A stretch of DNA of 64,000 nucleotides from Salinibacterium sp. SWN167. GTDB lineage: Bacteria; Actinomycetota; Actinomycetes; Actinomycetales; Microbacteriaceae. Where the stretch lies: assembly GCF_015864665.1 (NCBI RefSeq), contig NZ_JADYWU010000001.1, positions 1,798,001 to 1,862,000 of the forward strand, read 5' to 3'. Numbering within the stretch: the stretch's first letter is position 1; each line of letters opens with the position of its first letter. Below the pieces are notes generated by a model. It saw only the letters and a program-made list of their open reading frames with translations. It made no database searches and was not told where the DNA came from. Position numbers and translations under genes: made by a program. This document shows, piece after piece, positions 1-64,000 of this stretch.

Positions 1-634
1 GCAGGATGCCCGCATCCAAACCATTGCGCGCTGTGCCGTCGTCACCCGCGTGCGGTCCAGCACCGGTCGTCAGGATGCCGGCGATGATCGTGAGCGCAAC
101 AAACAGGCTGGTCACATGGGTCAGGATCATGATGGGGCGCGACACTTCAAGCGTGCTTCCGCGCAATCCGGTCCAGACTCGGTACACAAGTGCAGCACTC
201 ACCGCGACCAGGATTGCTGAGATGGCGTAATGCACGCCCACGATGCTGGGATCGAGCTGAACTCGCACGGAAAGGCCGCCGATGAGGCCCTGCAACACTG
301 TGCCGCCGAGAATCACGAGCGCAAGCGCCATCAGGTCGCGACGTTCACGGCGGATTCGCAGCAGCATCAGAACCATGAGAATCGCGACGAATCCGACGAT
401 TATCGACAACAGCCGATTGCCAAACTCGATGGCGCCGTGCACCCCCATCTCCGGGGTTGCGATAAGAGAGGCGTCGGTGCAGAGCGGCCAGGTGGGGCAT
501 CCGAGCCCCGAACCGGTCAATCGAACGGCGCCGCCCGTCGCCACGATCAGTATTTGAATGACGAGCGTAGCCACCGCAAAAAATTTCACTCGAGCGTCTA
601 CAGATTGGGGCAATCGTGCGATGACGGCATTCAC
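1..634 (-). CDS. ctaA: Heme A synthase CtaA/COX15 family (partial, 3' end outside window)
   Basis: Converts heme O to heme A for cytochrome c oxidase in the cytoplasmic membrane. The visible 211 codons begin at a GTG (632-634) behind a strong AGGAGGT. They hold the first membrane segment, then the family motif [15 protein letters not shown], a conserved HGAIEFGNR stretch (heme-ligand histidine region), a second helix, [12 protein letters not shown], and the loop GPHAGDD typical of the family. The frame stays open to the window edge, so the C-terminal half is missing here. It is divergent from the suf operon, and a SURF1-family oxidase assembly gene lies about 7 kb away. Family assignment is firm from the motifs. 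Confidence 0.93.
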
Positions 635-879
635 GGCCGTACCTCCTGTTATTTCGGGCTTCTGCCTGTAGAATGGATTGCGTTCAGGAACACAGCCCAC
701 GCCGGGAAGTCAATGTTGACAGCGGGATAATCTCTCGCTTGTCCTGTTTCAGTCTAAGTTCGCCCGCGCAGTGTTGTGACACAGCGCACGCGGCCCCACT
801 AAATATTCCCGGCAAAGTGCTGTGCGAAGGAATGCCAACGCAGCCACCTTGGTTGATAGGGGCAGGAAAAGAGGTACCA
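635..879. promoter_or_regulatory. Divergent ctaA / sufB intergenic region with small inverted repeat
   Basis: This 245-bp gap must hold the promoters of ctaA (leftward) and the suf operon (rightward). The sequence shows an inverted repeat GTGT-N4-ACAC at 771-782, which could be an operator, for example for an iron-sulfur regulator. No sufR gene is next to it, and the repeat is too short to assign. The sufB reading frame stays open upstream to 673, but nothing there resembles SufB. Confidence 0.35.
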
Positions 880-2298
880 ATGTCCGACGTGCTGATCGAT
901 CGTCCGGAACTCAATGGCATGGGCCAGTATGAGTTTGGCTGGGCTGACTCCGACGTTGCGGGAGCCTCTGCGCGACGGGGCATCAACGAAGAGGTCGTTC
1001 GCGACATCTCTACGCTTAAGAATGAGCCCGAATCTATGCTCAAATTGCGTCTCAAGGGCCTCGAGCTCTTCGGTCGCAAACCGATGCCGAAGTGGGGCGC
1101 CGACTTGTCGGGCATCGACTTCGACAACATCAAATACTTTGTGCGCTCCACTGAAAAGCAGGCGCAGACGTGGGAAGACCTTCCCGCCGATATTCGCGAT
1201 ACTTACGAGAAGCTGGGTATTCCGGAGGCTGAGCGTAACCGTCTAGTTTCCGGCGTTGCTGCACAGTATGAGTCGGAGGTTGTTTTCCACTCGATCAACG
1301 CCGAGCTCGAAGCCAAGGGCGTCATCTTCATGGACACCGACACGGCGCTGCGCGAGCACCCCGAGTTCTTTGAGGAGTACTTCGGCACTGTGATTCCCGC
1401 CGGCGACAACAAGTTCGCTGCGCTGAACACCGCCGTGTGGTCGGGTGGTTCCTTCGTTTACGTGCCCAAGGGCGTCCACGTTGAGATCCCGCTTCAGGCC
1501 TACTTCCGTATCAACACGGAGAACATGGGCCAATTTGAACGCACTCTGATCATCGCTGATGAAGGTTCGTACGTTCACTACATCGAGGGCTGCACCGCTC
1601 CGATCTACAAGTCTGACTCCCTGCACTCTGCGGTTGTCGAAATTATCGTGAAGAAGGACGCTCGAGTTCGCTACACGACGATTCAAAACTGGTCGAACAA
1701 CGTATACAACCTCGTCACCAAGCGTGCGATCGCTCACGAGGGCGCAACCATGGAGTGGATCGACGGAAACATCGGTTCCAAGGTCACGATGAAGTACCCG
1801 TCTATCTACCTCGTGGGGGAGCATGCCAAGGGCGAAACCCTTTCGGTTGCCTTCGCGGGCCCCGGTCAGCACCAAGACGCCGGAGCCAAGATGATCCACA
1901 TGGCGCCATACACGACCTCATCGATCGTCTCGAAGTCTGTCGCCCGTGGTGGCGGGCGCGCTGGCTACCGTGGAGAAGTCCGCGTTGACGAGAAGGCCCA
2001 TCACTCAGCAAACACTGTTCGCTGTGATGCTCTCTTGGTTGACACGATTTCGCGCTCTGATACGTATCCGTCGATCGACATCCGAGTGGATGACGTTCAG
2101 CTTGGTCACGAAGCAACTGTTTCCAAGGTCAGCGCTGAACAACTCTTCTACCTTCAGTCGCGCGGCATGGAAGAAGATGAGGCGATGGCGATGATCGTGC
2201 GTGGCTTCATCGAACCCATCGCGCGCGAACTGCCCATGGAGTACGCCTTCGAACTCAATAAGCTCATTGAACTGAGCATGGAAGGATCCGTCGGCTAA
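880..2298 (+). CDS. sufB: Fe-S cluster assembly scaffold SufB
   Basis: Scaffold subunit of the SufBCD complex, on which iron-sulfur clusters are built in the cytoplasm. The ATG at 880 follows AGAGGT and gives 472 aa, the normal family length; the upstream open frame from 673 is rejected. The beta-helix core and C-terminal family motifs are clear: the conserved cysteine in RCDALLVD (about residue 382), then LGHEATVSK, matching the cluster-site Cys and His of E. coli SufB, then [10 protein letters not shown]. It is first in a tight operon, and its stop abuts the sufD start. Most actinobacterial suf operons begin with sufR; none is present here. Confidence 0.97.
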
Positions 2299-3486
2299 AT
2301 GACCGTCGTTACACCAGAACAGCACGGACTCAAGGCTCATAGCGACGGCGGATGGGACGCAAGCGAAAAAGGCTTCGTTCCCGTTCAGACTCGCTCAGCA
2401 CGCCCTCGGTCTTTCGAACACACCGATTTCGCTCCCGTCAATGGACTAGAAGCTGAGTGGAAGCTCACGCCAGTGAAGCTCATCAAACCGCTTCTTGACG
2501 ACGCTCTTGACGGCGCTCCCTACGCGATCGACACCGATGCCCCTGAGGGCACCAGTGTGGAGTGGGTAGCGCGTGACGACGCGCGCATTGCGTCGGCAGG
2601 CGCGCCAGAAGAGCGTGCCTCCGCCAATGCTTGGACCAACTTCGAGCAGGCCCTCGCCATCACCATTTCGGGCGAAGAGCACTCAACAGTGCGAATCTCT
2701 CGCTCAGAGTTGGGCAACACAGCACGTGCCGGCCACATTGTGATTACCGCGCGCGCACATAGCAACGGCACCGTCATTGTGGAGTCATCTGGCTCCGCAC
2801 TTCTTAGCGAGAACGTTGAGGTTGTTGTTGAAGAAGGCGCGACGCTGAATTTTGTCAGTGTTCAGGACTGGGCAGACGACGCCATCCACCTCGCGAGTCA
2901 TTTCGTACAGGTCGGCCGCTCAGCCACCCTCAAGCACACGGTTGTGTCGCTTGGCGGCAAGGTTGTTCGCGTCAATCCATCTGTGCACTTGTCGGGTGAA
3001 GGCGCCGACGGCGAACTCTACGGTCTCTATTTTGCGGATGCGGGACAACACCTCGAGCAGCGTGTGTACCTTCACCACGAAGCAGCGCAGACTCGCGGTC
3101 GCGTGAACTACAAGGGTGCCCTTCAGGGTGGCGGAGCGCGCACGGTTTGGGTCGGAGATGTCCTGATCGGCCCGAACGCAGCCGGCACCGATAGCTACGA
3201 ACAGAACCGTAACCTCGTCTTGACCGAGGGAACTCGCGCAGACTCGATCCCGAACCTTGAGATTGAGACTGGCGATATTCAGGGTGCTGGCCACGCGAGC
3301 GCTACTGGTCGCTTCGACGACGAGCAGCTGTTCTACCTGCAGGCTCGCGGTATTTCCGAAGCAGAAGCTCGACGTCTTGTCGTCATCGGCTTCCTCTCTG
3401 AGATTGTGCAGAAGGTCGGCGATGAGCAGCTCGAAGCTCGTCTCCACACCGCTATTGAAGCGGAGCTGGAAGGAACCATCTCGTGA
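2299..3486 (+). CDS. sufD: Fe-S cluster assembly protein SufD
   Basis: Paralogue and partner of SufB in the SufBCD scaffold; needed for iron entry and complex stability. It is 395 aa, starting at the ATG directly after the sufB stop, which suggests translational coupling. The C-terminal half has the SufB/SufD beta-helix and the motifs GHASATGRFDDEQLFYL and QARGI; the His of GHAS matches the functionally important SufD histidine. The N-terminal 130 residues are less conserved, as is usual. The ferredoxin start overlaps its stop as GTGA. Confidence 0.96.
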   Translation: MTVVTPEQHGLKAHSDGGWDASEKGFVPVQTRSARPRSFEHTDFAPVNGLEAEWKLTPVKLIKPLLDDALDGAPYAIDTDAPEGTSVEWVARDDARIASAGAPEERASANAWTNFEQALAITISGEEHSTVRISRSELGNTARAGHIVITARAHSNGTVIVESSGSALLSENVEVVVEEGATLNFVSVQDWADDAIHLASHFVQVGRSATLKHTVVSLGGKVVRVNPSVHLSGEGADGELYGLYFADAGQHLEQRVYLHHEAAQTRGRVNYKGALQGGGARTVWVGDVLIGPNAAGTDSYEQNRNLVLTEGTRADSIPNLEIETGDIQGAGHASATGRFDDEQLFYLQARGISEAEARRLVVIGFLSEIVQKVGDEQLEARLHTAIEAELEGTIS

Positions 3487-3818
3487 CCGCTCAGCGCGTC
3501 TGCGGTATCGATGAACTCGAGACCAACAAGGCATACCGGGTGGAATTAGGCGGCACCGCAATCTGTGTCGTCAAAGATTCTGCTGGCGATGTCCACGCAA
3601 TCGGCGACACGTGCACGCACGGTGATATTTCGCTTGCGGAGGGTTTCGTTGAAGACGGCGCTATTGAGTGTTGGGCCCACGGCTCACTCTTCTCGCTCGA
3701 CACCGGTAAGCCCTTAAGCTTGCCCGCCTATGAACCTGTACCGGTCTTTGTAGTGAAGATCGACGACGACGGAGGGGTTCACATCGACCCCGAGGACACC
3801 GTCGCCATCGAGAGCTAA
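3483..3818 (+). CDS. Rieske-type [2Fe-2S] ferredoxin of the suf operon
   Basis: A 111-aa single-domain Rieske protein. The cluster ligands are visible as C44-x-H46 (CTHGD) and C63-x2-H66 (CWAHG), about 17 residues apart, as in non-heme iron oxygenase ferredoxin components. The GTG start overlaps the sufD stop by 4 nt. Its position between sufD and sufC suggests a Suf-linked electron donor or cluster carrier rather than part of an oxygenase, since no oxygenase gene is nearby. That role is inference; the fold is clear. Confidence 0.9.
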   Translation: MTAQRVCGIDELETNKAYRVELGGTAICVVKDSAGDVHAIGDTCTHGDISLAEGFVEDGAIECWAHGSLFSLDTGKPLSLPAYEPVPVFVVKIDDDGGVHIDPEDTVAIES

Positions 3819-3853
3819 TCGCTCTCCATACGAGACCATTAAGGAAAGAAATA

Positions 3854-4618
3854 ATGTCAGTACTGTCAGTCAAAGACCTGCACGTCAGCGTCGAAACCGA
3901 GCAGGGCACGAAGCAGATCCTCAAGGGAGTGGACCTTGAGATCAAGCAGGGTGAAACCCACGCCATCATGGGCCCCAATGGTTCGGGCAAGTCGACCCTT
4001 GCCTACACAATCGCGGGTCACCCCAAGTACCACGTCGAAAGCGGTTCGATCACGCTTGATGGCGCAGAAGTACTCGACATGAGCATCGACGAGCGCGCTC
4101 GCGCAGGTCTCTTCCTTGCCATGCAATACCCGGTTGAGATTCCCGGCGTTAAGGTTGCTGACTTCTTGCGCACCGCGAAGACCGCTCTGGCAGGAGAGGC
4201 CCCCGCGCTTCGTCCCTGGATCAAAGAGGTTAACGGTGCGATGAAGGCTCTTCGCATGGACAAGACTTTCTCCGACCGCAACGTCAACGAAGGTTTCTCC
4301 GGCGGAGAGAAGAAGCGCAACGAGATCCTTCAGCTGGAACTCCTCAAGCCTCGATTCGCAATTCTTGATGAGACCGACTCCGGCCTTGACGTCGATGCAC
4401 TCAAGATCGTGTCAGAGGGTGTCAACCGTGCACAGGAATCGACAGGCCTCGGTCTGCTGCTGATCACCCACTACACGCGCATTCTTCGCTACATCACACC
4501 GGACTTCGTCCACGTCTTCGTTGACGGCCGCGTTGCAGAAGAGGGTGGCCCCGAGCTCGCAGATCGGCTTGAAAACGAAGGTTACGATCGATTTTTGACC
4601 GACACGAGCGTAGCGTAG
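3854..4618 (+). CDS. sufC: Suf complex ATPase SufC
   Basis: ABC-type ATPase that drives conformational change in SufBCD during Fe-S assembly; cytoplasmic, with no permease. It is 254 aa. Walker A GPNGSGKST lies at residues 40-48, followed by the signature FSGGEKKRNEI and Walker B FAILDETDSGLD, all diagnostic of SufC. AAGGAAAG precedes the ATG. It is followed 4 nt later by sufT. Confidence 0.97.
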   Translation: MSVLSVKDLHVSVETEQGTKQILKGVDLEIKQGETHAIMGPNGSGKSTLAYTIAGHPKYHVESGSITLDGAEVLDMSIDERARAGLFLAMQYPVEIPGVKVADFLRTAKTALAGEAPALRPWIKEVNGAMKALRMDKTFSDRNVNEGFSGGEKKRNEILQLELLKPRFAILDETDSGLDVDALKIVSEGVNRAQESTGLGLLLITHYTRILRYITPDFVHVFVDGRVAEEGGPELADRLENEGYDRFLTDTSVA

Positions 4619-4622
4619 GCGT

Positions 4623-4952
4623 ATGTCTACCGTTTTGGCGCCCGCCCTTTTCGACGAGGTCGAAGAGGCTCTCAAAGATGTCGTTGACCCGGAGCTAGGG
4701 GTCAACATTGTTGACCTCGGGCTCATCTATGACCTCAGCTGGGATCCAGAGAACAACGCACTCATTATTAGCATGACGCTGACCTCAGCTGGTTGCCCGC
4801 TGACGGACGTTATCGAGGAGCAAATTGCTCAGTCTCTCGATAACGTCGTAGAAGCGTTCCGCATCAACTGGGTGTGGATGCCACCATGGGGTCCTGAGAA
4901 GATTACTGACGACGGTCGCGACATGATGCGGGCTCTCGGCTTCTCGATCTAG
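4623..4952 (+). CDS. sufT: SufT / MIP18-family (DUF59) Fe-S cluster maturation factor
   Basis: Small DUF59 protein of 109 aa that helps load iron-sulfur clusters onto client proteins. It shows the family pattern DPELGVNIVDLGLIYDL near residues 22-38 and the conserved cysteine C58 within MTLTSAGCP. It is the last gene of the operon, 4 nt after sufC. The last five codons plus the stop are duplicated in tandem just downstream (see the repeat at 4936-4973). Neither sufS nor sufU follows, so the sulfur donor must be encoded elsewhere. Confidence 0.92.
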   Translation: MSTVLAPALFDEVEEALKDVVDPELGVNIVDLGLIYDLSWDPENNALIISMTLTSAGCPLTDVIEEQIAQSLDNVVEAFRINWVWMPPWGPEKITDDGRDMMRALGFSI

Positions 4953-4973
4953 TCGGCTTCTCGATCTAGTCGG
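4936..4973. repeat. 17-bp tandem duplication across the sufT stop codon
   Basis: The unit TCGGCTTCTCGATCTAG occurs at 4936-4952 (ending exactly at the sufT stop) and again at 4953-4969, followed by TCGG, the start of a third copy. This looks like a slippage duplication that gives sufT a second, unused in-frame ending. Confidence 0.9.
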
Positions 4974-5002
4974 GGCCTGCGTCCCAGGTTGTCGGCTGTG
5001 GC

Positions 5003-5623
5003 TTAGCGCTGCTCTGCAGCCTGAGGATCGTGCTGTGCTGCCTTTTTCCAGGCGTAGGAAAGCAAAGTTGCGGCAACGATCACTTTGACTGCAGCGCCGA
5101 CCAGAAACGGTGTAACGCCGATGTCGAGGAGACTCGTAGTGGTGTAGTCACGCCCCATCGAGGTTAGCGCTCGCGCCAGTCCAATCAGGCCCGCTGCGTA
5201 GATTGCCGCGGTTCCGATTGCTGCGGCCGCTACCGCTTTCCAGAATCTGCGATCCCAGTGTCGTTCGGCTAGCGCACCCATGATCCAAGCGCCGAGAATG
5301 TATCCGACGATGTACCCGCCTCCGGTTCCGGTCAGCACCTCTAGGCCACCACTGGAGTCGCTGAACACGGGGAGTCCGACTACGCCGAGGAGCGCGTAAA
5401 GCGTCATCGCCAGGGCGGCGCGCGTTGCGCCCAAAGACAGACCAACGATCATGACGGCCAGCGTTTGTCCAGTGATGGGCACCGGATAGAGCGGCACGAC
5501 GAATTGCGCTGCGAGGGCAGTGAACCCTGCACCGGCGGCAACAAAGATCACGCTCGCAGCCCAACTTGGCCCAAAGATGAGATCAACAATCGTTGGTTTG
5601 ATCAATCGAGTAGCGATGCTCAC
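5003..5623 (-). CDS. bioY: Biotin transporter substrate-binding (S) component BioY
   Basis: Integral membrane protein of 206 aa that binds and imports biotin as an S component of ECF transporters, or alone. About six hydrophobic helices are visible. Family hallmarks include VPLYPVPITGQTLAVM, the ALYALLGVVGLPVFSDSSGG loop and GGYIVGYILGAW. Translation starts at GTG 5623 behind GAGAGG. No ATPase or T component (bioM, bioN) lies next to it; the neighbours are sufT (convergent) and an ABC-F gene (divergent). It may work alone or with distant ECF modules. Confidence 0.93.
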   Translation of the reverse strand: MSIATRLIKPTIVDLIFGPSWAASVIFVAAGAGFTALAAQFVVPLYPVPITGQTLAVMIVGLSLGATRAALAMTLYALLGVVGLPVFSDSSGGLEVLTGTGGGYIVGYILGAWIMGALAERHWDRRFWKAVAAAAIGTAAIYAAGLIGLARALTSMGRDYTTTSLLDIGVTPFLVGAAVKVIVAATLLSYAWKKAAQHDPQAAEQR

Positions 5624-5744
5624 GGTGACAGCCTCTCGCTTCCCTATTCTCGGAACTGCACTGCGCAGTCGACGGTAGGAAGTAGACTAGTTGGTTGGTG
5701 CTGTCGCCCACTAACCCCAACCCCCAAGATTTGGATGTTTTGCC

Positions 5745-7343
5745 GTGCTTGCTGTGCATGATCTCGAGTTGCGCGTTGGCGCACGCATGCTGATGCAGGG
5801 CGTCAACTTCCGTGTCGATCGCGGAGACAAAATTGGGCTGGTTGGCCGCAACGGCGCTGGCAAGACCACGCTTACTAAGACGCTCGCCGGGGAACTCGAA
5901 TCCACAGGCGGCAAGATTGAGCGCACCGGTGAGATCGGATATCTCCCGCAAGACCCCCGCTCTGGCAACCCCGAAGACCTTGCCCGGACGCGGATCCTCG
6001 ATGCTCGCGGCCTCGGCAGCATCGTATTGAAGATGCGTCAGGCGCAGGATGAGATGGGCAGCAGCGATGCAGCGGTGAGCACCGCTGCCATGGATCGTTA
6101 CGGCAAGCTCGACGATCAGTTCATGGCACTGGGCGGATACGCCGCCGAAGCTGAGGCAGCTTCCATCGCGAGCAATCTGAGCCTTCCCGACCGCATTCTC
6201 GACCAGCAGCTCTCGACGCTCTCCGGTGGTCAACGCCGCCGCATCGAACTTGCTCGAATCTTGTTCTCGGGAGCAGACACCATGCTCCTCGACGAGCCCA
6301 CTAACCACCTCGATGCCGACTCTGTTGTCTGGCTGCGAGAATTTCTGAAGAACTTCAGCGGCGGCCTGATCGTGATTAGCCACGATGTTGAGCTAGTCGA
6401 AGACACTGTTAACAAGGTCTTCTACCTCGACGCGAACCGTCAGCTTATCGATCAGTACAACATGGGTTGGAAGCATTATTTGCGCCAGCGCCAATCGGAT
6501 GAGGAACGCCGCAAGAAGGAACGTGCCAACGCCGAGAAGAAGGCATCGACCCTTCAGGCTCAAGCAGCTCGCTTCGGTGCCAAGGCATCCAAGGCGGCGT
6601 CTGCCCACCAGATGGTGGCTCGAGCCGAGAAACTGCTTGCTGGTCTTGACGACGTGCGGACCGCCGATCGCGTTGCCGCTCTGCGCTTCCCGGATCCTGC
6701 GCCCTGTGGTCGTACGCCGTTGATGGGCCACAACCTCAGCAAGAGCTACGGCTCGCTCGAAATCTTTGCGTCCGTCGACCTCGCGATCGACCGCGGTTCG
6801 AAGGTTGTCATCCTCGGCTTCAACGGTGCGGGAAAGACAACCCTGCTCCGAATGCTTGCCGGCGTCGATAAGCCAGACACCGGTGAAGTCGAAGCTGGTC
6901 ACGGCCTGCGCATCGGTTACTACGCTCAAGAGCACGAAACCATCGACGTCAAGCGCTCTGTTCTTGAAAACATGGTCTCATCGTCGCCTAACATCACCGA
7001 GATGGAAGCGCGTCGGGTTCTCGGCTCGTTCCTTTTCAGCGGGGATGACGCGACGAAGCAAGCCGGCGTGCTTTCGGGTGGAGAGAAGACTCGTCTTGCT
7101 CTCGCAATGATCGTCGTGAGTGGCGCCAACGTGCTCCTCCTCGATGAGCCCACTAACAACCTTGACCCGGCCAGCCGTGAAGAGATTCTTGGTGCTCTCG
7201 CGAGCTACACGGGCGCTGTTGTACTTGTAAGCCACGATGAGGGCGCTGTCGAAGCTTTGAACCCTGAACGAGTTCTGATCTTGCCTGACGGCATCGAGGA
7301 CCACTGGAACAAGGACTACGCCGACCTCATCAGCCTCGCGTAG
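5745..7343 (+). CDS. ABC-F family ATPase (translation-associated)
   Basis: Soluble protein of 532 aa with two fused ATP-binding cassettes and no membrane segment, as in ABC-F proteins that act at the ribosome. Cassette 1 has Walker A GRNGAGKT, signature LSGGQRRR and Walker B LLDEPTNHLD. The charged linker (about residues 240-320) is rich in Arg, Lys and Ala. Cassette 2 has GFNGAGKTT, LSGGEKTR and LLDEPTNNLD. The start is GTG 5745. Whether it is a housekeeping factor of the EttA/Uup type or an antibiotic-protection protein cannot be read from sequence; core context favours housekeeping. Confidence 0.9.
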   Translation: MLAVHDLELRVGARMLMQGVNFRVDRGDKIGLVGRNGAGKTTLTKTLAGELESTGGKIERTGEIGYLPQDPRSGNPEDLARTRILDARGLGSIVLKMRQAQDEMGSSDAAVSTAAMDRYGKLDDQFMALGGYAAEAEAASIASNLSLPDRILDQQLSTLSGGQRRRIELARILFSGADTMLLDEPTNHLDADSVVWLREFLKNFSGGLIVISHDVELVEDTVNKVFYLDANRQLIDQYNMGWKHYLRQRQSDEERRKKERANAEKKASTLQAQAARFGAKASKAASAHQMVARAEKLLAGLDDVRTADRVAALRFPDPAPCGRTPLMGHNLSKSYGSLEIFASVDLAIDRGSKVVILGFNGAGKTTLLRMLAGVDKPDTGEVEAGHGLRIGYYAQEHETIDVKRSVLENMVSSSPNITEMEARRVLGSFLFSGDDATKQAGVLSGGEKTRLALAMIVVSGANVLLLDEPTNNLDPASREEILGALASYTGAVVLVSHDEGAVEALNPERVLILPDGIEDHWNKDYADLISLA

Positions 7344-7407
7344 CTAGGAGAGCGCGGCAACGACGCCGCATCCGGCTTATTTCGCGAGCGGAAGCGTTGG
7401 GCGCTGG

Positions 7408-8244
7408 TTAAGAATCGAGGAGTGCGTCTTCGATTTCTGCGTCAGTAGGACCGCGTTTCACTGCCTTGTCGCGACGCTTCTTAGCGCGCTCCCGTTCAGC
7501 CGGATCCTCTTCGTTGACGAGACGATACTCCTGACGCACAGCCCAGGCGAGCCCGATGAAAGCAAGCACGCCAAAAGCGACCCACTGGAAGGCGTAGGAG
7601 AGATGTGCGCCTTCATCGAGTAGCGGTTTCGGGTAAGCCAGCGGCATATCGGCGACCGCGGGGGACTCAGACGCCAACAGGCCATACGCGCCAACGTAGG
7701 TTGGTTCGCCCACAAGTTCCGCAACGGTCGGCAAGTGAATGGTTGCGATCTGTCCCTCGGGTGCTGAGCGGTTGTAGACCGTTGGTTCACTCGGCTTGAG
7801 TCGTAGAACGAGCTCGACCTGCCCCGTGGGAGCAGCGGGCACAAAATCGGGTTCATCTTGGCTGTTTCCCGAGGGAACCCATCCACGGTCAACAGCAATA
7901 ATCTCGCCGCTGTCGAGCTTGAAAGGTACAAGCACTTCGAAGCCTGGCTGACCACCGTACGGCCGCCCGCGCACAAGGAGTTGCTCAGCAGTCAGGTACT
8001 CCCCGGTAACGGCCACAGACATCCACTTGTTGTCGACATCGAACTCGTCGAGCTCGGGCATCACACTCTCGAGGTCTTGGGGGGCTGCATCCCAGTTATC
8101 GCTAACGCGAGCGACCTCCGCGGCCGCTTCCGCGCGCCGGTCAAACTGCCAATGCGAGAGAAAAACGCAGCCAATTGCGAAGGCGATGACCAAGGCCAAA
8201 TACCCAAACCACCGACGAGAAAATGCGAAACGCCACCGGTTCAC
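7408..8244 (-). CDS. SURF1-family cytochrome oxidase assembly protein
   Basis: Membrane protein of 278 aa thought to assist heme insertion into cytochrome c oxidase. It has the SURF1 layout: an N-terminal helix (about residues 14-32) followed by SHWQFDRRAEA, a large extracytoplasmic domain containing the hallmark VDRGWVPSG, and a second helix near the C-terminus (about 215-238) followed by a charged tail. Its start overlaps the stop of the 80-aa gene behind it by 4 nt, so the two, and probably the DUF3099 gene before them, are co-transcribed. Confidence 0.93.
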   Translation of the reverse strand: MNRWRFAFSRRWFGYLALVIAFAIGCVFLSHWQFDRRAEAAAEVARVSDNWDAAPQDLESVMPELDEFDVDNKWMSVAVTGEYLTAEQLLVRGRPYGGQPGFEVLVPFKLDSGEIIAVDRGWVPSGNSQDEPDFVPAAPTGQVELVLRLKPSEPTVYNRSAPEGQIATIHLPTVAELVGEPTYVGAYGLLASESPAVADMPLAYPKPLLDEGAHLSYAFQWVAFGVLAFIGLAWAVRQEYRLVNEEDPAERERAKKRRDKAVKRGPTDAEIEDALLDS

Positions 8245-8483
8245 GCGCCGCTCCCATCAGGAACCACTGAAACGTCATCCGCGAGGTCGCTGACCAGGAC
8301 AGGGAAGTTGCGGGTCGTCAAGTATTCGCGCAAGTAGTCGACGTGGTCTGCGCAGGCCAACCACACCTTCACCCGCTCGAGCCCGTGGATACGCGGGTTT
8401 CGCCAGTTGACGTTCCACTGCGCGCGCGCTGTGCACCCTGCGCGCGAGCACTGTTGTGTGCTCGGGCCACTCTCACCGATCAC
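8241..8483 (-). CDS. Small conserved zinc-ribbon-like protein, 80 aa
   Basis: Function unknown. The 80-residue protein carries C12-x4-C17 (CSRAGC) and, after a Trp-rich strand, C44-x2-H47 (CADH), a pattern that could bind one zinc ion. It overlaps the genes on both sides by 4 nt (DUF3099 upstream, SURF1 downstream), which supports expression as part of this operon. From memory, relatives in databases often carry the label acetone carboxylase; nothing in the sequence supports that. Confidence 0.75.
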   Translation of the reverse strand: MIGESGPSTQQCSRAGCTARAQWNVNWRNPRIHGLERVKVWLACADHVDYLREYLTTRNFPVLVSDLADDVSVVPDGSGA

Positions 8484-8779
8484 CGAGCCGCCTCGTCCGT
8501 TCCGCGTGAAGCGAAGGAGTCACCCGATTTCAACGCGAATTGACCAGGCGTGGACACAACGCCGGCCCGCTGGATACTGACGTTGGCCAGCACGACGGCA
8601 ACGTAAGGCAACACGACGGCGCCAAGCACGGGCAACACAAGCCACCACCCCCGCACGAAGACGCACAGCAACACGCACACAATTCGTATCCCCATAGCTA
8701 TGGAGTAGTTGATGACGCGGCGACGGCGTTCAGCATCGGGCCGCTCAGGGAGCGACGTGATCGACTCAGGAGTGTTCAT
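8480..8779 (-). CDS. DUF3099 small membrane protein
   Basis: A 99-aa actinobacterial protein. A short N-terminal region with PERPDAERRRR is followed by two hydrophobic helices (about residues 30-50 and 52-75) and a polar tail, matching DUF3099. The ATG at 8777-8779 is preferred over a longer frame from 8875, which would run through the fabG promoter. It is the first gene of the DUF3099 / zinc-ribbon / SURF1 operon and divergent from fabG. Function unknown. Confidence 0.78.
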   Translation of the reverse strand: MNTPESITSLPERPDAERRRRVINYSIAMGIRIVCVLLCVFVRGWWLVLPVLGAVVLPYVAVVLANVSIQRAGVVSTPGQFALKSGDSFASRGTDEAAR

Positions 8780-8786
8780 GGGCTTT

Positions 8787-8815
8787 CTTAGGTTGCCGAG
8801 GTGACTACACCTAAG
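8787..8815. promoter_or_regulatory. Inverted repeat between divergent DUF3099 and fabG genes
   Basis: CTTAGGT at 8787-8793 is mirrored by ACCTAAG at 8809-8815, and a nested AGGTG / CACCT pair (8799-8803 / 8808-8812) lies inside. It sits upstream of both divergent starts, so it is a candidate operator or a small hairpin. No regulator can be named. Confidence 0.4.
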
Positions 8816-8850
8816 CCTACGCCCGTGCTGGCGACTATATGCTGGGAACC

Positions 8851-9573
8851 ATGAGCAGCACAGCAACTGAATCACGAATCGTTCTTGTCACCGGCGGCAA
8901 TCGCGGCATTGGCCGGGCAATTGCCGAAGAGTTTGTGGCTCAGGGCTACCGAGTCGCCGTTACCGCCCGCTCGGGCACCGGCCCAGAAGGCACCCTCACG
9001 GTGACCGCGGACGTCACCGATCCCGCAAGTATCGACGCTGCGTTCAGCGAGGTAGAGTCCAAACTCGGTCCTGTCGAAATCGTTGTAGCGAACGCGGGAA
9101 TCACCCGGGACATGCTCCTCATGCGTATGAGTGATGACGACTTCACCGATGTCATTGACACCAACCTCTCCGGAGCCTTCCGCGTCGTGAAGCGCGCCTC
9201 CAAAGGCATGATGAAGGCCCGTTTTGGCCGTGTCATCCTCGTTTCGAGTGTTGTTGGCCTTCTCGGTTCGGCTGGCCAGGTCAACTATTCCGCTTCCAAG
9301 AGCGGACTCATTGGACTCGCACGGTCTCTCACCCGCGAGCTCGGCAGCCGCGGAATCACCGCCAACGTAGTAGCTCCAGGGTTCATCGAGACCGATATGA
9401 CCGCAGCGCTGCCAGTCGAGCAACAGGACGCGTATCTCAAGCAGATTCCTGCCAACCGTTTCGCACACCCGGCCGAGGTCGCGAAAGCGATCGCGTGGCT
9501 TGCGAGCGACGATGCGGGCTACATCTCAGGCGCGGTCATCCCGGTCGATGGTGGACTCGGAATGGGCCACTAG
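8851..9573 (+). CDS. fabG: 3-oxoacyl-ACP reductase FabG (SDR family)
   Basis: NADPH-dependent reductase of fatty acid elongation, cytoplasmic. It is 240 aa, with the Rossmann glycine motif VTGGNRGIGRA near the N-terminus, NAG in VVANAGITRD, catalytic Ser in SSVVGLLGSAGQ, and the YSASK Tyr/Lys pair; PVDGGLGMGH closes the protein as in FabG. ATG 8851 is chosen over 8839 because a -10-like TATGCT (8838-8843) lies 7 nt upstream, indicating a leaderless transcript. It may instead be a broad SDR, but FabG fits best. Confidence 0.88.
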   Translation: MSSTATESRIVLVTGGNRGIGRAIAEEFVAQGYRVAVTARSGTGPEGTLTVTADVTDPASIDAAFSEVESKLGPVEIVVANAGITRDMLLMRMSDDDFTDVIDTNLSGAFRVVKRASKGMMKARFGRVILVSSVVGLLGSAGQVNYSASKSGLIGLARSLTRELGSRGITANVVAPGFIETDMTAALPVEQQDAYLKQIPANRFAHPAEVAKAIAWLASDDAGYISGAVIPVDGGLGMGH

Positions 9574-9592
9574 CAAGCTCGCGTTTGTGCGA

Positions 9593-10231
9593 TTAGCCCC
9601 GAAGCCCCAGCAGCGCAAGCACCGAGCTGAGGTCACGGCTGTCGATGTGTACGTCAGCATTGGCGCGCACAATCGGCTTGGCTGTGATACCGATCGACAG
9701 TGCTGCGGCATCCATCATCAATAGATCGTTGGCGCCGTCACCAACCGCAATGGTGCGAGACAGGGGAGTGTCGGAGTCGGCCGCCCACTCCCGCAATGAG
9801 TCTGCTTTGGCTTGAGCGTCGATCACCGGGCCGAGGACGGCCCCCGTGACCACACGGTTCTTCACTTCAAGGCGGTTTGCTCGGGCGTAGCGCAAGCCGA
9901 GACGTGCCGCAAGAGGATCAAGAAGCTCATGGAAACCACCAGAAACTGCTGCCACGTGCCCGCCGGCTGCTTTAACACCAGCGATGAGCTCCTCAGCGCC
10001 GTTCGTGACGCGGATGTCGCGAGCACACTCGGCAATCACTGACTCGGGCAGCCCAGCCAGGGTTGCTACTCGCGCCCGAAGGCTCTCTTCGAAGTCGAGT
10101 TCCCCGTTCATCGCACGCGTAGTGATCTCTGTCACCTCTGGCTCGGAGCCTGCACGCGCAGCGAGTAATTCGATTACCTCGTTCTCAATCAACGTGGAGT
10201 CGACGTCAAAAACTACGAGAAATTGTGCCAA
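9593..10231 (-). CDS. serB: Phosphoserine phosphatase SerB
   Basis: Final step of serine synthesis: dephosphorylates phosphoserine. This 212-aa HAD enzyme has motif I DVDSTLI (nucleophile Asp), the SerB-typical VIELLAARAG segment, motif II VSGGFHE and motif IV VGDGANDLLMM. It lacks the N-terminal ACT domains of mycobacterial SerB2, so it is the short form. The only in-frame start that keeps motif I at the N-terminus is TTG 10231. It is convergent with fabG. Confidence 0.93.
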   Translation of the reverse strand: MAQFLVVFDVDSTLIENEVIELLAARAGSEPEVTEITTRAMNGELDFEESLRARVATLAGLPESVIAECARDIRVTNGAEELIAGVKAAGGHVAAVSGGFHELLDPLAARLGLRYARANRLEVKNRVVTGAVLGPVIDAQAKADSLREWAADSDTPLSRTIAVGDGANDLLMMDAAALSIGITAKPIVRANADVHIDSRDLSSVLALLGLRG

Positions 10232-10361
10232 GGCGAGGACCCTTCAATCGACGGTTCACGTCGTCGGTCTCGAGAACCGCACGACTTCACTCGTCAGACT
10301 ATCGGGATCACCCTCGTTGCCTCGCCCACGGGAGCCAGCAAGGCAATAGGATGATGACATC

Positions 10362-11144
10362 ATGGCTAGCGTTCTCACCTTCTCCGACGTCACCGTCACT
10401 CGTAGTGGCAATACGATCCTCGACTCTGTTTCTTGGAGTGTGGAAGCTTCCGATCGGTGGGTGATTCTCGGCCCCAATGGGGCAGGCAAGACCACACTGT
10501 TGCAGCTGGCCGCGGCTCAGATTCATCCGAGCTCAGGCGAAGTCACCGTGCTCGACAGCACTCTTGGCGCGTCCGATGTTTTCGATGTGCGCCCGCGCAT
10601 TGGTTTTGCCTCGACCGCTCTTGCCCGCCGGGTCCCCGGCAACGAGAGTGTTCTTGACGTTGTCTTGACCGCTGCGTACTCCGTAACGGGTCGCTGGAAT
10701 GAAGAGTATGAGAATGTCGATGTGCGTCGTGCACGTCGTGTCCTCGCCGAGTGGAGTCTCTCGCACTTAGAGGAACGTCGCTTCGGCGATCTGAGCGATG
10801 GCGAACAAAAGCGCGTGCAGATTGCGCGCTCCGTGATGACCGACCCAGAACTGCTCTTGCTCGACGAACCTGCAGCGAGCCTCGACCTCGGCTCACGGGA
10901 AGAACTGGTTCAACTGCTGAGTGGATACGCTCAGGCAGATACCGCGCCAGCAATCGTAATGGTGACGCACCACGTGGAAGAGATTCCGCGAGGATTTACC
11001 CACGCGCTGGTTTTGTCCAAGGGTTCCGTGCACAGCGCGGGTAAGATCGATGACGTTGTTACGTCAGAGAACTTGAGTGCCGCTTTCGGTCTCGAACTCA
11101 TCATCACAAAAGACTCCGGCCGCTACACCGCGCGTGCTGCCTAA
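10362..11144 (+). CDS. Stand-alone ABC ATPase
   Basis: ATP-binding cassette of 260 aa with Walker A GPNGAGKTT, a degenerate signature LSDGEQKRVQIARS, Walker B LLLLDEPAASLD and switch His in VTHHVEE. No permease or binding protein is adjacent, so its partner is unknown. It resembles the orphan ModF/YlmA-like ATPases, some of which are not transporters. A TAGGAT hexamer lies 9 nt upstream of the ATG. Confidence 0.85.
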   Translation: MASVLTFSDVTVTRSGNTILDSVSWSVEASDRWVILGPNGAGKTTLLQLAAAQIHPSSGEVTVLDSTLGASDVFDVRPRIGFASTALARRVPGNESVLDVVLTAAYSVTGRWNEEYENVDVRRARRVLAEWSLSHLEERRFGDLSDGEQKRVQIARSVMTDPELLLLDEPAASLDLGSREELVQLLSGYAQADTAPAIVMVTHHVEEIPRGFTHALVLSKGSVHSAGKIDDVVTSENLSAAFGLELIITKDSGRYTARAA

Positions 11145-11219
11145 TCCTCTGATAGGCTTGTGTGTCGGTCCGCGTGACCGCCTACGTCTTTTATTTATTC
11201 AAGAACCCAGGGAAATCCA

Positions 11220-11471
11220 ATGAAGTCCGAGACCCACCCCACATACATGCCCATCGTCTTTCGCGACCTCGCGTCTGGCTCCACGTTCCTCACTCGTTCA
11301 ACTGTGACGAGCGAGAAGACGATCGAGTGGGAAGACGGAAACACCTACCCGGTCATCGACGTCGAAATCTCCTCCGAGTCGCACCCCTTCTACACGGGTA
11401 AGCAGCGCATCATGGACTCCGCAGGACGCGTTGAGAAGTTCAAGAACCGTTACAAGGGCTTCGGCAACTAG
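11220..11471 (+). CDS. rpmE2: 50S ribosomal protein L31 type B
   Basis: Ribosomal large-subunit protein of 83 aa. Motifs include [27 protein letters not shown] and FKNRYKG. It has no cysteine, so it is the zinc-free (C-minus) B-type form. ATG 11220 follows CAGGGAAA. In other actinobacteria this form can be induced by zinc limitation through Zur, but I saw no Zur-like palindrome in the 75 bp upstream. A strong hairpin follows. Confidence 0.95.
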
Positions 11472-11487
11472 TAACACCCAGTTTTTT

Positions 11488-11519
11488 CTGAAGGCGACCG
11501 GTTATCCGGTCGCCTTCAG
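11488..11519 (+). terminator. Hairpin after rpmE2
   Basis: Perfect 14-bp stem (11488-11501 with 11506-11519) and TTAT loop. The T-run lies before the stem rather than after it, so it is a non-classical terminator or an mRNA-stabilising 3' hairpin. Confidence 0.7.
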
Positions 11520-11619
11520 TCGTTAACGGCACGATCGCATTAATGCACCGTCGCCCTGCAACGTCACCATCACTGTGCACCGGTGTCGGCAACGGCACCG
11601 GCACCGGCAACAACAGAAA

Positions 11620-11649
11620 ATGCGCAACGTTCCGTGGAACGTCGCGCAT
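11620..11649 (-). terminator. Rho-independent terminator of the exonuclease gene
   Basis: Stem of 13 bp with one A-C mismatch (11620-11633 / 11636-11649). Read leftward it is followed by TTTTCTGTTG, the classical layout for the leftward gene ending at 11673. Confidence 0.75.
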
Positions 11650-11672
11650 GCTGATCGAGGCTAGGGGGAGCG

Positions 11673-12371
11673 CTACTGCGGGAACGAGCGTACTGGCCAC
11701 TCCAAGTTCGCCACGAAGCTCTCGTCGCCCTTAGACCTGCGAATGAACTCCTGAAAGCTTGCCGACTGCTCGGCGTACCAGCGCTGTTGCATCGCGTGCA
11801 ATTCGCCAAAGGGAATGCTGAGCTGTTCCGTGTACTTCAGCAGGAGCGCTTGCGCGACTCGGGCAGCGGCGATCGCGTCGGCACCAGCATCATGGGCATC
11901 GTCTAAAGCGACACCGTACAGCGCCGAAGTCGCTTCAAGGGTGCGCTTGCCGCGGCGGTAACGATCAACGCCTTTGTCGATAACGAGGGGGTCGATGACG
12001 ATGTAGGGCTCTGCGAGACCATCGACCGAGTGCCGGCGGCACTCACGGTCTAGCAGCGAGAGATCGTAGGGAGCGTTATAGACAACGAGAGGGATACCAC
12101 GGGCACAGGTGTCTCTGAGCGTGTTGACAATTTCTGACACGACAAGGGCCGCGTCGCGCCCCTCAGCCCGTGCACGCTCGGTAGTAATTCCGTGAATCGC
12201 GGCAGCGCCATCCGGAATCTCAACCCCGGGGTCTGCAAGCCAATCCCACCGAGAAGTCACCGCTCCCGACCCGTCGATGAGGGCGATACAGGCGGAAACG
12301 ATGCGACTAGTCTCTACGTCGACGCCGGTGGTTTCAAGATCGAAGGTGGCTAGGGTGCCGGAATTGCTCAT
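11673..12371 (-). CDS. DEDDh 3'-5' exonuclease (DnaQ/epsilon-like)
   Basis: Exonuclease of 232 aa with the full DEDDh set: FDLETTG (motif I), HGITTERA, NAPYDLSLLD (motif II) and HDAGADAIAA (motif III). Such proteins trim DNA or RNA 3' ends, either as proofreading subunits or in repair; this one lacks the UvrC-like fusion seen in some actinobacterial homologues. The ATG start is supported by a TACGCT -10 exactly 6 nt upstream. That promoter has an upstream element very close to the damage-inducible RecA-NDp type, so a DNA repair role is likely (inference). Confidence 0.9.
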   Translation of the reverse strand: MSNSGTLATFDLETTGVDVETSRIVSACIALIDGSGAVTSRWDWLADPGVEIPDGAAAIHGITTERARAEGRDAALVVSEIVNTLRDTCARGIPLVVYNAPYDLSLLDRECRRHSVDGLAEPYIVIDPLVIDKGVDRYRRGKRTLEATSALYGVALDDAHDAGADAIAAARVAQALLLKYTEQLSIPFGELHAMQQRWYAEQSASFQEFIRRSKGDESFVANLEWPVRSFPQ

Positions 12372-12377
12372 GAACTC

Positions 12378-12400
12378 AGCGTAGGGCGAGACACTGACAC
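12378..12400 (-). promoter_or_regulatory. PafBC/RecA-NDp-type promoter of the exonuclease gene
   Basis: Read leftward: GTGTCAGTG (12400-12392), eight bases, TACGCT (12383-12378), six bases, ATG. The known mycobacterial damage-inducible consensus is TTGTCRGTG-N8-TANNNT. Eight of nine upstream bases, the exact spacing and all fixed -10 bases match. Confidence 0.75.
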
Positions 12401-12461
12401 CGGGAACTCGGCTCGCGGAGTTACGGCGTCGAACTGGAGCGGCAACGCATGTGAAACCAGA

Positions 12462-13412
12462 ATGTCAGCAACGAGCGGCGCACTGCATAAGATTGTTCGA
12501 ATGAGACCTGCATCGCCATATGGAGCACTGCTCGACGCCACCCCGGCGAGGCACTCCGTTGTCGATGTACTCGGCGCTGCAACCCACTACTGGGAATACG
12601 GCCCCGATGACGCCGAGACCGTTCTGGTTCTCGTGCATGGCTTTCGGGGCGACCATCACGGCCTCGAGGCCGTCTGCGCTCACCTTCGCGGCATCCGAAT
12701 CATCAGTCCCGACATTCCGGGTTTTGGCGCCTCCGAGCCGCTCAACGGTCGGGCACACGACATCGAGGGGTATGCGCTCTGGCTTCAGAGCTTCGTCGAA
12801 GCACTCGGCCTCGACGGGCGCGCAATTATTCTCGGGCATTCCTTCGGATCGATTGTCGTCTCTGCCGCACTTGCCCGTGGCCTTGTCACGCCGCGGCTCA
12901 TTCTCGTCAATCCCATCGCGGCGCCGGCGCTCTCGGGCCCGAATGGCGTGCTCAGCAAGATCACGCTCTGGTTTTACCAACTCGCCCGGGCTCTGCCGCA
13001 TGCGATCGGTGCGCCGATGCTCAGCAACTGGCTCGTCGTGCGGGTGATGAGTCTTGCCATGGTGAAGACTCACGACCCCGAACTTCGGCGCTGGGTTCAC
13101 CAACAGCACCATGCGCACTTCAGTAGTTATGCCAATCGCGACAGCCTCCTTGAAGCCTTCGAGGCATCGATCGGGTCGGATGTCAGCATGTTCGCGCCGC
13201 AGATAACCATTCCCACGCTCTTGATCGGGGCTCGCAATGACCCCATCAGCCCGGTTCCAGCACAGGAGCGACTGCACACCCTCTTCGCCGACTCACAGCT
13301 CGAAATTTTCGACGACGTTGGCCATCTCATCCACTATGAACGGCCGCGCGAAGCCGCCGAACTGATTGTTAGGTTCCTGAACGCGGGAACAGTTGCGGAG
13401 CCCCTCTCATGA
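12462..13412 (+). CDS. Alpha/beta hydrolase
   Basis: Serine hydrolase of 316 aa. The oxyanion motif VHGFRGDHHG, nucleophile elbow GHSFGS, an acidic residue in GARNDPIS and the catalytic His in DVGHLIHYERP give a complete triad. The middle section has a hydrophobic lid with a possible membrane-associated helix (about residues 160-200). No signal peptide. Its stop overlaps the glycosyltransferase start as ATGA, so the two are co-translated, perhaps acting on the same glycolipid or lipid intermediate (inference). A later ATG at 12501 is an alternative start. Confidence 0.85.
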   Translation: MSATSGALHKIVRMRPASPYGALLDATPARHSVVDVLGAATHYWEYGPDDAETVLVLVHGFRGDHHGLEAVCAHLRGIRIISPDIPGFGASEPLNGRAHDIEGYALWLQSFVEALGLDGRAIILGHSFGSIVVSAALARGLVTPRLILVNPIAAPALSGPNGVLSKITLWFYQLARALPHAIGAPMLSNWLVVRVMSLAMVKTHDPELRRWVHQQHHAHFSSYANRDSLLEAFEASIGSDVSMFAPQITIPTLLIGARNDPISPVPAQERLHTLFADSQLEIFDDVGHLIHYERPREAAELIVRFLNAGTVAEPLS

Positions 13413-14494
13413 AGATCGTTTTCGATTGTCGCTATACGCGCATCGGCCGCCACGATGGAATCAGTCGCTATGGCTCTCGCCTCGTCGAGGAGTTGAGCAA
13501 ACTACACCCCGTGACCATGCTGGTTTCCGATAAGCGCCAGCTCGAGCTTTTGCCAGACCTGCCTTGGGAAATGGCGTCGTCACCCACCGGCATCCTGGAG
13601 CCCTTAGTTGCTCTTCAGGTCAACAAGCTGAAGCCGGATGTCGTGTTCACTCCCATGCAAACAATGGGCCCGTTCGGTCGCAAGTACGCTCTCGTCACGA
13701 CAGTGCACGATCTCATCTACTACAAGCACCCCACTCCGCCTCACAACCTGCCGTGGGCAGTGCGTGTGATGTGGCGTGCGTATCATCTGACCTGGGCGTT
13801 CCAACGGGCACTTCTGAACAGGGCAGATGCCCACGTCTCCGATTCCCAGACGACGCGTGATCAGATGGTGGAGCACAACCTCACGCGCAATCCCATTGCC
13901 GTCGTAACGCTGGGAACCGATAGTCCAGCCGATTACGTGCCCCGGGCGGCACCGACGACACAGGAGCTCGTCTACATGGGCTCCTACATGCCCTACAAGA
14001 ATGTGGGGCTCATTGCTCGGGCGCTCCACGATTTGCCCGGCTACACCCTTCATCTCATGAGCCGAGTCGACGAGAGGTCGAAGGCGGAGCTGACGGCACT
14101 CGCACCAGAGTCGAGCCTCATCTTCCACAACGGAGCAAGCGACGAGGTCTATTCGGAGACTCTGTCGCGGGCAACCGCTCTCGTAAGCGCATCCCGTGAT
14201 GAAGGCTTCGGCCTACCTCAGGTTGAGGCGATGGTGCTCGGCACGCCGGTGCTCGTCAGCGATACTGCGATCTTCCGTGAGATTTCCGGCCCCGCTGGCG
14301 GATTCTTCAACCCAGACAAGCCTGCCGAGCTGGTTCGCGAAGTACACGCGCTCGAGGACCCCGCAACGTGGCAGGCGCGTTCGACTGCCGCTCGCGCGCG
14401 GTCGGCAGAGTTCACCTGGGAGAAGGGTGCCGCGACGCTCTACCAAGTGCTTCAGGATGCCGTTGCGGCCCGCCAAGCGAAGAAGAATCGCTAG
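13409..14494 (+). CDS. GT4-type glycosyltransferase
   Basis: Cytoplasmic glycosyltransferase of 361 aa with a GT-B fold. The N-terminal domain starts FDCRYTRIGRHDGISRYG and has VTTVHDLIYYKHP. The C-terminal domain holds the sugar-nucleotide region with SRDEGFGLPQVEAM, the E-x7-E signature of GT4. The acceptor is unknown. It overlaps the alpha/beta hydrolase by 4 nt. Confidence 0.9.
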   Translation: MKIVFDCRYTRIGRHDGISRYGSRLVEELSKLHPVTMLVSDKRQLELLPDLPWEMASSPTGILEPLVALQVNKLKPDVVFTPMQTMGPFGRKYALVTTVHDLIYYKHPTPPHNLPWAVRVMWRAYHLTWAFQRALLNRADAHVSDSQTTRDQMVEHNLTRNPIAVVTLGTDSPADYVPRAAPTTQELVYMGSYMPYKNVGLIARALHDLPGYTLHLMSRVDERSKAELTALAPESSLIFHNGASDEVYSETLSRATALVSASRDEGFGLPQVEAMVLGTPVLVSDTAIFREISGPAGGFFNPDKPAELVREVHALEDPATWQARSTAARARSAEFTWEKGAATLYQVLQDAVAARQAKKNR

Positions 14495-14501
14495 CGGCGA
14501 C

Positions 14502-15131
14502 CTACGCGCCGCTCTCGCGTCGGGCTAACGCGTTTTGCTCGTCGAAGTCGTCGCCGCCGTGGCGTTCTGATTCTTCTTCGATGGGATCATCGAAATCGAT
14601 GAGTGTCAGGGTGCCTTCGTCATGACGGAAGCTATGAACGGAGCCGTTGGCGATTCGTCCGTGCGGATGCCCCGGAGCGACTGTCGCAAGCACGGTTGCA
14701 ATGACGCCGCCGTGGGCCACCACAATGATCGACTCACCGTGATGCTGCTCGGCAAGGCTCACGAGGGCAGGAACGACACGCTGTGCGACAGCCTCGCGCG
14801 GTTCCCGGCCGGGAACGTCAACGTCAGCCGGATACAGCGCATCAATTTCGCTATCGGTGCAGCCTTCGGCGACGCCATAGTTTCGCTCCACAATCGCCGC
14901 TACGGGTTCAGGGGCGGCAAGCCCGACAATGCCCGCGATAATTTCTGCGGTTTCCATCGCCCGGGAGAGAGGGCTGGCAAAGATTCCGTTCCACTGCCGG
15001 CGGGCTAAGAGTTCTCCCGTGGTGCGTGCCTGCGCGCGACCGGTCTCGTTGAGGGGAATGTCAGTACTGCCCTGAATGCGACGTTCGAGATTCCAGTCAG
15101 TCTCTCCATGGCGCACGAGATAAATGAACAC
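14502..15131 (-). CDS. Histidine phosphatase family protein (phosphoglycerate-mutase-like)
   Basis: Phosphatase of the RHG family, 209 aa. The catalytic YLVRHGETDWN lies at the N-terminus, SRAMETAEI carries the second Arg, and the second His is in VVAHGGVIATV. The C-terminus is an acidic tail (DFDDPIEEESE) followed by a short charged extension. GTG 15131 behind CGGAGCG is preferred over ATG 15152, which would place seven extra residues before the conserved strand. Substrate unknown. Confidence 0.88.
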   Translation of the reverse strand: MFIYLVRHGETDWNLERRIQGSTDIPLNETGRAQARTTGELLARRQWNGIFASPLSRAMETAEIIAGIVGLAAPEPVAAIVERNYGVAEGCTDSEIDALYPADVDVPGREPREAVAQRVVPALVSLAEQHHGESIIVVAHGGVIATVLATVAPGHPHGRIANGSVHSFRHDEGTLTLIDFDDPIEEESERHGGDDFDEQNALARRESGA

Positions 15132-15186
15132 AACGCTCCGTTCACAACACAATGACCAGCACAGAACACTCGGGCGATCTGCGCTG

Positions 15187-16017
15187 CTAAGCAGCTAGGC
15201 GTTCGACAAGTTCACTAAGAACTGCGGAAGCGCCCCCATCGATCTTAACGTCGGCGCGTTTATCGGCTTTGGTCGTTCCACGATTAATGATGACGAGCGG
15301 GATCTGCTTGCGCATCGCTCGTTCAACAAGGCGGATGCCGGAATTGACGACGAGAGACGAACCGGCGACGATCATGGCATCCGACTGGTCAACGAGCGAC
15401 GCGCCAAGTTGAAACTTTCGGGTCGGAACGAACTCGCCGAAGAACACGACATCCGGTTTCAGAACGCCACCGCAGACAGTGCAGTCGGGAATCACGAAGT
15501 CCTCAACGTTGTGCACGTCAGCATCGCCGTCGGGGTTGAGCGTGTGGGAGTCATCTGCTTCGAGCCACGGGTTCAGCGCAGAGATGCGGGCGGCTAGGGG
15601 AGTGCGAGCAAAGTACTGTCCGCACCGCAGGCACCGCGCACGGTCGATGCTGCCGTGGACGTCAACAACCCGTGTGGAGCCGGCGCGCAAGTGCAAGCCG
15701 TCGACGTTCTGAGTCACGATGCCGTTGCTGATGCCGCGGCGTTCGAACTCCGCGAGAGCGTCATGACCCTGGTTGGGAGTCGACGCGGCAAAACGTTTCC
15801 AGCCGAGATGGCTGCCTGCCCAATAGCGCTGACGAAATTCGGGCGAGCTTTGGAACTGTTGGAAGGTCATCGGATTGCGCACCGCGGCGCCTTCACCGCG
15901 ATAATCGGGTATGCCTGAATCGGTGCTAATCCCAGCGCCGGTGAGTACGCTAATGAGCTTGCCCTGAAGAAGCTCGGCAGCACGATCAATGTCGTTGCTG
16001 ATCGGGAGTGTGTTCAC
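15187..16017 (-). CDS. Sirtuin NAD-dependent protein deacetylase
   Basis: Sir2-family deacylase of 276 aa, cytoplasmic; removes acyl groups from lysine using NAD. Visible motifs are GAGISTDSGIPDYRG (NAD binding), TQNVDGLHLRAG, catalytic His in VVDVHGS, and a zinc site formed by CLRC and CTVC about 55 residues apart, longer than usual because of an acidic insert around ALNPWLEADDSHTLNPDGD. The GTG start has a TACGCT -10 (16024-16029) 6 nt upstream, suggesting leaderless expression. Confidence 0.93.
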   Translation of the reverse strand: MNTLPISNDIDRAAELLQGKLISVLTGAGISTDSGIPDYRGEGAAVRNPMTFQQFQSSPEFRQRYWAGSHLGWKRFAASTPNQGHDALAEFERRGISNGIVTQNVDGLHLRAGSTRVVDVHGSIDRARCLRCGQYFARTPLAARISALNPWLEADDSHTLNPDGDADVHNVEDFVIPDCTVCGGVLKPDVVFFGEFVPTRKFQLGASLVDQSDAMIVAGSSLVVNSGIRLVERAMRKQIPLVIINRGTTKADKRADVKIDGGASAVLSELVERLAA

Positions 16018-16069
16018 TCTCCAAGCGTAAGCACTTCGGGCTCATCCACTGCCATCTCAGATTCACCTG

Positions 16070-16903
16070 ATGGCGAAACCGCACAGTTGGGAACACACCG
16101 TGAACGTCATCCGGGTCACCGATCTCTCCGATCCTCGCCTCAGCGACTTCGCCAACCTCACGGATGTCGCTCTGCGCCGCCGCACAGAACCAGCCGGCGG
16201 CCTCTACATTGCCGAATCATCCAAAGTGATTGCGCGCGCGCTGAGAGCCGGACACCAGCCGCGCGCAGTACTCGTGCTAGAACAGTGGCTCGATGACGTG
16301 GCGGAACTACTCGGGGATTCCCCAGTTCCTGTCTACGTGGGGGAGCCAGCGCTACTAGAACAACTCACCGGGTTCAATCTGCACCGCGGGGCTCTGGCAT
16401 CCATCCACCGCCCGGTGCTTCCCAGCGTTGCTGAGCTGGTGGCGGATGCACGCCGCATCGTCATCTTGGAAGACATCGTTGATCACACTAACGTCGGTGC
16501 CATTTTTCGCTCGGCTGCAGCGCTCGGAGCGGATGCTGTGCTCATCACGCCACGCTGCGCCGACCCGCTCTACCGCCGCAGTGTGCGCGTCAGCATGGGA
16601 ACAGTGCTGCAAGTGCCGTGGACCCGCCTCGAGAATTGGCCTGCCGACGCCGCGGATCTGAAGGCGGCGGGATTCCACTTGGCCGCTCTCGCTCTCAACG
16701 ACGACTCGGTCGACCTCGATACCTTTGCGGCTAACGCCCCCGAGAAGGTCGCCCTGATCTTGGGAACTGAAGGAGATGGCCTCTCGCGCAGCACGATCGA
16801 GGCCGCCGACACCGTGGTCAAGATTCCGATGATGCACGGCGTTGATTCGCTCAATGTTGCTGCCGCTAGCGCGGTGGGGATGTACATGCTTCGAGCACGC
16901 TAG
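16070..16903 (+). CDS. SPOUT-class RNA 2'-O-methyltransferase (TrmH/SpoU family)
   Basis: Methyltransferase of 277 aa that modifies rRNA or tRNA ribose. It has an N-terminal substrate-binding domain (GLYIAESSKVIARAL) and a C-terminal knotted SPOUT domain with ILEDIVDHTNVGAIFRSA, ILGTEGDGLS and IPMMHGVDSLNVAAASAV, the three SpoU motifs. ATG 16070 has a CAGATT -10-like hexamer 6 nt upstream. GTG 16100 would remove ten poorly conserved residues and is a real alternative. Confidence 0.9.
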   Translation: MAKPHSWEHTVNVIRVTDLSDPRLSDFANLTDVALRRRTEPAGGLYIAESSKVIARALRAGHQPRAVLVLEQWLDDVAELLGDSPVPVYVGEPALLEQLTGFNLHRGALASIHRPVLPSVAELVADARRIVILEDIVDHTNVGAIFRSAAALGADAVLITPRCADPLYRRSVRVSMGTVLQVPWTRLENWPADAADLKAAGFHLAALALNDDSVDLDTFAANAPEKVALILGTEGDGLSRSTIEAADTVVKIPMMHGVDSLNVAAASAVGMYMLRAR

Positions 16904-16925
16904 CCGCCACCATAGATTCACCTGT

Positions 16926-16931
16926 TAGCGT
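16926..16931 (+). promoter_or_regulatory. -10 hexamer TAGCGT of a leaderless promoter (D-Ala-D-Ala carboxypeptidase-like gene)
   Basis: TAGCGT lies 6 nt before GTG 16938. There is no Shine-Dalgarno between them, which selects this GTG as the start. Confidence 0.55.
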
Positions 16932-16937
16932 TATCCG

Positions 16938-18164
16938 GTGCCGCTGACTCAACGCCAAATTTTTCGCCGTCGCCGTATCGTCGTCTTCTCTGTTGCCGGT
17001 GTCGTGCTTGCGACAGCGTTCTACTTGCCACTGACACTTCTCGCGCCCCTTGACGAAGTTTCGGCCCAGGTTCTCGCGGTCGAAACCCCGGTAGCGGCTG
17101 AGCCCGAACTGACCTTGCCGAGCTACGGTGCGTCCGCGATTGGTGCACTCGACCGCCCCGGAGTGCTCGCGCAAGCCGGCAGCACTGACCCGATTCCCAT
17201 CGCGTCGATCACGAAAATTATTACAGCCCTTGTCGTGCTCGACGCCAAACCGCTTGAGGTGGACGAAGCGGGCCCGACGATTACCTTCGGGCAAACAGAC
17301 GTGGACTTCTACAACGCTCAGGTAGCGCAGTATGGGTCAGTGTCACCGGTGTATGACGGTCTCCAGCTCTCCCAACGCGATGCTATGACGGTTGTGCTGC
17401 TTCCTTCCGCAAATAACTACGCGCAATCTCTAGCGAACTGGGCTTTTGGCTCTGAAGACGCTTTTGTCGCGGCCGCTGCGGTGTGGCTTCAAGAACAGGG
17501 ACTCGAGAACACGACTCTCACCGAGCCTTCCGGAATCCAAGATACGAATCGAAGCACGGCTGCCGACCTCACTGAACTGGCCAGACTGGCTATCGGAAAC
17601 CCTGTCATCGCAGACATCGTTTCCACGTCGTCCGCAGAGATTCCGGGCATCGGAGCAGTGAGTAACAGCAACGCACTCCTCGGAATCGATGGCGTCGATG
17701 GGATCAAGACAGGAACCCTCGTCGTCGGCTGGTCGTGCCTGCTGTTCTCCGCTGACGTAACCGTCGGCGACGAAGTCATCACCCTCGTAGGCGCGGTCGT
17801 GGGTGGGCCAGACCATCCCACGATTAATGCCGCGATCCGCGAGCTGATTGCGGATGCCACTGCCGGGTTCTCCGAGGTAGAGGTTGCAACAGACGGCGAG
17901 GAGTTCGCTGACTATGACACGCCGTGGGGCGATGAGTCTGCCGCGGTGGCCGCCTCGACCGTCAAGATGGTCGTGTGGGGCGAAGATGAGATCTCTGTAA
18001 CGGTCGAGGCTGTCCCTGTGCGCCTTGCGGAATCCGGGGAAAATGCGGGCGCGCTCCACGTGCAGATCGGGTCAGACACTTTCGAAATTCCTCTGGTATT
18101 CAGCGAGGAGATCGATGACCCGGGGGCGTGGTGGAGGCTCACCAACCCACAAAGTTTGTTTTAG
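16938..18164 (+). CDS. D-alanyl-D-alanine carboxypeptidase-like protein (S11/PBP type)
   Basis: Extracytoplasmic peptidoglycan enzyme of 408 aa. After a basic N-terminus (RQIFRRRR) comes a membrane anchor or signal segment (about residues 14-38). The penicillin-binding motifs are all present: SITK (active Ser), SAN and KTGT. About 130 residues follow with an acidic beta-rich C-terminal region. It would trim the terminal D-Ala of stem peptides. It precedes a fatty acid desaturase by about 110 bp. Confidence 0.87.
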   Translation: MPLTQRQIFRRRRIVVFSVAGVVLATAFYLPLTLLAPLDEVSAQVLAVETPVAAEPELTLPSYGASAIGALDRPGVLAQAGSTDPIPIASITKIITALVVLDAKPLEVDEAGPTITFGQTDVDFYNAQVAQYGSVSPVYDGLQLSQRDAMTVVLLPSANNYAQSLANWAFGSEDAFVAAAAVWLQEQGLENTTLTEPSGIQDTNRSTAADLTELARLAIGNPVIADIVSTSSAEIPGIGAVSNSNALLGIDGVDGIKTGTLVVGWSCLLFSADVTVGDEVITLVGAVVGGPDHPTINAAIRELIADATAGFSEVEVATDGEEFADYDTPWGDESAAVAASTVKMVVWGEDEISVTVEAVPVRLAESGENAGALHVQIGSDTFEIPLVFSEEIDDPGAWWRLTNPQSLF

Positions 18165-18274
18165 TTATCGAATAGACACGGCACTCACAGGAGGCCGCGA
18201 TAAGGTGGAGTGCATCTGGAGCACCTGCTCGATTGACAAATGGCTGGGAAGTCATTCAAAACATCTGAGGTCAC

Positions 18275-19381
18275 GTGAGTAGTTCTCTCTCAGCCGATCC
18301 CACACGAATCATCAAGACTGGGCCCCGCGGAGTCGGTAGCCCGATGAGCGAATTCGCAGCATTGTTGCGCACCGTTCGCGAAGCAGGGTTGTTGCGCCGC
18401 AACAGACGCTTCTACATCATCACTTTTGCCGTGATTACCGTCGCTATGGCCGCCGCTTGGGTTGGTTTCGCGATGCTTGCCGGCACGTGGTACATCTTGT
18501 TGATCGCCGCGGCGATGGGCATCATCTTTACGCAATACGCATTTCTTACGCACGAACTGGCGCATCGCCAAGTTTTTCAGTCCAGCAAGCTCAATGACAC
18601 GCTGGGGCGGCTCATGTCCGACCTCATCGTCGGAATTAGCTACGCCTGGTGGATGAACAAGCACTCGCGTCACCACGCGAACCCCAACACGGTCGACAAA
18701 GACCCTGATATCGAGACTGACTTCATTATTTTCCAGAAGGAAAAGACTGTCGGCCTCAAGGGGATTACTAAGTTCATGGCGAAACGCCAGGGCTACCTGT
18801 TCTTTCCCGCGCTCTTGCTTGAGGGCTTCAACCTTCATTCGCACGCCTTCCAAGAGGTCTTCAACTTCAAGAAGAAGGTCGACAAGCGCTGGCTCGAGAT
18901 CACGCTTCTGCTCGTACGCAACATCGGCTACCTTGCCGTCGTGTTCAGCTTTCTCCCACTCGGCATGGCATTTGCCTTCTTGGGCGTTCAAATGGGAATC
19001 TTCGGGCTCTACATGGGCGCATCATTCGCTCCCAATCACAAGGGGATGCCAATCTTGCCTAAGGGCTCGAAGGTTGACTTCCTGCGCCGTCAAGTGCTGA
19101 CAAGCCGCAACATTCGTAGTGGTGTCTTCATGAACCACTTCATGGGCGGTCTCAACTTCCAAATCGAGCACCACCTTTTCCCCACTATGCCGCGGCCGCA
19201 TTTGCCTCTCGCTGCAGAAATGGTGAAGGAGTACTGCAAGACGAAGGACATCAAGTACACCGAGGTCGGACTCGTCACGTCGTACGGCATCGTGATTCGC
19301 CACCTCAACGAAGTCGGCCTCAGTGCCGATGGAGATCCTTTTGACTGCCCCGCAGCCGGTCGCACCGGTTACACCGGATAG
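18275..19381 (+). CDS. Membrane acyl-CoA/acyl-lipid fatty acid desaturase
   Basis: Di-iron membrane desaturase of 368 aa with four or more transmembrane helices. All three histidine boxes are present: HELAH (about residue 91), HSRHH (about 129) and the third as QIEHHLFP (about 297). Such enzymes introduce double bases into acyl chains, maintaining fluidity in the cold. GTG 18275 follows GAGG. Regiospecificity cannot be told. A perfect terminator hairpin follows. Confidence 0.93.
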   Translation: MSSSLSADPTRIIKTGPRGVGSPMSEFAALLRTVREAGLLRRNRRFYIITFAVITVAMAAAWVGFAMLAGTWYILLIAAAMGIIFTQYAFLTHELAHRQVFQSSKLNDTLGRLMSDLIVGISYAWWMNKHSRHHANPNTVDKDPDIETDFIIFQKEKTVGLKGITKFMAKRQGYLFFPALLLEGFNLHSHAFQEVFNFKKKVDKRWLEITLLLVRNIGYLAVVFSFLPLGMAFAFLGVQMGIFGLYMGASFAPNHKGMPILPKGSKVDFLRRQVLTSRNIRSGVFMNHFMGGLNFQIEHHLFPTMPRPHLPLAAEMVKEYCKTKDIKYTEVGLVTSYGIVIRHLNEVGLSADGDPFDCPAAGRTGYTG

Positions 19382-19395
19382 TCAGCCGAGAAACG

Positions 19396-19438
19396 CGCGA
19401 AGAGGGCCCCTGCCGCATTGGCAGGGGCCCTCTTCGCG
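19396..19438 (+). terminator. Terminator after desaturase
   Basis: Perfect 19-bp stem (19396-19414 / 19420-19438) with GCATT loop, between the convergent desaturase and SGNH genes, so it may serve both. There is no strong T-run on either side. Confidence 0.75.
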
Positions 19439-19487
19439 TATGTGAGCTGTGTCTAGCCTCAGCGCGGCCATGGTGCCACTGAGAGCG

Positions 19488-20249
19488 TTAGAAGCCGGGC
19501 CGTTTGGCTGTGACGTTGTCTCCGGACGACTGGTGGCGAACTCGACGCAAGACCCATGGCACCAAGTGCTCGCGAGCCCAGCCAATGTCTTCGACGCGCG
19601 CCTCGCGCCAGCGACGTGGAGGAAGCGGCTCAGGATTGAACGGCTCAAGTTCATTCGCCACGTTCAGGGACTCGAGCACCATGCGAGCGACTGTATGGTG
19701 ACCGACAGGGGAGAAGTGAAGACGATCTCGCGACCACATCCGCGGGTCTGACAACTCGCGTAGGGACCACATGTCAGCGACAACAGCATCATGGCGCTGT
19801 GCGACAGCACGAATGTTCTCGTTGTAGATCGCCACCTTGCCACGCATGCGATTGAGCACGGGAGTCATTCCGATATCGGGTCCAGTGAAAAGCACCACGG
19901 TTGCGCCATCTCGTCGCAGTTGTGCCACGAGCGCGTCGACACGCTGGGCGACTTCGTCGGGATCAGAACCAGGCCGGATGATGTCGTTACCGCCGGCTGA
20001 GACAGTAATGAGATCTGCTTTGAGTTCCATCGCGGGCTCAAGCTGTTCATTCGATATTTGGTCAAGCAGTCGGCCTCGGATGGCTAAGTTCGCGTAGGCA
20101 AAGTCCGGTTTACGGTCTCCCAACACTTCCGCGACTCGGTCGGCCCAGCCTCGATTGCCGCCGGGGGAGTTGGGTTCGGGGTCGCCGATGCCCTCTGTGA
20201 AGGAATCACCGATAGCGACATATCTGCTCCACGGGTGTTGTTCTTGCAT
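19488..20249 (-). CDS. SGNH/GDSL-family hydrolase
   Basis: Esterase/lipase-type hydrolase of 253 aa with all SGNH blocks: AIGDSFTEGIGD (Ser), Gly in block II near the expected YANLAIRGR, SAGGNDI (Asn), and DRLHFSPVGHH (Asp and His). No signal peptide is visible, so it is probably cytoplasmic. ATG 20249 puts block I at residue 10; the longer frame from 20378 adds 43 unrelated residues. It contrasts with two SGNH-like proteins at 32-35 kb that have lost these residues. Confidence 0.88.
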   Translation of the reverse strand: MQEQHPWSRYVAIGDSFTEGIGDPEPNSPGGNRGWADRVAEVLGDRKPDFAYANLAIRGRLLDQISNEQLEPAMELKADLITVSAGGNDIIRPGSDPDEVAQRVDALVAQLRRDGATVVLFTGPDIGMTPVLNRMRGKVAIYNENIRAVAQRHDAVVADMWSLRELSDPRMWSRDRLHFSPVGHHTVARMVLESLNVANELEPFNPEPLPPRRWREARVEDIGWAREHLVPWVLRRVRHQSSGDNVTAKRPGF

Positions 20250-20403
20250 ACGTCTAGCCTGTCTCACAATTTGCCTGTGCGATACCCGGGTGATTCCTGA
20301 GAGTGAACTGAATTGCTTTGACCCTCGGATAGGGCACGTGGTTATCTCTTCTCTGTTGGTTTTCACACCGAAGACCACTTAACCACCGTTTGGAGAACAC
20401 ACA

Positions 20404-20667
20404 ATGGGAATCATCGGCTGGATCGTACTGGGACTCATCGCCGGAGCTATCGCTAAGGCAATCTTGCCCGGACGCCAAGGCGGCGGTTGGCTCGCAACAC
20501 TCCTTCTCGGTGTTGTTGGAGCACTCGTCGGAGGATTCGTGGGAGGCGCCATCTTTGGCATTGGCCTCGAAGAGTTCTTCTCCATCGAAACGTGGCTGGT
20601 CGCCATTGGCGGCTCAGTGCTCGTGCTCTTCCTTTACGGGTTGATTACGCGCGGCTCACGTCGCTAA
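20404..20667 (+). CDS. GlsB/YeaQ/YmgE-family small membrane protein
   Basis: An 87-aa protein with three hydrophobic helices and glycine-rich packing motifs (WIVLGLIAGAIAKAI, GALVGGFVGGAIFG), typical of the transglycosylase-associated stress membrane family. TTTGGAG precedes the ATG. Function in stress is inferred from the family only. A classical terminator follows, so it is probably monocistronic. Confidence 0.88.
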   Translation: MGIIGWIVLGLIAGAIAKAILPGRQGGGWLATLLLGVVGALVGGFVGGAIFGIGLEEFFSIETWLVAIGGSVLVLFLYGLITRGSRR

Positions 20668-20679
20668 ACACTCTTGGGT

Positions 20680-20716
20680 AAAAGGGGCGGTGCACTGCGG
20701 TGCACCGCCCCTTTTC
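20680..20716 (+). terminator. Rho-independent terminator after the GlsB-like gene
   Basis: A 15-16 bp GC-rich stem (20680-20694 / 20701-20715). The 3' arm ends in CTTTTCTG, providing the T-rich tail. Confidence 0.88.
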
Positions 20717-20757
20717 TGTGTCCGGGGCTCTCTGCCGATCCCGCGTCCCGCGAGCGA

Positions 20758-20780
20758 GCGTCAGAGGCACCTGAGAGAAT
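20758..20780 (+). promoter_or_regulatory. Possible weak PafBC-type promoter of dinB
   Basis: GCGTCAGAG (20758-20766), eight bases, GAGAAT (20775-20780), six bases, ATG 20787. The GTCAG core and spacing match the damage-promoter consensus, but three of nine upstream bases and the first -10 base do not. Confidence 0.35.
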
Positions 20781-20786
20781 GGCACT

Positions 20787-22034
20787 ATGGGCAAGCAAGA
20801 CGGTCGAACGCGGCATGTAACCGCACCGGGCGTCGATGACAGCACCGCAACCATCCTGCACGTTGACATGGATGCCTTCTTCGCCTCCGTCGAACTCCTC
20901 GATCATCCTGAGCTCATTGGTAAGCCGGTCATCGTCGGGCACAATTCCGTTCGTTCCGTGGTCACCGCGGCTACCTACGAGGCCCGCAAGTATGGCGTGA
21001 ACTCAGCGATGCCCATGGCCCTCGCCCTGCGCCGGTGTCCCAACGCCATTGTGCTTGAGCCACATTTCGAGCGCTATCAACACTTTTCTTCCATCGTTTT
21101 CGATATCTGCGACCAACTCACCCCCAAGGTAGAACGACTCGGCATTGACGAAGCGTTTCTGGATGTTGCAGGAGCGCGGGCCATCTACGGGTCACCCCTC
21201 GAGGTGGCGGCACTGCTGCGTCGTCGAGTCTTCGCCGAAACAGGGCTCGTCTGTTCTGTCGGCGCCGCGGCCTCGAAGTACGTGGCGAAAGTCGCATCGG
21301 GCCTCTCTAAGCCCGATGGACTGCTCGTCATCCCGGCCGACAAGACAATCGAATTCCTGCATCCGCTGCCCATCACCGCCCTCTGGGGCGTCGGTGGCAA
21401 GACGGCGGAATCACTGCAGCACCGCGGTTTCAGTACTATTGCCGATATTGCTCACGCAGATCGGGAAACCCTCACGCGCGCGGTCGGCGAAGCTGGCGCA
21501 GTAAAGCTGCACAACCTCTCCTGGGGCAACGATCCCCGCAACGTCGTCGAACGGGCCGCCGAGAAGAGCATCGGCCACGAGACCACCTTTGAATACAACG
21601 TGTTGGATGCCAACGAGATTCGCCGCGAATTGCTCCGGCTCTCCGGAAAGGTCGCCGCACGCTTGCGTGGCGCTGGTATGGAAGCGAGCACCGTGGTGCT
21701 GAAACTCCGGTTCGAAGACTTCAGCACCATTACTCGCTCGCGTAAGCTGCCCGACCCCACCGACCTCGGCCGCACCATCTACGAGACCGTCAGAGATGTC
21801 TATGCCGACTTTGCTCGCGAAGGTCGGCCGGTGCGCCTCGTTGGCGTGCGCGGAGAGCAACTCGTCGAGCCGGGCGGCGGGCAGCTGAGTTTGTGGGACA
21901 CCACCGACGGCTGGCGCGACGCGGAACAAGCTATGGAGGCGGCATCCGCTCGCTTTGGAACCGGCGCGATAGGGCCAGCGCGCCTCTTGGGATCACAGCG
22001 CTCGGAACGGCCGCGCCTCGGTCAACGTGACTAG
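20787..22034 (+). CDS. dinB: DNA polymerase IV (Y family)
   Basis: Translesion polymerase of 415 aa. Catalytic motifs are intact: HVDMDAFFASVE (first Asp) and GIDEAFLD (SIDEA-type, second acidic pair), then the helix-hairpin-helix LPITALWGVGGKT and the little-finger domain. The C-terminal tail is basic; VEPGGGQLSLWD (about residue 360) contains a QLSLW segment that resembles a sliding-clamp binding motif. The ATG lies 6 nt after GAGAAT, suggesting leaderless transcription. It sits just before a helicase gene that has a damage-type promoter. Confidence 0.95.
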   Translation: MGKQDGRTRHVTAPGVDDSTATILHVDMDAFFASVELLDHPELIGKPVIVGHNSVRSVVTAATYEARKYGVNSAMPMALALRRCPNAIVLEPHFERYQHFSSIVFDICDQLTPKVERLGIDEAFLDVAGARAIYGSPLEVAALLRRRVFAETGLVCSVGAAASKYVAKVASGLSKPDGLLVIPADKTIEFLHPLPITALWGVGGKTAESLQHRGFSTIADIAHADRETLTRAVGEAGAVKLHNLSWGNDPRNVVERAAEKSIGHETTFEYNVLDANEIRRELLRLSGKVAARLRGAGMEASTVVLKLRFEDFSTITRSRKLPDPTDLGRTIYETVRDVYADFAREGRPVRLVGVRGEQLVEPGGGQLSLWDTTDGWRDAEQAMEAASARFGTGAIGPARLLGSQRSERPRLGQRD

Positions 22035-22087
22035 TCGTTCGCAAACTTTTTGCCCACACGACCAAAAAACAGCAGTCACGAACTCGG

Positions 22088-22110
22088 TTGTCAGTAGAGA
22101 ACGGTAAAGT
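22088..22110 (+). promoter_or_regulatory. PafBC/RecA-NDp-type promoter of the helicase gene
   Basis: TTGTCAGTA (22088-22096), eight bases, TAAAGT (22105-22110), eight bases, GTG 22119. Eight of nine upstream bases and all fixed -10 bases match TTGTCRGTG-N8-TANNNT. Confidence 0.78.
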
Positions 22111-22118
22111 CTTATCAA

Positions 22119-23885
22119 GTGAGCACTCCATTGCCTGGCCCCACCGTGGGCACCTTCGCTGCGGAACATCTCTCACCGTCGTACCCCGAACGCGCCGCCC
22201 GAGGCACCGCATCCAAACTGCGTGCCTGGCAGGCAGAAGCCCTCGATCTTTACTTCGAAAGAGAACCTCGCGACTTTCTTGCCGCTGCCACACCTGGCGC
22301 CGGCAAAACCACCTTCGCTCTCCGTCTCGCTGTTGAGCTTTTTGCGCGCCGGGAGATCGATCGCGTCACCGTCGTTGCGCCAACCGATCACCTCAAACGC
22401 CAATGGGCGGATGCCGCCAACCGTGTCGGAATCCGGCTCAATCCGTCGTTCTCCAACGGCGATGCCTGGGGCGGACGACGTTTCCACGGTGTTGCTGTGA
22501 CCTATGCGCAAGTGGCCATGAAGGCCTCGTTTCATCAAGAGATCACCGACTCTGCCCGCACGCTCGTGATTCTTGACGAAGTGCACCACGGCGGCGACGC
22601 TCTCAGCTGGGGCGACGCCATCCACACGGCTTTCGGTCGTGCCACTCGGCGACTCTCACTCACGGGTACACCGTTCCGCAGCGATACCGCCCCCATTCCC
22701 TTCGTGACCTATGCACCCAACCATGAAGGCATCCGCACTTCGGTCACCGACTACAGCTATGGCTATGGTCGTGCGCTCGAAGACGGGGTTGTCCGACCGG
22801 TTATCTTCATGGCCTACGCCGGCAAGATGCGCTGGCGCACCCGCATGGGCGATGAGATGGAGGCGCGCCTCGGTGAAGGCGACACCAAAGACGTCACCGC
22901 GCAGGCGTGGCGCACCGCTCTAGATCCCAAAGGCGAATGGATGCCGGCTGTGCTGCGGGCGGCGGATCGTCGCCTCAGCGAGGTGCGACATTCGGTTCCC
23001 GATGCCGGAGGACTCGTCATCGCGACCGATCAGCTCGCGGCTCGGGCCTACGCCAAGCTCATCAAGGACATCACAGGGGAGTCCGCCACGATCGTTCTCT
23101 CCGACGAGAAAGAGTCATCGTCGCGCATCGGAAAGTTTGCCGAAAGTGATAGTCGCTGGATGGTGGCTGTGCGCATGGTGTCTGAAGGTGTCGACGTTCC
23201 GCGACTTGCCGTCGGCGTGTATGCGACCTCGGCATCCACCCCCTTATATTTCGCCCAAGCAGTCGGTCGTTTCGTGCGCACTCGTCGCCGTGGCGAAACG
23301 GCATCAATTTTTTTGCCGAGCGTTCCCAACCTCATGAACCTCGCGGGAAAGCTCGAGAAGGAGCGTGACCACGCGCTCGATCGCAAAGAATCGCCTGATG
23401 ATCTGCTCGATGACAGCCTCCTCGATGCGGAGAACCGTGAAGAGAAGACGAGCGATGAACTTGCTGATGAGTTCACGTGGGAAGCCATCGAGTCTGAAGC
23501 GAACTTCGATCGTGTGCTGTTTGACGGCGCAGAGTTTGGTTTCGCTGCCGAACCGGGCAGTGACGAAGAGCTCGACTTCATTGGGCTTCCCGGCATCTTG
23601 GAGCCAGAGCAAGTACGAGAACTATTGCTGCAGCGCCAAAAACGCCAGTCAAAGCGCGCAGAGAGTCGTCCCAAAGAAGAACAGCCGCCGCCGCTGTATC
23701 GCACGCTCAAAGAGCAGCGGACCCTGCTCAACAACCTCGTGGGCCGTAGAGCCAAGCTTTCTAATGAACCGCACGGATTGATCCACGCGGAGTTGCGTCG
23801 CGTCTGTGGCGGCCCTGCGGTCGCTCAGGCTACGGTGACGCAATTGCAGACCCGCATCGATTACTTGCGCAAGGGCATGCACTAG
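22119..23885 (+). CDS. DEAD/DEAH box (SF2) helicase
   Basis: SF2 helicase of 588 aa. Motif I is TPGAGKTT, motif II DEVHH, motif III SLTGTPFRSD; the second RecA-like domain has MVSEGVDVPRLAV and QAVGRFVRTRR (motifs V and VI). The C-terminal 180 residues are very acidic, then basic and coiled (QRQKRQSKR), with no recognised domain. The arrangement resembles XPB/UvrB-like or type I restriction translocases, but no nuclease is fused or adjacent. A damage-type leaderless promoter precedes the GTG. A role in repair of damaged DNA is inferred. Confidence 0.88.
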   Translation: MSTPLPGPTVGTFAAEHLSPSYPERAARGTASKLRAWQAEALDLYFEREPRDFLAAATPGAGKTTFALRLAVELFARREIDRVTVVAPTDHLKRQWADAANRVGIRLNPSFSNGDAWGGRRFHGVAVTYAQVAMKASFHQEITDSARTLVILDEVHHGGDALSWGDAIHTAFGRATRRLSLTGTPFRSDTAPIPFVTYAPNHEGIRTSVTDYSYGYGRALEDGVVRPVIFMAYAGKMRWRTRMGDEMEARLGEGDTKDVTAQAWRTALDPKGEWMPAVLRAADRRLSEVRHSVPDAGGLVIATDQLAARAYAKLIKDITGESATIVLSDEKESSSRIGKFAESDSRWMVAVRMVSEGVDVPRLAVGVYATSASTPLYFAQAVGRFVRTRRRGETASIFLPSVPNLMNLAGKLEKERDHALDRKESPDDLLDDSLLDAENREEKTSDELADEFTWEAIESEANFDRVLFDGAEFGFAAEPGSDEELDFIGLPGILEPEQVRELLLQRQKRQSKRAESRPKEEQPPPLYRTLKEQRTLLNNLVGRRAKLSNEPHGLIHAELRRVCGGPAVAQATVTQLQTRIDYLRKGMH

Positions 23886-24004
23886 TCGCCAACAGCTGGG
23901 CCGTGCGCGCTTCATGATTCACCGTGCGAGGCACACAGCCTGACGGGTGCTGCACGCACGCATACCCCTAAGAGCGCAGCCGTGCATCCGTCTTTTAACA
24001 AGAA

Positions 24005-24033
24005 AACGCCCCCGGTATAGGACCGGGGGCGTT
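24005..24033 (-). terminator. Rho-independent terminator of the cold-shock gene
   Basis: Stem of 12 bp (24005-24016 / 24022-24033). Read leftward it is followed by a T-rich tract. It ends the leftward csp transcript. Confidence 0.82.
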
Positions 24034-24054
24034 CTCATTACTGAACTATCAAGA

Positions 24055-24258
24055 TCAGAGGGGGCGGATGTTCTCCGCCTGGGGACCCTTGGGTCCCTGT
24101 GTGATGTCAAACTCAACCTTTTGGTTCTCGTCGAGCGACTTGTAGCCATTTGTTGCGATGGCCGAGTAGTGGGCGAACACATCAGGACTTCCGTCCTCGG
24201 GGGCGATGAAGCCAAAGCCCTTTTCTGCGTTGAACCACTTGACGGTACCTAGTGCCAT
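24055..24258 (-). CDS. Cold-shock protein (CspA family)
   Basis: Single-domain nucleic-acid-binding protein of 67 aa. RNP1 is KGFGFI and RNP2 is DVFAHYSAI; the start [11 protein letters not shown] is typical. It acts as an RNA chaperone. GGAGGAG lies 6 nt before the ATG. The 155-bp upstream region to dnaE2 has no gene and probably holds the promoter and a structured leader, as in other csp genes. Confidence 0.96.
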
Positions 24259-24413
24259 TTAAAACTCCTCCAGGAGCGTTCCTCAGGCCCCGACAGTCGA
24301 GGCCGCATTCATGCCTTTGTCTAGAACATGAACGATGGGATAAGGCTATAGCAGGAAAGCCCTGCATGTGTCATCTATTTCGAAAAAGACACATAACGGT
24401 AATGAAGTCGTCA

Positions 24414-27400
24414 TTAGCGGAAATCTCGAGATCGGGTGCGGGGGAGCCCCGAAAGCGGTTCAAAGCGGTCTGCAACAACATTAATCACACCATCAACGGA
24501 GCGTTCAAGAACACCACGAACGATGAGCGCTGCACTGTCACGAGCCACTCGGCGGTAGCGCCCCCACACTCCAACACTGCAAATCACGTTGATGAGACCT
24601 GTCTCATCTTCAATGTTCATGAAGGTGATTCCACTGGCCGTTGCGGGACGTTGACGATGCGTCACAACACCCCCAATTTCGATACGACGCCCGGATTCAG
24701 CGGTCATCAGGTCGGTTGCGCTCAGGATTCCCCGCTTGCTCAGAGTCTCCCTGAGGTGGGCGACCGGGTGGCTTGCCGGCGAAATTCCCGTTGACCAGAG
24801 GTCGGCCATCAGATCATCCACCGGGCTCGACATTGAAAAGAGCGGCGGCTGAACGGTGACCACACTGTGGGGGAGATACTCCTCGCGATCCTGTGCCGCG
24901 TTACCCGCATTCCACATCGCTTCGCGACGAGTGAGTTCGAGAGAGTCGAAAGTTCCCGCTGCTGCCAGAGCCTCCAATTGTTTCGTCGTGAGACCTACCC
25001 GCCGCACCAGATCATTCATCGACACGAACTCGCCGGACTCCCGTGCGGCCACAATTTTCTCGGCAACCACTGTTCCGACGCCTTTTACTTCATCAAAACC
25101 CAGGCGCACGGCAAAGGCTCCATCGCGGCGGTGGTCGTCGGTATCGAAGGGTGCTGAACGATCGAACGGCCCTACAGGAGGCTGTTCAGCATCGAGGCAA
25201 CGATCAGTGCCCGTAGCCGCGATTCCATCGCCCAATGCTTCCAATCCGGCGAAGACCCCCGAACGTTGGATGTCGGGACCAAGCACGACCACACCGTGAC
25301 GGCGGGCATCCGCCACCAATGATTGCGGCGAATAGAAACCCATCGGTTGCGCCCGCATGAGCGCAGCCAAGAACGCCGCGGGGTAGTGGAGCCGAACCCA
25401 CGCGCTGGCATACACGAGCAGCCCGAAGCTCAAGGCGTGGCTCTCAGCAAAGCCGAACCCGGCAAAGGCTTGGATACTTTCGTAAATTCGGTCGGCATCC
25501 GCGTCAACGATGCCGTTGCTGGCCATTCCCGCATAGAGCTTGGTGCGCAACTTGTCGATGCGTTCAATTCCTCGCTTCGAGCCCATTGCGCGCCGTAGAA
25601 GATCGGCGTCGTCAGCCGAACATCCGCCAACCGCAACCGCAATTTGCATGAGTTGCTCTTGAAAAATGGGAACGCCGAGGGTGCGCTCGAGAGGCTCCTT
25701 GAGATTGGGGTGCAGATAGGTGATCGGTTCGGCACCCATTTTGCGACGAACGTAGGGGTGCACGGCACCGCCCTGAATCGGGCCGGGGCGCACGAGCGCA
25801 ATCTCGACAACGAGATGGTAAAACTCGCGTGGCTGAAGGCGCGGCAGCAACCCCATCTGAGCACGGCTCTCGACTTGGAAGACGCCGATGGCATCCGCTC
25901 GACACAGTTGGTCATAGACGCCCTGCTCTTCGGCAGGGATGGTCGCAAGATCCCACCGTTCGCCGAGGGCCTCATCAACGAGATCGAAACTGTATTGCAT
26001 CGCCGACAGGATGCCGAGGCCCAACAGGTCGAACTTGACCAGCCCCATCCAGGCGCAGTCGTCTTTATCCCACTGCACCACAGTGCGTTTATCTTTGCGT
26101 GCGTGCTCAATCGGCACGACCTCGCCGACCGGCCGCTGGGTGAGCACCATGCCACCCGAGTGGATACCGAGGTGCCGCGGAAATTTCATCACCTGTTGGG
26201 CCAGATCCAACACAGAATCGGGGATGTCATGGTCAACTCCCGAAACGTCGGAACCCCAGCGCTCCATCTGTTTCGACCACGCATCTTGCTGCCCTGGGCT
26301 ATGCCCGAGAGCTTTCGCCATATCGCGCACGGCAAACCGGGGACGGTACTGAATCACGTTCGCGACCTGCGCCGCATTCTCGCGCCCATACCGTTCGAAT
26401 ACGTATTGGATAACTTCTTCACGACGCTCGGAGTCGAAGTCGACATCGATGTCTGGCTCCTCTTCTCGCATCGCTGAGATGAAGCGCTCGAAAGGGAGCT
26501 TGTAACGCAGAGGGTCAACCGCCGTGATCTTGAGCAGGTAACAGACCACAGAGCTGGCGGCCGACCCGCGCCCTTGACAGAGAATGCCGCGCCCGCGCGC
26601 AAAGGCCACAATGTCGTGCACGATCAGAAAGTAGCCAGCAAAGTTTTTCTCTTCGATGACATCGAGTTCTCGCTGAATGCGCGCCCGGTTGGCTTCTGAC
26701 AGTTCAATAGAGCGATCTTTCACTCCTGCCCACGTCAGCTCTCGCAACCAGCTCGCCGGGGTGTGCCCTTCGGGGACAGCCTGATCGGGAAGTGCCGGCT
26801 TCGCCTGCCTCAACTCGAACGCAGCCTCGTCCGCGATCTCGACGGTGTTAGCAACTGCTGCGGGATAGCGCGCAAAAAGCACAGCCATCTCAGCCCCCGA
26901 ACGCAAATGGGCTGTGCCCGCAGCCGGAAGCCACCCGTCCATCTCGTCGAGACTGCGACGAGCACGCACCGCTGAGATCGCTGAATGCAAGTGATGCTGG
27001 CGAGGGGTCGCATAGTGAGCGTTGGACGTCGCGACCACCCGCAATCCGCGTTCGGCGGCAAGCAAGACAAGAGCATCGTTGAGAGCAGAGTCGAGCGGGT
27101 AACCATGGTCGAAGAGTTCAACGATCACCGCTTCCGCCCCGAACAGTTCACTGAGCCGATCAAGCTCTGCCCCTGCCGCACGCATGGATTCCGTCGTGGG
27201 AGCGCCATTACCCTCGGAGCCGCTGAGGGCGCGACGAACCGCTCCCTTGCGGCAGCCCGTGAGCACAAACCAGTGTCCGGAGGCCAGCTCAGCGAGTTCA
27301 TCAAGGTCGTAACGCGGGCGACCTTTTTCGCCACCGGCTAATTGGGCTCGCGTAATAGCCAAGGCAAGACGGTGGTAGCCCTCCTCTTTTCGAGCAAGCA

Positions 27401-27857
27401 CGAGAAGATGATCGCCTTCGGGATCGGCTATGCCGTTTTGCGGCCCGCTCAATCCGAGCGAGAGCTCGGCGCCAAACAGGGTGCGTAATCCCAACTCGGC
27501 GGCTGCTTCGGCCATGCGCACAATGCCATAGAGCCCGTCGTGATCGGTGAGGGCGAGGGCGCTCAGCCCCAGCCGCGCTGCTTCTTCTGCGAGCTTTTCG
27601 GGCATGCTCGCGCCATCGAGAAAGCTGAAACTCGAATGGGCGTGCAGCTCTGCATACGGCACGACCGTGGCGGCCAGGCTCGCTTCTGACGCCACGTCAT
27701 TCGGCGGCGCGCTGGGAGCGATGTAGGGGGCGCGCTTGCTGGAGACGAGCGACATGGCTCGACCGTCACCGGCTTCACCAATCGGCGTGACGGTACCAAA
27801 ACCCGACAGCGTACGCTCCAACTGCCGCCACGGGATGGGAGGGTTAGACCACGCCAT
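24414..27857 (-). CDS. dnaE2: Error-prone DNA polymerase DnaE2 (ImuC)
   Basis: Second, mutagenic C-family polymerase of 1147 aa. The N-terminal PHP domain has AELHAHSSFSFLDGAS and ALALTDHDGLYG. The polymerase core has GRGSAASSVVCY and the catalytic acids of EEPDIDVDFDSERREE. A C-terminal OB fold lies around EIGGVVTHRQRP. It opens with MAWSNPPIPWRQLERTL, an N-terminus typical of actinobacterial DnaE2 rather than replicative DnaE1. The ATG overlaps the imuB stop as TAATG. It is the last gene of the SOS operon imuA'-imuB-dnaE2. Confidence 0.96.
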   Translation of the reverse strand: MAWSNPPIPWRQLERTLSGFGTVTPIGEAGDGRAMSLVSSKRAPYIAPSAPPNDVASEASLAATVVPYAELHAHSSFSFLDGASMPEKLAEEAARLGLSALALTDHDGLYGIVRMAEAAAELGLRTLFGAELSLGLSGPQNGIADPEGDHLLVLARKEEGYHRLALAITRAQLAGGEKGRPRYDLDELAELASGHWFVLTGCRKGAVRRALSGSEGNGAPTTESMRAAGAELDRLSELFGAEAVIVELFDHGYPLDSALNDALVLLAAERGLRVVATSNAHYATPRQHHLHSAISAVRARRSLDEMDGWLPAAGTAHLRSGAEMAVLFARYPAAVANTVEIADEAAFELRQAKPALPDQAVPEGHTPASWLRELTWAGVKDRSIELSEANRARIQRELDVIEEKNFAGYFLIVHDIVAFARGRGILCQGRGSAASSVVCYLLKITAVDPLRYKLPFERFISAMREEEPDIDVDFDSERREEVIQYVFERYGRENAAQVANVIQYRPRFAVRDMAKALGHSPGQQDAWSKQMERWGSDVSGVDHDIPDSVLDLAQQVMKFPRHLGIHSGGMVLTQRPVGEVVPIEHARKDKRTVVQWDKDDCAWMGLVKFDLLGLGILSAMQYSFDLVDEALGERWDLATIPAEEQGVYDQLCRADAIGVFQVESRAQMGLLPRLQPREFYHLVVEIALVRPGPIQGGAVHPYVRRKMGAEPITYLHPNLKEPLERTLGVPIFQEQLMQIAVAVGGCSADDADLLRRAMGSKRGIERIDKLRTKLYAGMASNGIVDADADRIYESIQAFAGFGFAESHALSFGLLVYASAWVRLHYPAAFLAALMRAQPMGFYSPQSLVADARRHGVVVLGPDIQRSGVFAGLEALGDGIAATGTDRCLDAEQPPVGPFDRSAPFDTDDHRRDGAFAVRLGFDEVKGVGTVVAEKIVAARESGEFVSMNDLVRRVGLTTKQLEALAAAGTFDSLELTRREAMWNAGNAAQDREEYLPHSVVTVQPPLFSMSSPVDDLMADLWSTGISPASHPVAHLRETLSKRGILSATDLMTAESGRRIEIGGVVTHRQRPATASGITFMNIEDETGLINVICSVGVWGRYRRVARDSAALIVRGVLERSVDGVINVVADRFEPLSGLPRTRSRDFR

Positions 27858-29470
27858 TAGTCATACCTCGCTTCAGCCCACCAACCGCCGTCATCGAGCA
27901 CCAACAGCCACGCGCATCCGGTGTCGTCAACAGCCTGAAAGCGCCACGAACGCCCGGGGGATTCTGCCTCCCACCATCGTTCGGCAAGTGGCCAAGGCCC
28001 TGCCCACGCAGTGAGAGTGCGTGAACGTGAATCGCTTGTCGAAAACTGGGCAGGCGGTGCAGCAACGTGGCCACGCGCATCCACCGACACTGTGGTGCCG
28101 TCCTCGGCAAACACGTGCACGGCGTGACGGCTGGAGAAGACTGTTCCCGGCAGCGGAGCGGGGAGAACGCCCGGCCAGGGGCGTTGTGGCGATCGCTCAG
28201 TGACGCTGCGGTCGCCCCACGCGGTGAACCGTTGACGGGACTGCAGAGTGCGCCCGCCCTCGATCGTCGGCACAAGAACACCACCGTGGCCAAGCATGCT
28301 TTGCACTCGAGAAAGCCCGTGATGGATGCGCGGCTCTAGCCCTGACCCCCAGAGCCCGGTTTCGTGATGGCCAATTTCGTCGACTGTTTCGGGCACAATG
28401 CGTACCCGAGAGATACCCGAGCTGAGCCCCGCATCGATGAGGTTAGAGCCCTGCACTTGCCAGCGCACGCGATCGACAACATCGCTGGCGCTAAACGACC
28501 GGGGATGCAGCCACACCCGTTCGGCAACCTCACCCGATTCCGAATCAAGTTCGATTCGAATCGCGGTCGCCACCAGTTGAGCCTGCACAAGACCGGCCAC
28601 AAAATCGTCGGCCCGGCTGCGGATGCCGAAAGCAACCTGATCTACTCGATCAAGGGCGGGCTCAAAGTCGATCACGACGTCAAGGTCGAGCGGGGGAGTG
28701 CGCGCGACGAAAGCCTGCGGATCCCGACCGCTGGCGAGAGCGTGCAATCGGCCGCCGAGTTCCCCAAAACGAGTGCGGACATCGAGGCGGTCGAGGTGGG
28801 CAAACTCGCCAAGAGTGGAGATGCCGAGCTTCATCAGCAGAGTCACGATAGGCGGTTCCTCTAACACAGCGATCGGCAGTGGTGCCAGAAATTCGGCAGA
28901 GCTGCCAGCGGGCACCATCCGCACTCTTCCCCCTCGCGAACGAGGGTCTGCGGCACTAGTGCTGCGTGCAGCATGAACCGCAGTGAAGAGAGCATCAGCG
29001 ATACCTACCCGAGCATCGGATGCCGCAATCTCGTTGACGCGATCAATAACAGTCAACGCTGCCGCTTTTTCTCCGCCGTAATACAGGGCAGCACCTCGCA
29101 CACGAACGGCACACATGCCGGGTCGCAACACTTGCACTCCGGGAATCAATTCTTCGATCCCCGCGAGCACCGGTTCGAATGCTCGGCTGTCGAGGGCAGG
29201 ATCGTAAGGTCGGTCGATGATCCCGGGGAACCGCGACTGCGCCTCCCGCAGCCGTAACCCGCGAGTGACGCCCTCAGCGCGAGCGGACGCTGCTGCCGCA
29301 AAGACAAGCCCTTTCTCCACGAGGACAAGCGGGGCATCCGCTGGAAGCTTTTCGTGTTGTCGCGCAGCAACCACGGGCCAATCTGGGGCCCAAAGGACCA
29401 GAACTCGGGGGAGTGACTCGGGAAGCGCTCCTGCATCTGCCCGTGACCCCTGCGACGACTCGGCTTTCAT
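27857..29470 (-). CDS. imuB: ImuB: catalytically degenerate Y-family polymerase
   Basis: Adaptor of 537 aa that links DnaE2 to the sliding clamp during mutagenic lesion bypass. The Y-family fold is recognisable (GLRLREAQSRFPG, LLMKLGISTLGEFAHL), but the polymerase acids are lost: the SIDEA region reads AVRVRGAALYYGG and the first motif is VLVLWAPDWPVVAA. Loss of catalysis is the defining trait of ImuB. The segment ETGLWGSG may be the clamp-binding site. The start overlaps the imuA' stop by 4 nt. Confidence 0.94.
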   Translation of the reverse strand: MKAESSQGSRADAGALPESLPRVLVLWAPDWPVVAARQHEKLPADAPLVLVEKGLVFAAAASARAEGVTRGLRLREAQSRFPGIIDRPYDPALDSRAFEPVLAGIEELIPGVQVLRPGMCAVRVRGAALYYGGEKAAALTVIDRVNEIAASDARVGIADALFTAVHAARSTSAADPRSRGGRVRMVPAGSSAEFLAPLPIAVLEEPPIVTLLMKLGISTLGEFAHLDRLDVRTRFGELGGRLHALASGRDPQAFVARTPPLDLDVVIDFEPALDRVDQVAFGIRSRADDFVAGLVQAQLVATAIRIELDSESGEVAERVWLHPRSFSASDVVDRVRWQVQGSNLIDAGLSSGISRVRIVPETVDEIGHHETGLWGSGLEPRIHHGLSRVQSMLGHGGVLVPTIEGGRTLQSRQRFTAWGDRSVTERSPQRPWPGVLPAPLPGTVFSSRHAVHVFAEDGTTVSVDARGHVAAPPAQFSTSDSRSRTLTAWAGPWPLAERWWEAESPGRSWRFQAVDDTGCAWLLVLDDGGWWAEARYD

Positions 29471-30234
29471 GCCGAGACCTTGTGAGGCAAAGCCGTCAGC
29501 GGCGCAGGAGCCATCTCCGCCGCACCATGAGCACGTATTTGTTCAGAAGAATCGGGTAGCCAGATGCGTGCACTGCGTGGTCGCCCCGCATTTTTGCTCG
29601 TCACCGTGACGGTCACTTCACGCGCAGCCAAATGCCCATGACCGTTGCCAATACCGTGCCACTGGCTCTCGCCCAGTGACACCATCGCTTCGCTCTGCGG
29701 CCACGACCCCACCATGAGCAGTGTTGATTTGCGTTGCCGGAGCCGCGACGCCAATCTGGCCACTGCAGAATCGGATGCCCGCGTGGGCGGGCGGGCGACG
29801 ACAACATCTACGACATCAGCAATCGCTGCCGTCACCGCGAGCCATTGATCGCCCGGATGCGGCACCAGCACGAGTCGTTCAAGATCGACCCCGAACCGCT
29901 GGGCGGCTTCAATCCCGAACTCGGGCACTCCTACGACAGCGCACCACGATCCTGCCGCGGAGGGAGCAGCGAGGAGCGTCATAAGGAGCATCGCCGAGCT
30001 GTCAACCGAATAAACGCTGCCCTGCTGCAAACCGCCGCCCGGGAGCAATGAGGCAATGGCCGGATGTGTGGGGATGAGCGTAGAACTTAACGTGCGGGAC
30101 TGCATTTGGCTGATGCGGGACTGCAGTTCAGCGACGCGTTCTGCAGCCGTCAGCGTTGCACCGCTAGAGGCCTCACGCCCAGCCGAAAACTCTTCAGCGG
30201 TCGCTGAAGCGGCAGAGGCAGATACAGGGGACAC
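29467..30234 (-). CDS. imuA: ImuA' accessory mutagenesis protein
   Basis: RecA-like accessory factor of 255 aa from the first gene of the mutasome operon. ALPTHP-type block IPTHPAIASLLPGGGLQQGS marks the family start, with a degenerate RecA-like core (VVVARPPTRASDSAVARLAS). The frame is open to 30396, but a LexA box lies across 30245-30260. A -35 TTGACA and -10 GAATAT place the transcript start on GTG 30234. I therefore take this GTG as a leaderless start and reject the ATG codons at 30282 and 30252. Confidence 0.87.
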   Translation of the reverse strand: MSPVSASAASATAEEFSAGREASSGATLTAAERVAELQSRISQMQSRTLSSTLIPTHPAIASLLPGGGLQQGSVYSVDSSAMLLMTLLAAPSAAGSWCAVVGVPEFGIEAAQRFGVDLERLVLVPHPGDQWLAVTAAIADVVDVVVARPPTRASDSAVARLASRLRQRKSTLLMVGSWPQSEAMVSLGESQWHGIGNGHGHLAAREVTVTVTSKNAGRPRSARIWLPDSSEQIRAHGAAEMAPAPLTALPHKVSA

Positions 30235-30240
30235 CTGTTC

Positions 30241-30269
30241 ATATTCGAACATATGTTCGAGTGTGTCAA
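30241..30269 (-). promoter_or_regulatory. LexA-controlled leaderless promoter of imuA'-imuB-dnaE2
   Basis: Read leftward: TTGACA (30269-30264), a 17-bp spacer, GAATAT (30246-30241), six bases, GTG 30234. The spacer contains the palindrome TCGAACATATGTTCGA (30245-30260), a perfect match to the actinobacterial SOS box TCGAAC-N4-GTTCGA. A bound LexA would block RNA polymerase directly. Confidence 0.9.
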
Positions 30270-30318
30270 TTGCGTACGACATCCATCGGCGTGTCTTTGC
30301 GATGTCGTTGCCATGTTC

Positions 30319-30324
30319 TAGCGT
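30319..30324 (+). promoter_or_regulatory. -10 hexamer TAGCGT of the drr-type ABC operon
   Basis: TAGCGT is followed by six bases and GTG 30331, giving a leaderless layout with no Shine-Dalgarno. Confidence 0.55.
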
Positions 30325-30330
30325 TACCCC

Positions 30331-31341
30331 GTGAGTTATATCGAAGCAGTAGATCTCAAGAAGACGTATACGCCTAAGGGTGCAGCCCCCGTGCATGCCC
30401 TCGACGGTCTCAATCTGGAGGTTCCGCAGGGCACAGTAACGGCTCTGCTTGGCCCGAATGGTGCGGGCAAGACGACCACTGTCAAGGTGCTGACTACCCT
30501 CATCCGCCCCGATTCAGGTTCAGCGACTATCAACGGTGTCGATGTCATCGCTTCCCCCGAGCGCATCCGCCCCATGATTGGTGTCTCCGGGCAGTATGCC
30601 GCTGTCGATGAGAACCTCACTGGTTTTGAGAATCTCGACATGGTCGGTCGGCTCTATCACCTCGGTGCCAAGCAATCTCGCGAGCGGGCACGCGAACTCA
30701 TCACCCTCTTCGACCTCACCGAAGCGCAAAACCGTCCCGTCAAAGGGTTCTCCGGCGGCATGCGTCGCCGCATTGACCTTGCCGGTGCCCTTGTTATGCG
30801 CCCACCGGTGCTCTTTCTCGACGAGCCAACCACCGGTCTCGACCCGCGCAGCCGCATTGGCATGTGGGATGTCATTACAACGCTCGTGGGGGAGGGCACC
30901 ACTGTGCTTCTCACCACCCAGTACCTCGAAGAGGCCGACCAGCTTGCCGACAGCATTTCGGTCATCGACGACGGCAAAGTCATTGCCCAGGGCACCTCCG
31001 ATGAGCTCAAAGCATCCATCGGCGGTCAGCGAGTTGAAGTGAGCCTCGTGTCGAAGGATGATGCGGCCGCCGCCCACGAGATCCTCACTCGTTTCGGCAG
31101 CACCGAACCTGCCGTGAGTCTCGACGGCCGCGGCCTAACCGTAAACGCGGAAGATGCTCCCGCCGCGCTGCAGCTGATTCTCACGGAGTTCGCGAGCCGC
31201 GGCATCCAGCTCTACGACGCCGGAATGCGTCGTCCCACTCTCGATGACGTGTTCTTGAAGCTCACCGGCCACACGGCAAGCGCCGACGAAACCGACACTG
31301 ATACGACGGATGCAGCACCAGCACAGAAGGCACAGAAATGA
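30331..31341 (+). CDS. Daunorubicin-resistance (DrrA)-type ABC transporter ATPase
   Basis: ATPase of 336 aa for a two-gene ABC-2 exporter. Walker A GPNGAGKTT, signature FSGGMRRRIDLAG, Walker B LFLDEPTTGLDPRSR, switch TTQYLEEAD. The C-terminal 100 residues are the DUF4162-like extension seen in DrrA proteins (MRRPTLDDVFLKLTG), followed by a Thr/Asp-rich tail. The stop overlaps the permease start as ATGA. Substrate unknown; drug or lipid export is the usual family role. Confidence 0.93.
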   Translation: MSYIEAVDLKKTYTPKGAAPVHALDGLNLEVPQGTVTALLGPNGAGKTTTVKVLTTLIRPDSGSATINGVDVIASPERIRPMIGVSGQYAAVDENLTGFENLDMVGRLYHLGAKQSRERARELITLFDLTEAQNRPVKGFSGGMRRRIDLAGALVMRPPVLFLDEPTTGLDPRSRIGMWDVITTLVGEGTTVLLTTQYLEEADQLADSISVIDDGKVIAQGTSDELKASIGGQRVEVSLVSKDDAAAAHEILTRFGSTEPAVSLDGRGLTVNAEDAPAALQLILTEFASRGIQLYDAGMRRPTLDDVFLKLTGHTASADETDTDTTDAAPAQKAQK

Positions 31342-32183
31342 CCGCCACAGCACCCACGACAGCCCCAACCCCGACCGCCACGTCATCGGTCATGAACTGG
31401 TTGAATGACGGTTGGATCACCACCCGTCGCAACCTCATCAAGATCAAACGCGTGCCCGACATCTTGGTCTTCACGACATTGCAGCCGATCATGTTTGTGC
31501 TGCTCTTCACCTATGTCTACGCCGGCGTGATCGATATTCCCGGCAGCACGTACAAAGAGTTCATCATGGCCGGCATTTTTGCTCAGACGGTGGTGTTCGG
31601 GTCAACCTATTCGGGCTCGGCGATGGCTCAAGACCTCAAAGACGGCATCATCGATCGCTTCCGCACTTTGCCGATGAGCCCCTCCGCGGTCTTAGTCGGT
31701 CGCACCAACGGTGATCTACTCATCAACTCGCTTTCGATGATCGTCATGATGGCAACAGGCCTGATCGTCGGATGGCGCATCAAGTCAAGTCCATTCGAAG
31801 CGATCGCTGCGATCGCTCTGCTCCTGCTCTTTGCTTACGCACTCTCCTGGGTGATGGCGTTTATTGGAATGAGCGTGCGCAGCCCAGAGGTCATTAACAA
31901 CGTCTCGTTCTTGGTGCTCTTTCCACTGACATTCATCTCCAACGCCTTCGTCCCCGCCGAAACCCTTCCCGGACCACTGCGCACCTTCGCTGAGTTGAAT
32001 CCCGTGTCAGCCCTCGTGCAGGCCGCCCGCGAGTTGTTCGGCAACACCCCCGCTGGGGCCGTGCAGTCCGATGTGTGGTCGCAGCAGCACCCCGTTCTTA
32101 CGGTGCTGATCGGCATAGTGGTGATGCTCGCCATCTTCGTTCCGCTGGCGATACGCAAGTTCGCGAGCATCAGCACGCGCTGA
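31338..32183 (+). CDS. DrrB-type ABC-2 permease
   Basis: Membrane component of 281 aa for the preceding ATPase. After a short Thr/Ala/Pro-rich tail come six hydrophobic helices with the ABC-2 signature region around NNVSFLVLFPLTFISNAFVP and NPVSALVQAARELFGN. Translationally coupled to the ATPase by a 4-nt overlap. Exports an unknown substrate. Confidence 0.93.
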   Translation: MTATAPTTAPTPTATSSVMNWLNDGWITTRRNLIKIKRVPDILVFTTLQPIMFVLLFTYVYAGVIDIPGSTYKEFIMAGIFAQTVVFGSTYSGSAMAQDLKDGIIDRFRTLPMSPSAVLVGRTNGDLLINSLSMIVMMATGLIVGWRIKSSPFEAIAAIALLLLFAYALSWVMAFIGMSVRSPEVINNVSFLVLFPLTFISNAFVPAETLPGPLRTFAELNPVSALVQAARELFGNTPAGAVQSDVWSQQHPVLTVLIGIVVMLAIFVPLAIRKFASISTR

Positions 32184-32333
32184 GCGTGAGAGCGCGACCA
32201 CTCGCGAATAACCTAGGAAGTGCGCTTCAACGGTGCTAAAGTGCCGATACCTAGAGAGGCCCCACCGCCGGGGTATTTGCGCCACGATTAACCTCCGGGG
32301 CGCACTCCGACATCGCCCGAAACGGAGTTCGAG

Positions 32334-33047
32334 ATGTTCGCCAGCCTTGGACATGTCGTGATGAAATTTTTCATGCTCACGTGGGTCTACACGTCTCCTC
32401 ATTCGTGGCGCGGACTGCCGAAACCTGAGGCGGGCCCACCCGTGCTCGCCGACGGTCCCGATGTCCAGAAGGCTCTGCTGTGCGGCTCGGGAATTGTCGT
32501 GGGGTACGGAGTTGCCTCCCACGAACTCGCGCTGGGTGGATCGCTCGCCCGCTCACTCGCCGCCCTGACAGGTCGCGGCATCGAAGTTGCGACGGTCACG
32601 GGTGCTCGACTGACAACACGCGAGGTGCAAGCAAAGATCGCAGTGAGCGACCTCGCCGACGTTAAAGCGGTCGTGTTGTCTTTCGGTGTCTTTGAGGCGC
32701 TTACTTTTACCCCGGCTCGCACGTGGGGACGCGACCTAGCACGGCTCGTCGATTTTCTATTAGAGAACTCCGCACCCGATGTTGGAGTGTTCATCTTGGG
32801 ATGCGTGCCGCCCAAGATGTCACGCTTTCCCGCTAGCTATCAACGCCACATCCTTACGATGACCGAGCGCTACAACACCGAAATCGAGCGGACGGTGGCA
32901 CACCGCGCGCATACCCACTATGTGCACTTCTCGCCACCCATCGATGACCCCGAGGCAATCGACGGTCGTCAAAGCTATCGGGCCTGGGCCGACGCTATGG
33001 CCCCGGACATCGCAGAATTCATTCTGCGCGACTCGATCAGCGAATAG
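32334..33047 (+). CDS. SGNH-fold-like protein lacking the catalytic serine and histidine
   Basis: Protein of 237 aa with an N-terminal hydrophobic segment (about residues 5-20) that could anchor it. Residues 51-60 read GSGIVVGYGV where active SGNH enzymes have GDS-x3-G; the serine position is Gly54. Block III reads LSFGVFEAL, and the expected D-x2-H near the C-terminus reads DGRQSY, so the His is also missing. It aligns without gaps over its first 60 residues with the protein at 34276, so the two are paralogues. CGGAG precedes the ATG. Function unknown; binding rather than hydrolysis seems likely. Confidence 0.7.
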   Translation: MFASLGHVVMKFFMLTWVYTSPHSWRGLPKPEAGPPVLADGPDVQKALLCGSGIVVGYGVASHELALGGSLARSLAALTGRGIEVATVTGARLTTREVQAKIAVSDLADVKAVVLSFGVFEALTFTPARTWGRDLARLVDFLLENSAPDVGVFILGCVPPKMSRFPASYQRHILTMTERYNTEIERTVAHRAHTHYVHFSPPIDDPEAIDGRQSYRAWADAMAPDIAEFILRDSISE

Positions 33048-33050
33048 CCG

Positions 33051-33776
33051 TTAGCCCTTGCGCGGTTGGGGACGGAAACTCTTCGCGCGTGCGGGGCGTT
33101 TCGCCGCACTCTTTCCGTTATGCGTGCGCCCCGATGAACGAGCACCGGAACCCTTCTTGTTTCCGCTTCCCGATTTTTGGGCTGTGCGGCTCGGGGGAGT
33201 GTCCTCGGCAGCATCGTTGGCGGCGGCGGTTCCGCGTGAGCTGCGGGCGGTGCGTCCTCGCACGATTCCGATGAACTCTTCTACGAGAGGGTCGACAGAA
33301 CCATCGCGCCAGACCACCGCAACGCGCCATTCTGGGCCGTCATCGAGCATCCGAGCAACAACGTCTTTGCGCGTGAGCGCTCGAGCCACCGCTTGAGGCA
33401 ATACAGCAACTCCCACATTGGCAGCGACGAGCTCAACCGCATCGCGCCAGTCACCGCGAATAACGTTCTCGGCTTCCAACCCTGAGAGAGCGAGCGAATC
33501 AAGCGCTTCGATGGCATGCCCCTTGGGAACAACAACGACGGCGCGCTCTGTATAGAGCGGAATAGCGGCGAGTGGCCGGTCGCTGTTCTCAGCGCGATCG
33601 ACAGGAAGGCGCAGCAAGGCGACATCAGCGGTGCCCGCCCGCAGCATGTCGAGGGCGGCGTCCTGCTCGGCGGCAACAAGATCAAGCGACGTCTCGGGCA
33701 GGCGTTCATTCCAGACGCGAGCCCACTTACCGGGAGTCGCGCCGAGCACAAAAGCGACTGTGAATGGTGAAGACAT
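33051..33776 (-). CDS. LysR-type effector-binding domain protein without DNA-binding domain
   Basis: Protein of 241 aa. Residues 1-170 look like a LysR substrate-binding (periplasmic-binding type 2) domain, with FVLGATPGKWARVWNERLP, TADVALLRLP and VAANVGVAVLPQAVARAL. There is no helix-turn-helix. The last 70 residues form a low-complexity basic tail rich in Arg, Lys, Ser and Gly, which may bind nucleic acid non-specifically. The ATG is set by TAACCT 6 nt upstream. It is divergent from the DUF5997 gene only 22 bp away, so the two share a control region. Confidence 0.75.
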   Translation of the reverse strand: MSSPFTVAFVLGATPGKWARVWNERLPETSLDLVAAEQDAALDMLRAGTADVALLRLPVDRAENSDRPLAAIPLYTERAVVVVPKGHAIEALDSLALSGLEAENVIRGDWRDAVELVAANVGVAVLPQAVARALTRKDVVARMLDDGPEWRVAVVWRDGSVDPLVEEFIGIVRGRTARSSRGTAAANDAAEDTPPSRTAQKSGSGNKKGSGARSSGRTHNGKSAAKRPARAKSFRPQPRKG

Positions 33777-33798
33777 GTCTTCAGGTTAGTCTTGGGGG
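33777..33798. promoter_or_regulatory. Overlapping divergent leaderless promoters
   Basis: The 22-bp gap holds TAACCT (leftward, 33788-33783, 6 nt before ATG 33776) and TAGTCT (rightward, 33787-33792, 6 nt before GTG 33799). The two -10 elements share bases 33787-33788, so both promoters cannot be occupied at once. Confidence 0.6.
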
Positions 33799-34176
33799 GT
33801 GCCAGTCCAGACCATGAAGCCCGCAACCGTCGCCAAAAAGCTGGGGATTTACCTCCCCGCCGCCCCGGAAGAGTTCCGCGATTCCGAGATCAGCCGCGAA
33901 CAGTTCGCAGAATTGCTTGCCACTCCGCCCGAGTGGCTAACGCAGTTGCGTGCAGAAGGACCGCACCCTCGCCAAGTAGTGGCGCAAAAGCTCGGCGTTT
34001 CGACCTCGGGACTTGCCCGCGCTGGCGCGCCCGATGTGATGACCTCGGAAGAGATCAAGGCGCTTCTTGTCGAAATGCCTGCGTGGCTCGTTGAGGAACG
34101 TGCGGTTCACGCCGCTGTCAACAACGAGAACGCGCGGATCAAGACGGAACGCGCGGCTAAGGCAGCTCGTAAATAA
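33799..34176 (+). CDS. DUF5997 family protein
   Basis: Conserved actinobacterial protein of 125 aa, function unknown. It starts near MKPATVAKKLGIYLPAAP and has a predicted helical, DNA-binding-like centre (RQVVAQKLGVSTSGLARAG resembles a helix-turn-helix), then a Lys/Ala-rich C-terminus. GTG 33799 fits the TAGTCT -10 hexamer; ATG 33814 is the other candidate. It is paired divergently with the LysR-domain protein, and the two probably work together (inference). Confidence 0.8.
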   Translation: MPVQTMKPATVAKKLGIYLPAAPEEFRDSEISREQFAELLATPPEWLTQLRAEGPHPRQVVAQKLGVSTSGLARAGAPDVMTSEEIKALLVEMPAWLVEERAVHAAVNNENARIKTERAAKAARK

Positions 34177-34275
34177 TTTCTAGTTTTCCTCATTCCCGCT
34201 GGTATTGAATAGTTTTCAGATCTATACTCGGAAACTTGAGGGTGCCCGTGTCTGGGCGTTCGGGTGGGGAATTGA

Positions 34276-35463
34276 TTGCTACGTAGCTATGCTGCGCTAT
34301 TGGCGTGGCCAATAATCACACTGTGGCTTGCGGTGAAGCCACAACGCTGGCGTGCGCTCACTCTGCCCGTTGATGACCCCCGCGTCGAAGCGATTGGGCC
34401 CGATCCTGATCGCGTACTCCTTCTCGGTCCCGGCAAATCGTCGGGCTATGGCGTGCATACGCATGAGCTCGGACTCGGCGGTCATCTCGCTCGAGAACTG
34501 TCAGCCCTGACCCAGCGCGGCTGCAGCGTCGACATTGTTTCTGACCCCTCGATGTCTGCCGCTGATACCGGAGTCGTCATCCGTTGGGCAAACCTTGAAC
34601 GATATGACGCCCTTGTGCTCACGCTCGGCGGGGGCGATGCCCTGCGTTTCCGGTCCCTTTTCGCTTGGCGAAGGGACATCACTGACCTGATGAACACGAT
34701 CGAAGAGTGCGGTGGCGGCGCCATGCACACGTTCATTGTTGGCGTAGCTCCGCTCGATGAATTCGTGTCGCTTCCCGCTCCATTACTCCGCATCGTCAAT
34801 CACAACGTCGCCAACCTCAACGCGATTAGCGAGCAGTTGTGCTCTACTCGCCCAGGAGCAACCTTCGTGCCTGCCACGGCATCCGCGGGAAACACTCGGG
34901 TGTTACTCGATAGCCCCACCTACGAGCACTGGGCACGCACGCTTGCCCCCGCCGTTGCGCGTTCTCTCACTGCCGTGGCTGTGCCTCCTGCTGAACGCCC
35001 CGGTTCGATCGTCGCTCCGGCAGCATTTGAGAGTTCAACACTCACCCGCAAGACGGTGTCGACATCGTTGGCCACAATCATGCATTCTGCGCGAGTTCTC
35101 TTTGGAACCGCCGGCGCCGCCATCACCTTCCATGATCAAGACGCCCACTGGTTCACGTCGATATCAGGCGTTGGCTCTATGCAACGCGATGAAGCGGGAG
35201 CATTCTGCAGTGCAGCTTTCACTGATCGTGGTCTTGTCGTTTTGGAAGACACCCTGAACGACGAACGATTTGCCGACCATCCATGGGTTGTTGAAGGTCC
35301 ACGCATCAGGTTTTACGCTGGCTACCCGGTCGCAGCCCCCAACGGCGACATCGTCGGCGCCGTGTGTATCTTCGATACCGGACCGCGCCGCTTCGATCCC
35401 AGCTACGAAACACTGCTTCGCGAACTCGCTCATCGTGCAGAGACGGCGATACGCAGCCGATAA
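34276..35463 (+). CDS. SGNH-like pseudo-hydrolase fused to a GAF domain
   Basis: Protein of 395 aa. Residues 1-235 are paralogous to the protein at 32334: hydrophobic N-terminus (about 5-20), then residues 51-60 GPGKSSGYGV in place of the GDS block, LGGGDAL in block III and DSPTYEHW at the end, so the triad is absent. Residues 260-395 form a GAF domain (AAITFHDQDAHWF, VVLEDTLNDERFADHP, GYPVAAPNGDIVGAVCIFD), a common small-molecule or redox sensor. It starts at TTG 34276 behind GTGGGGA. A sensor built from a dead hydrolase is a reasonable reading, unproven. Confidence 0.72.
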   Translation: MLRSYAALLAWPIITLWLAVKPQRWRALTLPVDDPRVEAIGPDPDRVLLLGPGKSSGYGVHTHELGLGGHLARELSALTQRGCSVDIVSDPSMSAADTGVVIRWANLERYDALVLTLGGGDALRFRSLFAWRRDITDLMNTIEECGGGAMHTFIVGVAPLDEFVSLPAPLLRIVNHNVANLNAISEQLCSTRPGATFVPATASAGNTRVLLDSPTYEHWARTLAPAVARSLTAVAVPPAERPGSIVAPAAFESSTLTRKTVSTSLATIMHSARVLFGTAGAAITFHDQDAHWFTSISGVGSMQRDEAGAFCSAAFTDRGLVVLEDTLNDERFADHPWVVEGPRIRFYAGYPVAAPNGDIVGAVCIFDTGPRRFDPSYETLLRELAHRAETAIRSR

Positions 35464-35514
35464 TTGCCGTACCTTGGATACGGAGGTCATTTCTGAACTC
35501 CGAGAAAGGCTCCA

Positions 35515-36264
35515 ATGTCTGGCACTGAGTGCATCCACGGCTTCGAAAACGGTCTCTGCGATTCCTGCTTTCCTAAGGCTGTCCCTGTCAAGCCGGTAAC
35601 GCGTGCCACTACCTCTTCTCGCACTAAGCGAGTTCCCGGCACTCCGCGCGCGTCGAGCGCGAAGGTCCCGTCGTTGTCGGACCAACGTGTCTATCACGTC
35701 ACGCACATCAGCAACTTGGAGAGCATCCTCCGCGAGGGTCAGCTTGTCGCTGCTGCGTCAATTGAGGATGCGATTCTCGACATCAGTTCGCCCTTGACCC
35801 GCGAGCTTCGCGGCGCAGCATCGCTCAGCACCGGCGAGCCCGTTGACCGCTACGTTCCGTTCAGCTTGGTGCCAGAGTCCGCAGCCTGGCGTGAACTGCG
35901 TGCCGGAGCATCGGAACCGCGCTGGTCAGACGCGGCCCGCACTGCAACACCCACAGATTTCGTGTTCCTCGTCAGCACCGTTCGCGCTCTCGGCGAGGAT
36001 GCCGTTCTGGCCGATGGCGATGCCGCAGCAAGTCTGACTCGCTTTGCCACAGACGAAAAAGCCATCACTCGGATGCTCGGCAACCTGCGTGCCGATGAGC
36101 TCACCGACGACGCTGAGGTTCTTATTCACGGCTCCTTCGCTTTCGATGATGTGCAACTCGTCGGAGTCGCGAGCGATAAAGCTCGCGAGCGTGTGAAGTC
36201 GCTCCTCGATGGCGCCTCGTTTAAGACGAAGGTGGCTGTGTATCCACCATGGTTCATTCAGTAA
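35515..36264 (+). CDS. DarT-like ADP-ribosyltransferase with N-terminal zinc motif
   Basis: Protein of 249 aa. The N-terminus has ECIHGFENGLCDSCFP, a compact Cys/His zinc-binding pattern, followed by a basic linker. The main domain matches the DarT/DUF4433 family: VYHVTHISNLESILREGQL (NAD-binding start), DRYVPFSLVPESAAW, and DDAEVLIHGSF, whose Glu corresponds to the catalytic glutamate of DarT. DarT enzymes ADP-ribosylate thymidines in single-stranded DNA and are normally neutralised by a macrodomain protein DarG; none is nearby. AGAAAGG precedes the ATG. A housekeeping or defence role is open. Confidence 0.72.
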   Translation: MSGTECIHGFENGLCDSCFPKAVPVKPVTRATTSSRTKRVPGTPRASSAKVPSLSDQRVYHVTHISNLESILREGQLVAAASIEDAILDISSPLTRELRGAASLSTGEPVDRYVPFSLVPESAAWRELRAGASEPRWSDAARTATPTDFVFLVSTVRALGEDAVLADGDAAASLTRFATDEKAITRMLGNLRADELTDDAEVLIHGSFAFDDVQLVGVASDKARERVKSLLDGASFKTKVAVYPPWFIQ

Positions 36265-36273
36265 AGTTCGCGG

Positions 36274-36279
36274 TACCGT
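36274..36279 (+). promoter_or_regulatory. -10 hexamer TACCGT of a leaderless promoter (Eis-type gene)
   Basis: TACCGT, six bases, then ATG 36286, with no Shine-Dalgarno. Confidence 0.5.
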
Positions 36280-36285
36280 TGGTGC

Positions 36286-37605
36286 ATGACCAACGACTTT
36301 TCGCTTCACCCTGTTGATCCCACGTCGGCTGCTGCCCTCGCTGCAAGTGGATTGCGCTACGACTTAGTCGATACGTCGAACCGTGCTGCATTCGAGGCCT
36401 GGTTTCAAGCGGATTCCCGTGGTTTTCACGGTCCGGCCATGTCAAAAGAACAGGTCGATTCTAATTTTGCCGGCGTGACGTATCGCCGCACGATCGGTGT
36501 GTGGGATGACCACTTGGTCGCCCCGGAAATTCCTGTAGCGACAACAAGCTCCTGGACCGAGCAACTCACCGTTCCGGGCGGTCAGAGCATTGATGCGTGG
36601 GCTATCAGCTCCGTCACTGTCTCGCCGACGCATCGTCGCCGTGGCATCGCGCGTTCGCTTCTCGAAGGGGAATTGCGCTCGGCGGCTGCGATGGGGCTGC
36701 CGATGGCGATGCTCACCGTGTCGGAGTCGACGATCTACGGCCGTTTCGGATTCGGTCAAGCCGTGTTCGCTGCTGATCTTACGATCGATACGACTCGGGC
36801 TTCGCTCGTGGCTCATGAGCGCCGTGGCACTCTGCAGCACGTGGCACCCTCCGTCTTCGTCAGCGAAGCACCTGCGGTGTTTGAACGTGTCCGGCTGGCC
36901 ACTCCAGGACAAATCGCCGTGTGGCCGCTGCGCTGGGAGCAGATCGCCGGCACTGCGCCCGGCGATGAGGAGTACACCAAGAACACCCGCGTGGTGCGAT
37001 TCGATGACGAGAGCGGAACGCCGCGCGGATTCGTGGTATATCGCGTGAAGGATGGCGGAGCCGACTTCACTCACCACAAGCTCACGGTCGACTACCTGCT
37101 GGCTGAGACCCCCGAGGCCTACGAGGCCTTGTGGCGTTTTGTGCTTGAGGTCGACCTCGTGCGTGAGGTGAAAGCCGAGCTACGCTCCGTCGATGAACCG
37201 TTGCTGTGGCTTCTGTCCGACATGCGTGCCGCTCAGGTTTCCCCGATTGATCACTTGTGGTTGCGCATCCTTGATGTGCCCGCGTCGCTCACCGCCCGGA
37301 CGTATTCGGGTGCCGCCGAGCTCGGTTTTGATGTCAACGATGACCTCGGCTTCGCCCACGGCCGCTTTGTGCTTTCGACAGATGAGGGTGGGATGCCGCA
37401 GGTGCGCGCGGTAGAAGAGCTTCCCGCCACGATTGCTTCAGTTTCGCTGTCGGTCAATGAACTCAGCTCGCTGTATCTCGGTGGAGTCACCGTGTCAGCG
37501 CTGGTTGCTGCCGGCCGCATTACGGAATTGACCGAAGGCGCTGCGGCGGTGGTGGAGCGTGTATTCCACGCGCCGACCACGCCGTGGTTGAGCATCTGGT
37601 TCTAG
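36286..37605 (+). CDS. Eis-type GNAT N-acetyltransferase
   Basis: Acetyltransferase of 439 aa with the three-part Eis architecture: an N-terminal GNAT domain with the acetyl-CoA loop VSPTHRRRGIARSLL, a second degenerate GNAT domain, and a C-terminal sterol-carrier-like domain. The protein ends ...LSIWF; in Eis enzymes the free C-terminal Phe carboxylate acts as catalytic base, and a C-terminal Phe is present. Family members acetylate amines, including aminoglycosides; this one's substrate is unknown. Leaderless start at ATG 36286. Confidence 0.87.
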   Translation: MTNDFSLHPVDPTSAAALAASGLRYDLVDTSNRAAFEAWFQADSRGFHGPAMSKEQVDSNFAGVTYRRTIGVWDDHLVAPEIPVATTSSWTEQLTVPGGQSIDAWAISSVTVSPTHRRRGIARSLLEGELRSAAAMGLPMAMLTVSESTIYGRFGFGQAVFAADLTIDTTRASLVAHERRGTLQHVAPSVFVSEAPAVFERVRLATPGQIAVWPLRWEQIAGTAPGDEEYTKNTRVVRFDDESGTPRGFVVYRVKDGGADFTHHKLTVDYLLAETPEAYEALWRFVLEVDLVREVKAELRSVDEPLLWLLSDMRAAQVSPIDHLWLRILDVPASLTARTYSGAAELGFDVNDDLGFAHGRFVLSTDEGGMPQVRAVEELPATIASVSLSVNELSSLYLGGVTVSALVAAGRITELTEGAAAVVERVFHAPTTPWLSIWF

Positions 37606-37661
37606 CCATCACTCGTGCGCTGCTGGGCGCTGCTCACGGCGAACAGTGCGAGAATGATTCC

Positions 37662-38960
37662 ATGACTGCTGCTTTGAATCATGTCCACGATCTTGCCTCT
37701 TTTGTTTCCGCATCACCGTCGTCTTTTCACGCCGTAGCGGAGGCTGCGCGCCGCTTACGTGACGCCGGTTTCAGCGAATTGCACGAGGCTGATGACTGGA
37801 ATGGGGCGCGCACTCGCAAGGCAGCGAAGTACTTCGTGATCCGCGACGGTGCGATTGCGGCATGGATTCAGCCAACGAAGGCTACCGGCACGACGCCGTT
37901 CCGCATCCTTGGGGCCCACACTGATTCGCCAAGCTTCAAGCTCAAGCCGAAGCCGACCACCGGCTCCGAAGGTGTTCTTCAAGCCGGTGTTGAGGTTTAT
38001 GGTGGCCCGCTGCTCAACTCATGGCTCGACCGTGAGCTCGAGTTCGCTGGACGAGTGACCTTCCGTGATGGCAGCACCGAACTCGTGCGCACCGGCCCAT
38101 TGCTGCGTTTTCCGCAGCTCGCCATCCACCTTGATCGCGGCGTCAACGACAAGCTCACTCTCAAGCGCCAAGCGCACATGAACCCGATGTTCGGCTTGGG
38201 CGAGCGCGATGATGCCGATGTTCTCGGTCATCTCGCCTCAATTCTGTCGTCGAAGGCAAAAGACCGTTCTGCGGAAGACATCGACGGGTATGACATCGTG
38301 GTCGCCGACACCGCGGCACCAGCGGTCTTCGGGCTCGACGACGCTCTCTTCGCCTCCGGTCGTCTCGACAATCTGTCGTCGGTGCACGCCGGTCTCGTCG
38401 CTCTGCTCGGGCTCGACACCAAGCTCGATCACATTCCGTTGTTTGTCGCGTTCGACCATGAAGAAATTGGTTCGGCATCCCGCTCTGGTGCTGGCGGGCC
38501 GTTCCTCGCCGACCTCATTGCCCGCATCAGCGCAGGTTTGGGCGGTACAGAAACAGACCGAATGCGCGCCGTCGCTGAATCCTGGTGCCTTTCCTCGGAT
38601 GCCGGCCACGCCGCACACCCGAACTACCCTGAGCGTCACGATCCCGCTAACCGTCCGCGCCTTGGTGGGGGACCGTTGCTCAAGATCAACGCCAACCAGC
38701 GCTATGCCACCGATGCGCTTGGCGCTGCGGAGTGGGCTCGCGCGTGCCGTCAGGCTGGCGTTGAGTACCAAGAGTTCGTGTCGAACAACGACATGCCGTG
38801 TGGCTCCACCATCGGGCCCATTACGGCAACCCGCTTGGGTATCCGAACTATTGACGTTGGGCTGCCATTGCTTTCGATGCATTCCGCTCGCGAATTGTGC
38901 GGCGTCGCTGACCCGCTCGCGTTGAGCTCAGCAATCGCAGCGTTCTTCTCACCCGAGTAG
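37662..38960 (+). CDS. M18 family aminopeptidase
   Basis: Di-zinc aminopeptidase of 432 aa removing N-terminal residues from peptides in the cytoplasm. Metal and catalytic motifs are GAHTDSPSF, FGLDDALFASGRLDN, FDHEEIGSASRSGA, SSDAGHAAHPNY and VGLPLLSMHSARE, all as in M18 enzymes. ATG 37662 gives the conserved start LNHVHDLASFVSASPSSFHA; the longer frame from 37584 would overlap the end of the acetyltransferase gene. Confidence 0.94.
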   Translation: MTAALNHVHDLASFVSASPSSFHAVAEAARRLRDAGFSELHEADDWNGARTRKAAKYFVIRDGAIAAWIQPTKATGTTPFRILGAHTDSPSFKLKPKPTTGSEGVLQAGVEVYGGPLLNSWLDRELEFAGRVTFRDGSTELVRTGPLLRFPQLAIHLDRGVNDKLTLKRQAHMNPMFGLGERDDADVLGHLASILSSKAKDRSAEDIDGYDIVVADTAAPAVFGLDDALFASGRLDNLSSVHAGLVALLGLDTKLDHIPLFVAFDHEEIGSASRSGAGGPFLADLIARISAGLGGTETDRMRAVAESWCLSSDAGHAAHPNYPERHDPANRPRLGGGPLLKINANQRYATDALGAAEWARACRQAGVEYQEFVSNNDMPCGSTIGPITATRLGIRTIDVGLPLLSMHSARELCGVADPLALSSAIAAFFSPE

Positions 38961-39027
38961 TGCGCGCTGGGCGCCCCCAGCTCGACGGCACCGGCGCTAA
39001 TCGCCAAGCTACTCAAGCGGCAGCCTG

Positions 39028-39549
39028 TTAGAACAGGGGAGCGATCTCGTCGCTTGCGCCCGGCAGGCTGGCGTCACTCGCGGTCGCTCCGGGGTAACCC
39101 GGGCCCGCGGGGCAGATCGAGCGACGCTGGAACGCCTCGGCGGCACCACGCGCTCGGACGTCCGCAGCTTCATTCAGCGGATGCCCCACGTGACCTCGAA
39201 CCCATTCGAAGCGGTAGCGGCGGCCGGTGATGGCATCGTCGATCTGCTTGATGAGGTCGACGTTCATGACGGGCTTGCCGTCGCCTTTGCGCCAGCCCTT
39301 TTTCTTCCAGCCGGGCATCCATTTGGTGATGGAGTTGATGACGTATTGGCTGTCGCACAAAATCAACAGATCCTCGTCGACATGGGCCGTCGCGCGGAAC
39401 AACTGCAGCACCGCCATGAGCTCGCCCTGGTTGTTGGTGGCGTGATCCCAGCCGCCAGCTGCCCAGGTGTTGTCGTCGACGTACCACGCCCATCCGGCTG
39501 GCCCTGGGTTGCCGAGCGCCGATCCGTCAGCAGCAGCAGTAATCGTCAT
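39028..39549 (-). CDS. rnhA: Ribonuclease H type 1
   Basis: Degrades RNA in RNA-DNA hybrids. It is 173 aa with the four carboxylates: ADGSALGNPGPAGWAW (Asp), NNQGELMAVL (Glu), LCDSQYVINS (Asp) and VRGHVGHPLNEAAD (His and Asp). The last 35 residues are a tail without recognised motif. ATG 39549 lies 7 nt after GAAAGG; the open frame to 39885 is non-coding upstream sequence. It is convergent with the M18 gene. Confidence 0.94.
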   Translation of the reverse strand: MTITAAADGSALGNPGPAGWAWYVDDNTWAAGGWDHATNNQGELMAVLQLFRATAHVDEDLLILCDSQYVINSITKWMPGWKKKGWRKGDGKPVMNVDLIKQIDDAITGRRYRFEWVRGHVGHPLNEAADVRARGAAEAFQRRSICPAGPGYPGATASDASLPGASDEIAPLF

Positions 39550-39663
39550 AACAACCTTTCGAAGAACTCGCGGAGTGAGAGAACTGCCGCGTCCTATCGA
39601 CTCTAGTAGCTGGTTATCACCACAGATTCTGCGGCGCACACCTCTCTGAGGACGAATCGGTTT

Positions 39664-39669
39664 TAGGGT
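39664..39669 (+). promoter_or_regulatory. -10 hexamer TAGGGT of a leaderless promoter (ABC-2 exporter)
   Basis: TAGGGT, six bases, then GTG 39676; no Shine-Dalgarno. Confidence 0.5.
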
Positions 39670-39675
39670 AGTACC

Positions 39676-40449
39676 GTGCCCGAAAACCCCACTCTCGTTC
39701 CTGCGCTTGAAATAAGCGGACTTACCAAGCGTTTTGGTGAGAAACTCGCCGTCAATGCTGTCAATCTCACTGTTCCTCGTGGATCTTTTTTCGGCCTTGT
39801 CGGTCCCAACGGTGCTGGCAAGACCACGACGCTTTCGATGGCCACGGGCCTTCTCCGGCCCGATGCTGGCACGGTTTCGGTGCACGGGCTTGATGTGTGG
39901 AGCAACCTCGTCGAGGCGAAGAAACGCATCGGCGTCTTGAGCGATGGTGTTCGCCTCTTTGACCGGCTAACGGGCCTTCAACTGGTCACCTACGCGGGCC
40001 TCTTGAGTGGCATGGACCGTGCCGTGGTCGCCGAACGCGCCGCTGATCTTCTCGAGCTGTTCGACCTCGATGCCGTGAGCGGCACTCTCGTCGTCGATTA
40101 CTCCGCCGGCATGACCAAGAAGATCGCTCTCGCCTGCGCACTGATCCACGCTCCGCAGTTGCTCGTACTCGATGAACCGTTTGAATCGGTTGACCCGGTT
40201 TCTGGTGCCAACATCCGAGATATCCTGCACGGCTTCGTCGAATCTGGTGGAACCGTCATCGTCTCCAGCCATGCCATGGATTTGGTCCAACGCATGTGCG
40301 ACCATGTCGCCGTAATTGCCGATGGCCGGGTATTGGCATCCGGAACAACGGATGAAGTGCGGGGCTCCTCGACGCTCGAGGACCGCTTTGTGGAGCTCGT
40401 CGGCGGACGTCGTCATGGAAAGGGCCCCGAGTGGTTGCGCATCTCGTAA
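39676..40449 (+). CDS. ABC-2 type exporter ATPase
   Basis: ATP-binding cassette of 257 aa: Walker A GPNGAGKTT, a weakened signature DYSAGMTKKIAL, Walker B LLVLDEPFESVDP and switch VSSHAMDLV. Its coding end overlaps the permease start by 19 nt, so the two form one transporter. Substrate unknown. Confidence 0.9.
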   Translation: MPENPTLVPALEISGLTKRFGEKLAVNAVNLTVPRGSFFGLVGPNGAGKTTTLSMATGLLRPDAGTVSVHGLDVWSNLVEAKKRIGVLSDGVRLFDRLTGLQLVTYAGLLSGMDRAVVAERAADLLELFDLDAVSGTLVVDYSAGMTKKIALACALIHAPQLLVLDEPFESVDPVSGANIRDILHGFVESGGTVIVSSHAMDLVQRMCDHVAVIADGRVLASGTTDEVRGSSTLEDRFVELVGGRRHGKGPEWLRIS

Positions 40450-42002
40450 GGCTGCGATTCAGGCTGCTTGCCAACGCCCTCACGCGTAGTCCCTGGCAGG
40501 CGGTTGCCGTAGTGCTCGGCACGGTCTACGGCATGTTCATGCTGTTCCTCGTGGTCGTCGGCCTCCTCTTTCTCAGTTCTGCTCCCGACAGCCTTGGCCG
40601 CACTGTCAGCGTCGTTGGCGGCGCCATCCTGGTGTTGGGATGGACATTTCTTCCGCTGCTGAGTTCGGGCATCGACGAAACGGTAGACCCGGCACGGCTT
40701 GCGACTTTCCCTATCCCCATCACTACGTTGCTGCTGGCTCTCGCCGTCAGCGGTGTTCTTGGGGTCCCCGGAATCATCACCACCCTGGCCGCTCTTGCAA
40801 CGAGTCTGGTGTGGTGGCAAACGCCCCTCGTCGCGATCGTCGCGCTGCTCTGTGCCGCCATCGGCGCCCTCACCTGCGTCGTAGGGTCACGGATGCTTGC
40901 CGCCCTGACGGTGCGAATCTCCTCGGGGCGTCGAGCTCGCGAAGCAAAAACAGTGCTTGTGTTGATCCCGCTCTTGCTGCTCGGCCCGGCGATTCTCGCG
41001 CTGTCCACACTTTTTCGTGAGCTTCGAACGGTGCTTCCTATCATCGCCGACGTGGTGGCATGGACGCCATTCGGGGCTATTTGGGCTGTTCCTGGCGATC
41101 TGGCTATCGGGCGGCCGGGCACAGCAGTGCTGCACGCCCTCATCGGCATCGGCACGCTCATCGCAGCGACCGCGGTGTGGCGCTGGGCGCTGGATCGCGC
41201 CCTCGAGCGCCCCGCAACCTCGACGTCCTTCAGTCACACCCAACGCGGACTCGGCTGGTTCGCCATCTTCTCCGGCACGCCAACGGGCGCGGTGGCCGCT
41301 CGCGCCCTCACCTATTGGGCGCGCGACCCGCGCTATGCCCAATCGCTCATTAGCGTGCCGCTGGTTCCCGCAATTGTCTTCTTTTATAGCGGCGCAAGCG
41401 GAGATCTCAGCGGTTTGCTCTTCGTCGGCCCTATCGTCGCGGTGCTGCTCGGGATGTCCATCTACACCGATGTCTCCTACGACAACACGGCATTCAGCCT
41501 CCACTTACAATCTGGTGTCAGCGGCCGCGCCGATCGATGGGGGAGAGTCATTGCCGTGAGCGTTTTCGCTCTGCCCACAACCATCATCCTGACGGTTGCG
41601 AGTGTGTGGGTCAGTGATAGTTGGGAACGATTGGTAGGGATGCTCGGCATCTCCCTCGGCCTCTTCATCACCGGCCTGGCACTGTCGTCACTTGTTTCCG
41701 GACGGTTCGCGTTCGCTGTGCCCGCTCCCGGAGACAATCCATTCAAGTCCCGCCCTGGCGGGGGATTCACCCTCATGCTCTCGATGTTCGCATCGTGGAC
41801 CGCACTGGCGCTCCTGGCTCTTCCCGAAATGGTGCTCGCCATTATCGGCTTCGCAACGTTCAACCAGTCACTCGGCTGGATCTCTCTCGCCGTCGCAATC
41901 GTGCTGGGAGGCACACTGCTGATTATCGGGGTGCGCTGGGGCGGAAAGCTGCTCGATGACAACGGGCCAGAGATGCTCGTGCAACTTCAGCGTCAGAAGT
42001 AG
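40431..42002 (+). CDS. Large ABC-2 type exporter permease
   Basis: Polytopic membrane protein of 523 aa with roughly 12 hydrophobic segments, encoded immediately behind its ATPase and overlapping it. GTG 40431 is the first start in frame. The protein is about twice the size of a normal ABC-2 half permease, as if two six-helix units were fused. No motif reveals the cargo. Confidence 0.82.
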   Translation: MVAHLVRLRFRLLANALTRSPWQAVAVVLGTVYGMFMLFLVVVGLLFLSSAPDSLGRTVSVVGGAILVLGWTFLPLLSSGIDETVDPARLATFPIPITTLLLALAVSGVLGVPGIITTLAALATSLVWWQTPLVAIVALLCAAIGALTCVVGSRMLAALTVRISSGRRAREAKTVLVLIPLLLLGPAILALSTLFRELRTVLPIIADVVAWTPFGAIWAVPGDLAIGRPGTAVLHALIGIGTLIAATAVWRWALDRALERPATSTSFSHTQRGLGWFAIFSGTPTGAVAARALTYWARDPRYAQSLISVPLVPAIVFFYSGASGDLSGLLFVGPIVAVLLGMSIYTDVSYDNTAFSLHLQSGVSGRADRWGRVIAVSVFALPTTIILTVASVWVSDSWERLVGMLGISLGLFITGLALSSLVSGRFAFAVPAPGDNPFKSRPGGGFTLMLSMFASWTALALLALPEMVLAIIGFATFNQSLGWISLAVAIVLGGTLLIIGVRWGGKLLDDNGPEMLVQLQRQK

Positions 42003-42027
42003 CGGACCATCGCTCGGAGCGTCGGCG

Positions 42028-42070
42028 CCTCACGAGCGCCAGCACCTCACGAGCGCCAGCACCTCACGAG
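42028..42070. repeat. 17-bp tandem repeat, about 2.5 copies
   Basis: The unit CCTCACGAGCGCCAGCA lies at 42028-42044 and 42045-42061, then CCTCACGAG at 42062-42070. It sits in the gap after the ABC-2 permease gene. The period equals that of the repeat after sufT, but the sequences are unrelated. Confidence 0.9.
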
Positions 42071-42084
42071 AATTGCCGGGCAGG

Positions 42085-42369
42085 CTAACGCGTCAGCAGC
42101 TCGGCCCGCTGGGGGTTCGCTTCGAACCAATCGGAAACGTACCAGCACATGGGCAGCACGCGCAGCGCTGAATTCACTTCGACATCATCGACCGCGAACT
42201 TCACAAGCTGGGCAGCGTAGCCCTTGCCGCGGTGGGCAGGCTGAGTATAGGTGTGGTTGAAAGAGATAGACGATCCGTTGGTGCGATAGTCCGCAACCGC
42301 GACGAGTGCGTCATCAACTTTCATGACGTAACGCGCAGCATCCTTCTCATGCAGAAACTCTGTAGCCAT
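42085..42369 (-). CDS. Small GNAT-like N-acetyltransferase (YjdJ/GtlA-like)
   Basis: Protein of 94 aa, the size of single-domain GNAT-like proteins with the fold of YjdJ. The acetyl-CoA pyrophosphate loop is QPAHRGKGYAAQLV and the C-terminal half has LRVLPMCWYVSDWFEAN, whose Cys is conserved in this group. Substrate unknown. Confidence 0.85.
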   Translation of the reverse strand: MATEFLHEKDAARYVMKVDDALVAVADYRTNGSSISFNHTYTQPAHRGKGYAAQLVKFAVDDVEVNSALRVLPMCWYVSDWFEANPQRAELLTR

Positions 42370-42380
42370 AACTCTCTACC

Positions 42381-42866
42381 CTAGGCCGGAAGTGCCGCTT
42401 CGATGGCACCAACGATGGCCGGGTCATCCGGAACCACCGTCGGGCGAAAACGAGTGACATCGTTGCCGGGCGTGACGAGAAACTTTTCGAAGTTCCACGC
42501 GACGCGGCCAGCTTTACCCGAACCATCCGCGGTCTTCTTGAGTTCGGCGTACAAGGGGTGAGCTGACTTACCGTTGAGCTTGACCTTCTCGAACATGGGG
42601 AACGTGACACCCCACGTTGTAGAGCAGTACTCCGCAATCGCTTCTTCAGAACTCAGCTCCTGCAAGAACTGGTTGCTGGGAAAGCCCAAGACAGTGAAAC
42701 CACGATCGCCATATGTCTTCTGCAGTTGCTCCAACTGCGCGTACTGCGGCGACAAACCACAGCGCGATGCGACGTTAACGATGAGCACCACTTTGTCTTG
42801 ATAATCCGCCAACGTTGTTTGGCTGCCGTCAATAGTGGTGAGGGGGATGTCTCTAAGTTCGGTCAC
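42381..42866 (-). CDS. Glutathione peroxidase family protein (thiol peroxidase)
   Basis: Peroxidase of 161 aa. The peroxidatic cysteine is in NVASRCGLSPQ and the Trp in VAWNFEKFLV. The usual PCNQFGGQEPG motif reads PSNQFLQELSS, keeping the Gln but changing its surroundings. It probably uses thioredoxin or mycothiol rather than glutathione, as is usual in actinobacteria (inference). The start is GTG 42866. It is divergent from the J-domain gene. Confidence 0.92.
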   Translation of the reverse strand: MTELRDIPLTTIDGSQTTLADYQDKVVLIVNVASRCGLSPQYAQLEQLQKTYGDRGFTVLGFPSNQFLQELSSEEAIAEYCSTTWGVTFPMFEKVKLNGKSAHPLYAELKKTADGSGKAGRVAWNFEKFLVTPGNDVTRFRPTVVPDDPAIVGAIEAALPA

Positions 42867-42988
42867 TACTCAAAACTACGCCTGCAGCCTGAACGCGCGC
42901 CGACGACATTCCGAATGTTGCCAGCGAGGATCGGTAGAATGGGAGTTTCCCCACTTCCGCATTCGTGCGGTTCACCGAAAGTGAGTTC

Positions 42989-43927
42989 ATGCCGGATAGT
43001 CCCCTGTCAGCAAGCGCGTACGAGGTGCTTGGTGTTGAGGCGTCGGCATCGGAGCCTGAGCTGAAGAAAGCATTTCGGCGGGCACTAAGGGAGACGCATC
43101 CCGACACCGGGGGTGACCCCACTCGTTTTGCTGCCGTTCAGGATGCCTGGGAGCGTGTCGGAACGCCAGAGAAGCGTCGAAGCTACGATGCCGGTTCTGC
43201 TTCGCACTCGCGCTCTGCTTCAGGGAATTCCTCATCGTTCTCGTCGCGCGGCTCAGCGCCATCCCGAGAGGACTCTCGCCCGCGCGCCCGCACCCACGGT
43301 CACCCAGGAGGCTGGCGCCGAGAACGCTTCCTCGCCGGCATGCGTGAATGGGCAGGCCGGGGCGTCTCACTTGATGACCCGTACGATCCCGCACTCGTGC
43401 GGAGCGCTCCGCGAGAGATTCGCCGAACTCTTGCCGATGCCCTTGCCGAAGAAGCCACCGCGCGAACGGTGAGTGCTCTCGGAATTGGCTTCACCATTTG
43501 GCACGATGTCTCGACCGGCCCACCCGAGCGCAAGATTGATCACGTTGTGCTTGGCCCGACCGGTCTCTACGCGATCCTCTCCGAAGACTTCGGTGGGCCG
43601 GTGAAAGTGCGGCGCGGTGAACTCATCGGGCCAGCCGTTCAGCCAGAGAAACCCATGCACGAACTTGCCTCGCGCGCGAAAACCCTCAGTCGGCAGCTGA
43701 AAGTGAATTTCACGTGCTTCGTGATCGTGGTGCCCGATGACGCACTCGCTCAGCCCCAAGAGTCACTCGGCACCGTCAAGGGGCAACCCGCTGTTGTCGT
43801 GCGTCAGAGTGTGCTCGCCCATCTGCTTCGCACGGGCCCCGAGTCCACCCGCGGGCGCCAAATTGGCGGCAACGAACTCTTTGACGTTCGTACTCGACTG
43901 TCGAACGGCATCCGCTTCGTCGAATAG
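42989..43927 (+). CDS. J-domain protein with C-terminal NERD-like domain
   Basis: Protein of 312 aa. Residues 1-70 are a J domain with the HPD motif in RRALRETHPDTGG. A Ser/Arg-rich linker (about 72-115) follows. The C-terminal 170 residues resemble the nuclease-related NERD domain (KIDHVVLGPTGLYAI), but the expected catalytic E/D-x-K reads AILSEDFGG, so nuclease activity is doubtful. A J-domain would recruit DnaK (Hsp70). ATG 42989 follows GAAAGTGAG. No dnaK or grpE is nearby. Confidence 0.8.
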   Translation: MPDSPLSASAYEVLGVEASASEPELKKAFRRALRETHPDTGGDPTRFAAVQDAWERVGTPEKRRSYDAGSASHSRSASGNSSSFSSRGSAPSREDSRPRARTHGHPGGWRRERFLAGMREWAGRGVSLDDPYDPALVRSAPREIRRTLADALAEEATARTVSALGIGFTIWHDVSTGPPERKIDHVVLGPTGLYAILSEDFGGPVKVRRGELIGPAVQPEKPMHELASRAKTLSRQLKVNFTCFVIVVPDDALAQPQESLGTVKGQPAVVVRQSVLAHLLRTGPESTRGRQIGGNELFDVRTRLSNGIRFVE

Positions 43928-44016
43928 CGAACTACTAGGTCAGTGTTTCACTGGCCGACACCGAGCGTTCACCCACCGCAGCAGTTGCACGCCGCTGACA
44001 GCATTCACCACGGGAG

Positions 44017-44022
44017 TAGGGT
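44017..44022 (+). promoter_or_regulatory. -10 hexamer TAGGGT of a leaderless promoter (APC permease)
   Basis: TAGGGT, six bases, then GTG 44029; no Shine-Dalgarno. Confidence 0.5.
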
Positions 44023-44028
44023 GAAGTT

Positions 44029-45297
44029 GTGAACACAAACGCCACGCTTGCTCGGCGATTGACCACAGCCGATGCGACGGTCATCGGTCTGGGCTCGATG
44101 ATCGGCGCCGGTGTATTTGCTGCGTTTGTTCCCGCAGCTCAGGCAGCCGGTGCCGGGCTTCTGATCGGTCTGGGTATCGCAGCAATAGTCGCTTGGTTCA
44201 ATGCGGCAGCAAGCGCGCAGCTGGCTGCCGTGTATCCCGTGGCTGGCGGCACCTACGTGTACGGGCGTGAGCGCCTTGGACCGTGGTGGGGTTACCTGGC
44301 GGGCTGGTCATTTCTTGTGGGAAAGACGGCCAGCTGTGCCGCTATGGCTCTCGTTTTCGCCGCCTACGTTGCCCCGGCTGGCTGGGAGAAGCCCGTCGCG
44401 GTTCTCGGCGTCGTCGCCCTCACTGCGGTGAACCTACTCGGTGTCACCCGCACCGCAGCGGCGACCAAGCTAATCGTGACCTTCGTGCTCGTGGTACTTG
44501 TGGGAGTACTGATCGCTGTCGCCGCCTCACCCGTGGTGCAGCCGGTGCAAATCTCGTTTGCTCACAGTATGGATGCGTACGGCATACTTCAGTCAGCCGG
44601 TATCCTCTTCTTTGCCTTCGCTGGCTACGCCCGAATTGCCACGCTCGGCGAAGAAGTCTCCAATCCGAGTCGCGCTATTCCGCAGGCCATCATGATCGCC
44701 TTGGCAATCACAGCAGGGCTTTACCTGATGTTGGCGATCACGATGCTGTCAGTGCTCGGTCCCAATTCTTTGGCGGCTTCTCAAGCGCCAATCGCAGATC
44801 TTCTTATCGCCTCCGGATGGGGGCGGGCCACCGGCCTCATCTCGCTCACCGCGGGTGTGGCCGCGTTAGGAGCCCTGCTCGCGTTGATGGCTGGGATCGG
44901 CCGCACTACCCTCGCGATGGCGCGCAACTCTGATCTTCCGCGGTGGCTCAACGCCGTGCATCCACGCTTCAGGGTGCCTCACCGGGCGGAGTTAGCTCTC
45001 TTGGGTGTGGTGATCGCTGTTGTGCTCGTCGCGGATCTTCGCGGCGCGATCGCCTTTTCGTCCTTCGGCGTTCTGCTCTACTACTTTGTGGCCAACCTCG
45101 CCGCATTTTCACAGCCTGGGATACAGCGTCGTATTCCGCGGGCTATCAATGTTCTTGGGGCACTCGCGTGCCTCGTTTTGGTCGTCACGGTTCCCGTTGC
45201 TGGTCTCGTGGTTGGAGTAATAGTCCTTATTATGGGGATTCCTGTACGTTTGCTCTCCAATCGCCAATCTCGCAGACTTTCTGACCATGACGCATAG
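44029..45297 (+). CDS. APC family amino acid permease
   Basis: Secondary amino acid transporter of 422 aa with about 12 transmembrane helices. The family signature GLGSMIGAGVF lies in helix 1, and AGYARIATLGEEVSNPSRAI is the typical intracellular loop after helix 6. Ends in a short charged tail. Substrate unknown. Confidence 0.92.
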   Translation: MNTNATLARRLTTADATVIGLGSMIGAGVFAAFVPAAQAAGAGLLIGLGIAAIVAWFNAAASAQLAAVYPVAGGTYVYGRERLGPWWGYLAGWSFLVGKTASCAAMALVFAAYVAPAGWEKPVAVLGVVALTAVNLLGVTRTAAATKLIVTFVLVVLVGVLIAVAASPVVQPVQISFAHSMDAYGILQSAGILFFAFAGYARIATLGEEVSNPSRAIPQAIMIALAITAGLYLMLAITMLSVLGPNSLAASQAPIADLLIASGWGRATGLISLTAGVAALGALLALMAGIGRTTLAMARNSDLPRWLNAVHPRFRVPHRAELALLGVVIAVVLVADLRGAIAFSSFGVLLYYFVANLAAFSQPGIQRRIPRAINVLGALACLVLVVTVPVAGLVVGVIVLIMGIPVRLLSNRQSRRLSDHDA

Positions 45298-45332
45298 GCT
45301 GGTTCTCTCTTAAGAAAGAGGTAAATAGGTTC

Positions 45333-46052
45333 GTGATTCGCGTAATTAGCTACAACCTTCGCAAGCACAAGGCCGCCATCGAACTTGATGCGCTCGCTCA
45401 AACCCCTGATCTCGATGTGCTGTGCCTTCAAGAGGTCATCTCTTCTCAGCTGCCCACCGAAATTGGGGGACTGCATTTAGCAGACTCCACCAAGAACAAT
45501 CGGCTCGGCCTTGCTGTCTACTACCGCCGTGATCGCTACGAGCACCGCGCTAGCCAATCGTTCGAGCTCAAGAAATCGATGCACGACCGCATCTTTACTC
45601 CTACTACTGAGCGCCTAGTAGGCACTCACCTTGTCGATCGCAAGACGAACGAAGACATGATCGTGGCTTCGTTTCACGCGGCTCCGTTGACCGCGCTCAA
45701 CTCACTTCGCCGCAACCAGATCAAGGCTGCGCACGAAATGCTTCACACCCTCGGGTCAGGCTCGCCCATCCTCATGGTCGGCGACTACAACTACCCGATG
45801 TTCAAAGACGGTCTCACACAGCGCGTCAAGCAGACAGGGTACGACCTGTCGTTGAGCGACCGCACCACGTACACGAACTATAAGTTTTTCCGCGGACACT
45901 TCGACTTCGTCACGTCGCAGGGGTTCACGATCGAGGGCGTTGAGACCCTGCGACGGGGAGTTTCCGATCACTTGCCCATCTTGGTCACCGCGTCATACGG
46001 CACCGAGAGTAAGCACCGGTCAACGATGTCGGCTGAGCCGCTCGCGAGCTAA
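45333..46052 (+). CDS. Endonuclease/exonuclease/phosphatase family protein
   Basis: Metal-dependent phosphoesterase fold, 239 aa. Motifs: VISYNLRKH (Asn), LCLQEV (Glu), VASFHAAPL, MVGDYNYP (Asp, Asn) and GVSDHLPILV (Asp, His), i.e. a complete active site. Substrate could be DNA, a sphingomyelin-like lipid or a phosphorylated small molecule. The start is GTG 45333. No signal peptide. It is convergent with the SulP gene. Confidence 0.9.
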   Translation: MIRVISYNLRKHKAAIELDALAQTPDLDVLCLQEVISSQLPTEIGGLHLADSTKNNRLGLAVYYRRDRYEHRASQSFELKKSMHDRIFTPTTERLVGTHLVDRKTNEDMIVASFHAAPLTALNSLRRNQIKAAHEMLHTLGSGSPILMVGDYNYPMFKDGLTQRVKQTGYDLSLSDRTTYTNYKFFRGHFDFVTSQGFTIEGVETLRRGVSDHLPILVTASYGTESKHRSTMSAEPLAS

Positions 46053-46073
46053 CCCGCTACACAAGCGGAGATA

Positions 46074-46115
46074 CGATGAGGGCCCGTTACGCCATGGCGT
46101 AACGGGCCCTCATCG
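46074..46115. terminator. Bidirectional terminator, 42-bp palindrome
   Basis: Perfect 42-bp inverted repeat centred on the CATG at 46093-46096, between convergent genes. It can form a 19-bp stem on either strand; no T-run on either side. Confidence 0.75.
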
Positions 46116-46132
46116 CACTCAGCGCGTTTTCG

Positions 46133-47596
46133 CTAGCCTTCTTCGCCGAAGTTCCCGGCGAGACGCTCGTGCATGTACTGGCTGGCCTCGTTCATACCGA
46201 CAAGAACGACCCGCTTGTCCAGACGCTCGTACTTCGTCGTAATGGCATCCAGGGCCGCTACCGTCGAAGCATCCCAAATGTGGGAGTTTGACATGTCGAT
46301 GATGATGCGGTCGGGGTCATCCGTGTACTCAAACTGCGTGGTCAGGTCGTTGCTCGACGCGAAGAAAAGCTCCCCGTTGACACGGTAGTAAGCGGTGGGC
46401 ACTGCCTCATCTTCGGGCAGTGTGCGCTCCACCGTTGCGAAGTGCGCGACTCGACGCGCGAAGGCGACCATCGCGACGATCACGCCGACGAGCACACCGA
46501 TCGCGAGGTTCTCGGTTCCGACAACAACTGCAACGGTGGCCACCATGACGGTGGTCTCGCTCTTGGGCATGCGCTTGAGCGTCGACCAGCGGATGCTGTG
46601 CCAGTTGAAGGTCGAGATCGCGACGATGATCATGACGGCCACGAGCGCGGCCATCGGGATGATCGCGACAACGTCGCCCAAAACCACGACGAGGATGAGC
46701 AGGAAGATTCCCGCGAGGAAGGTCGAGATTCGAGTGCGAGCGCCCGAGGCCTTCACGTTGATCATGGTCTGGCCGATCATTGCGCAGCCACCCATTCCGC
46801 CAAACAGTCCAGAGAGCACATTGGCAACGCCCTGACCCCAGGCTTCGCGTGTCTTGCGTGAGTGGGTGTCAGTGATGTCGTCGACGAGTTTCGCAGTGAG
46901 CAGCGACTCAAGGAGTCCGACGAGAGCCATGGCGATCGCGAACGGGCCAATAATCTGGAGAGTCTCCAGAGTCAGGGGAACGTTCGGGATGAAGAGCTCA
47001 GGAAGGCTGCGGGGGAGTTCGCCCTGATCGCCAACCGTGGGCACTGAAATCGCCATCGTGACGGTGATGACGGTCAGCAGCACGATAGCTACGAGAGGAG
47101 CGGGGATCACCTTAGTGAACCGCGGCATCAGCACCATGATGATTAGCCCGGCGCCTACCAGCGGGTAGACCATCCACGGCACGTGGAAGAGGTGCTCAAG
47201 TTGCGCCATGAAAATCAAGATCGCCAGCGAGTTCACGAAGCCGAGCATGACGCTGCGCGGAATAAAGCGCATGAGCTTGGCCACACCAATCACGCCGAGG
47301 AACACTTGCAGTAGCCCGCCAAGGATTACGGTCGCAATGAGGTAGTCCATGCCGTATTCACGGGCAACGGGGGCGATGACGAGTGCAATCGCTCCGGTAG
47401 CCGCCGTGATCATCGCGGGGCGCCCGCCGAGGAAGGCGATTGAGACTGCCATCACGAACGATGAGAAGAGCCCGACTCGCGGATCGACTCCGGCAATGAT
47501 CGAGAACGAGATTGCCTCGGGGATCAATGCGAGAGCCACGACCAAGCCGGCCAAAACCTCTCTGGTGAGGATGCGCGGCGTGCGCAACGCCGTCAT
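46133..47596 (-). CDS. SulP (SLC26) family inorganic anion transporter with STAS domain
   Basis: Membrane transporter, about 487 aa from ATG 47596, for sulfate, bicarbonate or another anion. It has around 12 helices: [20 protein letters not shown] begins the transport domain, and [20 protein letters not shown] is the SulP signature region. A C-terminal STAS domain follows ([20 protein letters not shown]). The start is uncertain: no Shine-Dalgarno precedes 47596, whereas GCAGGAG occurs about 75 nt further upstream with only ATC or ATT codons suitably placed. The frame is open to 47725. Confidence 0.85.
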
Positions 47597-47890
47597 TACT
47601 GACGGTTCGGCGCGATACCGGTTTGATTTGGGGGCTTGGGCAATGGCGATGAGATTCTCCTGCGGACTGTGCCACGCGGCCGCGTGGCGGTGAAAAGAGT
47701 GAGGAGCCTGAGTGCATGTGTGCACGGCTCATAGCCTGCGACAGTGCTGGCAATAGACCAAAGATGATCTGGTCACACGAGAACGGACGACAGTAGGTGT
47801 GTCTGAGTCCTCGTCCACGATAGCCGATCATGCAGATTCATGGGCGACTCTCAGACTGCGTGGCGCCGTCGTGGCTCCGTCGTGGCTCCG
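47597..47890. other. Intergenic stretch upstream of the SulP gene
   Basis: The 294 bp between the SulP gene (if it starts at 47596) and the AarF-like gene. It includes an open leftward frame to 47725, a ribosome-site-like GCAGGAG near 47668, and an 11-bp tandem repeat at 47868-47889. The SulP promoter must lie here; no clear -10/-35 pair stood out. Confidence 0.45.
47868..47889. repeat. 11-bp tandem duplication
   Basis: GTCGTGGCTCC occurs at 47868-47878 and directly again at 47879-47889, just outside the stop of the AarF-like gene. Confidence 0.85.
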
Positions 47891-49594
47891 TTAGAACAGT
47901 CGGTTGCGGTTCACCACGCCCGCAAACAACACGTGCACCAAGGGGAGTGCCGATCCGATGATAAGCACGAGGCCGATGGTCGGATCCGTGTCCCGCACCA
48001 GAATTCCCCCGACAAGCAGGGCCGTAAAGAGCACCGCGGAGATCAGGCGGCGCACCAGAAGTTCAATCATACGAAGGCGCTTATCTGCACCTGGCGTTTC
48101 GACAGCGAGCTGACCGCGTTGCATGAGAGTTGCAACGCTCTCGAGTTGCTGCGGAAGCCGCAGAATCAAGCCGGCGGATGACAGAGCTTGTTTTGCGAGC
48201 TCTTTCACGGTTCCGCCGCCTTCGTCGCGGGCTAGTCTCGCGGCAAAGGGCTCGATGGCAGTCCAGACGTTGTAGCTGGAATTCAAGTCGCTGGCGACTC
48301 CGGAGGTGACCGAGATGGCGCGGATAATCAGCAAAAAGTTTTCGGGCAGTTGAAACGGCATCGTGCGGACGACTTCACTGAACTCATTGCCAAAGGCGCG
48401 GAACTCCTGGGGGTCTACCTGTTGGAGTTCGCTGAAGCCCATACCGCCGAAGCGATCGAACAGTTCCCCCAAGGCGCGCTCGAGCGGCGCGCTTTCAGCG
48501 CTACGGAGCAGGATGCCCATATCCCGCACGCTCGCGACAAGGCCCGGAGCATCCCTCGCCGCTGCGGCAATGATGAGGCGCTGAAGACCACGGCTGAGAT
48601 TTTCAGGAACGTCGCCCATCATCCCGAAGTCAATAAAGGTCAGTGTCCACTCGGGCGTGGATTGGTCGGCGCGGTCAGGATCCGCCGGCGTCACGAAGAT
48701 GTTTCCCGGATGCGGGTCGGCGTGGAAGAACCGGTGCATGAAGAGCTGCTCAAACATCGCGCGCGACAACTCGTCGGCGACTTCGGCGGGGTCGATTCCG
48801 GCCGCGACCAGCTTCGCGTGGTCGTTGATCTTGATAGCGGTCGCGTCGGCAAGAGTCAGAATGCGGCGCGTCGAGCGCTCCCAGACGACCTCGGGAGCGT
48901 CTATGCGGGGGTCATCAGCGAAGTTTTCAGCGAAGCGTTCCGCGTTGCTTCCCTCGTTGAGGTAGTCGATCTCGCGCAGGCTAATGATTGCGAATTCTTC
49001 GAGAAGTGCCGGCAAGTCGACGCGTCGTGAGATGAAGCGAACCCGGTTAAGCCAACTCGCGACACGACGCAGAGCTGCGAGGTCGACGGTGATGATGTCG
49101 GCGATGCCTGGCCGCTGAACCTTCACAACAACAGCGGAGAATCCAACATCCACCGCATCATTGGCTGTCAGTCGTGCGCGGTGTACTTGACCGAAGGATG
49201 CCGCGGCAACGGGATTTGGGTCGAAGTACTCATACGCACGCTCAAGGGGCATGCCGAGTTCTCTCTCGACGCTTTCGCGAATGAGGGTGAAGTCGACTGC
49301 GGGCACCTCATCCTGCAGTCCTTCAAGTTCTCGAGTGATTTCGCTCGGCAGCACGTCAAGGCGGGACGACATGAATTGCCCAACCTTGATCATGAGCCCG
49401 CCAAGATCAACGGCAAGACCGTGAAAACTGCGAGCGATGCGCGCTGCTCGCACGAGCCGACGTCGAGCAGCAACACGTTCGAGCCCGAAGCGGGGCAGAA
49501 CAAGTTCGAACCACCATTCGAGGACCATGTACCGGGCAGCAAAACGCAGGATCCGACGGTAGCGGGCGCGCAGCTGTCGAGTGTCGGTCATCAA
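47891..49594 (-). CDS. ABC1/AarF/UbiB-family atypical kinase
   Basis: UbiB-like membrane-associated protein of 567 aa, a family linked to isoprenoid quinone or lipid handling. The signature LMIKVGQFMSSR (KxGQ), the Ala-rich nucleotide loop VAAASFGQVHRA, HADPHPGNIFV and DFGMMG are all present, as in ABC1 kinases. Two C-terminal hydrophobic segments (about residues 510-530 and 535-560) anchor it. It lies 34 bp downstream of padR on the same strand, so the regulator may control it. Quinone-linked role is family knowledge, not shown here. Confidence 0.9.
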   Translation of the reverse strand: MMTDTRQLRARYRRILRFAARYMVLEWWFELVLPRFGLERVAARRRLVRAARIARSFHGLAVDLGGLMIKVGQFMSSRLDVLPSEITRELEGLQDEVPAVDFTLIRESVERELGMPLERAYEYFDPNPVAAASFGQVHRARLTANDAVDVGFSAVVVKVQRPGIADIITVDLAALRRVASWLNRVRFISRRVDLPALLEEFAIISLREIDYLNEGSNAERFAENFADDPRIDAPEVVWERSTRRILTLADATAIKINDHAKLVAAGIDPAEVADELSRAMFEQLFMHRFFHADPHPGNIFVTPADPDRADQSTPEWTLTFIDFGMMGDVPENLSRGLQRLIIAAAARDAPGLVASVRDMGILLRSAESAPLERALGELFDRFGGMGFSELQQVDPQEFRAFGNEFSEVVRTMPFQLPENFLLIIRAISVTSGVASDLNSSYNVWTAIEPFAARLARDEGGGTVKELAKQALSSAGLILRLPQQLESVATLMQRGQLAVETPGADKRLRMIELLVRRLISAVLFTALLVGGILVRDTDPTIGLVLIIGSALPLVHVLFAGVVNRNRLF

Positions 49595-49628
49595 ATCTCC
49601 CTAGTGCCGACGTGGCCGGCTTGTCCGC

Positions 49629-50195
49629 TCAGTCTTGGGCGAGGATGACGTAAAGCTTACGACGCGCATCATCGATGACGCTGATGGCTTCCTCTACCTG
49701 TTCTGGGTTTCCGGTACGCATCAGCGGCACGACTGCTTCCGCCAGTTTTGCGGCAGCGTGGGGGAGCGCGGTCGGGCGTGACGAGTCTTTTGCTTCGGAA
49801 TTCTCCCACGGTGCAGGGCGACCAGCTTTGGCTTCGTCGTGACCCTTTTCAGTGAGCGTGTAAGTTTTCTTGCCGTCGGCTTCGTGAGCTTCGATGAGCC
49901 CTTCGTCGGCGAGCAACTGAAGGGTGGGGTAAACGGAACCGGGGCTGGGCTTCCACGCGCCGTTACTGCGCTTGTCGATTTCTCGAATGATTTGGTAGCC
50001 GTGCATCGATTCCTCAGCGAGAAGGGAAAGGATGGCGACGCGAACGTCTCCGCGGCCCATACGGGGAACTACGCGACGTTCGAATTCTGAGCGCACGTTG
50101 TCGAGCGCATCCCAGAGACCTTTTCCTGCGTGGTCGAACGCGTCTGCGAACGGGCGTCGAGAATCTCGGCCACTTGTTCCGAATGAGTTATTCAT
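49629..50195 (-). CDS. PadR family transcriptional regulator
   Basis: Repressor-type regulator of 188 aa. The winged-helix region is VRVAILSLLAEESMHGYQI and GSVYPTLQLLADEGLIE, both hallmark PadR segments. It carries an N-terminal extension of about 45 residues and a C-terminal helical dimerisation region (KLAEAVVPLMRTGNPEQVEEA). GGAGGATC precedes the ATG. An inverted repeat 50 bp upstream may be its own operator. Ligand unknown. Confidence 0.92.
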   Translation of the reverse strand: MNNSFGTSGRDSRRPFADAFDHAGKGLWDALDNVRSEFERRVVPRMGRGDVRVAILSLLAEESMHGYQIIREIDKRSNGAWKPSPGSVYPTLQLLADEGLIEAHEADGKKTYTLTEKGHDEAKAGRPAPWENSEAKDSSRPTALPHAAAKLAEAVVPLMRTGNPEQVEEAISVIDDARRKLYVILAQD

Positions 50196-50246
50196 GCTGA
50201 TCCTCCAGTCGGTGGATGCGGGGCACGAGCGGCCTCGCCGATACTC

Positions 50247-50260
50247 AACGATACATCGTT
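50247..50260. promoter_or_regulatory. Inverted repeat, candidate PadR operator
   Basis: AACGAT-AC-ATCGTT is a perfect 6-bp inverted repeat 51 bp upstream of padR and about 110 bp upstream of the divergent pyruvate oxidase gene. PadR proteins commonly bind such sites and repress themselves and neighbours. Assignment is inference. Confidence 0.5.
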
Positions 50261-50370
50261 AGAATCTTGTCGTCAGGAATTTCAGCTAACCCGCAGCAAC
50301 CAGATCACCGCGCAACGACGAAGGAACCAGTTCGCTGTATTCGTGCAGACTGGGGGAGTTAACTGGGGTC

Positions 50371-52131
50371 ATGGCAGCTACCGTCTCAGATCAACTCATC
50401 GGCCAACTACAACACGCAGGCGTCAGGCGCATTTACGGGATTGCGGGTGACAGCCTCAACCCCATCGTTGACGCCGTGAGACGCACCGGAGGATCCGCCA
50501 AAGGCGGCATCGACTGGATTCATGTGCGCAACGAAGAGGCCGCCGCGTTCGCCGCCAGCGCCGAAGCACAATTGACTGGTGAACTTGCAGTCTGCGCTGG
50601 CAGCTGTGGACCAGGCAACCTTCACCTCATTAATGGGCTTTTTGATGCGCACCGCAGCGGCGCCCCGGTGCTCGCCATCGCAAGCCAGATTCCCTCGACT
50701 GAAATCGGCAGCGAATACTTCCAAGAAACCCATCCCGATCGTCTCTTCGTTGAGTGCTCGAATTACCGCGAACTGATTTCCACCGCCGCACAAGCGCCCA
50801 GAGTCGTGAACTCCGCGCTTCGGCACTCGATCAGCCTGGGCGGAGTTTCCGTCATCACGCTTCCCGGAGACATTGCCGGGCTCGACGCTGTGGGCAACGC
50901 ACCACAGTTGGCTCGCCCTGGGATTCCGGTCTTGGCCCCGGCAGCTACCGATGTGGCAGCCCTCGCTGAGGCCATCAACTCATCCGAACGGGTCGCGATC
51001 TTCGCCGGAGCAGGAGTGGAAGGTGCCCACGATGAGGTCGTTGCGTTCGCCGATCTGCTTGCCGCTCCGATCGGCCACACACTCCGCGGCAAAGAGTGGA
51101 TTCAGTACGACAACCCGTTCGACGTCGGGATGACGGGGATGTTGGGCTACGGCGCCGCACACGATGGCATCCACGATGCCGATCTCCTCATCTTGCTCGG
51201 CACCGACTTCCCCTACGAACAATTCTTGCCAGACGGCTCACACGAAAGAATCGCCCAAATCGACACGAAGGCAGAGCGCTTAGGACGACGCACCAACGTT
51301 GAGATCCCTGTTCACGGCGACGTGGCAGCCACTATCGCCGCAGTGACACCGCTGATCACGAACCGCACCAACAGGAGCTTTCTGGAGAAGACTCTCAAAC
51401 GTCATCACCGCCTGCTGAATAGCGTGGTTGACGCCTATGCCAAGAATGTCGACAAGAAAATCCCGATTCATCCTGAATTCGCCGCATCACTGCTTGACGA
51501 TCTCGCTAGTGACAACGCGATCTTCACAGCTGACACGGGTATGTGCAACGTGTGGCAGGCCCGCTATATCAACCCCAATGGCCAGCGCCGCCTCATTGGC
51601 TCGTTTCTTCATGGCTCAATGGCTAACGCACTCCCACAGGCCATAGGCGCCCAAACGAGTCATCCTGACCGGCAGGTGATCGCCATGTGCGGCGACGGTG
51701 GACTGTCGATGTTGATGGGCGAATTGATCACCGTCGCCGCGAACAAGCTCCCCGTAAAAATCGTCGTCTTCAATAACTCAACCCTGGGCATGGTCAAGGT
51801 TGAGATGCTTGTTGACGGATTTCCCGACTTCGGGGTGGACGTTCCATCCGTTGACTTCGCGGCCGTAGCGAACGCGCTCGGAATCTTTGGGCAACGGGTA
51901 GACAAGCCCACCGACATCCACTCGGCGCTTGAAGCGGCGCTCGCCCACGATGGGCCAGCGCTTGTCGATCTCGTCACCGATCCGCTTGCGCTGTCACTAC
52001 CGCCAACCATTACCGGAGAAATGGCCCGCGGTTTCGCACTCGCAATGTCAAAAGTGGTCATGAACGGGGGAGCAGGCGAAGCTGTAAAGCTTGCGAAAAG
52101 CAACATTCGGTTACTCCCGGGCGCCCTGTAG
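50371..52131 (+). CDS. poxB: Pyruvate oxidase / quinone-dependent pyruvate dehydrogenase (PoxB-type)
   Basis: TPP- and FAD-dependent enzyme of 586 aa that converts pyruvate to acetate and CO2, passing electrons to quinone at the membrane. The TPP Glu is in HVRNEEAAAFAAS, and the TPP-binding motif runs from MCGDGGLSML to VFNNSTLG. The central FAD domain has LLILLGTDFPYEQF. The order, length and SFLHGSMANALPQAIGAQ loop match PoxB/CidC rather than acetolactate synthase. TTAACT lies 6 nt before the ATG. It is divergent from padR. Confidence 0.9.
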   Translation: MAATVSDQLIGQLQHAGVRRIYGIAGDSLNPIVDAVRRTGGSAKGGIDWIHVRNEEAAAFAASAEAQLTGELAVCAGSCGPGNLHLINGLFDAHRSGAPVLAIASQIPSTEIGSEYFQETHPDRLFVECSNYRELISTAAQAPRVVNSALRHSISLGGVSVITLPGDIAGLDAVGNAPQLARPGIPVLAPAATDVAALAEAINSSERVAIFAGAGVEGAHDEVVAFADLLAAPIGHTLRGKEWIQYDNPFDVGMTGMLGYGAAHDGIHDADLLILLGTDFPYEQFLPDGSHERIAQIDTKAERLGRRTNVEIPVHGDVAATIAAVTPLITNRTNRSFLEKTLKRHHRLLNSVVDAYAKNVDKKIPIHPEFAASLLDDLASDNAIFTADTGMCNVWQARYINPNGQRRLIGSFLHGSMANALPQAIGAQTSHPDRQVIAMCGDGGLSMLMGELITVAANKLPVKIVVFNNSTLGMVKVEMLVDGFPDFGVDVPSVDFAAVANALGIFGQRVDKPTDIHSALEAALAHDGPALVDLVTDPLALSLPPTITGEMARGFALAMSKVVMNGGAGEAVKLAKSNIRLLPGAL

Positions 52132-52215
52132 CGCGCAACCCAGAAGACGCCTGCGGGAGTTCACAAGGATTCCTGCAGGCGAGCGTTTTGGCCGCACTAT
52201 CGGCCGAGGGTAAAA

Positions 52216-52253
52216 AAATAGCTCGGATCCATAAACATGGATCCGAGCTATTT
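52216..52253. terminator. Terminator between poxB and tRNA-Leu
   Basis: A 17-bp stem (52216-52232 / 52237-52253) with AAAC loop, an A-run at its left side and TTT at its right. It can serve both poxB and the leftward tRNA-Leu. Confidence 0.8.
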
Positions 52254-52276
52254 CGATGTCTTACGACACCTCGCTG

Positions 52277-52360
52277 TGCGCGAAGGGGGACTTGAACCCC
52301 CACGCCCTTTCGGGCACTAGCACCTCAAGCTAGCGCGTCTACCAATTCCGCCATCCGCGC
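52277..52360 (-). tRNA. tRNA-Leu (GAG)
   Basis: Leftward tRNA of 84 nt. A 7-bp acceptor stem starts GCGCGGA and closes with TTCGCGC plus discriminator A. The anticodon arm CTAGC-TTGAGGT-GCTAG places GAG at positions 34-36. A long variable arm (type II) and the T-loop GTTCAAGTC are present. CCA is not encoded. It is the only tRNA seen in the window, in the 381-bp gap between poxB and the M20 gene. Confidence 0.95.
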
Positions 52361-52500
52361 GCATCTGCGGCGCTACAAGAGCACCGCCGAGATAAGAGAA
52401 TAGCATCCTTTTTGAGCACCACATGACGCATCAAACAACGGCCTTCCTGAGTCCGGTTTCGGGTATGCCGTGGCGTGCAGATATTTACTGGGGAGACGGC

Positions 52501-52506
52501 TAGCGT
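52501..52506 (+). promoter_or_regulatory. -10 hexamer TAGCGT of a leaderless promoter (M20 peptidase)
   Basis: TAGCGT, six bases, then ATG 52513; no Shine-Dalgarno. Confidence 0.5.
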
Positions 52507-52512
52507 GGAGTT

Positions 52513-53844
52513 ATGACTTCTGAGCCAGAACTCGAGCGCACAGCCCGCATTGCGCAAGATCTCATCCGTTTCGACACTTCCAACTATGGGGAGGGTCGAT
52601 CGAACGGCGAGACTGATGCCGCCGAATATTTGGGTGCGTTGCTTGAAGAGATGGGCCTCACCACTCAATACTTCGATGCTGCCACCGGCCGCACGACGGT
52701 CATTGCCAAGGTGGAAGGTAGCTACGACACCGCGTCTTCTGCGCCGCACGCGAAAGAGCGCCCTGCACTGATTTTGCACGGCCACACGGATGTCGTACCT
52801 GCTGATCCCAAGAACTGGTCGGTAGATCCGTTCGGAGGAATCATTCGCGACGGCCTCCTGTGGGGCCGCGGCGCCGTGGACATGAAGAACATGGATGCCA
52901 TGATCATCACCGCGCTCGGCGACATTCTGGGAGCCGGCAAGCGTCCCGCTCGCGACCTCACGATCGCCTTCTTCGCTGACGAAGAAAATGGCGGCGAATA
53001 CGGTTCGCACTTCATGGTCAAGAAGCACCCCGAGATTTTTGCGGGAGCAACCGAAGCCATCAGCGAGGTTGGTGGCTACTCTGTGGATCTCCAGGGCCAA
53101 CGCGCTTACCTTTTGCAGACGGGCGAAAAGGCTCTGATGTGGATCAAGCTCACCGCGCGCGGCATGGCCGCTCACGGCTCGCGTGTTATCAGCGACAACG
53201 CCGTCACCAAGCTCGCAGAAGCTATCGCGATCCTTGGCCGCCAAGAGTGGCCGGTGCATCTCACTGACACCACGAAGCTGCTCATCTCTGAGCTCTCTCG
53301 CATTCTCGACATCGATCCAGAAGAGGTCGGTCCCGATCAGTTGATTCTGGCTACCGGTACCGCATCCGGGTTTCTGCAGGCAACGTTGCGCACCACAAGC
53401 AACCCGACGCTGCTGAAGGCCGGCTACAAGCACAACGTTATTCCGGACGTCGCAGAAGCGCTCGTCGACATCCGCACTCTTCCCGGCGAAGAGGATGCGG
53501 TGCTCGCGCAAGTGCGTGCGCTCTTGCCCGATGAGATCGAGATCGAGATGATGCACCGCGACATCGGCCTCGAAACAAGTTTCGATGGTCCTCTGGTCGA
53601 TGCGATGGTCGAAAGCCTCGGAGTCTTCGACCCCGGCGCGCCTGTTCTGCCGTACCTGATGTCGGGCGGCACCGACAACAAAGCGCTCAAGCTTCTCGAC
53701 ATCACCGGCTACGGTTTCGCCCCGCTGCAACTGCCGCCCGAGATCGACTTCCCGGGGATGTTCCATGGTGTTGACGAACGTGTGCCATTGGACGCATTAG
53801 TCTTTGGCAGGCAGGTCTTGGGAGACCTGCTTCTCAAGTACTAG
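52513..53844 (+). CDS. M20 family metallopeptidase
   Basis: Zinc peptidase of 443 aa of the M20 group (carboxypeptidase/ArgE/DapE-like). Metal and catalytic residues lie in HGHTDVVPADPKNWS, GRGAVDMKNM and ADEENGGEYGS; the dimerisation domain with MAAHGSRV follows, and MSGGTDNKAL and FHGVDERVP provide the C-terminal ligands. Such enzymes cut amino acids off peptides or deacylate them; exact substrate unknown. It is followed by uppP after 24 bp, so probably co-transcribed. Confidence 0.92.
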   Translation: MTSEPELERTARIAQDLIRFDTSNYGEGRSNGETDAAEYLGALLEEMGLTTQYFDAATGRTTVIAKVEGSYDTASSAPHAKERPALILHGHTDVVPADPKNWSVDPFGGIIRDGLLWGRGAVDMKNMDAMIITALGDILGAGKRPARDLTIAFFADEENGGEYGSHFMVKKHPEIFAGATEAISEVGGYSVDLQGQRAYLLQTGEKALMWIKLTARGMAAHGSRVISDNAVTKLAEAIAILGRQEWPVHLTDTTKLLISELSRILDIDPEEVGPDQLILATGTASGFLQATLRTTSNPTLLKAGYKHNVIPDVAEALVDIRTLPGEEDAVLAQVRALLPDEIEIEMMHRDIGLETSFDGPLVDAMVESLGVFDPGAPVLPYLMSGGTDNKALKLLDITGYGFAPLQLPPEIDFPGMFHGVDERVPLDALVFGRQVLGDLLLKY

Positions 53845-53868
53845 TTCTTACCTAAACGGGAGCGTTCC

Positions 53869-54720
53869 ATGGGGTTCATCGAGGCCATAATTCTCGGGCT
53901 TGTTCAGGGCCTCACGGAATTTCTTCCGATCTCTTCGAGTGCCCATTTGCGCATTATGGGTGAGTTTTTGCCCTCTGCGAGTGACCCCGGCGCCACATTC
54001 ACGGCAATCACCCAGTTGGGCACTGAGCTCGCCGTCATTCTCTTTTTCCGCAAAGATATCGCTCGCATTCTGAGCCGCTGGTTTCAGCAATTCCGTAAGC
54101 CTCATGGCTCCCACGGCGAAAAGATCGATCGGAATCATCCGGATGTACGGCTCGGGTGGCTCGTCATCATCGGCACGATCCCCATCGTGCTCGTGGGCTA
54201 TTTCGCGCAGGAGTACATCCGTTCGACGTTCCGTTCGCTCTGGTTAGTTGCAACCGTGCTGATCGTGTTCGGCATCATCTTGGGAATCGCTGACTACCTC
54301 GGCAAACGCACGCGCGCTCTCGAAGACATGAGCTACGGCCACGGCATCACGATCGGTCTCGCCCAAATGCTCGCTTTGGTACCCGGCGTCTCACGGTCGG
54401 GGTCGACAATGACAGCCGGCCTTGCGCTCGGGTACACGCGCCCTGCTGCGGCACGCTTCGGCTTTCTGCTGGCAATCCCTGCCGTCTTTGGCAGCGGACT
54501 CTATGAGCTCGTGCACAGCTTCGGCGAGCCCAACCAAGTGTTCACCTACGCCGAAACGGCCGTCGCCACGGTGATTGCATTTTTCGTGGGCTATGTCGTG
54601 ATCGCAGCCCTCATGCGCTACATCGAAAAGCGTTCGTTCCTGCCGTTTGTCGTCTACCGCGTGGTCTTGGGCGTGACGCTGTACGTGCTGCTGTCGCTCA
54701 ACGTGATTCAGCCGGTTTAG
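53869..54720 (+). CDS. uppP: Undecaprenyl-diphosphate phosphatase UppP (BacA)
   Basis: Recycles undecaprenyl pyrophosphate, the lipid carrier of cell-wall synthesis, at the membrane. It is 283 aa with about eight helices and both active-site motifs: GLVQGLTEFLPISSSAH near the N-terminus and PGVSRSGSTM (about residue 170). High expression or copy of this protein confers bacitracin resistance in other bacteria. Confidence 0.97.
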   Translation: MGFIEAIILGLVQGLTEFLPISSSAHLRIMGEFLPSASDPGATFTAITQLGTELAVILFFRKDIARILSRWFQQFRKPHGSHGEKIDRNHPDVRLGWLVIIGTIPIVLVGYFAQEYIRSTFRSLWLVATVLIVFGIILGIADYLGKRTRALEDMSYGHGITIGLAQMLALVPGVSRSGSTMTAGLALGYTRPAAARFGFLLAIPAVFGSGLYELVHSFGEPNQVFTYAETAVATVIAFFVGYVVIAALMRYIEKRSFLPFVVYRVVLGVTLYVLLSLNVIQPV

Positions 54721-54815
54721 TCGTTTCTCGCGTTTTAGCCGTGTCAGGCGTTCACAGCGGCTGAAGCGTTCGCGCTGGCTAAAGCGACATCGCGATCACA
54801 CCAGCGGTGCTGTGC

Positions 54816-55751
54816 TTAGTCCTTGCCACGCCACGGCTCGTCGCCGGCGGCACCCGGATCGGGCTTGTCGTCGCCGCTCCGCAAGTACTTCTCGAACTCT
54901 TGAGCAATTGCTTCACCGCTGGCCGAAGGAGAGTCGACCGTGTCGCGGGCTCGTTCGAGCTGCTCGATATACGACGACATGTCGTCGTCTTCGCCGGCGA
55001 GAGCGTCAATACCGGTTTCCCAGTCGGTTGCCTCAGTAACGAGATCGCCGCGGGGGATCACGACATCCACAATCTCTTCGAGCTTGTCGATCAGAGCGAG
55101 GGTCGCTTTCGGTGACGGGGCGTTGTGCACATAGTGTGGAACGGATGCCCAGATCGACATTGTCGTAATGCCGCTAGCTTCTGCTGCCTGACCGAGTACC
55201 GACAGGATGCCCACCGGGCCTTCGTAGCTGCTGCGCTCGATGTCCAATGCTGTGCGAACGGCGGAATTTTCGCTCGACGTGAAGACTGAAATGGGGCGAG
55301 TGTGGGGCACGTCGGCCAACATCGCTCCGAGGAACACGATCGAGGAGATGCCGTTGTCGACCACGGTCTCGAGAATGTCGCGGGTGAATGCTTTCCAGGA
55401 GCGCGAGGGCTCTGTGCCGAGCAGGAGGTAGATGTTCGACTGGTTGTTGGCACTCAACTGCAACTCGGCATCGGCGGCGATGCTTTCGGGGCGTTCGGCG
55501 TTGGGGCGCGACGGGCCGTATATCGTGACCGATGGCCACGTCATGACGCGGTTGCCGTCGTCGTCGTGTGAGAGAACTGGACGGTTGAACTGGTAGTCGA
55601 AGTATTCTTCGGGATCGACTTCTGAGATGGGATACACGTCGAGCTGCTCTTTGAGCGATCGCACTGCGCCGCTCGCTGCTTCACCGGCGTCGTTCCACCC
55701 CTCGAAGGCGACGACGAGGAGTCGTCCGTTCGCAAATGGGGTGTTAGTCAC
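54816..55751 (-). CDS. PAC2 family protein
   Basis: Protein of 311 aa with the PAC2 (proteasome assembly chaperone-like) fold: RLLVVAFEGWNDAGEAAS at the start, IYLLLGTEPSRSWKAF, IVFLGAMLADVPHTRP and SIWASVPHYV in the core. Actinobacterial PAC2 proteins are common and not shown to assemble proteasomes; notably no proteasome gene is seen nearby. A C-terminal acidic tail (SGDDKPDPGAAGDEP) is probably disordered. GTG 55751 follows AAGGAGA. Confidence 0.88.
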   Translation of the reverse strand: MTNTPFANGRLLVVAFEGWNDAGEAASGAVRSLKEQLDVYPISEVDPEEYFDYQFNRPVLSHDDDGNRVMTWPSVTIYGPSRPNAERPESIAADAELQLSANNQSNIYLLLGTEPSRSWKAFTRDILETVVDNGISSIVFLGAMLADVPHTRPISVFTSSENSAVRTALDIERSSYEGPVGILSVLGQAAEASGITTMSIWASVPHYVHNAPSPKATLALIDKLEEIVDVVIPRGDLVTEATDWETGIDALAGEDDDMSSYIEQLERARDTVDSPSASGEAIAQEFEKYLRSGDDKPDPGAAGDEPWRGKD

Positions 55752-55815
55752 TGGTCTCCTTGTGGTGCGTGGCAGGAATGTTCTTCACCCAAGGATAGAA
55801 CTACGATGGTGCGTT

Positions 55816-56487
55816 GTGACTCACTCCACTCCGGCGGCCGTCTTGTGGGACATGGACGGCACCCTCATCAACTCCGAACCGTACTGGATTTCTGCGGAAA
55901 CCACGCTTATCGAATCGTTTGGCGGTGCTTGGACGCATGACGACGCGATGGAGTGCGTGGGCAAGGGATTGCTAGAGTCCGCCCGCGTGATGCAAACGAA
56001 GGGCGTCACCCTTGACGCGGTCACGATCGTGGACCGCCTGACAGACAGCGTGATGGCCCAGCTCAAGGAGTTTGGGATTCCCTGGCGCCCGGGTGCCCGG
56101 GAGCTTCTCCAAGAGCTCCGCAGCGCCGGTGTTCCCACCGCCGTCGTGACAATGTCGATCGGGCGGATGGCGCATCATGTCGTCGACAATCTCGGCTTCC
56201 ATGGTTTTGACGCCGTCATTTCTGGTGACGATGTCGAGAACGCTAAGCCCCATCCTGAGGCCTACCTCGCGGGCGCGGCGGCACTCGGTGTCGAAATCAC
56301 CGATTGCGTTGCTATCGAAGATTCCCCTCCCGGTGCCACCTCGGCGTTCGCCTCGGGTGCCACTGTCATCGGTGTTCCCTTCATGGTGGACATTCCCGAA
56401 GACAAGACCCACGCCCTGTGGCCGACACTCGACGGCCGCACCCTTAACCATCTCTCCGAACTGCACGCAAAGGTGACCACGCGATGA
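55816..56487 (+). CDS. HAD family hydrolase (phosphoglucomutase/phosphatase-like)
   Basis: Phosphatase of 223 aa with motif I WDMDGTLINSE, a helical cap, motif II VVTMSI, and motifs III/IV in NAKPHPEAYL and AIEDSPPGA, the pattern of subclass I HADs such as beta-phosphoglucomutase. GTG 55816 lies 8 nt after TACGAT, so the transcript may be leaderless. The stop overlaps the trmI start by 4 nt. Substrate unknown. Confidence 0.88.
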   Translation: MTHSTPAAVLWDMDGTLINSEPYWISAETTLIESFGGAWTHDDAMECVGKGLLESARVMQTKGVTLDAVTIVDRLTDSVMAQLKEFGIPWRPGARELLQELRSAGVPTAVVTMSIGRMAHHVVDNLGFHGFDAVISGDDVENAKPHPEAYLAGAAALGVEITDCVAIEDSPPGATSAFASGATVIGVPFMVDIPEDKTHALWPTLDGRTLNHLSELHAKVTTR

Positions 56488-57470
56488 GCGACGTATTCCG
56501 ACGACAGAGCGGCCCCTTCCGTGAAGGGGATCGTGTTCAACTCACCGGGCCGAAAGGGCGCCTCAACACGGTGACTCTTGAAGCGGGGGGAGCGTTCCAC
56601 ACTCACCGTGGCGTCCTCAGCCACGACGTCATCATCGGTCAGCCGGATGCCAGCGTTGTTACGAGCACCAACGAGATCGAATATTTGGCGATGCGCCCTC
56701 TGCTCACCGATTTCGTCATGTCGATGCCCCGGGGCGCCGCAATCATTTACCCGAAGGATGCCGCCCAGATCATCGGTCAAGCCGATATCTTCCCTGGCGC
56801 TCACGTTGTGGAAGCCGGTGTCGGCTCCGGTGCGCTCTCCTTGTGGCTGCTGCGCGCTATCGGCGCGAGTGGGCAGTTGAACTCCTTCGAGCGTCGTGAA
56901 GAGTTTTCCGAGATCGCTCAATCCAACGTTGAGACGTTCTTGGGCGCAAAACCCACGAACTGGACTGTCACGGTTGGTGACCTGCAGGAGCAGTTGCCCG
57001 CAACAGTTGAACCAGGTGCGGTAGACCGCATTGTGCTGGACATGCTCGCTCCCTGGGAGTGCATCGAAGAGTGTGCCGACGCCCTCACTCCCGGCGGAGT
57101 GCTGCTCTGCTACATCGCCACGGTCACCCAGCTGTCGCGTGTCGCCGAGGCGATCCGCGCTACTGGCCTCTTCACAGAACCCGATTCCAGCGAGACTATG
57201 GTGCGCGGCTGGCACGTTGAAGGGCTCGCCGTTCGTCCTGATCACCGCATGGTCGCCCACACTGGCTTCCTCATGACGGCCCGCCGCCTTGCACCAGGAT
57301 CCGTGCTGCCCGAGCTCAAGCGCCGTGCCTCGAAAACTGACTTCAAGGACGAGGATGTCGAAGTATGGACTCCGGGAGCGCTCGGCGAACGTAGCGCCAG
57401 CGCTAAACGCCTGCGCAAAACGGCACGCGAAGCGAAGGCCGCGGCTGAGGCCGGGGCTTCTGACCGGTAG
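56484..57470 (+). CDS. trmI: tRNA (adenine-58-N1)-methyltransferase TrmI
   Basis: Methylates A58 in tRNA, as a tetramer in the cytoplasm. It is 328 aa: a small beta N-terminal domain (GPFREGDRVQLTGPKGR), then a Rossmann domain with the SAM site EAGVGSGALSLWLLRA and the substrate loop DMLAPWECI. A basic C-terminal tail (KRLRKTAREAKAAAEA) is longer than in most relatives. In actinobacteria trmI usually lies next to the proteasomal genes, which are absent here. Confidence 0.94.
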   Translation: MSDVFRRQSGPFREGDRVQLTGPKGRLNTVTLEAGGAFHTHRGVLSHDVIIGQPDASVVTSTNEIEYLAMRPLLTDFVMSMPRGAAIIYPKDAAQIIGQADIFPGAHVVEAGVGSGALSLWLLRAIGASGQLNSFERREEFSEIAQSNVETFLGAKPTNWTVTVGDLQEQLPATVEPGAVDRIVLDMLAPWECIEECADALTPGGVLLCYIATVTQLSRVAEAIRATGLFTEPDSSETMVRGWHVEGLAVRPDHRMVAHTGFLMTARRLAPGSVLPELKRRASKTDFKDEDVEVWTPGALGERSASAKRLRKTAREAKAAAEAGASDR

Positions 57471-57480
57471 AGTGTTGGCG

Positions 57481-58482
57481 ATGTCTGTGACGATGAAAAG
57501 AGTGTTTGTGCGCAAGCTTGCAGTGGTGGCCCTTAGTGCCGGAGTTGTTGTCTCGTTGGCCGGTTGTGCCAATGGTCCGTTGAGCTTGGCGGACTGCACT
57601 CCGGTTTATTCTTCTGGCTCCAATTCCGCGCTCGTGAGCGCTTCTGGCGCTCTCAGCACCGACCCCGAGGCCGAGTTCCCCACTCCGCTTATTTCAACGG
57701 ATGTCGAGAACGAGCTCGCTATTGAGGGCGACGGCGATCAGGTGGGTGCTGGCGACATCACGACCCTCCAAATCACGATTTACAGCGGCGAGACCGGTGA
57801 ACAGCTCATCTCCACAGGCCACGACACTGCGGGGTTGCGCGTCGCGGTCACCGAGGGTGCACCGCACTTCGGCGACATTGCACAGTGTGCAACCGTCGGT
57901 TCCCGCATCATCACTACCGGCACGGCAGGCGACATTCTGGGCGCAGAGAACATTGCTCAGAATCAGCTTCCGCTGGCCGATGAGGACACCATCGTGATGG
58001 TGAGCGACGTCGAAAACCGTTACCTCGGCAAGGCTGATGGAGCGGACAAGCTCGCTCCTGCCGGATTCCCGTCCGTGGTGCTGGCTCCGAATGGCCAGCC
58101 TGGTTTCACCTTCCCGTCCGGCGATGCACCGAGTGAGCTCATGTTCACTGCGCTGAAGGTAGGCTCCGGCGAGACTCTCGAAGAGGGTGATGCAGCCGTT
58201 ATGCACGTGAGCGGAATCGAGTGGGGTGCCGAGAGCACATTCACCAATAGCTGGGCAGAATCTGGCGTTCCCGGAACCTTCCTCATGGAGAGCACCGAGA
58301 CCTCCGATTCGGGCCTCCCTCCCGGGCTCACCGAAGCTCTCATCGGGCAGACTGTTGGCTCGCAGGTGCTCATCGTGTTGCCCGCGGATGTCGGCTTCGC
58401 CGCTGATGCACTGCCGACTGACGTCACGAGCGGTGCCACCCTCGTCTTCGTGTTCGACATCCTCGGAATTCAAGAGCAGTAA
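57481..58482 (+). CDS. FKBP-type peptidyl-prolyl isomerase lipoprotein
   Basis: Protein of 333 aa. An N-terminal signal peptide (about residues 5-25) ends in the lipobox SLAGC, so it is lipid-anchored outside the membrane. Residues 40-240 form one or two FKBP-like beta domains of low conservation. The C-terminal FKBP domain is clear: EEGDAAVMHVSGIEW, LPPGLTEALIGQTVGSQVLIVLP and LVFVFDILGI. It would assist folding of secreted proteins. ATG 57481 is preferred because TAGAGT lies 7 nt upstream and the signal peptide starts there. Confidence 0.88.
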   Translation: MSVTMKRVFVRKLAVVALSAGVVVSLAGCANGPLSLADCTPVYSSGSNSALVSASGALSTDPEAEFPTPLISTDVENELAIEGDGDQVGAGDITTLQITIYSGETGEQLISTGHDTAGLRVAVTEGAPHFGDIAQCATVGSRIITTGTAGDILGAENIAQNQLPLADEDTIVMVSDVENRYLGKADGADKLAPAGFPSVVLAPNGQPGFTFPSGDAPSELMFTALKVGSGETLEEGDAAVMHVSGIEWGAESTFTNSWAESGVPGTFLMESTETSDSGLPPGLTEALIGQTVGSQVLIVLPADVGFAADALPTDVTSGATLVFVFDILGIQEQ

Positions 58483-58529
58483 CCGCAACCCACGACACGG
58501 CCGGGTGTCAGAGACATAGGATTTGACTC

Positions 58530-59513
58530 GTGCCAACACCGAAAGTTCCCAACGAAGAACGGCTCTTTAGCCTCGTTTTGGCGTTGCTCTCCACTGAAAA
58601 TGGGCTCACAAAGAGTGAGATCCTGTCGACGGTGCAGGGCTATCGCCAACGCTTCGTACACTCGGGGGATAACGCGAACCTTGAGCGCCAGTTTGAGCGC
58701 GATAAGGACGACATTCGCGAGCTCGGGGTTCCGCTCGAAACCATCGAGCCTCCCGAGCAGGCGGGTAATAATCAGAATCTTCGCTACCGCATCCCTCGAG
58801 TCGATTACGAACTTCCCGAAGACATCAAGTTTTCGGCGGAGGAGTCAACTTTGCTCGGTCTCGCCGCAATGGTGTGGCGAGAGGGTTCCCTCTCTGAGGG
58901 TTCGCGTCGCGCCATGGTCAAACTCCGGTCCTTGGGCATCGAAACGGCGGAACCTGTTCTCAGCTACGCGCCACAGTTGCGGGTGCGCGACGAATCATTT
59001 GAGCCACTGCGCGAAGCAATGGATCGTCGCGTGCTGGTCAGCTTCGAATATTTGAAGCCGGGGGAGCAGTCCTCCACCACTCGACTGGTGGCACCGCTTG
59101 CGCTCGTGCAACACCAGGGCCGCTGGCACCTGTACGCCAAAGACCCGCACACGGAACAGTTCAAGACTTTCCTGTTGCGACGCATTGTGAGCGACATCCA
59201 GCGCACTAAAAAAACTTTTGACTACGTCACGGATGATGCTGCCGCTCAAGCCTTGTCAGGGCTTGAGAAGGTCTGGCAATCCAACGTCGCGATGTTGCGG
59301 GTGGAACCCGGCACCGACGCTGCAACGCGTCTGGGTAAGCGACGCGGAGCAGTAATGCATCCGGATTGCATGCTCGAGGTCAACTTCACTGACGTCAACA
59401 TCATGGCTGACGAACTCGCGAGTTTTGGCCCGGAGGTCGTGGCGGTGTCTCCGCCCCATCTGCGGTCCGCAGTGATCGAGCGACTCACGAGAACGGTGGC
59501 AGACCATGGCTAA
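58530..59513 (+). CDS. pafB: PafB WYL-domain transcription factor
   Basis: First half of the PafBC heterodimer, which activates DNA-damage genes in mycobacteria in parallel with LexA. It is 327 aa: an N-terminal winged helix (ERLFSLVLALLSTENGLTKSEI), a WYL domain in the middle (VSFEYLKPG, GRWHLYAKD) and the WYL C-terminal extension. GTG 58530 lies 7 nt after TAGGAT, so it may be leaderless. It overlaps pafC by 8 nt. Candidate target promoters lie in this window. Confidence 0.92.
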   Translation: MPTPKVPNEERLFSLVLALLSTENGLTKSEILSTVQGYRQRFVHSGDNANLERQFERDKDDIRELGVPLETIEPPEQAGNNQNLRYRIPRVDYELPEDIKFSAEESTLLGLAAMVWREGSLSEGSRRAMVKLRSLGIETAEPVLSYAPQLRVRDESFEPLREAMDRRVLVSFEYLKPGEQSSTTRLVAPLALVQHQGRWHLYAKDPHTEQFKTFLLRRIVSDIQRTKKTFDYVTDDAAAQALSGLEKVWQSNVAMLRVEPGTDAATRLGKRRGAVMHPDCMLEVNFTDVNIMADELASFGPEVVAVSPPHLRSAVIERLTRTVADHG

Positions 59514-60498
59514 GAAGATCCCACCGCTGCGCGCTCAAGACAAGCTGGTCTTTTTGCTCGCTCTCGTGCCGTACCTCATGGACCGTGACCGCGTCAGCGT
59601 CGCCGAGACCGCCCATCACTTTGGCGTGCCCGAGCAACAGATTCGCGACGCTGTGCGGCTCATCGCCGTCTCGGGTATCCCTGGAGATACCGCCACGTAT
59701 CAGGCGGGCGATCTTTTCGATATCGCATGGGATGACTTCGAAGACAACGATCAAATCGTGTTAACCCACCTCGTCGCCATCGATGACACACCGCGTTTTT
59801 CTGCGCGCGAAGCTTCTGCCCTTATCGCGGGTTTGCAATACCTCTCGAGCCTGCCTGAGCATGCTGACCGTGCAGCTATCGCGACTCTTACCTCGAAGCT
59901 GTCACGGGGCGCGTCTGCGCAACCAACGGCTGTCGCGGTGGAGTCGAACGCTCTCGATGAGACGCTTGCCCTCATCCGCGAGTCAGTTGCGGCGGGAACC
60001 CAAATCGAGTTCGACTATCGCAACTCACGAGGCGAGTCTGAACGTCGCCGGATTGACCCGCTCCGGGTTGAGTCGGTGGATGCGGACTGGTACGTGCGCG
60101 GCTGGTGCCATTCACGCGAGGATGTGCGCACGTTCCGCATGGACCGCATTTCCCACCCGGCCATGACAACAGAGGCCATCACGCACACCGCTGGTGACGT
60201 GAACCTGCCAGAAACACTGTTCGACGCCTCCGCCGAGGATATCGAGGTCACCGTTGAGGTGGCTCGGAGCGCCATCGGCTTGCTGGGCGACTATGTACCC
60301 GAACACGCGATTCTTGTTCCCGCGGATGATCGCGTTCGCACCGTGGTCCGTGTTCCTCATTTTCACGGCCTCAAGCGACTGATCGCGGGGCTTCCCGGAG
60401 TCGTGACTGTCGTGGCTCCCGACGAAGCACGCCGCGCAGTGGCCTGCTGGGCACAAGCCGGCGCCGATCTTTACGCAGAACCACGACAGGTGTTGTGA
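59506..60498 (+). CDS. pafC: PafC WYL-domain transcription factor
   Basis: Partner of PafB, 330 aa, same architecture: a winged helix (RDRVSVAETAHHFGVPEQQI) followed by the WYL domain with IEFDYRNSRGESERRRIDP and DWYVRGWCHSREDVRTF. It overlaps pafB by 8 nt and is followed by a small membrane protein gene that overlaps its stop, so all are co-transcribed. Confidence 0.92.
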   Translation: MAKKIPPLRAQDKLVFLLALVPYLMDRDRVSVAETAHHFGVPEQQIRDAVRLIAVSGIPGDTATYQAGDLFDIAWDDFEDNDQIVLTHLVAIDDTPRFSAREASALIAGLQYLSSLPEHADRAAIATLTSKLSRGASAQPTAVAVESNALDETLALIRESVAAGTQIEFDYRNSRGESERRRIDPLRVESVDADWYVRGWCHSREDVRTFRMDRISHPAMTTEAITHTAGDVNLPETLFDASAEDIEVTVEVARSAIGLLGDYVPEHAILVPADDRVRTVVRVPHFHGLKRLIAGLPGVVTVVAPDEARRAVACWAQAGADLYAEPRQVL

Positions 60499-60845
60499 TG
60501 ATTGCATGGTGGGGTTGGGTGCTCATTTGGGTGGGTCTTGTACTCATCCTGATCGTCATGCTTGGCGTTATCGCCTGGGTGCTGTTCCGCAAGGCAATGG
60601 TGCTCATGAAGGATCTTTCGGACGTCGTCGACAAGACGTCAATGCTCGATGTCGAGGCGGCAAAACTCACTAAGCCCCAGATCGCGATCCTCACCGAGAT
60701 GGCAGAGATTCGCGATCGCCACGAAGCGCAGAAACGCCATCGCTCTGAGCTGAAACTCGCACGGCATGAACGCCGAATCGCGCGGGGCAAGACGATCACC
60801 GCACGCGACGCTTCTGCGATGCAGTGGCCTCAGGAGTGGTCGTAG
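60498..60845 (+). CDS. Small membrane protein, conserved in the pafC-tatA interval
   Basis: Protein of 115 aa, function unknown. One long hydrophobic helix (about residues 5-30) near the N-terminus, then a basic, mostly helical cytoplasmic tail (EAQKRHRSELKLARHERRIARG). ATG 60498 forms TGATG with the pafC stop; the GTG at 60495 is equally possible. It lies upstream of a second membrane protein and tatA, so it could affect secretion, but there is no direct evidence. Confidence 0.75.
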   Translation: MIAWWGWVLIWVGLVLILIVMLGVIAWVLFRKAMVLMKDLSDVVDKTSMLDVEAAKLTKPQIAILTEMAEIRDRHEAQKRHRSELKLARHERRIARGKTITARDASAMQWPQEWS

Positions 60846-61217
60846 GTGGGGTGGGTTTTCGCTGTCGGCTTCATTCTGGTCGCATTGCTCTGGTTCGCCA
60901 CTTGGTTGAGACGCAGAACTATCCGGGCCTATTTGCTTACGGCCGGCGCGCAGACAGCGGGTATCAGTAGCGAGTATCGACGCGGGCGGCGAGCTCCCCG
61001 CATTGCCGTGCGCTACACCGACAACGCGGGAACCGAGCGCGTTGCCGTGAAGTCCTTGGTGAGCGCAGGCGATGCCCAACTACTCGCAAAACCGGCGGTT
61101 GTGCTCTACCACCCTCAGCATCGCAGTCGCTCAGAATATGTGCTCGTGGGCTTTGGCAAGCAGCCTCAGCGGTGGTTTCCGGTCGAGTTTGCACCCCGCG
61201 ATTTCTCAGCCCACTAA
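60846..61217 (+). CDS. Small membrane protein (DUF3592-like)
   Basis: Protein of 123 aa with one N-terminal helix (about residues 2-20) and a beta-rich domain, RIAVRYTDNAGTERVAVKSL and VVLYHPQHRS, resembling DUF3592. The GTG start follows directly after the preceding stop, indicating coupled translation. Function unknown. Confidence 0.72.
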   Translation: MGWVFAVGFILVALLWFATWLRRRTIRAYLLTAGAQTAGISSEYRRGRRAPRIAVRYTDNAGTERVAVKSLVSAGDAQLLAKPAVVLYHPQHRSRSEYVLVGFGKQPQRWFPVEFAPRDFSAH

Positions 61218-61295
61218 CTGTTCCTTGTTCAGCGTATCTAGGCGAATCTAGGTATGATTAGCCCACGCAGCCTTCGATTCTTAAGGAAGTTCTCC

Positions 61296-61511
61296 ATGCT
61301 CGGCAATCTCAGCGGTTGGCACCTCGTTATCCTCTTGGTCGTCATCCTCTTGCTCTTCGGTGCACCGAAACTTCCTGGGCTTGCGCGCAGTCTCGGCCAG
61401 TCAATGCGTATCTTCCGCAGCGAGGTCAAGACAATGAAGGACGAGAACAGTTCCGACTCTCCAGCCGACACTTCGGCGGATTCGAACAGCGACACTCCAC
61501 CTAAGCCCTAA
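61296..61511 (+). CDS. tatA: Twin-arginine translocase subunit TatA
   Basis: Pore-forming subunit of the Tat system, 71 aa. A single N-terminal helix (WHLVILLVVILLLFGAPKLP) leads into an amphipathic helix (ARSLGQSMRIFRSEVKTM) and an acidic, disordered Asp/Ser tail. ATG 61296 follows AAGGAAG; the upstream frame to 61254 is leader sequence. TATGAT (61253-61258) may be the -10. It precedes tatC by 5 bp. Confidence 0.93.
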   Translation: MLGNLSGWHLVILLVVILLLFGAPKLPGLARSLGQSMRIFRSEVKTMKDENSSDSPADTSADSNSDTPPKP

Positions 61512-61516
61512 CCCCT

Positions 61517-62320
61517 ATGGCAGTTCGCGCCGAGAGGTGGCGTTCCAAGAGTGAAGAACGGATGTCACTCGGCGCGCACCTCATAGAGCTCAAGAAGCGG
61601 TTGTTCATTTCCGCGATCGCGATCCTCGTGACCGCTATTGCCGGATTCATCTTTGCGAATTTCTTTATCGACGCCTTGCGCGCGCCGATCACCAACATCG
61701 CCGATTCAACCGGTCGCGGTGCTGCCCTGAACTACGACGCGGTCACTCAAGCATTCGATATCCGTATGCAGATCGCGTTTACAGTGGCGATCGTTGCTGC
61801 AAGCCCGGTGTGGCTATACCAAGTCTGGGCATTTTTGGTTCCCGGCCTCGTACGCAAAGAAAAGCAGTACGCGATCGGTTTCTTAGCAACCGCTATTCCG
61901 CTATTTCTCGCGGGCTGTGCCGCCGGTTGGTACGTCATGCCCAACATCATCACTCTCATGTTGGGCTTCGCAGGCGATCAAGATCTCTCTAATCTGAACG
62001 CGAAGTACTACTACGACTTCATCGTGAAGCTGCTGCTTTCGGTCGGCATCGCTTTCGTGCTTCCCGTTTTCGTCGTGCTCCTTAATCTGGTCGGGGTGCT
62101 GTCAGCGAGTGCAATTCTCAAGGGCTGGCGCGTCGCCATTTTGACGATCTGCATCTTCACGGCCATCGCAACCCCTGCAGCAGACGTCATCTCAATGTTC
62201 CTGCTTGCCATTCCGATGATCATTCTTTACTTCATCGCCGCGTTGATCGCGTGGCTCCATGATCGGCGTGCGGCCAAGAAAGCTGCCGCCGTCGACGCCG
62301 AGTTGCGAGCAGAGGGCTAA
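61517..62320 (+). CDS. tatC: Twin-arginine translocase subunit TatC
   Basis: Receptor subunit of Tat, 267 aa, six helices. Family features are the N-terminal MSLGAHLIELKKRLF, the PSPVWLYQ-type cap ASPVWLYQVWAFLVPGL, and the loop AIATPAADVISMFLLAIPM. Binds twin-arginine signal peptides. No tatB lies here; TatA may serve both roles or tatB lies elsewhere. Confidence 0.95.
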   Translation: MAVRAERWRSKSEERMSLGAHLIELKKRLFISAIAILVTAIAGFIFANFFIDALRAPITNIADSTGRGAALNYDAVTQAFDIRMQIAFTVAIVAASPVWLYQVWAFLVPGLVRKEKQYAIGFLATAIPLFLAGCAAGWYVMPNIITLMLGFAGDQDLSNLNAKYYYDFIVKLLLSVGIAFVLPVFVVLLNLVGVLSASAILKGWRVAILTICIFTAIATPAADVISMFLLAIPMIILYFIAALIAWLHDRRAAKKAAAVDAELRAEG

Positions 62321-62345
62321 GCAATCACCGTTTAGGCTGTAGTCA

Positions 62346-64000
62346 ATGACTGAACTGTCTCCCGCCGAACGGTACGCCGCGGCAAAGAAGCGTCGGGGCT
62401 ACCCGGTGCTCGAAGCTTTTCGCGCCGGCCAGCGTTTTGATCTCGACGATTTCCAGATCTCTGCCTGCCAGGTTGTCGAAGACGATAAGAGCGTTCTCGT
62501 CGCGGCACCCACCGGTGCTGGTAAGACGATAATTGCTGAGTTCGCTATCTACCGGGCCATGCAACTCGATGGGCCGAAGGTGTTTTATACCGCGCCCATG
62601 AAGGCTCTTAGCAATCAAAAATTTCAAGAGCTCGTCGCCGAGTACGGTCCTGAGAACGTAGGCCTGCTCACCGGTGATACAAACGTCAATGCCAGCGCGC
62701 GCATTGTGGTCATGACCACCGAAGTGCTGCGCAACATGCTGTATGCCAAGTCTGACTTGCTCAAAAATCTCAGCACGGTCGTGATGGATGAGGTGCACTT
62801 CCTCGGCGATCGCTTCCGCGGCGCTGTGTGGGAAGAAGTGATCATCCATTTACCCGAGGATGTTCACATGGTCTCGCTGAGCGCGACTGTGTCGAACGCT
62901 GAGGAGTTTGGCGACTGGCTACAGGCCGTTCGGGGCGATACGGAAGTAATCGTCTCAGAAGACCGCCCAGTGCCCTTGGAACAGCATGTGCTCGTGGGCA
63001 CGAAGCTCATCGACCTCTTCGATTCGTCCGGCTTGGCCGCAACGAACCGTGTGAATCCAGAGCTCGCGCAGATGGCGCGTTTCGGTGGTCGAAGCCAGAG
63101 TGTCGGCAATCGCCGAAAGAGCAGTCGCCACGACTCTCGTGGCGGTCGCCCGGCACGATCTCGCATGGATCGCGCGGATGTCGTCGCAATGCTGTCGTCA
63201 AAGAATCTTGTGCCAGCCATTTTCTTCATTTTCAGTCGCATGGGCTGTGATCAGGCGGTGAATCAAGTTTTGCGCGCTGGCGTTCGCCTGACGACGTCCG
63301 AGGAGCGTGACGAGATTCGCGAGATCGTGGAAGCTCGCTGCCGCACGCTTCTCGATGAAGATCTGGCTGTTCTCGGCTATTGGGATTGGCTCAGCGGTCT
63401 CGAGCGTGGCGTTGCCGCCCATCACGCTGGCCTTCTTCCCGCCTTCAAAGAGGTTGTCGAAGAACTTTTCCAGAAGAAGCTTGTCAAGGCTGTTTTTGCG
63501 ACAGAGACGCTCGCGCTCGGTATCAATATGCCGGCCCGCACCGTTGTGCTCGAAAAGCTTGAAAAGTTCAATGGTGAGGCTCGCGTTCCGATTACCCCGG
63601 GGGAGTACACCCAGCTCACTGGTCGTGCCGGCCGCCGCGGTATCGACATCGAGGGTCACTCGGTCATCCAGTGGGTGGACGGGCTAGACCCGCAGGCTGT
63701 GGCATCCCTCGCGTCACGCCGCACTTACCCGTTGAACTCGAGCTTCAAGCCGACCTACAACATGGCAGTGAACCTCATCGAGCTGTTCGGTCGCGAACAC
63801 ACTCGCGAGATTCTGGAATCGAGCTTCGCGCAATTCCAAGCCGACCGCGCTGTCGTTGATTTGGCTCGCAAGGTTCGTTCACAGAAGAACTCGCTCGACG
63901 GCTACGCCAAGTCAATGGAATGCCACTTGGGCGACTTTGGCGAGTACTCCCGCATCCGGCGCGAACTCAATGATCTTGAAAAGAAGTCGCAGCCCAAGAA
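62346..64000 (+). CDS. helY: HelY/Ski2-like DEAD/DEAH helicase (partial, 3' end outside window)
   Basis: The first 551 codons of a Ski2-family RNA/DNA helicase. Motif I is APTGAGKT, motif Ia APMKALSNQKF, motif II MDEVHFLGD, motif III SLSATVSN; the second domain has GVAAHHAGLLPAFKEVVEELF, ETLALGINMPARTVV and QLTGRAGRRGID (motif VI). A basic insert with RNRRK-like Arg/Ser repeats lies between the domains (about residues 245-280). The ATG lies 7 nt after TAGGCT. It follows tatC, the usual actinobacterial order. The frame is still open at the window end. Confidence 0.93.
   Translation, partial: MTELSPAERYAAAKKRRGYPVLEAFRAGQRFDLDDFQISACQVVEDDKSVLVAAPTGAGKTIIAEFAIYRAMQLDGPKVFYTAPMKALSNQKFQELVAEYGPENVGLLTGDTNVNASARIVVMTTEVLRNMLYAKSDLLKNLSTVVMDEVHFLGDRFRGAVWEEVIIHLPEDVHMVSLSATVSNAEEFGDWLQAVRGDTEVIVSEDRPVPLEQHVLVGTKLIDLFDSSGLAATNRVNPELAQMARFGGRSQSVGNRRKSSRHDSRGGRPARSRMDRADVVAMLSSKNLVPAIFFIFSRMGCDQAVNQVLRAGVRLTTSEERDEIREIVEARCRTLLDEDLAVLGYWDWLSGLERGVAAHHAGLLPAFKEVVEELFQKKLVKAVFATETLALGINMPARTVVLEKLEKFNGEARVPITPGEYTQLTGRAGRRGIDIEGHSVIQWVDGLDPQAVASLASRRTYPLNSSFKPTYNMAVNLIELFGREHTREILESSFAQFQADRAVVDLARKVRSQKNSLDGYAKSMECHLGDFGEYSRIRRELNDLEKKSQPK

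Follow-up and report, generated by a model that had tools for sequence, protein, structure and literature searches.

Two putative promoters interlocked on a single LexA operator ahead of the imuA'-imuB-dnaE2 operon of Salinibacterium sp. SWN167

In the control region of the error-prone repair operon imuA'-imuB-dnaE2 of this marine Salinibacterium, two promoters appear to interlock on one LexA operator so that LexA would gate both, a reading that we favour with moderate confidence. The 50-base stretch that holds them probably reads two damage alarms. One promoter (P2) is of the sigma-A type, with the operator filling its spacer, and would give a leaderless mRNA from GTG 30234; the other (P1) is of the PafBC type, and its proposed -10 shares its final base with the start of the operator. 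The sequence of the window (the whole 64-kb stretch of DNA that was analysed) and comparison with relatives show which elements are present, that their spacing is fixed and that they are conserved; from these we infer the binding of LexA and PafBC, the transcription starts and the logic of induction. The types of component, namely an SOS box over a promoter, a PafBC element and a leaderless start, are already known. Their combination in an interlocked layout on one operator is new as far as the literature consulted shows, and an earlier description of a fused PafBC/LexA arrangement may exist. The mutasome genes determine the extent of mutation in an actinobacterium after damage. LexA lying over nested promoters would make the SOS and PafBC responses a gate in which LexA leaves first, rather than parallel inputs.

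The operon, promoter P2 and its LexA operator

The imuA' gene (29467..30234, minus strand, 255 aa) matched the NCBIfam model NF058630 (ImuA') with an E value of 8e-57. A 4-nt overlap joins the start of imuB (27857..29470, minus strand; Pfam IMS) to the imuA' stop, and the start of dnaE2 (24414..27857, minus strand; NCBIfam PRK05672), which encodes an error-prone DNA polymerase, overlaps the imuB stop. Since homologues of the three genes run in this order with overlapping ends, the view of the first-pass annotation that the promoter heads the whole mutasome operon is sound. A divergent pair of genes for a DrrA/DrrB-type ABC transporter (30331-32183, plus strand) starts within ~100 bp of imuA'. 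The named relatives closest to the source genome belong to Salinibacterium.

The minus strand from 30282 to 30232 reads ATGTCGTACGCAATTGACACACTCGAACATATGTTCGAATATGAACAGGTG. Direct reading confirmed the geometry and coordinates that had been proposed for P2: TTGACA as the -35 (30264..30269), a 17-bp spacer (30247-30263), GAATAT as the -10 (30241..30246), the six bases GAACAG (30235-30240) and then GTG at 30234, all on the minus strand. The exact pattern TTGACA-N17-GAATAT had a single match in the window, which was the imuA' copy. Among 143 imuA' loci, the -35 was TTGACA in 96 and TTGACT in 23, and the -10 was GAATAT in 61 and GAACAT in 25, the rest being mostly other forms of GANNNT.

The operator, TCGAACATATGTTCGA (30245..30260, minus strand), is kept across the Microbacteriaceae. 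It is, as first described, a perfect TCGAAC-N4-GTTCGA palindrome within the P2 spacer, and the GA with which it ends also begins the GAATAT hexamer. A pattern search found this palindrome once in the window, at 30245-30260, and three times in the 3.0 Mb genome, against an inferred expectation of ~0.2 for 12 fixed bases; because it is unique in the window and in such excess over expectation, its presence at imuA' is not attributed to chance. Both lexA and recA were found in the SWN167 genome, and a genome search located a LexA box with one mismatch upstream of recA. The site is thus a predicted LexA operator with the features expected in actinobacteria: a palindrome in a promoter, lexA and recA in the same genome, and an operator-like site at an SOS gene. 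LexA would be expected to bind at 30245-30260.

Elsewhere in the genome, a further perfect LexA box (C1:1961284-1961299; L152) is followed after 24 bases by an ORF that carries a radical-SAM-like CLHQCTYC motif. Another site, ATGTCAGTGTTCGAACATATATTCGA (C1:1377847-1377872; L312, L153), precedes a small ORF (82 aa); there a LexA box with one mismatch overlaps TATATT, the -10 of a PafBC-type element.

The upstream regions of imuA' from the genus and the family were aligned with position 0 at the first T of the LexA box, giving 113 loci. The comparison of imuA' starts among relatives, which the first-pass annotation had suggested as a check, showed ATG or GTG at position 26, the site of GTG 30234, in 101/113 loci. 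This start codon lies exactly 10 nt past the LexA box, and the TTG at -9 and the T at 19 were nearly fixed. A leaderless start is expected where the -10 lies 6-7 nt from the start codon without a Shine-Dalgarno sequence; here the gap was 6 nt in the same 101 loci, and inspection by eye found no Shine-Dalgarno-like sequence suitably spaced ahead of GTG 30234. The conserved 6-nt gap points to a leaderless start at 30234. Furthermore, the geometry TTG-N6-box-N3-T-N6-RTG was present in 216 of the 398 Microbacteriaceae genomes sampled, representing 54/85 genera, whereas its reversed control gave 0/398. The placement of a LexA operator between the -35 and -10 of a putatively leaderless imuA' promoter, as originally put forward, is well supported by these counts.

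The PafBC-type element and the candidate promoter P1

RecA-NDp/PafBC promoters have the form tTGTCRgtg-8 nt-TannnT (PMC5656591), and PafB engages the -26 motif when PafBC adapts sigma A (PMC11804915). Upstream of the operator, ATGTCGTAC (30274..30282, minus strand) is a candidate variant of this PafBC/RecA-NDp-type -26 element (consensus tTGTCRgtg), with a TGTC that is conserved in position. CACACT (30260..30265, minus strand), the proposed -10 of P1, follows at the canonical 8 nt and overlaps the LexA box by one base, its last T. The likeness to the known promoters lies in the TGTCR element and the 8-nt spacing to the -10; in their details, the window instead has TGTCGTAC and CACACT. The former agrees with the TGTCR of TGTCRGTG but not with its GTG part and is weaker than the copies of most relatives, while the latter has C where TANNNT has its first T, at an exact 8-nt spacing. 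A search for the strict consensus TGTCRGNG fused to the box, tolerating one mismatch, did not match the window, and P1 was consequently scored below P2.

TGTC at exactly 21 bases before the LexA box was found in 56 of the 113 aligned imuA' loci and in 87/143 of the enlarged set, where the usual form of the element among loci with TGTC was ATGTCGGTGGC, with CANNNT eight bases beyond it. The commonest 8-mer at this place was TGTCGGTG, and most relatives have TGTCGGTG, TGTCGGCG or TGTCGGAC; the form in the window occurs in seven family loci and also in other fused modules. When kinship was ignored, A at the second position of the P1 -10 accompanied TGTC in 87/87 loci, compared with 14/56 of those without it, and the T at the sixth position was invariant in loci with the element. 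This conserved A, at -4, also belongs to TTGACA. In a paired test on a tree, ~4 of six supported independent pairs pointed in the same direction and none in the opposite one (median p 0.125), which by itself is not significant, the test being underpowered at six pairs. In two loci (L043 and L046), TTGACA is replaced by TTGCTA, and the P1 hexamer is a full TANNNT (TATCGT and TAACCT, respectively).

The arrangement recurs outside the family. Of 18 TGTCRG elements that precede imuA' in other families of the order, 17 had NANNNT at exactly N8, and in 10 the T of the -10 was fused to the LexA box. A fused PafBC/LexA module was detected in 60/394 Actinomycetes genomes, and its control pattern had 0 matches in the same 394. 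Within the SWN167 genome, WTGTCRGWG-N8-NANNNT precedes recA, uvrB (the name rests on its N-terminal sequence) and a LysM-like gene divergent from lexA. Homologues of the WYL regulators pafB (58530..59513, plus strand; WYL domain, matching the regulator chains of PDB 9fnd/7p5x and PafBC of 6sj9) and pafC (59506..60498, plus strand; WYL domain, matching PafBC of 6sj9 and PafC of 7p5x) lie in the same window, 28 kb from the imuA' promoter. The presence or absence of PafB was uninformative as a test of the element, PafB being found in 146/150 family genomes. The relatives, recA and uvrB of the genome and the nearby pafB/pafC together back a second, PafBC-type candidate promoter, which in SWN167 may be weak or decaying, given its poor element match and the C for T in its -10.

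It is possible, though rather unlikely in our judgement, that a single sigma-A promoter with the LexA wedge and the GTG 30234 start accounts for the region, the upstream ATGTC being a relic or serving another use and PafBC playing no part here. P2 and the start position are indeed the best conserved features, TGTC is missing from about 40% of the loci in the family (56/143), which still keep P2, and the element of the window matches poorly beyond TGTCR. Against such an account, TGTC, the N8 spacing and the A in the second -10 do not vary across 87 loci, the spacing recurs outside the family, and TGTCGTAC is found again in other fused modules. The one-promoter LexA model of the first-pass annotation accordingly holds for the wedge and the leaderless start but is incomplete, having missed the candidate PafBC-type P1.

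Start codons upstream of GTG 30234

Both ATG 30252 and ATG 30282 are in frame with GTG 30234. The former (30250..30252, minus strand) lies inside the operator and is a possible second leaderless start, from P1, that would add an MFEYEQ extension. It had been argued that the operator fixes the imuA' start because this ATG lies within it. The argument fails, since fused modules elsewhere start genes at that very codon: in other Actinomycetes, 12 of the 18 fused modules examined outside the window have an ORF beginning there (418 to at least 502 aa long), and 9 of 10 tested proteins from such ORFs were DUF222. Among Actinomycetes loci L324-L353, DUF222 genes commonly have their start codon within a LexA box to which a PafBC-type -10 is fused, so that the proteins begin with MFD or MFE. 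These DUF222 (13E12-type) modules resemble the present one in the fusion of a PafBC-type -10 with an SOS box and in the start codon site in the box; they differ in that their genes start inside the box, unlike GTG 30234, which lies beyond it. This corrects a rule of thumb in annotation: an ATG covered by a LexA box stays eligible as a start, because genes with fused PafBC/LexA modules often begin there.

The frame from 30252 to 30234 was open in 87/87 family loci with the element, compared with 29/56 without it, and a stop codon stood between the two positions in 20/56 element-less loci. A test on independent pairs was underpowered (six pairs, median p 0.25). When closures were counted along branches of a fast tree by parsimony, 12 were found, none of them on element-bearing branches (P ~0.002; 0.014 for stop codons alone). 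The association of an open frame with the PafBC element is suggestive but not decisive, as the region is also constrained at the DNA level. Tentatively, and with more doubt than belief, we propose that a PafBC transcript starting at ATG 30252 would yield an MFEYEQ-extended ImuA' and the housekeeping transcript from GTG 30234 the short form, both under one operator. If two forms of ImuA' were made, the form present would report which damage pathway had fired.

Translation of imuA' from ATG 30252 alone, on P1 transcripts and with GTG 30234 as an internal codon, is very improbable. The open frame in all loci with TGTC would fit it, as would the use of this codon as the start of DUF222 genes in fused modules and its possible use for imuA' outside the family, where the frame from the box ATG continues into imuA' in four loci (L187, L188, L191 and L194). 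However, the ATG or GTG at the 30234 position is nearly invariant in the family and lies exactly 6 nt past the -10. Moreover, since stop codons often break the longer frame in element-less loci, the start there is at the 30234 position (position 26 of the alignment).

The first-pass annotation had held that conserved residues between 30235 and 30282 would count against a start at 30234. The stretch is indeed conserved, but because of the PafBC-type element, the second -10 and the operator; codon position 3 was not clearly more variable than positions 1 and 2 across it, and no clear coding signature was seen. A start at ATG 30282 or further upstream, which would place the LexA box within the coding sequence, was rejected as hardly credible: gene callers may choose ATG 30282, as simple gene finders did, and its frame is open in loci with TGTC, but that codon is the edge of the ATGTCGTAC element and such starts depend on the element and fail in loci that lack it (a start codon there in only 3/47 in-frame element-less loci, stops between in 8/47), and codon position 3 does not vary the most.

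Proposed regulation and related systems

In the favoured two-promoter arrangement, LexA bound at 30260-30245 in undamaged cells would lie over the spacer of P2 as well as the end of the -10 of P1, blocking both promoters. Upon damage, cleavage of LexA would free P2 (TTGACA-17-GAATAT) to fire from GTG 30234. With LexA gone, PafBC activated by ssDNA could add P1 (ATGTCGTAC-N8-CACACT), whose start point would be inside the operator.

Mycobacteria are known to place the mutasome under LexA as well as PafBC (Adefisayo 2021, as cited in PMC10421592). The likeness to that imuA'-imuB/dnaE2 system lies in the genes and in both regulators. In SWN167, by contrast, the ends of imuA', imuB and dnaE2 overlap and the three make up a single operon, and ~50 bp accommodate the PafBC-type -10, a TTGACA promoter, the SOS box and the start codon in interlocked form. 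The lexA gene of M. tuberculosis is leaderless by experiment (PMC2897130) and is likewise an SOS gene in which the starts of transcription and translation coincide, whereas for imuA' the leaderless start is predicted from the conserved gap.

Further upstream, GACACGCCG (30287..30295, minus strand) is a conserved element resembling the GACAC core of WhiA/WhiB-type sites; the WhiB2 motif is cGACACGc (PMC9040748). ACACGCC at -33..-35 relative to the LexA box was found in ~50/87 loci with TGTC and in 3/56 without it (shuffled expectation 0.4), was preceded by G in 49 of 50 loci, and was seen in L016 and its relatives. A tie between the upstream GACACGCC and the divergent drrA was considered and rejected, as a DrrA-like neighbour occurred in 11 of the 94 relatives' imuA' loci with enough flank, compared with 50/87 for the element. 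In Curtobacterium and its relatives (L111, L114 and L267-L296), a second LexA-like box precedes the PafBC element, and the DnaA-box-like TTGTCCAC(A) stands directly before ATGTCGG in the same loci.

Follow-up and report, generated by a model that had tools for sequence, protein, structure and literature searches.

DarT enzymes are familiar as toxins which a cell tolerates only together with DarG or NADAR, and both DarT and the DarTG pair are already well known. The window analyzed here, a 64,000-nt stretch of the genome of Salinibacterium sp. SWN167, carries a stand-alone gene for a DarT-like ADP-ribosyltransferase of 249 amino acids (35515..36264; this and all other features given below lie on the + strand), which raises the question of what such an enzyme does where no DarG is found beside it. 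The gene was defined from its open reading frame, with ATG as the start codon, and from profile matches, a structural model and orthologues.

The DarT domain (PF14487) makes up the last 190 residues of the protein (35686..36255), as assigned from Pfam and structure matches. In the Pfam search, residues 60-247 matched the whole profile with 75.4 bits (E-value 6.8e-21; curated cut-off 22.5 bits), and the same family was matched by 47 of 47 diverse relatives. The DarT profile of PADLOC gave 81.5 bits and the NCBIfam equivalog toxin_DarT (NF048013) 64.3 bits, below the required 150 bits. Among solved structures, Thermus DarT2 and M. tuberculosis DarT are closest in sequence. An AlphaFold model, for which 47 family members served as input, reached a mean pLDDT of 89.4. 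Searched against the PDB with Foldseek, the best eight matches of this model were all DarT entries, with Thermus DarT2 at the top (E-value 9e-16, TM 0.79) and DarT1 much weaker (E-value 1.5e-5, TM 0.60); matches in a viral structure library were weak and of low overlap. Chance likeness to DarT is ruled out by the E-value of 7e-21, the whole-profile match and the fold search. By profile and model, the predicted protein is thus of the DarT fold and not of an unrelated one, as an earlier note on this DNA had proposed from the letters alone and as the Pfam score and the structure comparison bear out.

The residues that handle NAD+ are in place. The NAD-binding motif HxTHxxN (35695..35715) puts H61, T63 and N67 at the positions of H13, T15 and N19 of Thermus DarT2, which are assigned to the NAD ribose (PMC9967889), and residues H61-L72 read HVTHISNLESIL. 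R99 (35809..35811) and E201 (36115..36117), the latter within AEVLIHG, align with R51 and E160, the catalytic residues of DarT2 (PMC9967889); the Thermus crystal construct in the alignment is an E160A mutant. All five residues are invariant in 47/47 dereplicated diverse orthologues, and their equivalents are common to the control DarTs and the Microbacteriaceae family. NAD+ chemistry therefore looks preserved in the window protein, to judge from its sequence. The NAD-binding start and the catalytic Glu in AEVLIHG, both claimed in the earlier note, hold up after alignment, and the catalytic Arg is also there. The protein shares these residues, the fold and an aromatic C-terminal end (WY/WF) with the DarT2 of DarTG2 (Thermus sp. 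2.9 / T. aquaticus; M. tuberculosis Rv0059). With the guanine-specific DarT1 of DarTG1/DarT-NADAR (E. coli C7) it shares the superfamily and the catalytic Arg (R52 in DarT1) and Glu (E152) (PMC11543638), but it differs in the much lower fold match and in the partner, as no NADAR, adjacent or elsewhere, was found in the host genome or in any of 200 Microbacteriaceae genomes.

The substrate side of the protein looks rebuilt when its sequence is compared with DarT2. For this, 24 family members were set against 9 controls (DarG-paired DarTs and the Thermus structure), with residue roles drawn from PMC9967889 and PMC11543638. Where DarT2 has the thymidine-locking H119, the alignment places D169 of the window protein (36019..36021). 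Asp is found at this position in 24/24 family members and 0/9 controls, all of which have His or Asn, and in 45 of the 47 orthologues; a small number of the family's most divergent members have another residue there. A124-W125 (35884..35889) takes the place of M78-L79 of DarG-paired DarTs: relative to the controls, M78 is lost and L79 is changed to Trp in all 24 members compared, the Trp being invariant in the family. Both Y71 and M78 are named in the DarT2 mechanism, Y71 stacking on the nicotinamide (PMC9967889), and the equivalent of Y71 is variable in the family (F, Y, S, Q or H). Also new are conserved arginines (R96, R129, R176 and R224), and the C-terminal end has PPW in 24/24 members, PPWF being a further difference from DarT2. 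The window protein accordingly lacks the thymidine-specific residue set of DarT2 (Y71, M78, and His or Asn at 119); base choice is not readable from position 119 alone, with controls carrying either His or Asn.

A further difference from DarT2 lies at the N-terminus, where residues 5-20 (ECIHGFENGLCDSCFP) precede a linker and then the catalytic domain. They contain the motif C6-x-H8-G9-x5-C15-xx-C18-x-P20 (35530..35574), a putative zinc site that is invariant in relatives; from the motif, C6, H8, C15 and C18 may bind a metal, presumably zinc. CxHG-x5-CxxC is found in 31/31 sequences of the first relative set (alignment A1) and in 81/81 sequences overall, window included; these relatives were gathered via the DarT domain alone (Pfam for the first set, two domain peptides for the second), and their start codons were picked afterwards with the Cys/His motif in mind. 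The Cys/His cluster described in the earlier note is therefore a constant of the family. A DNA pattern coding for the motif occurs once in the host genome, the alignment shows no such tag in DarG-paired control DarTs, and in the Pfam search no family, zinc domains included, covered the motif. The AlphaFold model, which contains no metal, gives the tag region pLDDT values of 71-83, and the Ala/Pro/Arg/Ser-rich linker (35575..35682), variable in length in alignment A1, with the lowest values (55-67).

DarG, SCO6735 and TARG1 macrodomains are the reversal enzymes among which a partner would be expected. No DarG or macrodomain gene was found near 35515-36264 among the open reading frames of the window searched with Pfam, and the host genome (3.0 Mb, 99.9% complete) contains neither a macrodomain nor a NADAR. 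Across 80 related loci, flanks of about 8 kb held no DarG, MacroD or ADP-ribosylglycohydrolase (ARH). In the positive control, a DarG-sized gene lay directly downstream of 8/8 DarT genes taken from plasmids and one phage (seven regions in detail, plus Tolypothrix). PF01661 recognized 7/7 control DarGs scanned, with 81-97 bits; therefore the search is able to see DarG, and a macrodomain search blind to it is ruled out. An adjacent antitoxin overlooked by annotation is likewise ruled out, as no neighbouring gene recurs from genus to genus and DarG, MacroD and ARH are all missing within reach. The absence of DarG from the neighbouring genes, noted earlier from the window, thus extends to the genome and to the related loci, and the genome-wide macrodomain search proposed at the time came back empty. 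The adjacent macrodomain DarG that defines a DarTG toxin-antitoxin pair is missing here, against 8/8 for the control DarTs. The host genome does have exactly one ARH (PF03747; C1:171280), 1.66 Mb from the DarT-like gene. This ARH (L124 1745-3160; G000:C1, about 171 kb) has a weak dual-specificity-phosphatase-like C-terminus, with PF00782 below cut-off, and its gene is flanked by HD-type and PHP-type genes.

In the window, a LysR-like gene, a DUF5997 gene and a gene for a GDSL/GAF protein lie upstream of the DarT-like gene, and genes for an Eis-like GNAT (36286-37605) and an M18 aminopeptidase lie downstream. The five closest Salinibacterium-type loci (L032-L036) share this gene order; it breaks up in other genera, across which no neighbour is conserved. 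Conservation of upstream motifs points to CGTACCTTGGA (35468..35478) as the probable -10 element of the gene's own promoter: 41 of 47 sequences have GTA[ACG]C[CGT]T in the 160 nt upstream of the gene, with 0.03 expected. The conserved -10-like element fits an independently transcribed DarT-like gene. In most genera, the DarT-like gene is preceded by a TAnnnT-type -10 with conserved flanks (CGTAnCnTTGA-like), and in the window such an element also precedes the Eis-like GNAT gene, at 36272. A RecA-NDp or LexA-type damage promoter was considered and set aside, the element being, by eye, a TAnnnT-type -10 without RecA-NDp spacing. An operon with the Eis-like GNAT is unlikely, since the GNAT gene is preceded by a separate -10-like element near its ATG and in many genera is located elsewhere or on the opposite strand.

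Half of the sampled Microbacteriaceae genomes (100/200) carry the DarT-like gene. Among genera with at least two visible genomes (only about half of the non-carriers being assigned to a genus), presence is all-or-none in 43/46, vs at least 18 mixed genera in each of 2000 shuffles, and dN/dS within genus is 0.01-0.07. A branch with a support of 100/100 separates the Microbacteriaceae proteins from DarG-paired DarTs, in a tree without the ARH- and NADAR-associated DarT-like proteins, which are too long-branched to place. At the level of the order, a PF14487 scan over 149 genomes found only three genomes of other families with any PF14487 gene; these genes are DarT-like but distinct from that of Microbacteriaceae, and one or more of them is paired with an ARH. 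A recent mobile or defence gene is ruled out by the genus-level presence, the conserved locus in L032-L036 and the dN/dS values. By these sequence comparisons, what had appeared as a single odd orphan is a stable chromosomal gene of Microbacteriaceae under purifying selection.

Several individual loci deserve mention. Two actinobacterial genomes from separate families (L118, G169:C1:3344000-3351000; L132, G340:C10) have a different DarT-like gene next to an ARH gene and a UvrD-like helicase gene, possibly a DarT system with ARH in place of DarG. In another family of the order (L130, G234:C7), a DarT-like gene adjoins an open reading frame for what may be a NADAR-type hydrolase, making this locus a candidate DarT1-type pair. 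The Microbacteriaceae DarT-like gene, amid neighbours of Microbacteriaceae type, also turns up on a contig labelled as an Acidobacteria MAG (L071), probably through a binning or labelling error. Two Lacisediminihabitans changchengi contigs (L046, L047) have the DarT-like locus with identical neighbour order and spacing, either as an assembly duplicate or as a real duplication.

What, then, does the enzyme do? It could still be a DarT2-like growth-arresting enzyme that modifies thymidine in ssDNA and serves in defence against phages or in arrest under stress; in the absence of DarG, it would be held in check because it is little expressed, because of its N-terminal tag or because it is triggered only during infection. 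Its closest fold is indeed DarT2, with R51/E160 and the NAD residues kept and 81 bits to the PADLOC DarT profile, and PMC9503650, citing LeRoux 2022, describes DarTG as a phage-defence system. However, the thymidine-holding H119 and M78 are uniformly replaced, the gene is fixed by genus under strong purifying selection, unlike patchy defence genes, and the genes around it in the window serve ordinary metabolism and regulation rather than forming a defence island. We consider this reading unlikely. The form in which the earlier note had put it, a thymidine toxin that has lost its antitoxin, is not supported by the comparison with a genus-stable separate family that scores 64 bits where 150 are required and does not keep H119, M78 or Y71. 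Alternatively, the system may be split, with an unlinked hydrolase reversing the ADP-ribosylation: the ARH in the host, a MacroD-type macrodomain in other genera. That the host has exactly one PF03747 protein would suit this, as would the accessory DarT-like genes adjoining ARH (L118, L132) and the presence of Macro or ARH in 69/100 carriers vs 39/100 non-carriers. These association figures ignore relatedness, as does that for macrodomains (37/100 carriers vs 18/100 non-carriers, p 0.004); ARH, present in 44/100 carrier genomes, is not significantly associated when taken alone (p 0.11). The macrodomains of carrier genomes are unlinked to the DarT-like gene, the nearest being 30 kb away, unlike DarG in DarTG. 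Moreover, macrodomain, ARH and NADAR, the three hydrolase families known, are all absent from 31/100 carriers, NADAR being absent from all 200 genomes, and we regard a split system as quite improbable.

A target outside nucleic acids is more doubtful again. A protein-modifying ADP-ribosyltransferase whose Cys/His tag recruits the target protein would be in keeping with the loss of the base-reading residues and with an invariant tag and linker that resemble a docking module, but the DarT-family members characterized so far modify DNA bases (PMC11543638), and the conserved R129, R176 and R224 suit nucleic acid as well as protein. Least probable among the alternatives is a catalytically dead protein that uses the DarT fold to bind NAD or nucleic acid: although Y71 and M78 of the DarT2 mechanism (PMC9967889) are not kept, R99, E201 and the residues for NAD do not vary in any of the 47 sequences, which is unexpected for a pseudoenzyme.

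Our preferred interpretation, which we hold with slightly better than even confidence, is that of a domesticated, active DarT-fold mono-ADP-ribosyltransferase with a cellular role, an altered target and a Cys/His docking tag, and not of a thymidine toxin-antitoxin module. A fixed, selected gene with intact NAD+ chemistry and an altered site fits a recruited enzyme better than a toxin without antitoxin. The enzyme would bind NAD+ in the DarT manner, R99 and E201 would polarize and cleave it, and the ADP-ribose would be transferred to a target other than ssDNA thymidine, be it another base, RNA or, less likely, a protein. Asp169, Trp125 and the new arginines R96, R129, R176 and R224 may shape the new site, while the CxH...CxxC tag on its flexible linker may bind a metal and, as a small element for docking or for binding nucleic acid, guide the enzyme to its target. 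It would be tolerated without antitoxin if the target or the activity does not block growth, or if the adduct is handled by general repair. More tentatively, we suggest a specific version in which this antitoxin-free family marks a non-thymine base or RNA physiologically, with the metal-binding tag steering the enzyme and the mark put to regulatory use. Two observations stand against a recruited enzyme: DarT is toxic in E. coli when expressed without its antitoxin (PMC5179494), which would make an active antitoxin-free relative surprising, and the commoner macrodomains in carriers would be in line with some lineages having an unlinked partner. The earlier suggestion that the protein might be tamed, have another target or rely on a distant hydrolase was right in direction, and another target fits best; the distant hydrolase is not general because nearly a third of the carriers have no known one.

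A literature search of partial coverage found no DarG-free DarT family and no DarT with a Cys/His tag. If the preferred interpretation is true, PF14487 or PADLOC matches in Microbacteriaceae genomes should not be scored as DarTG defence systems. Nucleic-acid ADP-ribosylation would then have been recruited for an ordinary cell function across a bacterial family, and, on the more tentative version, regulatory nucleic-acid ADP-ribosylation would exist outside toxin-antitoxin systems.
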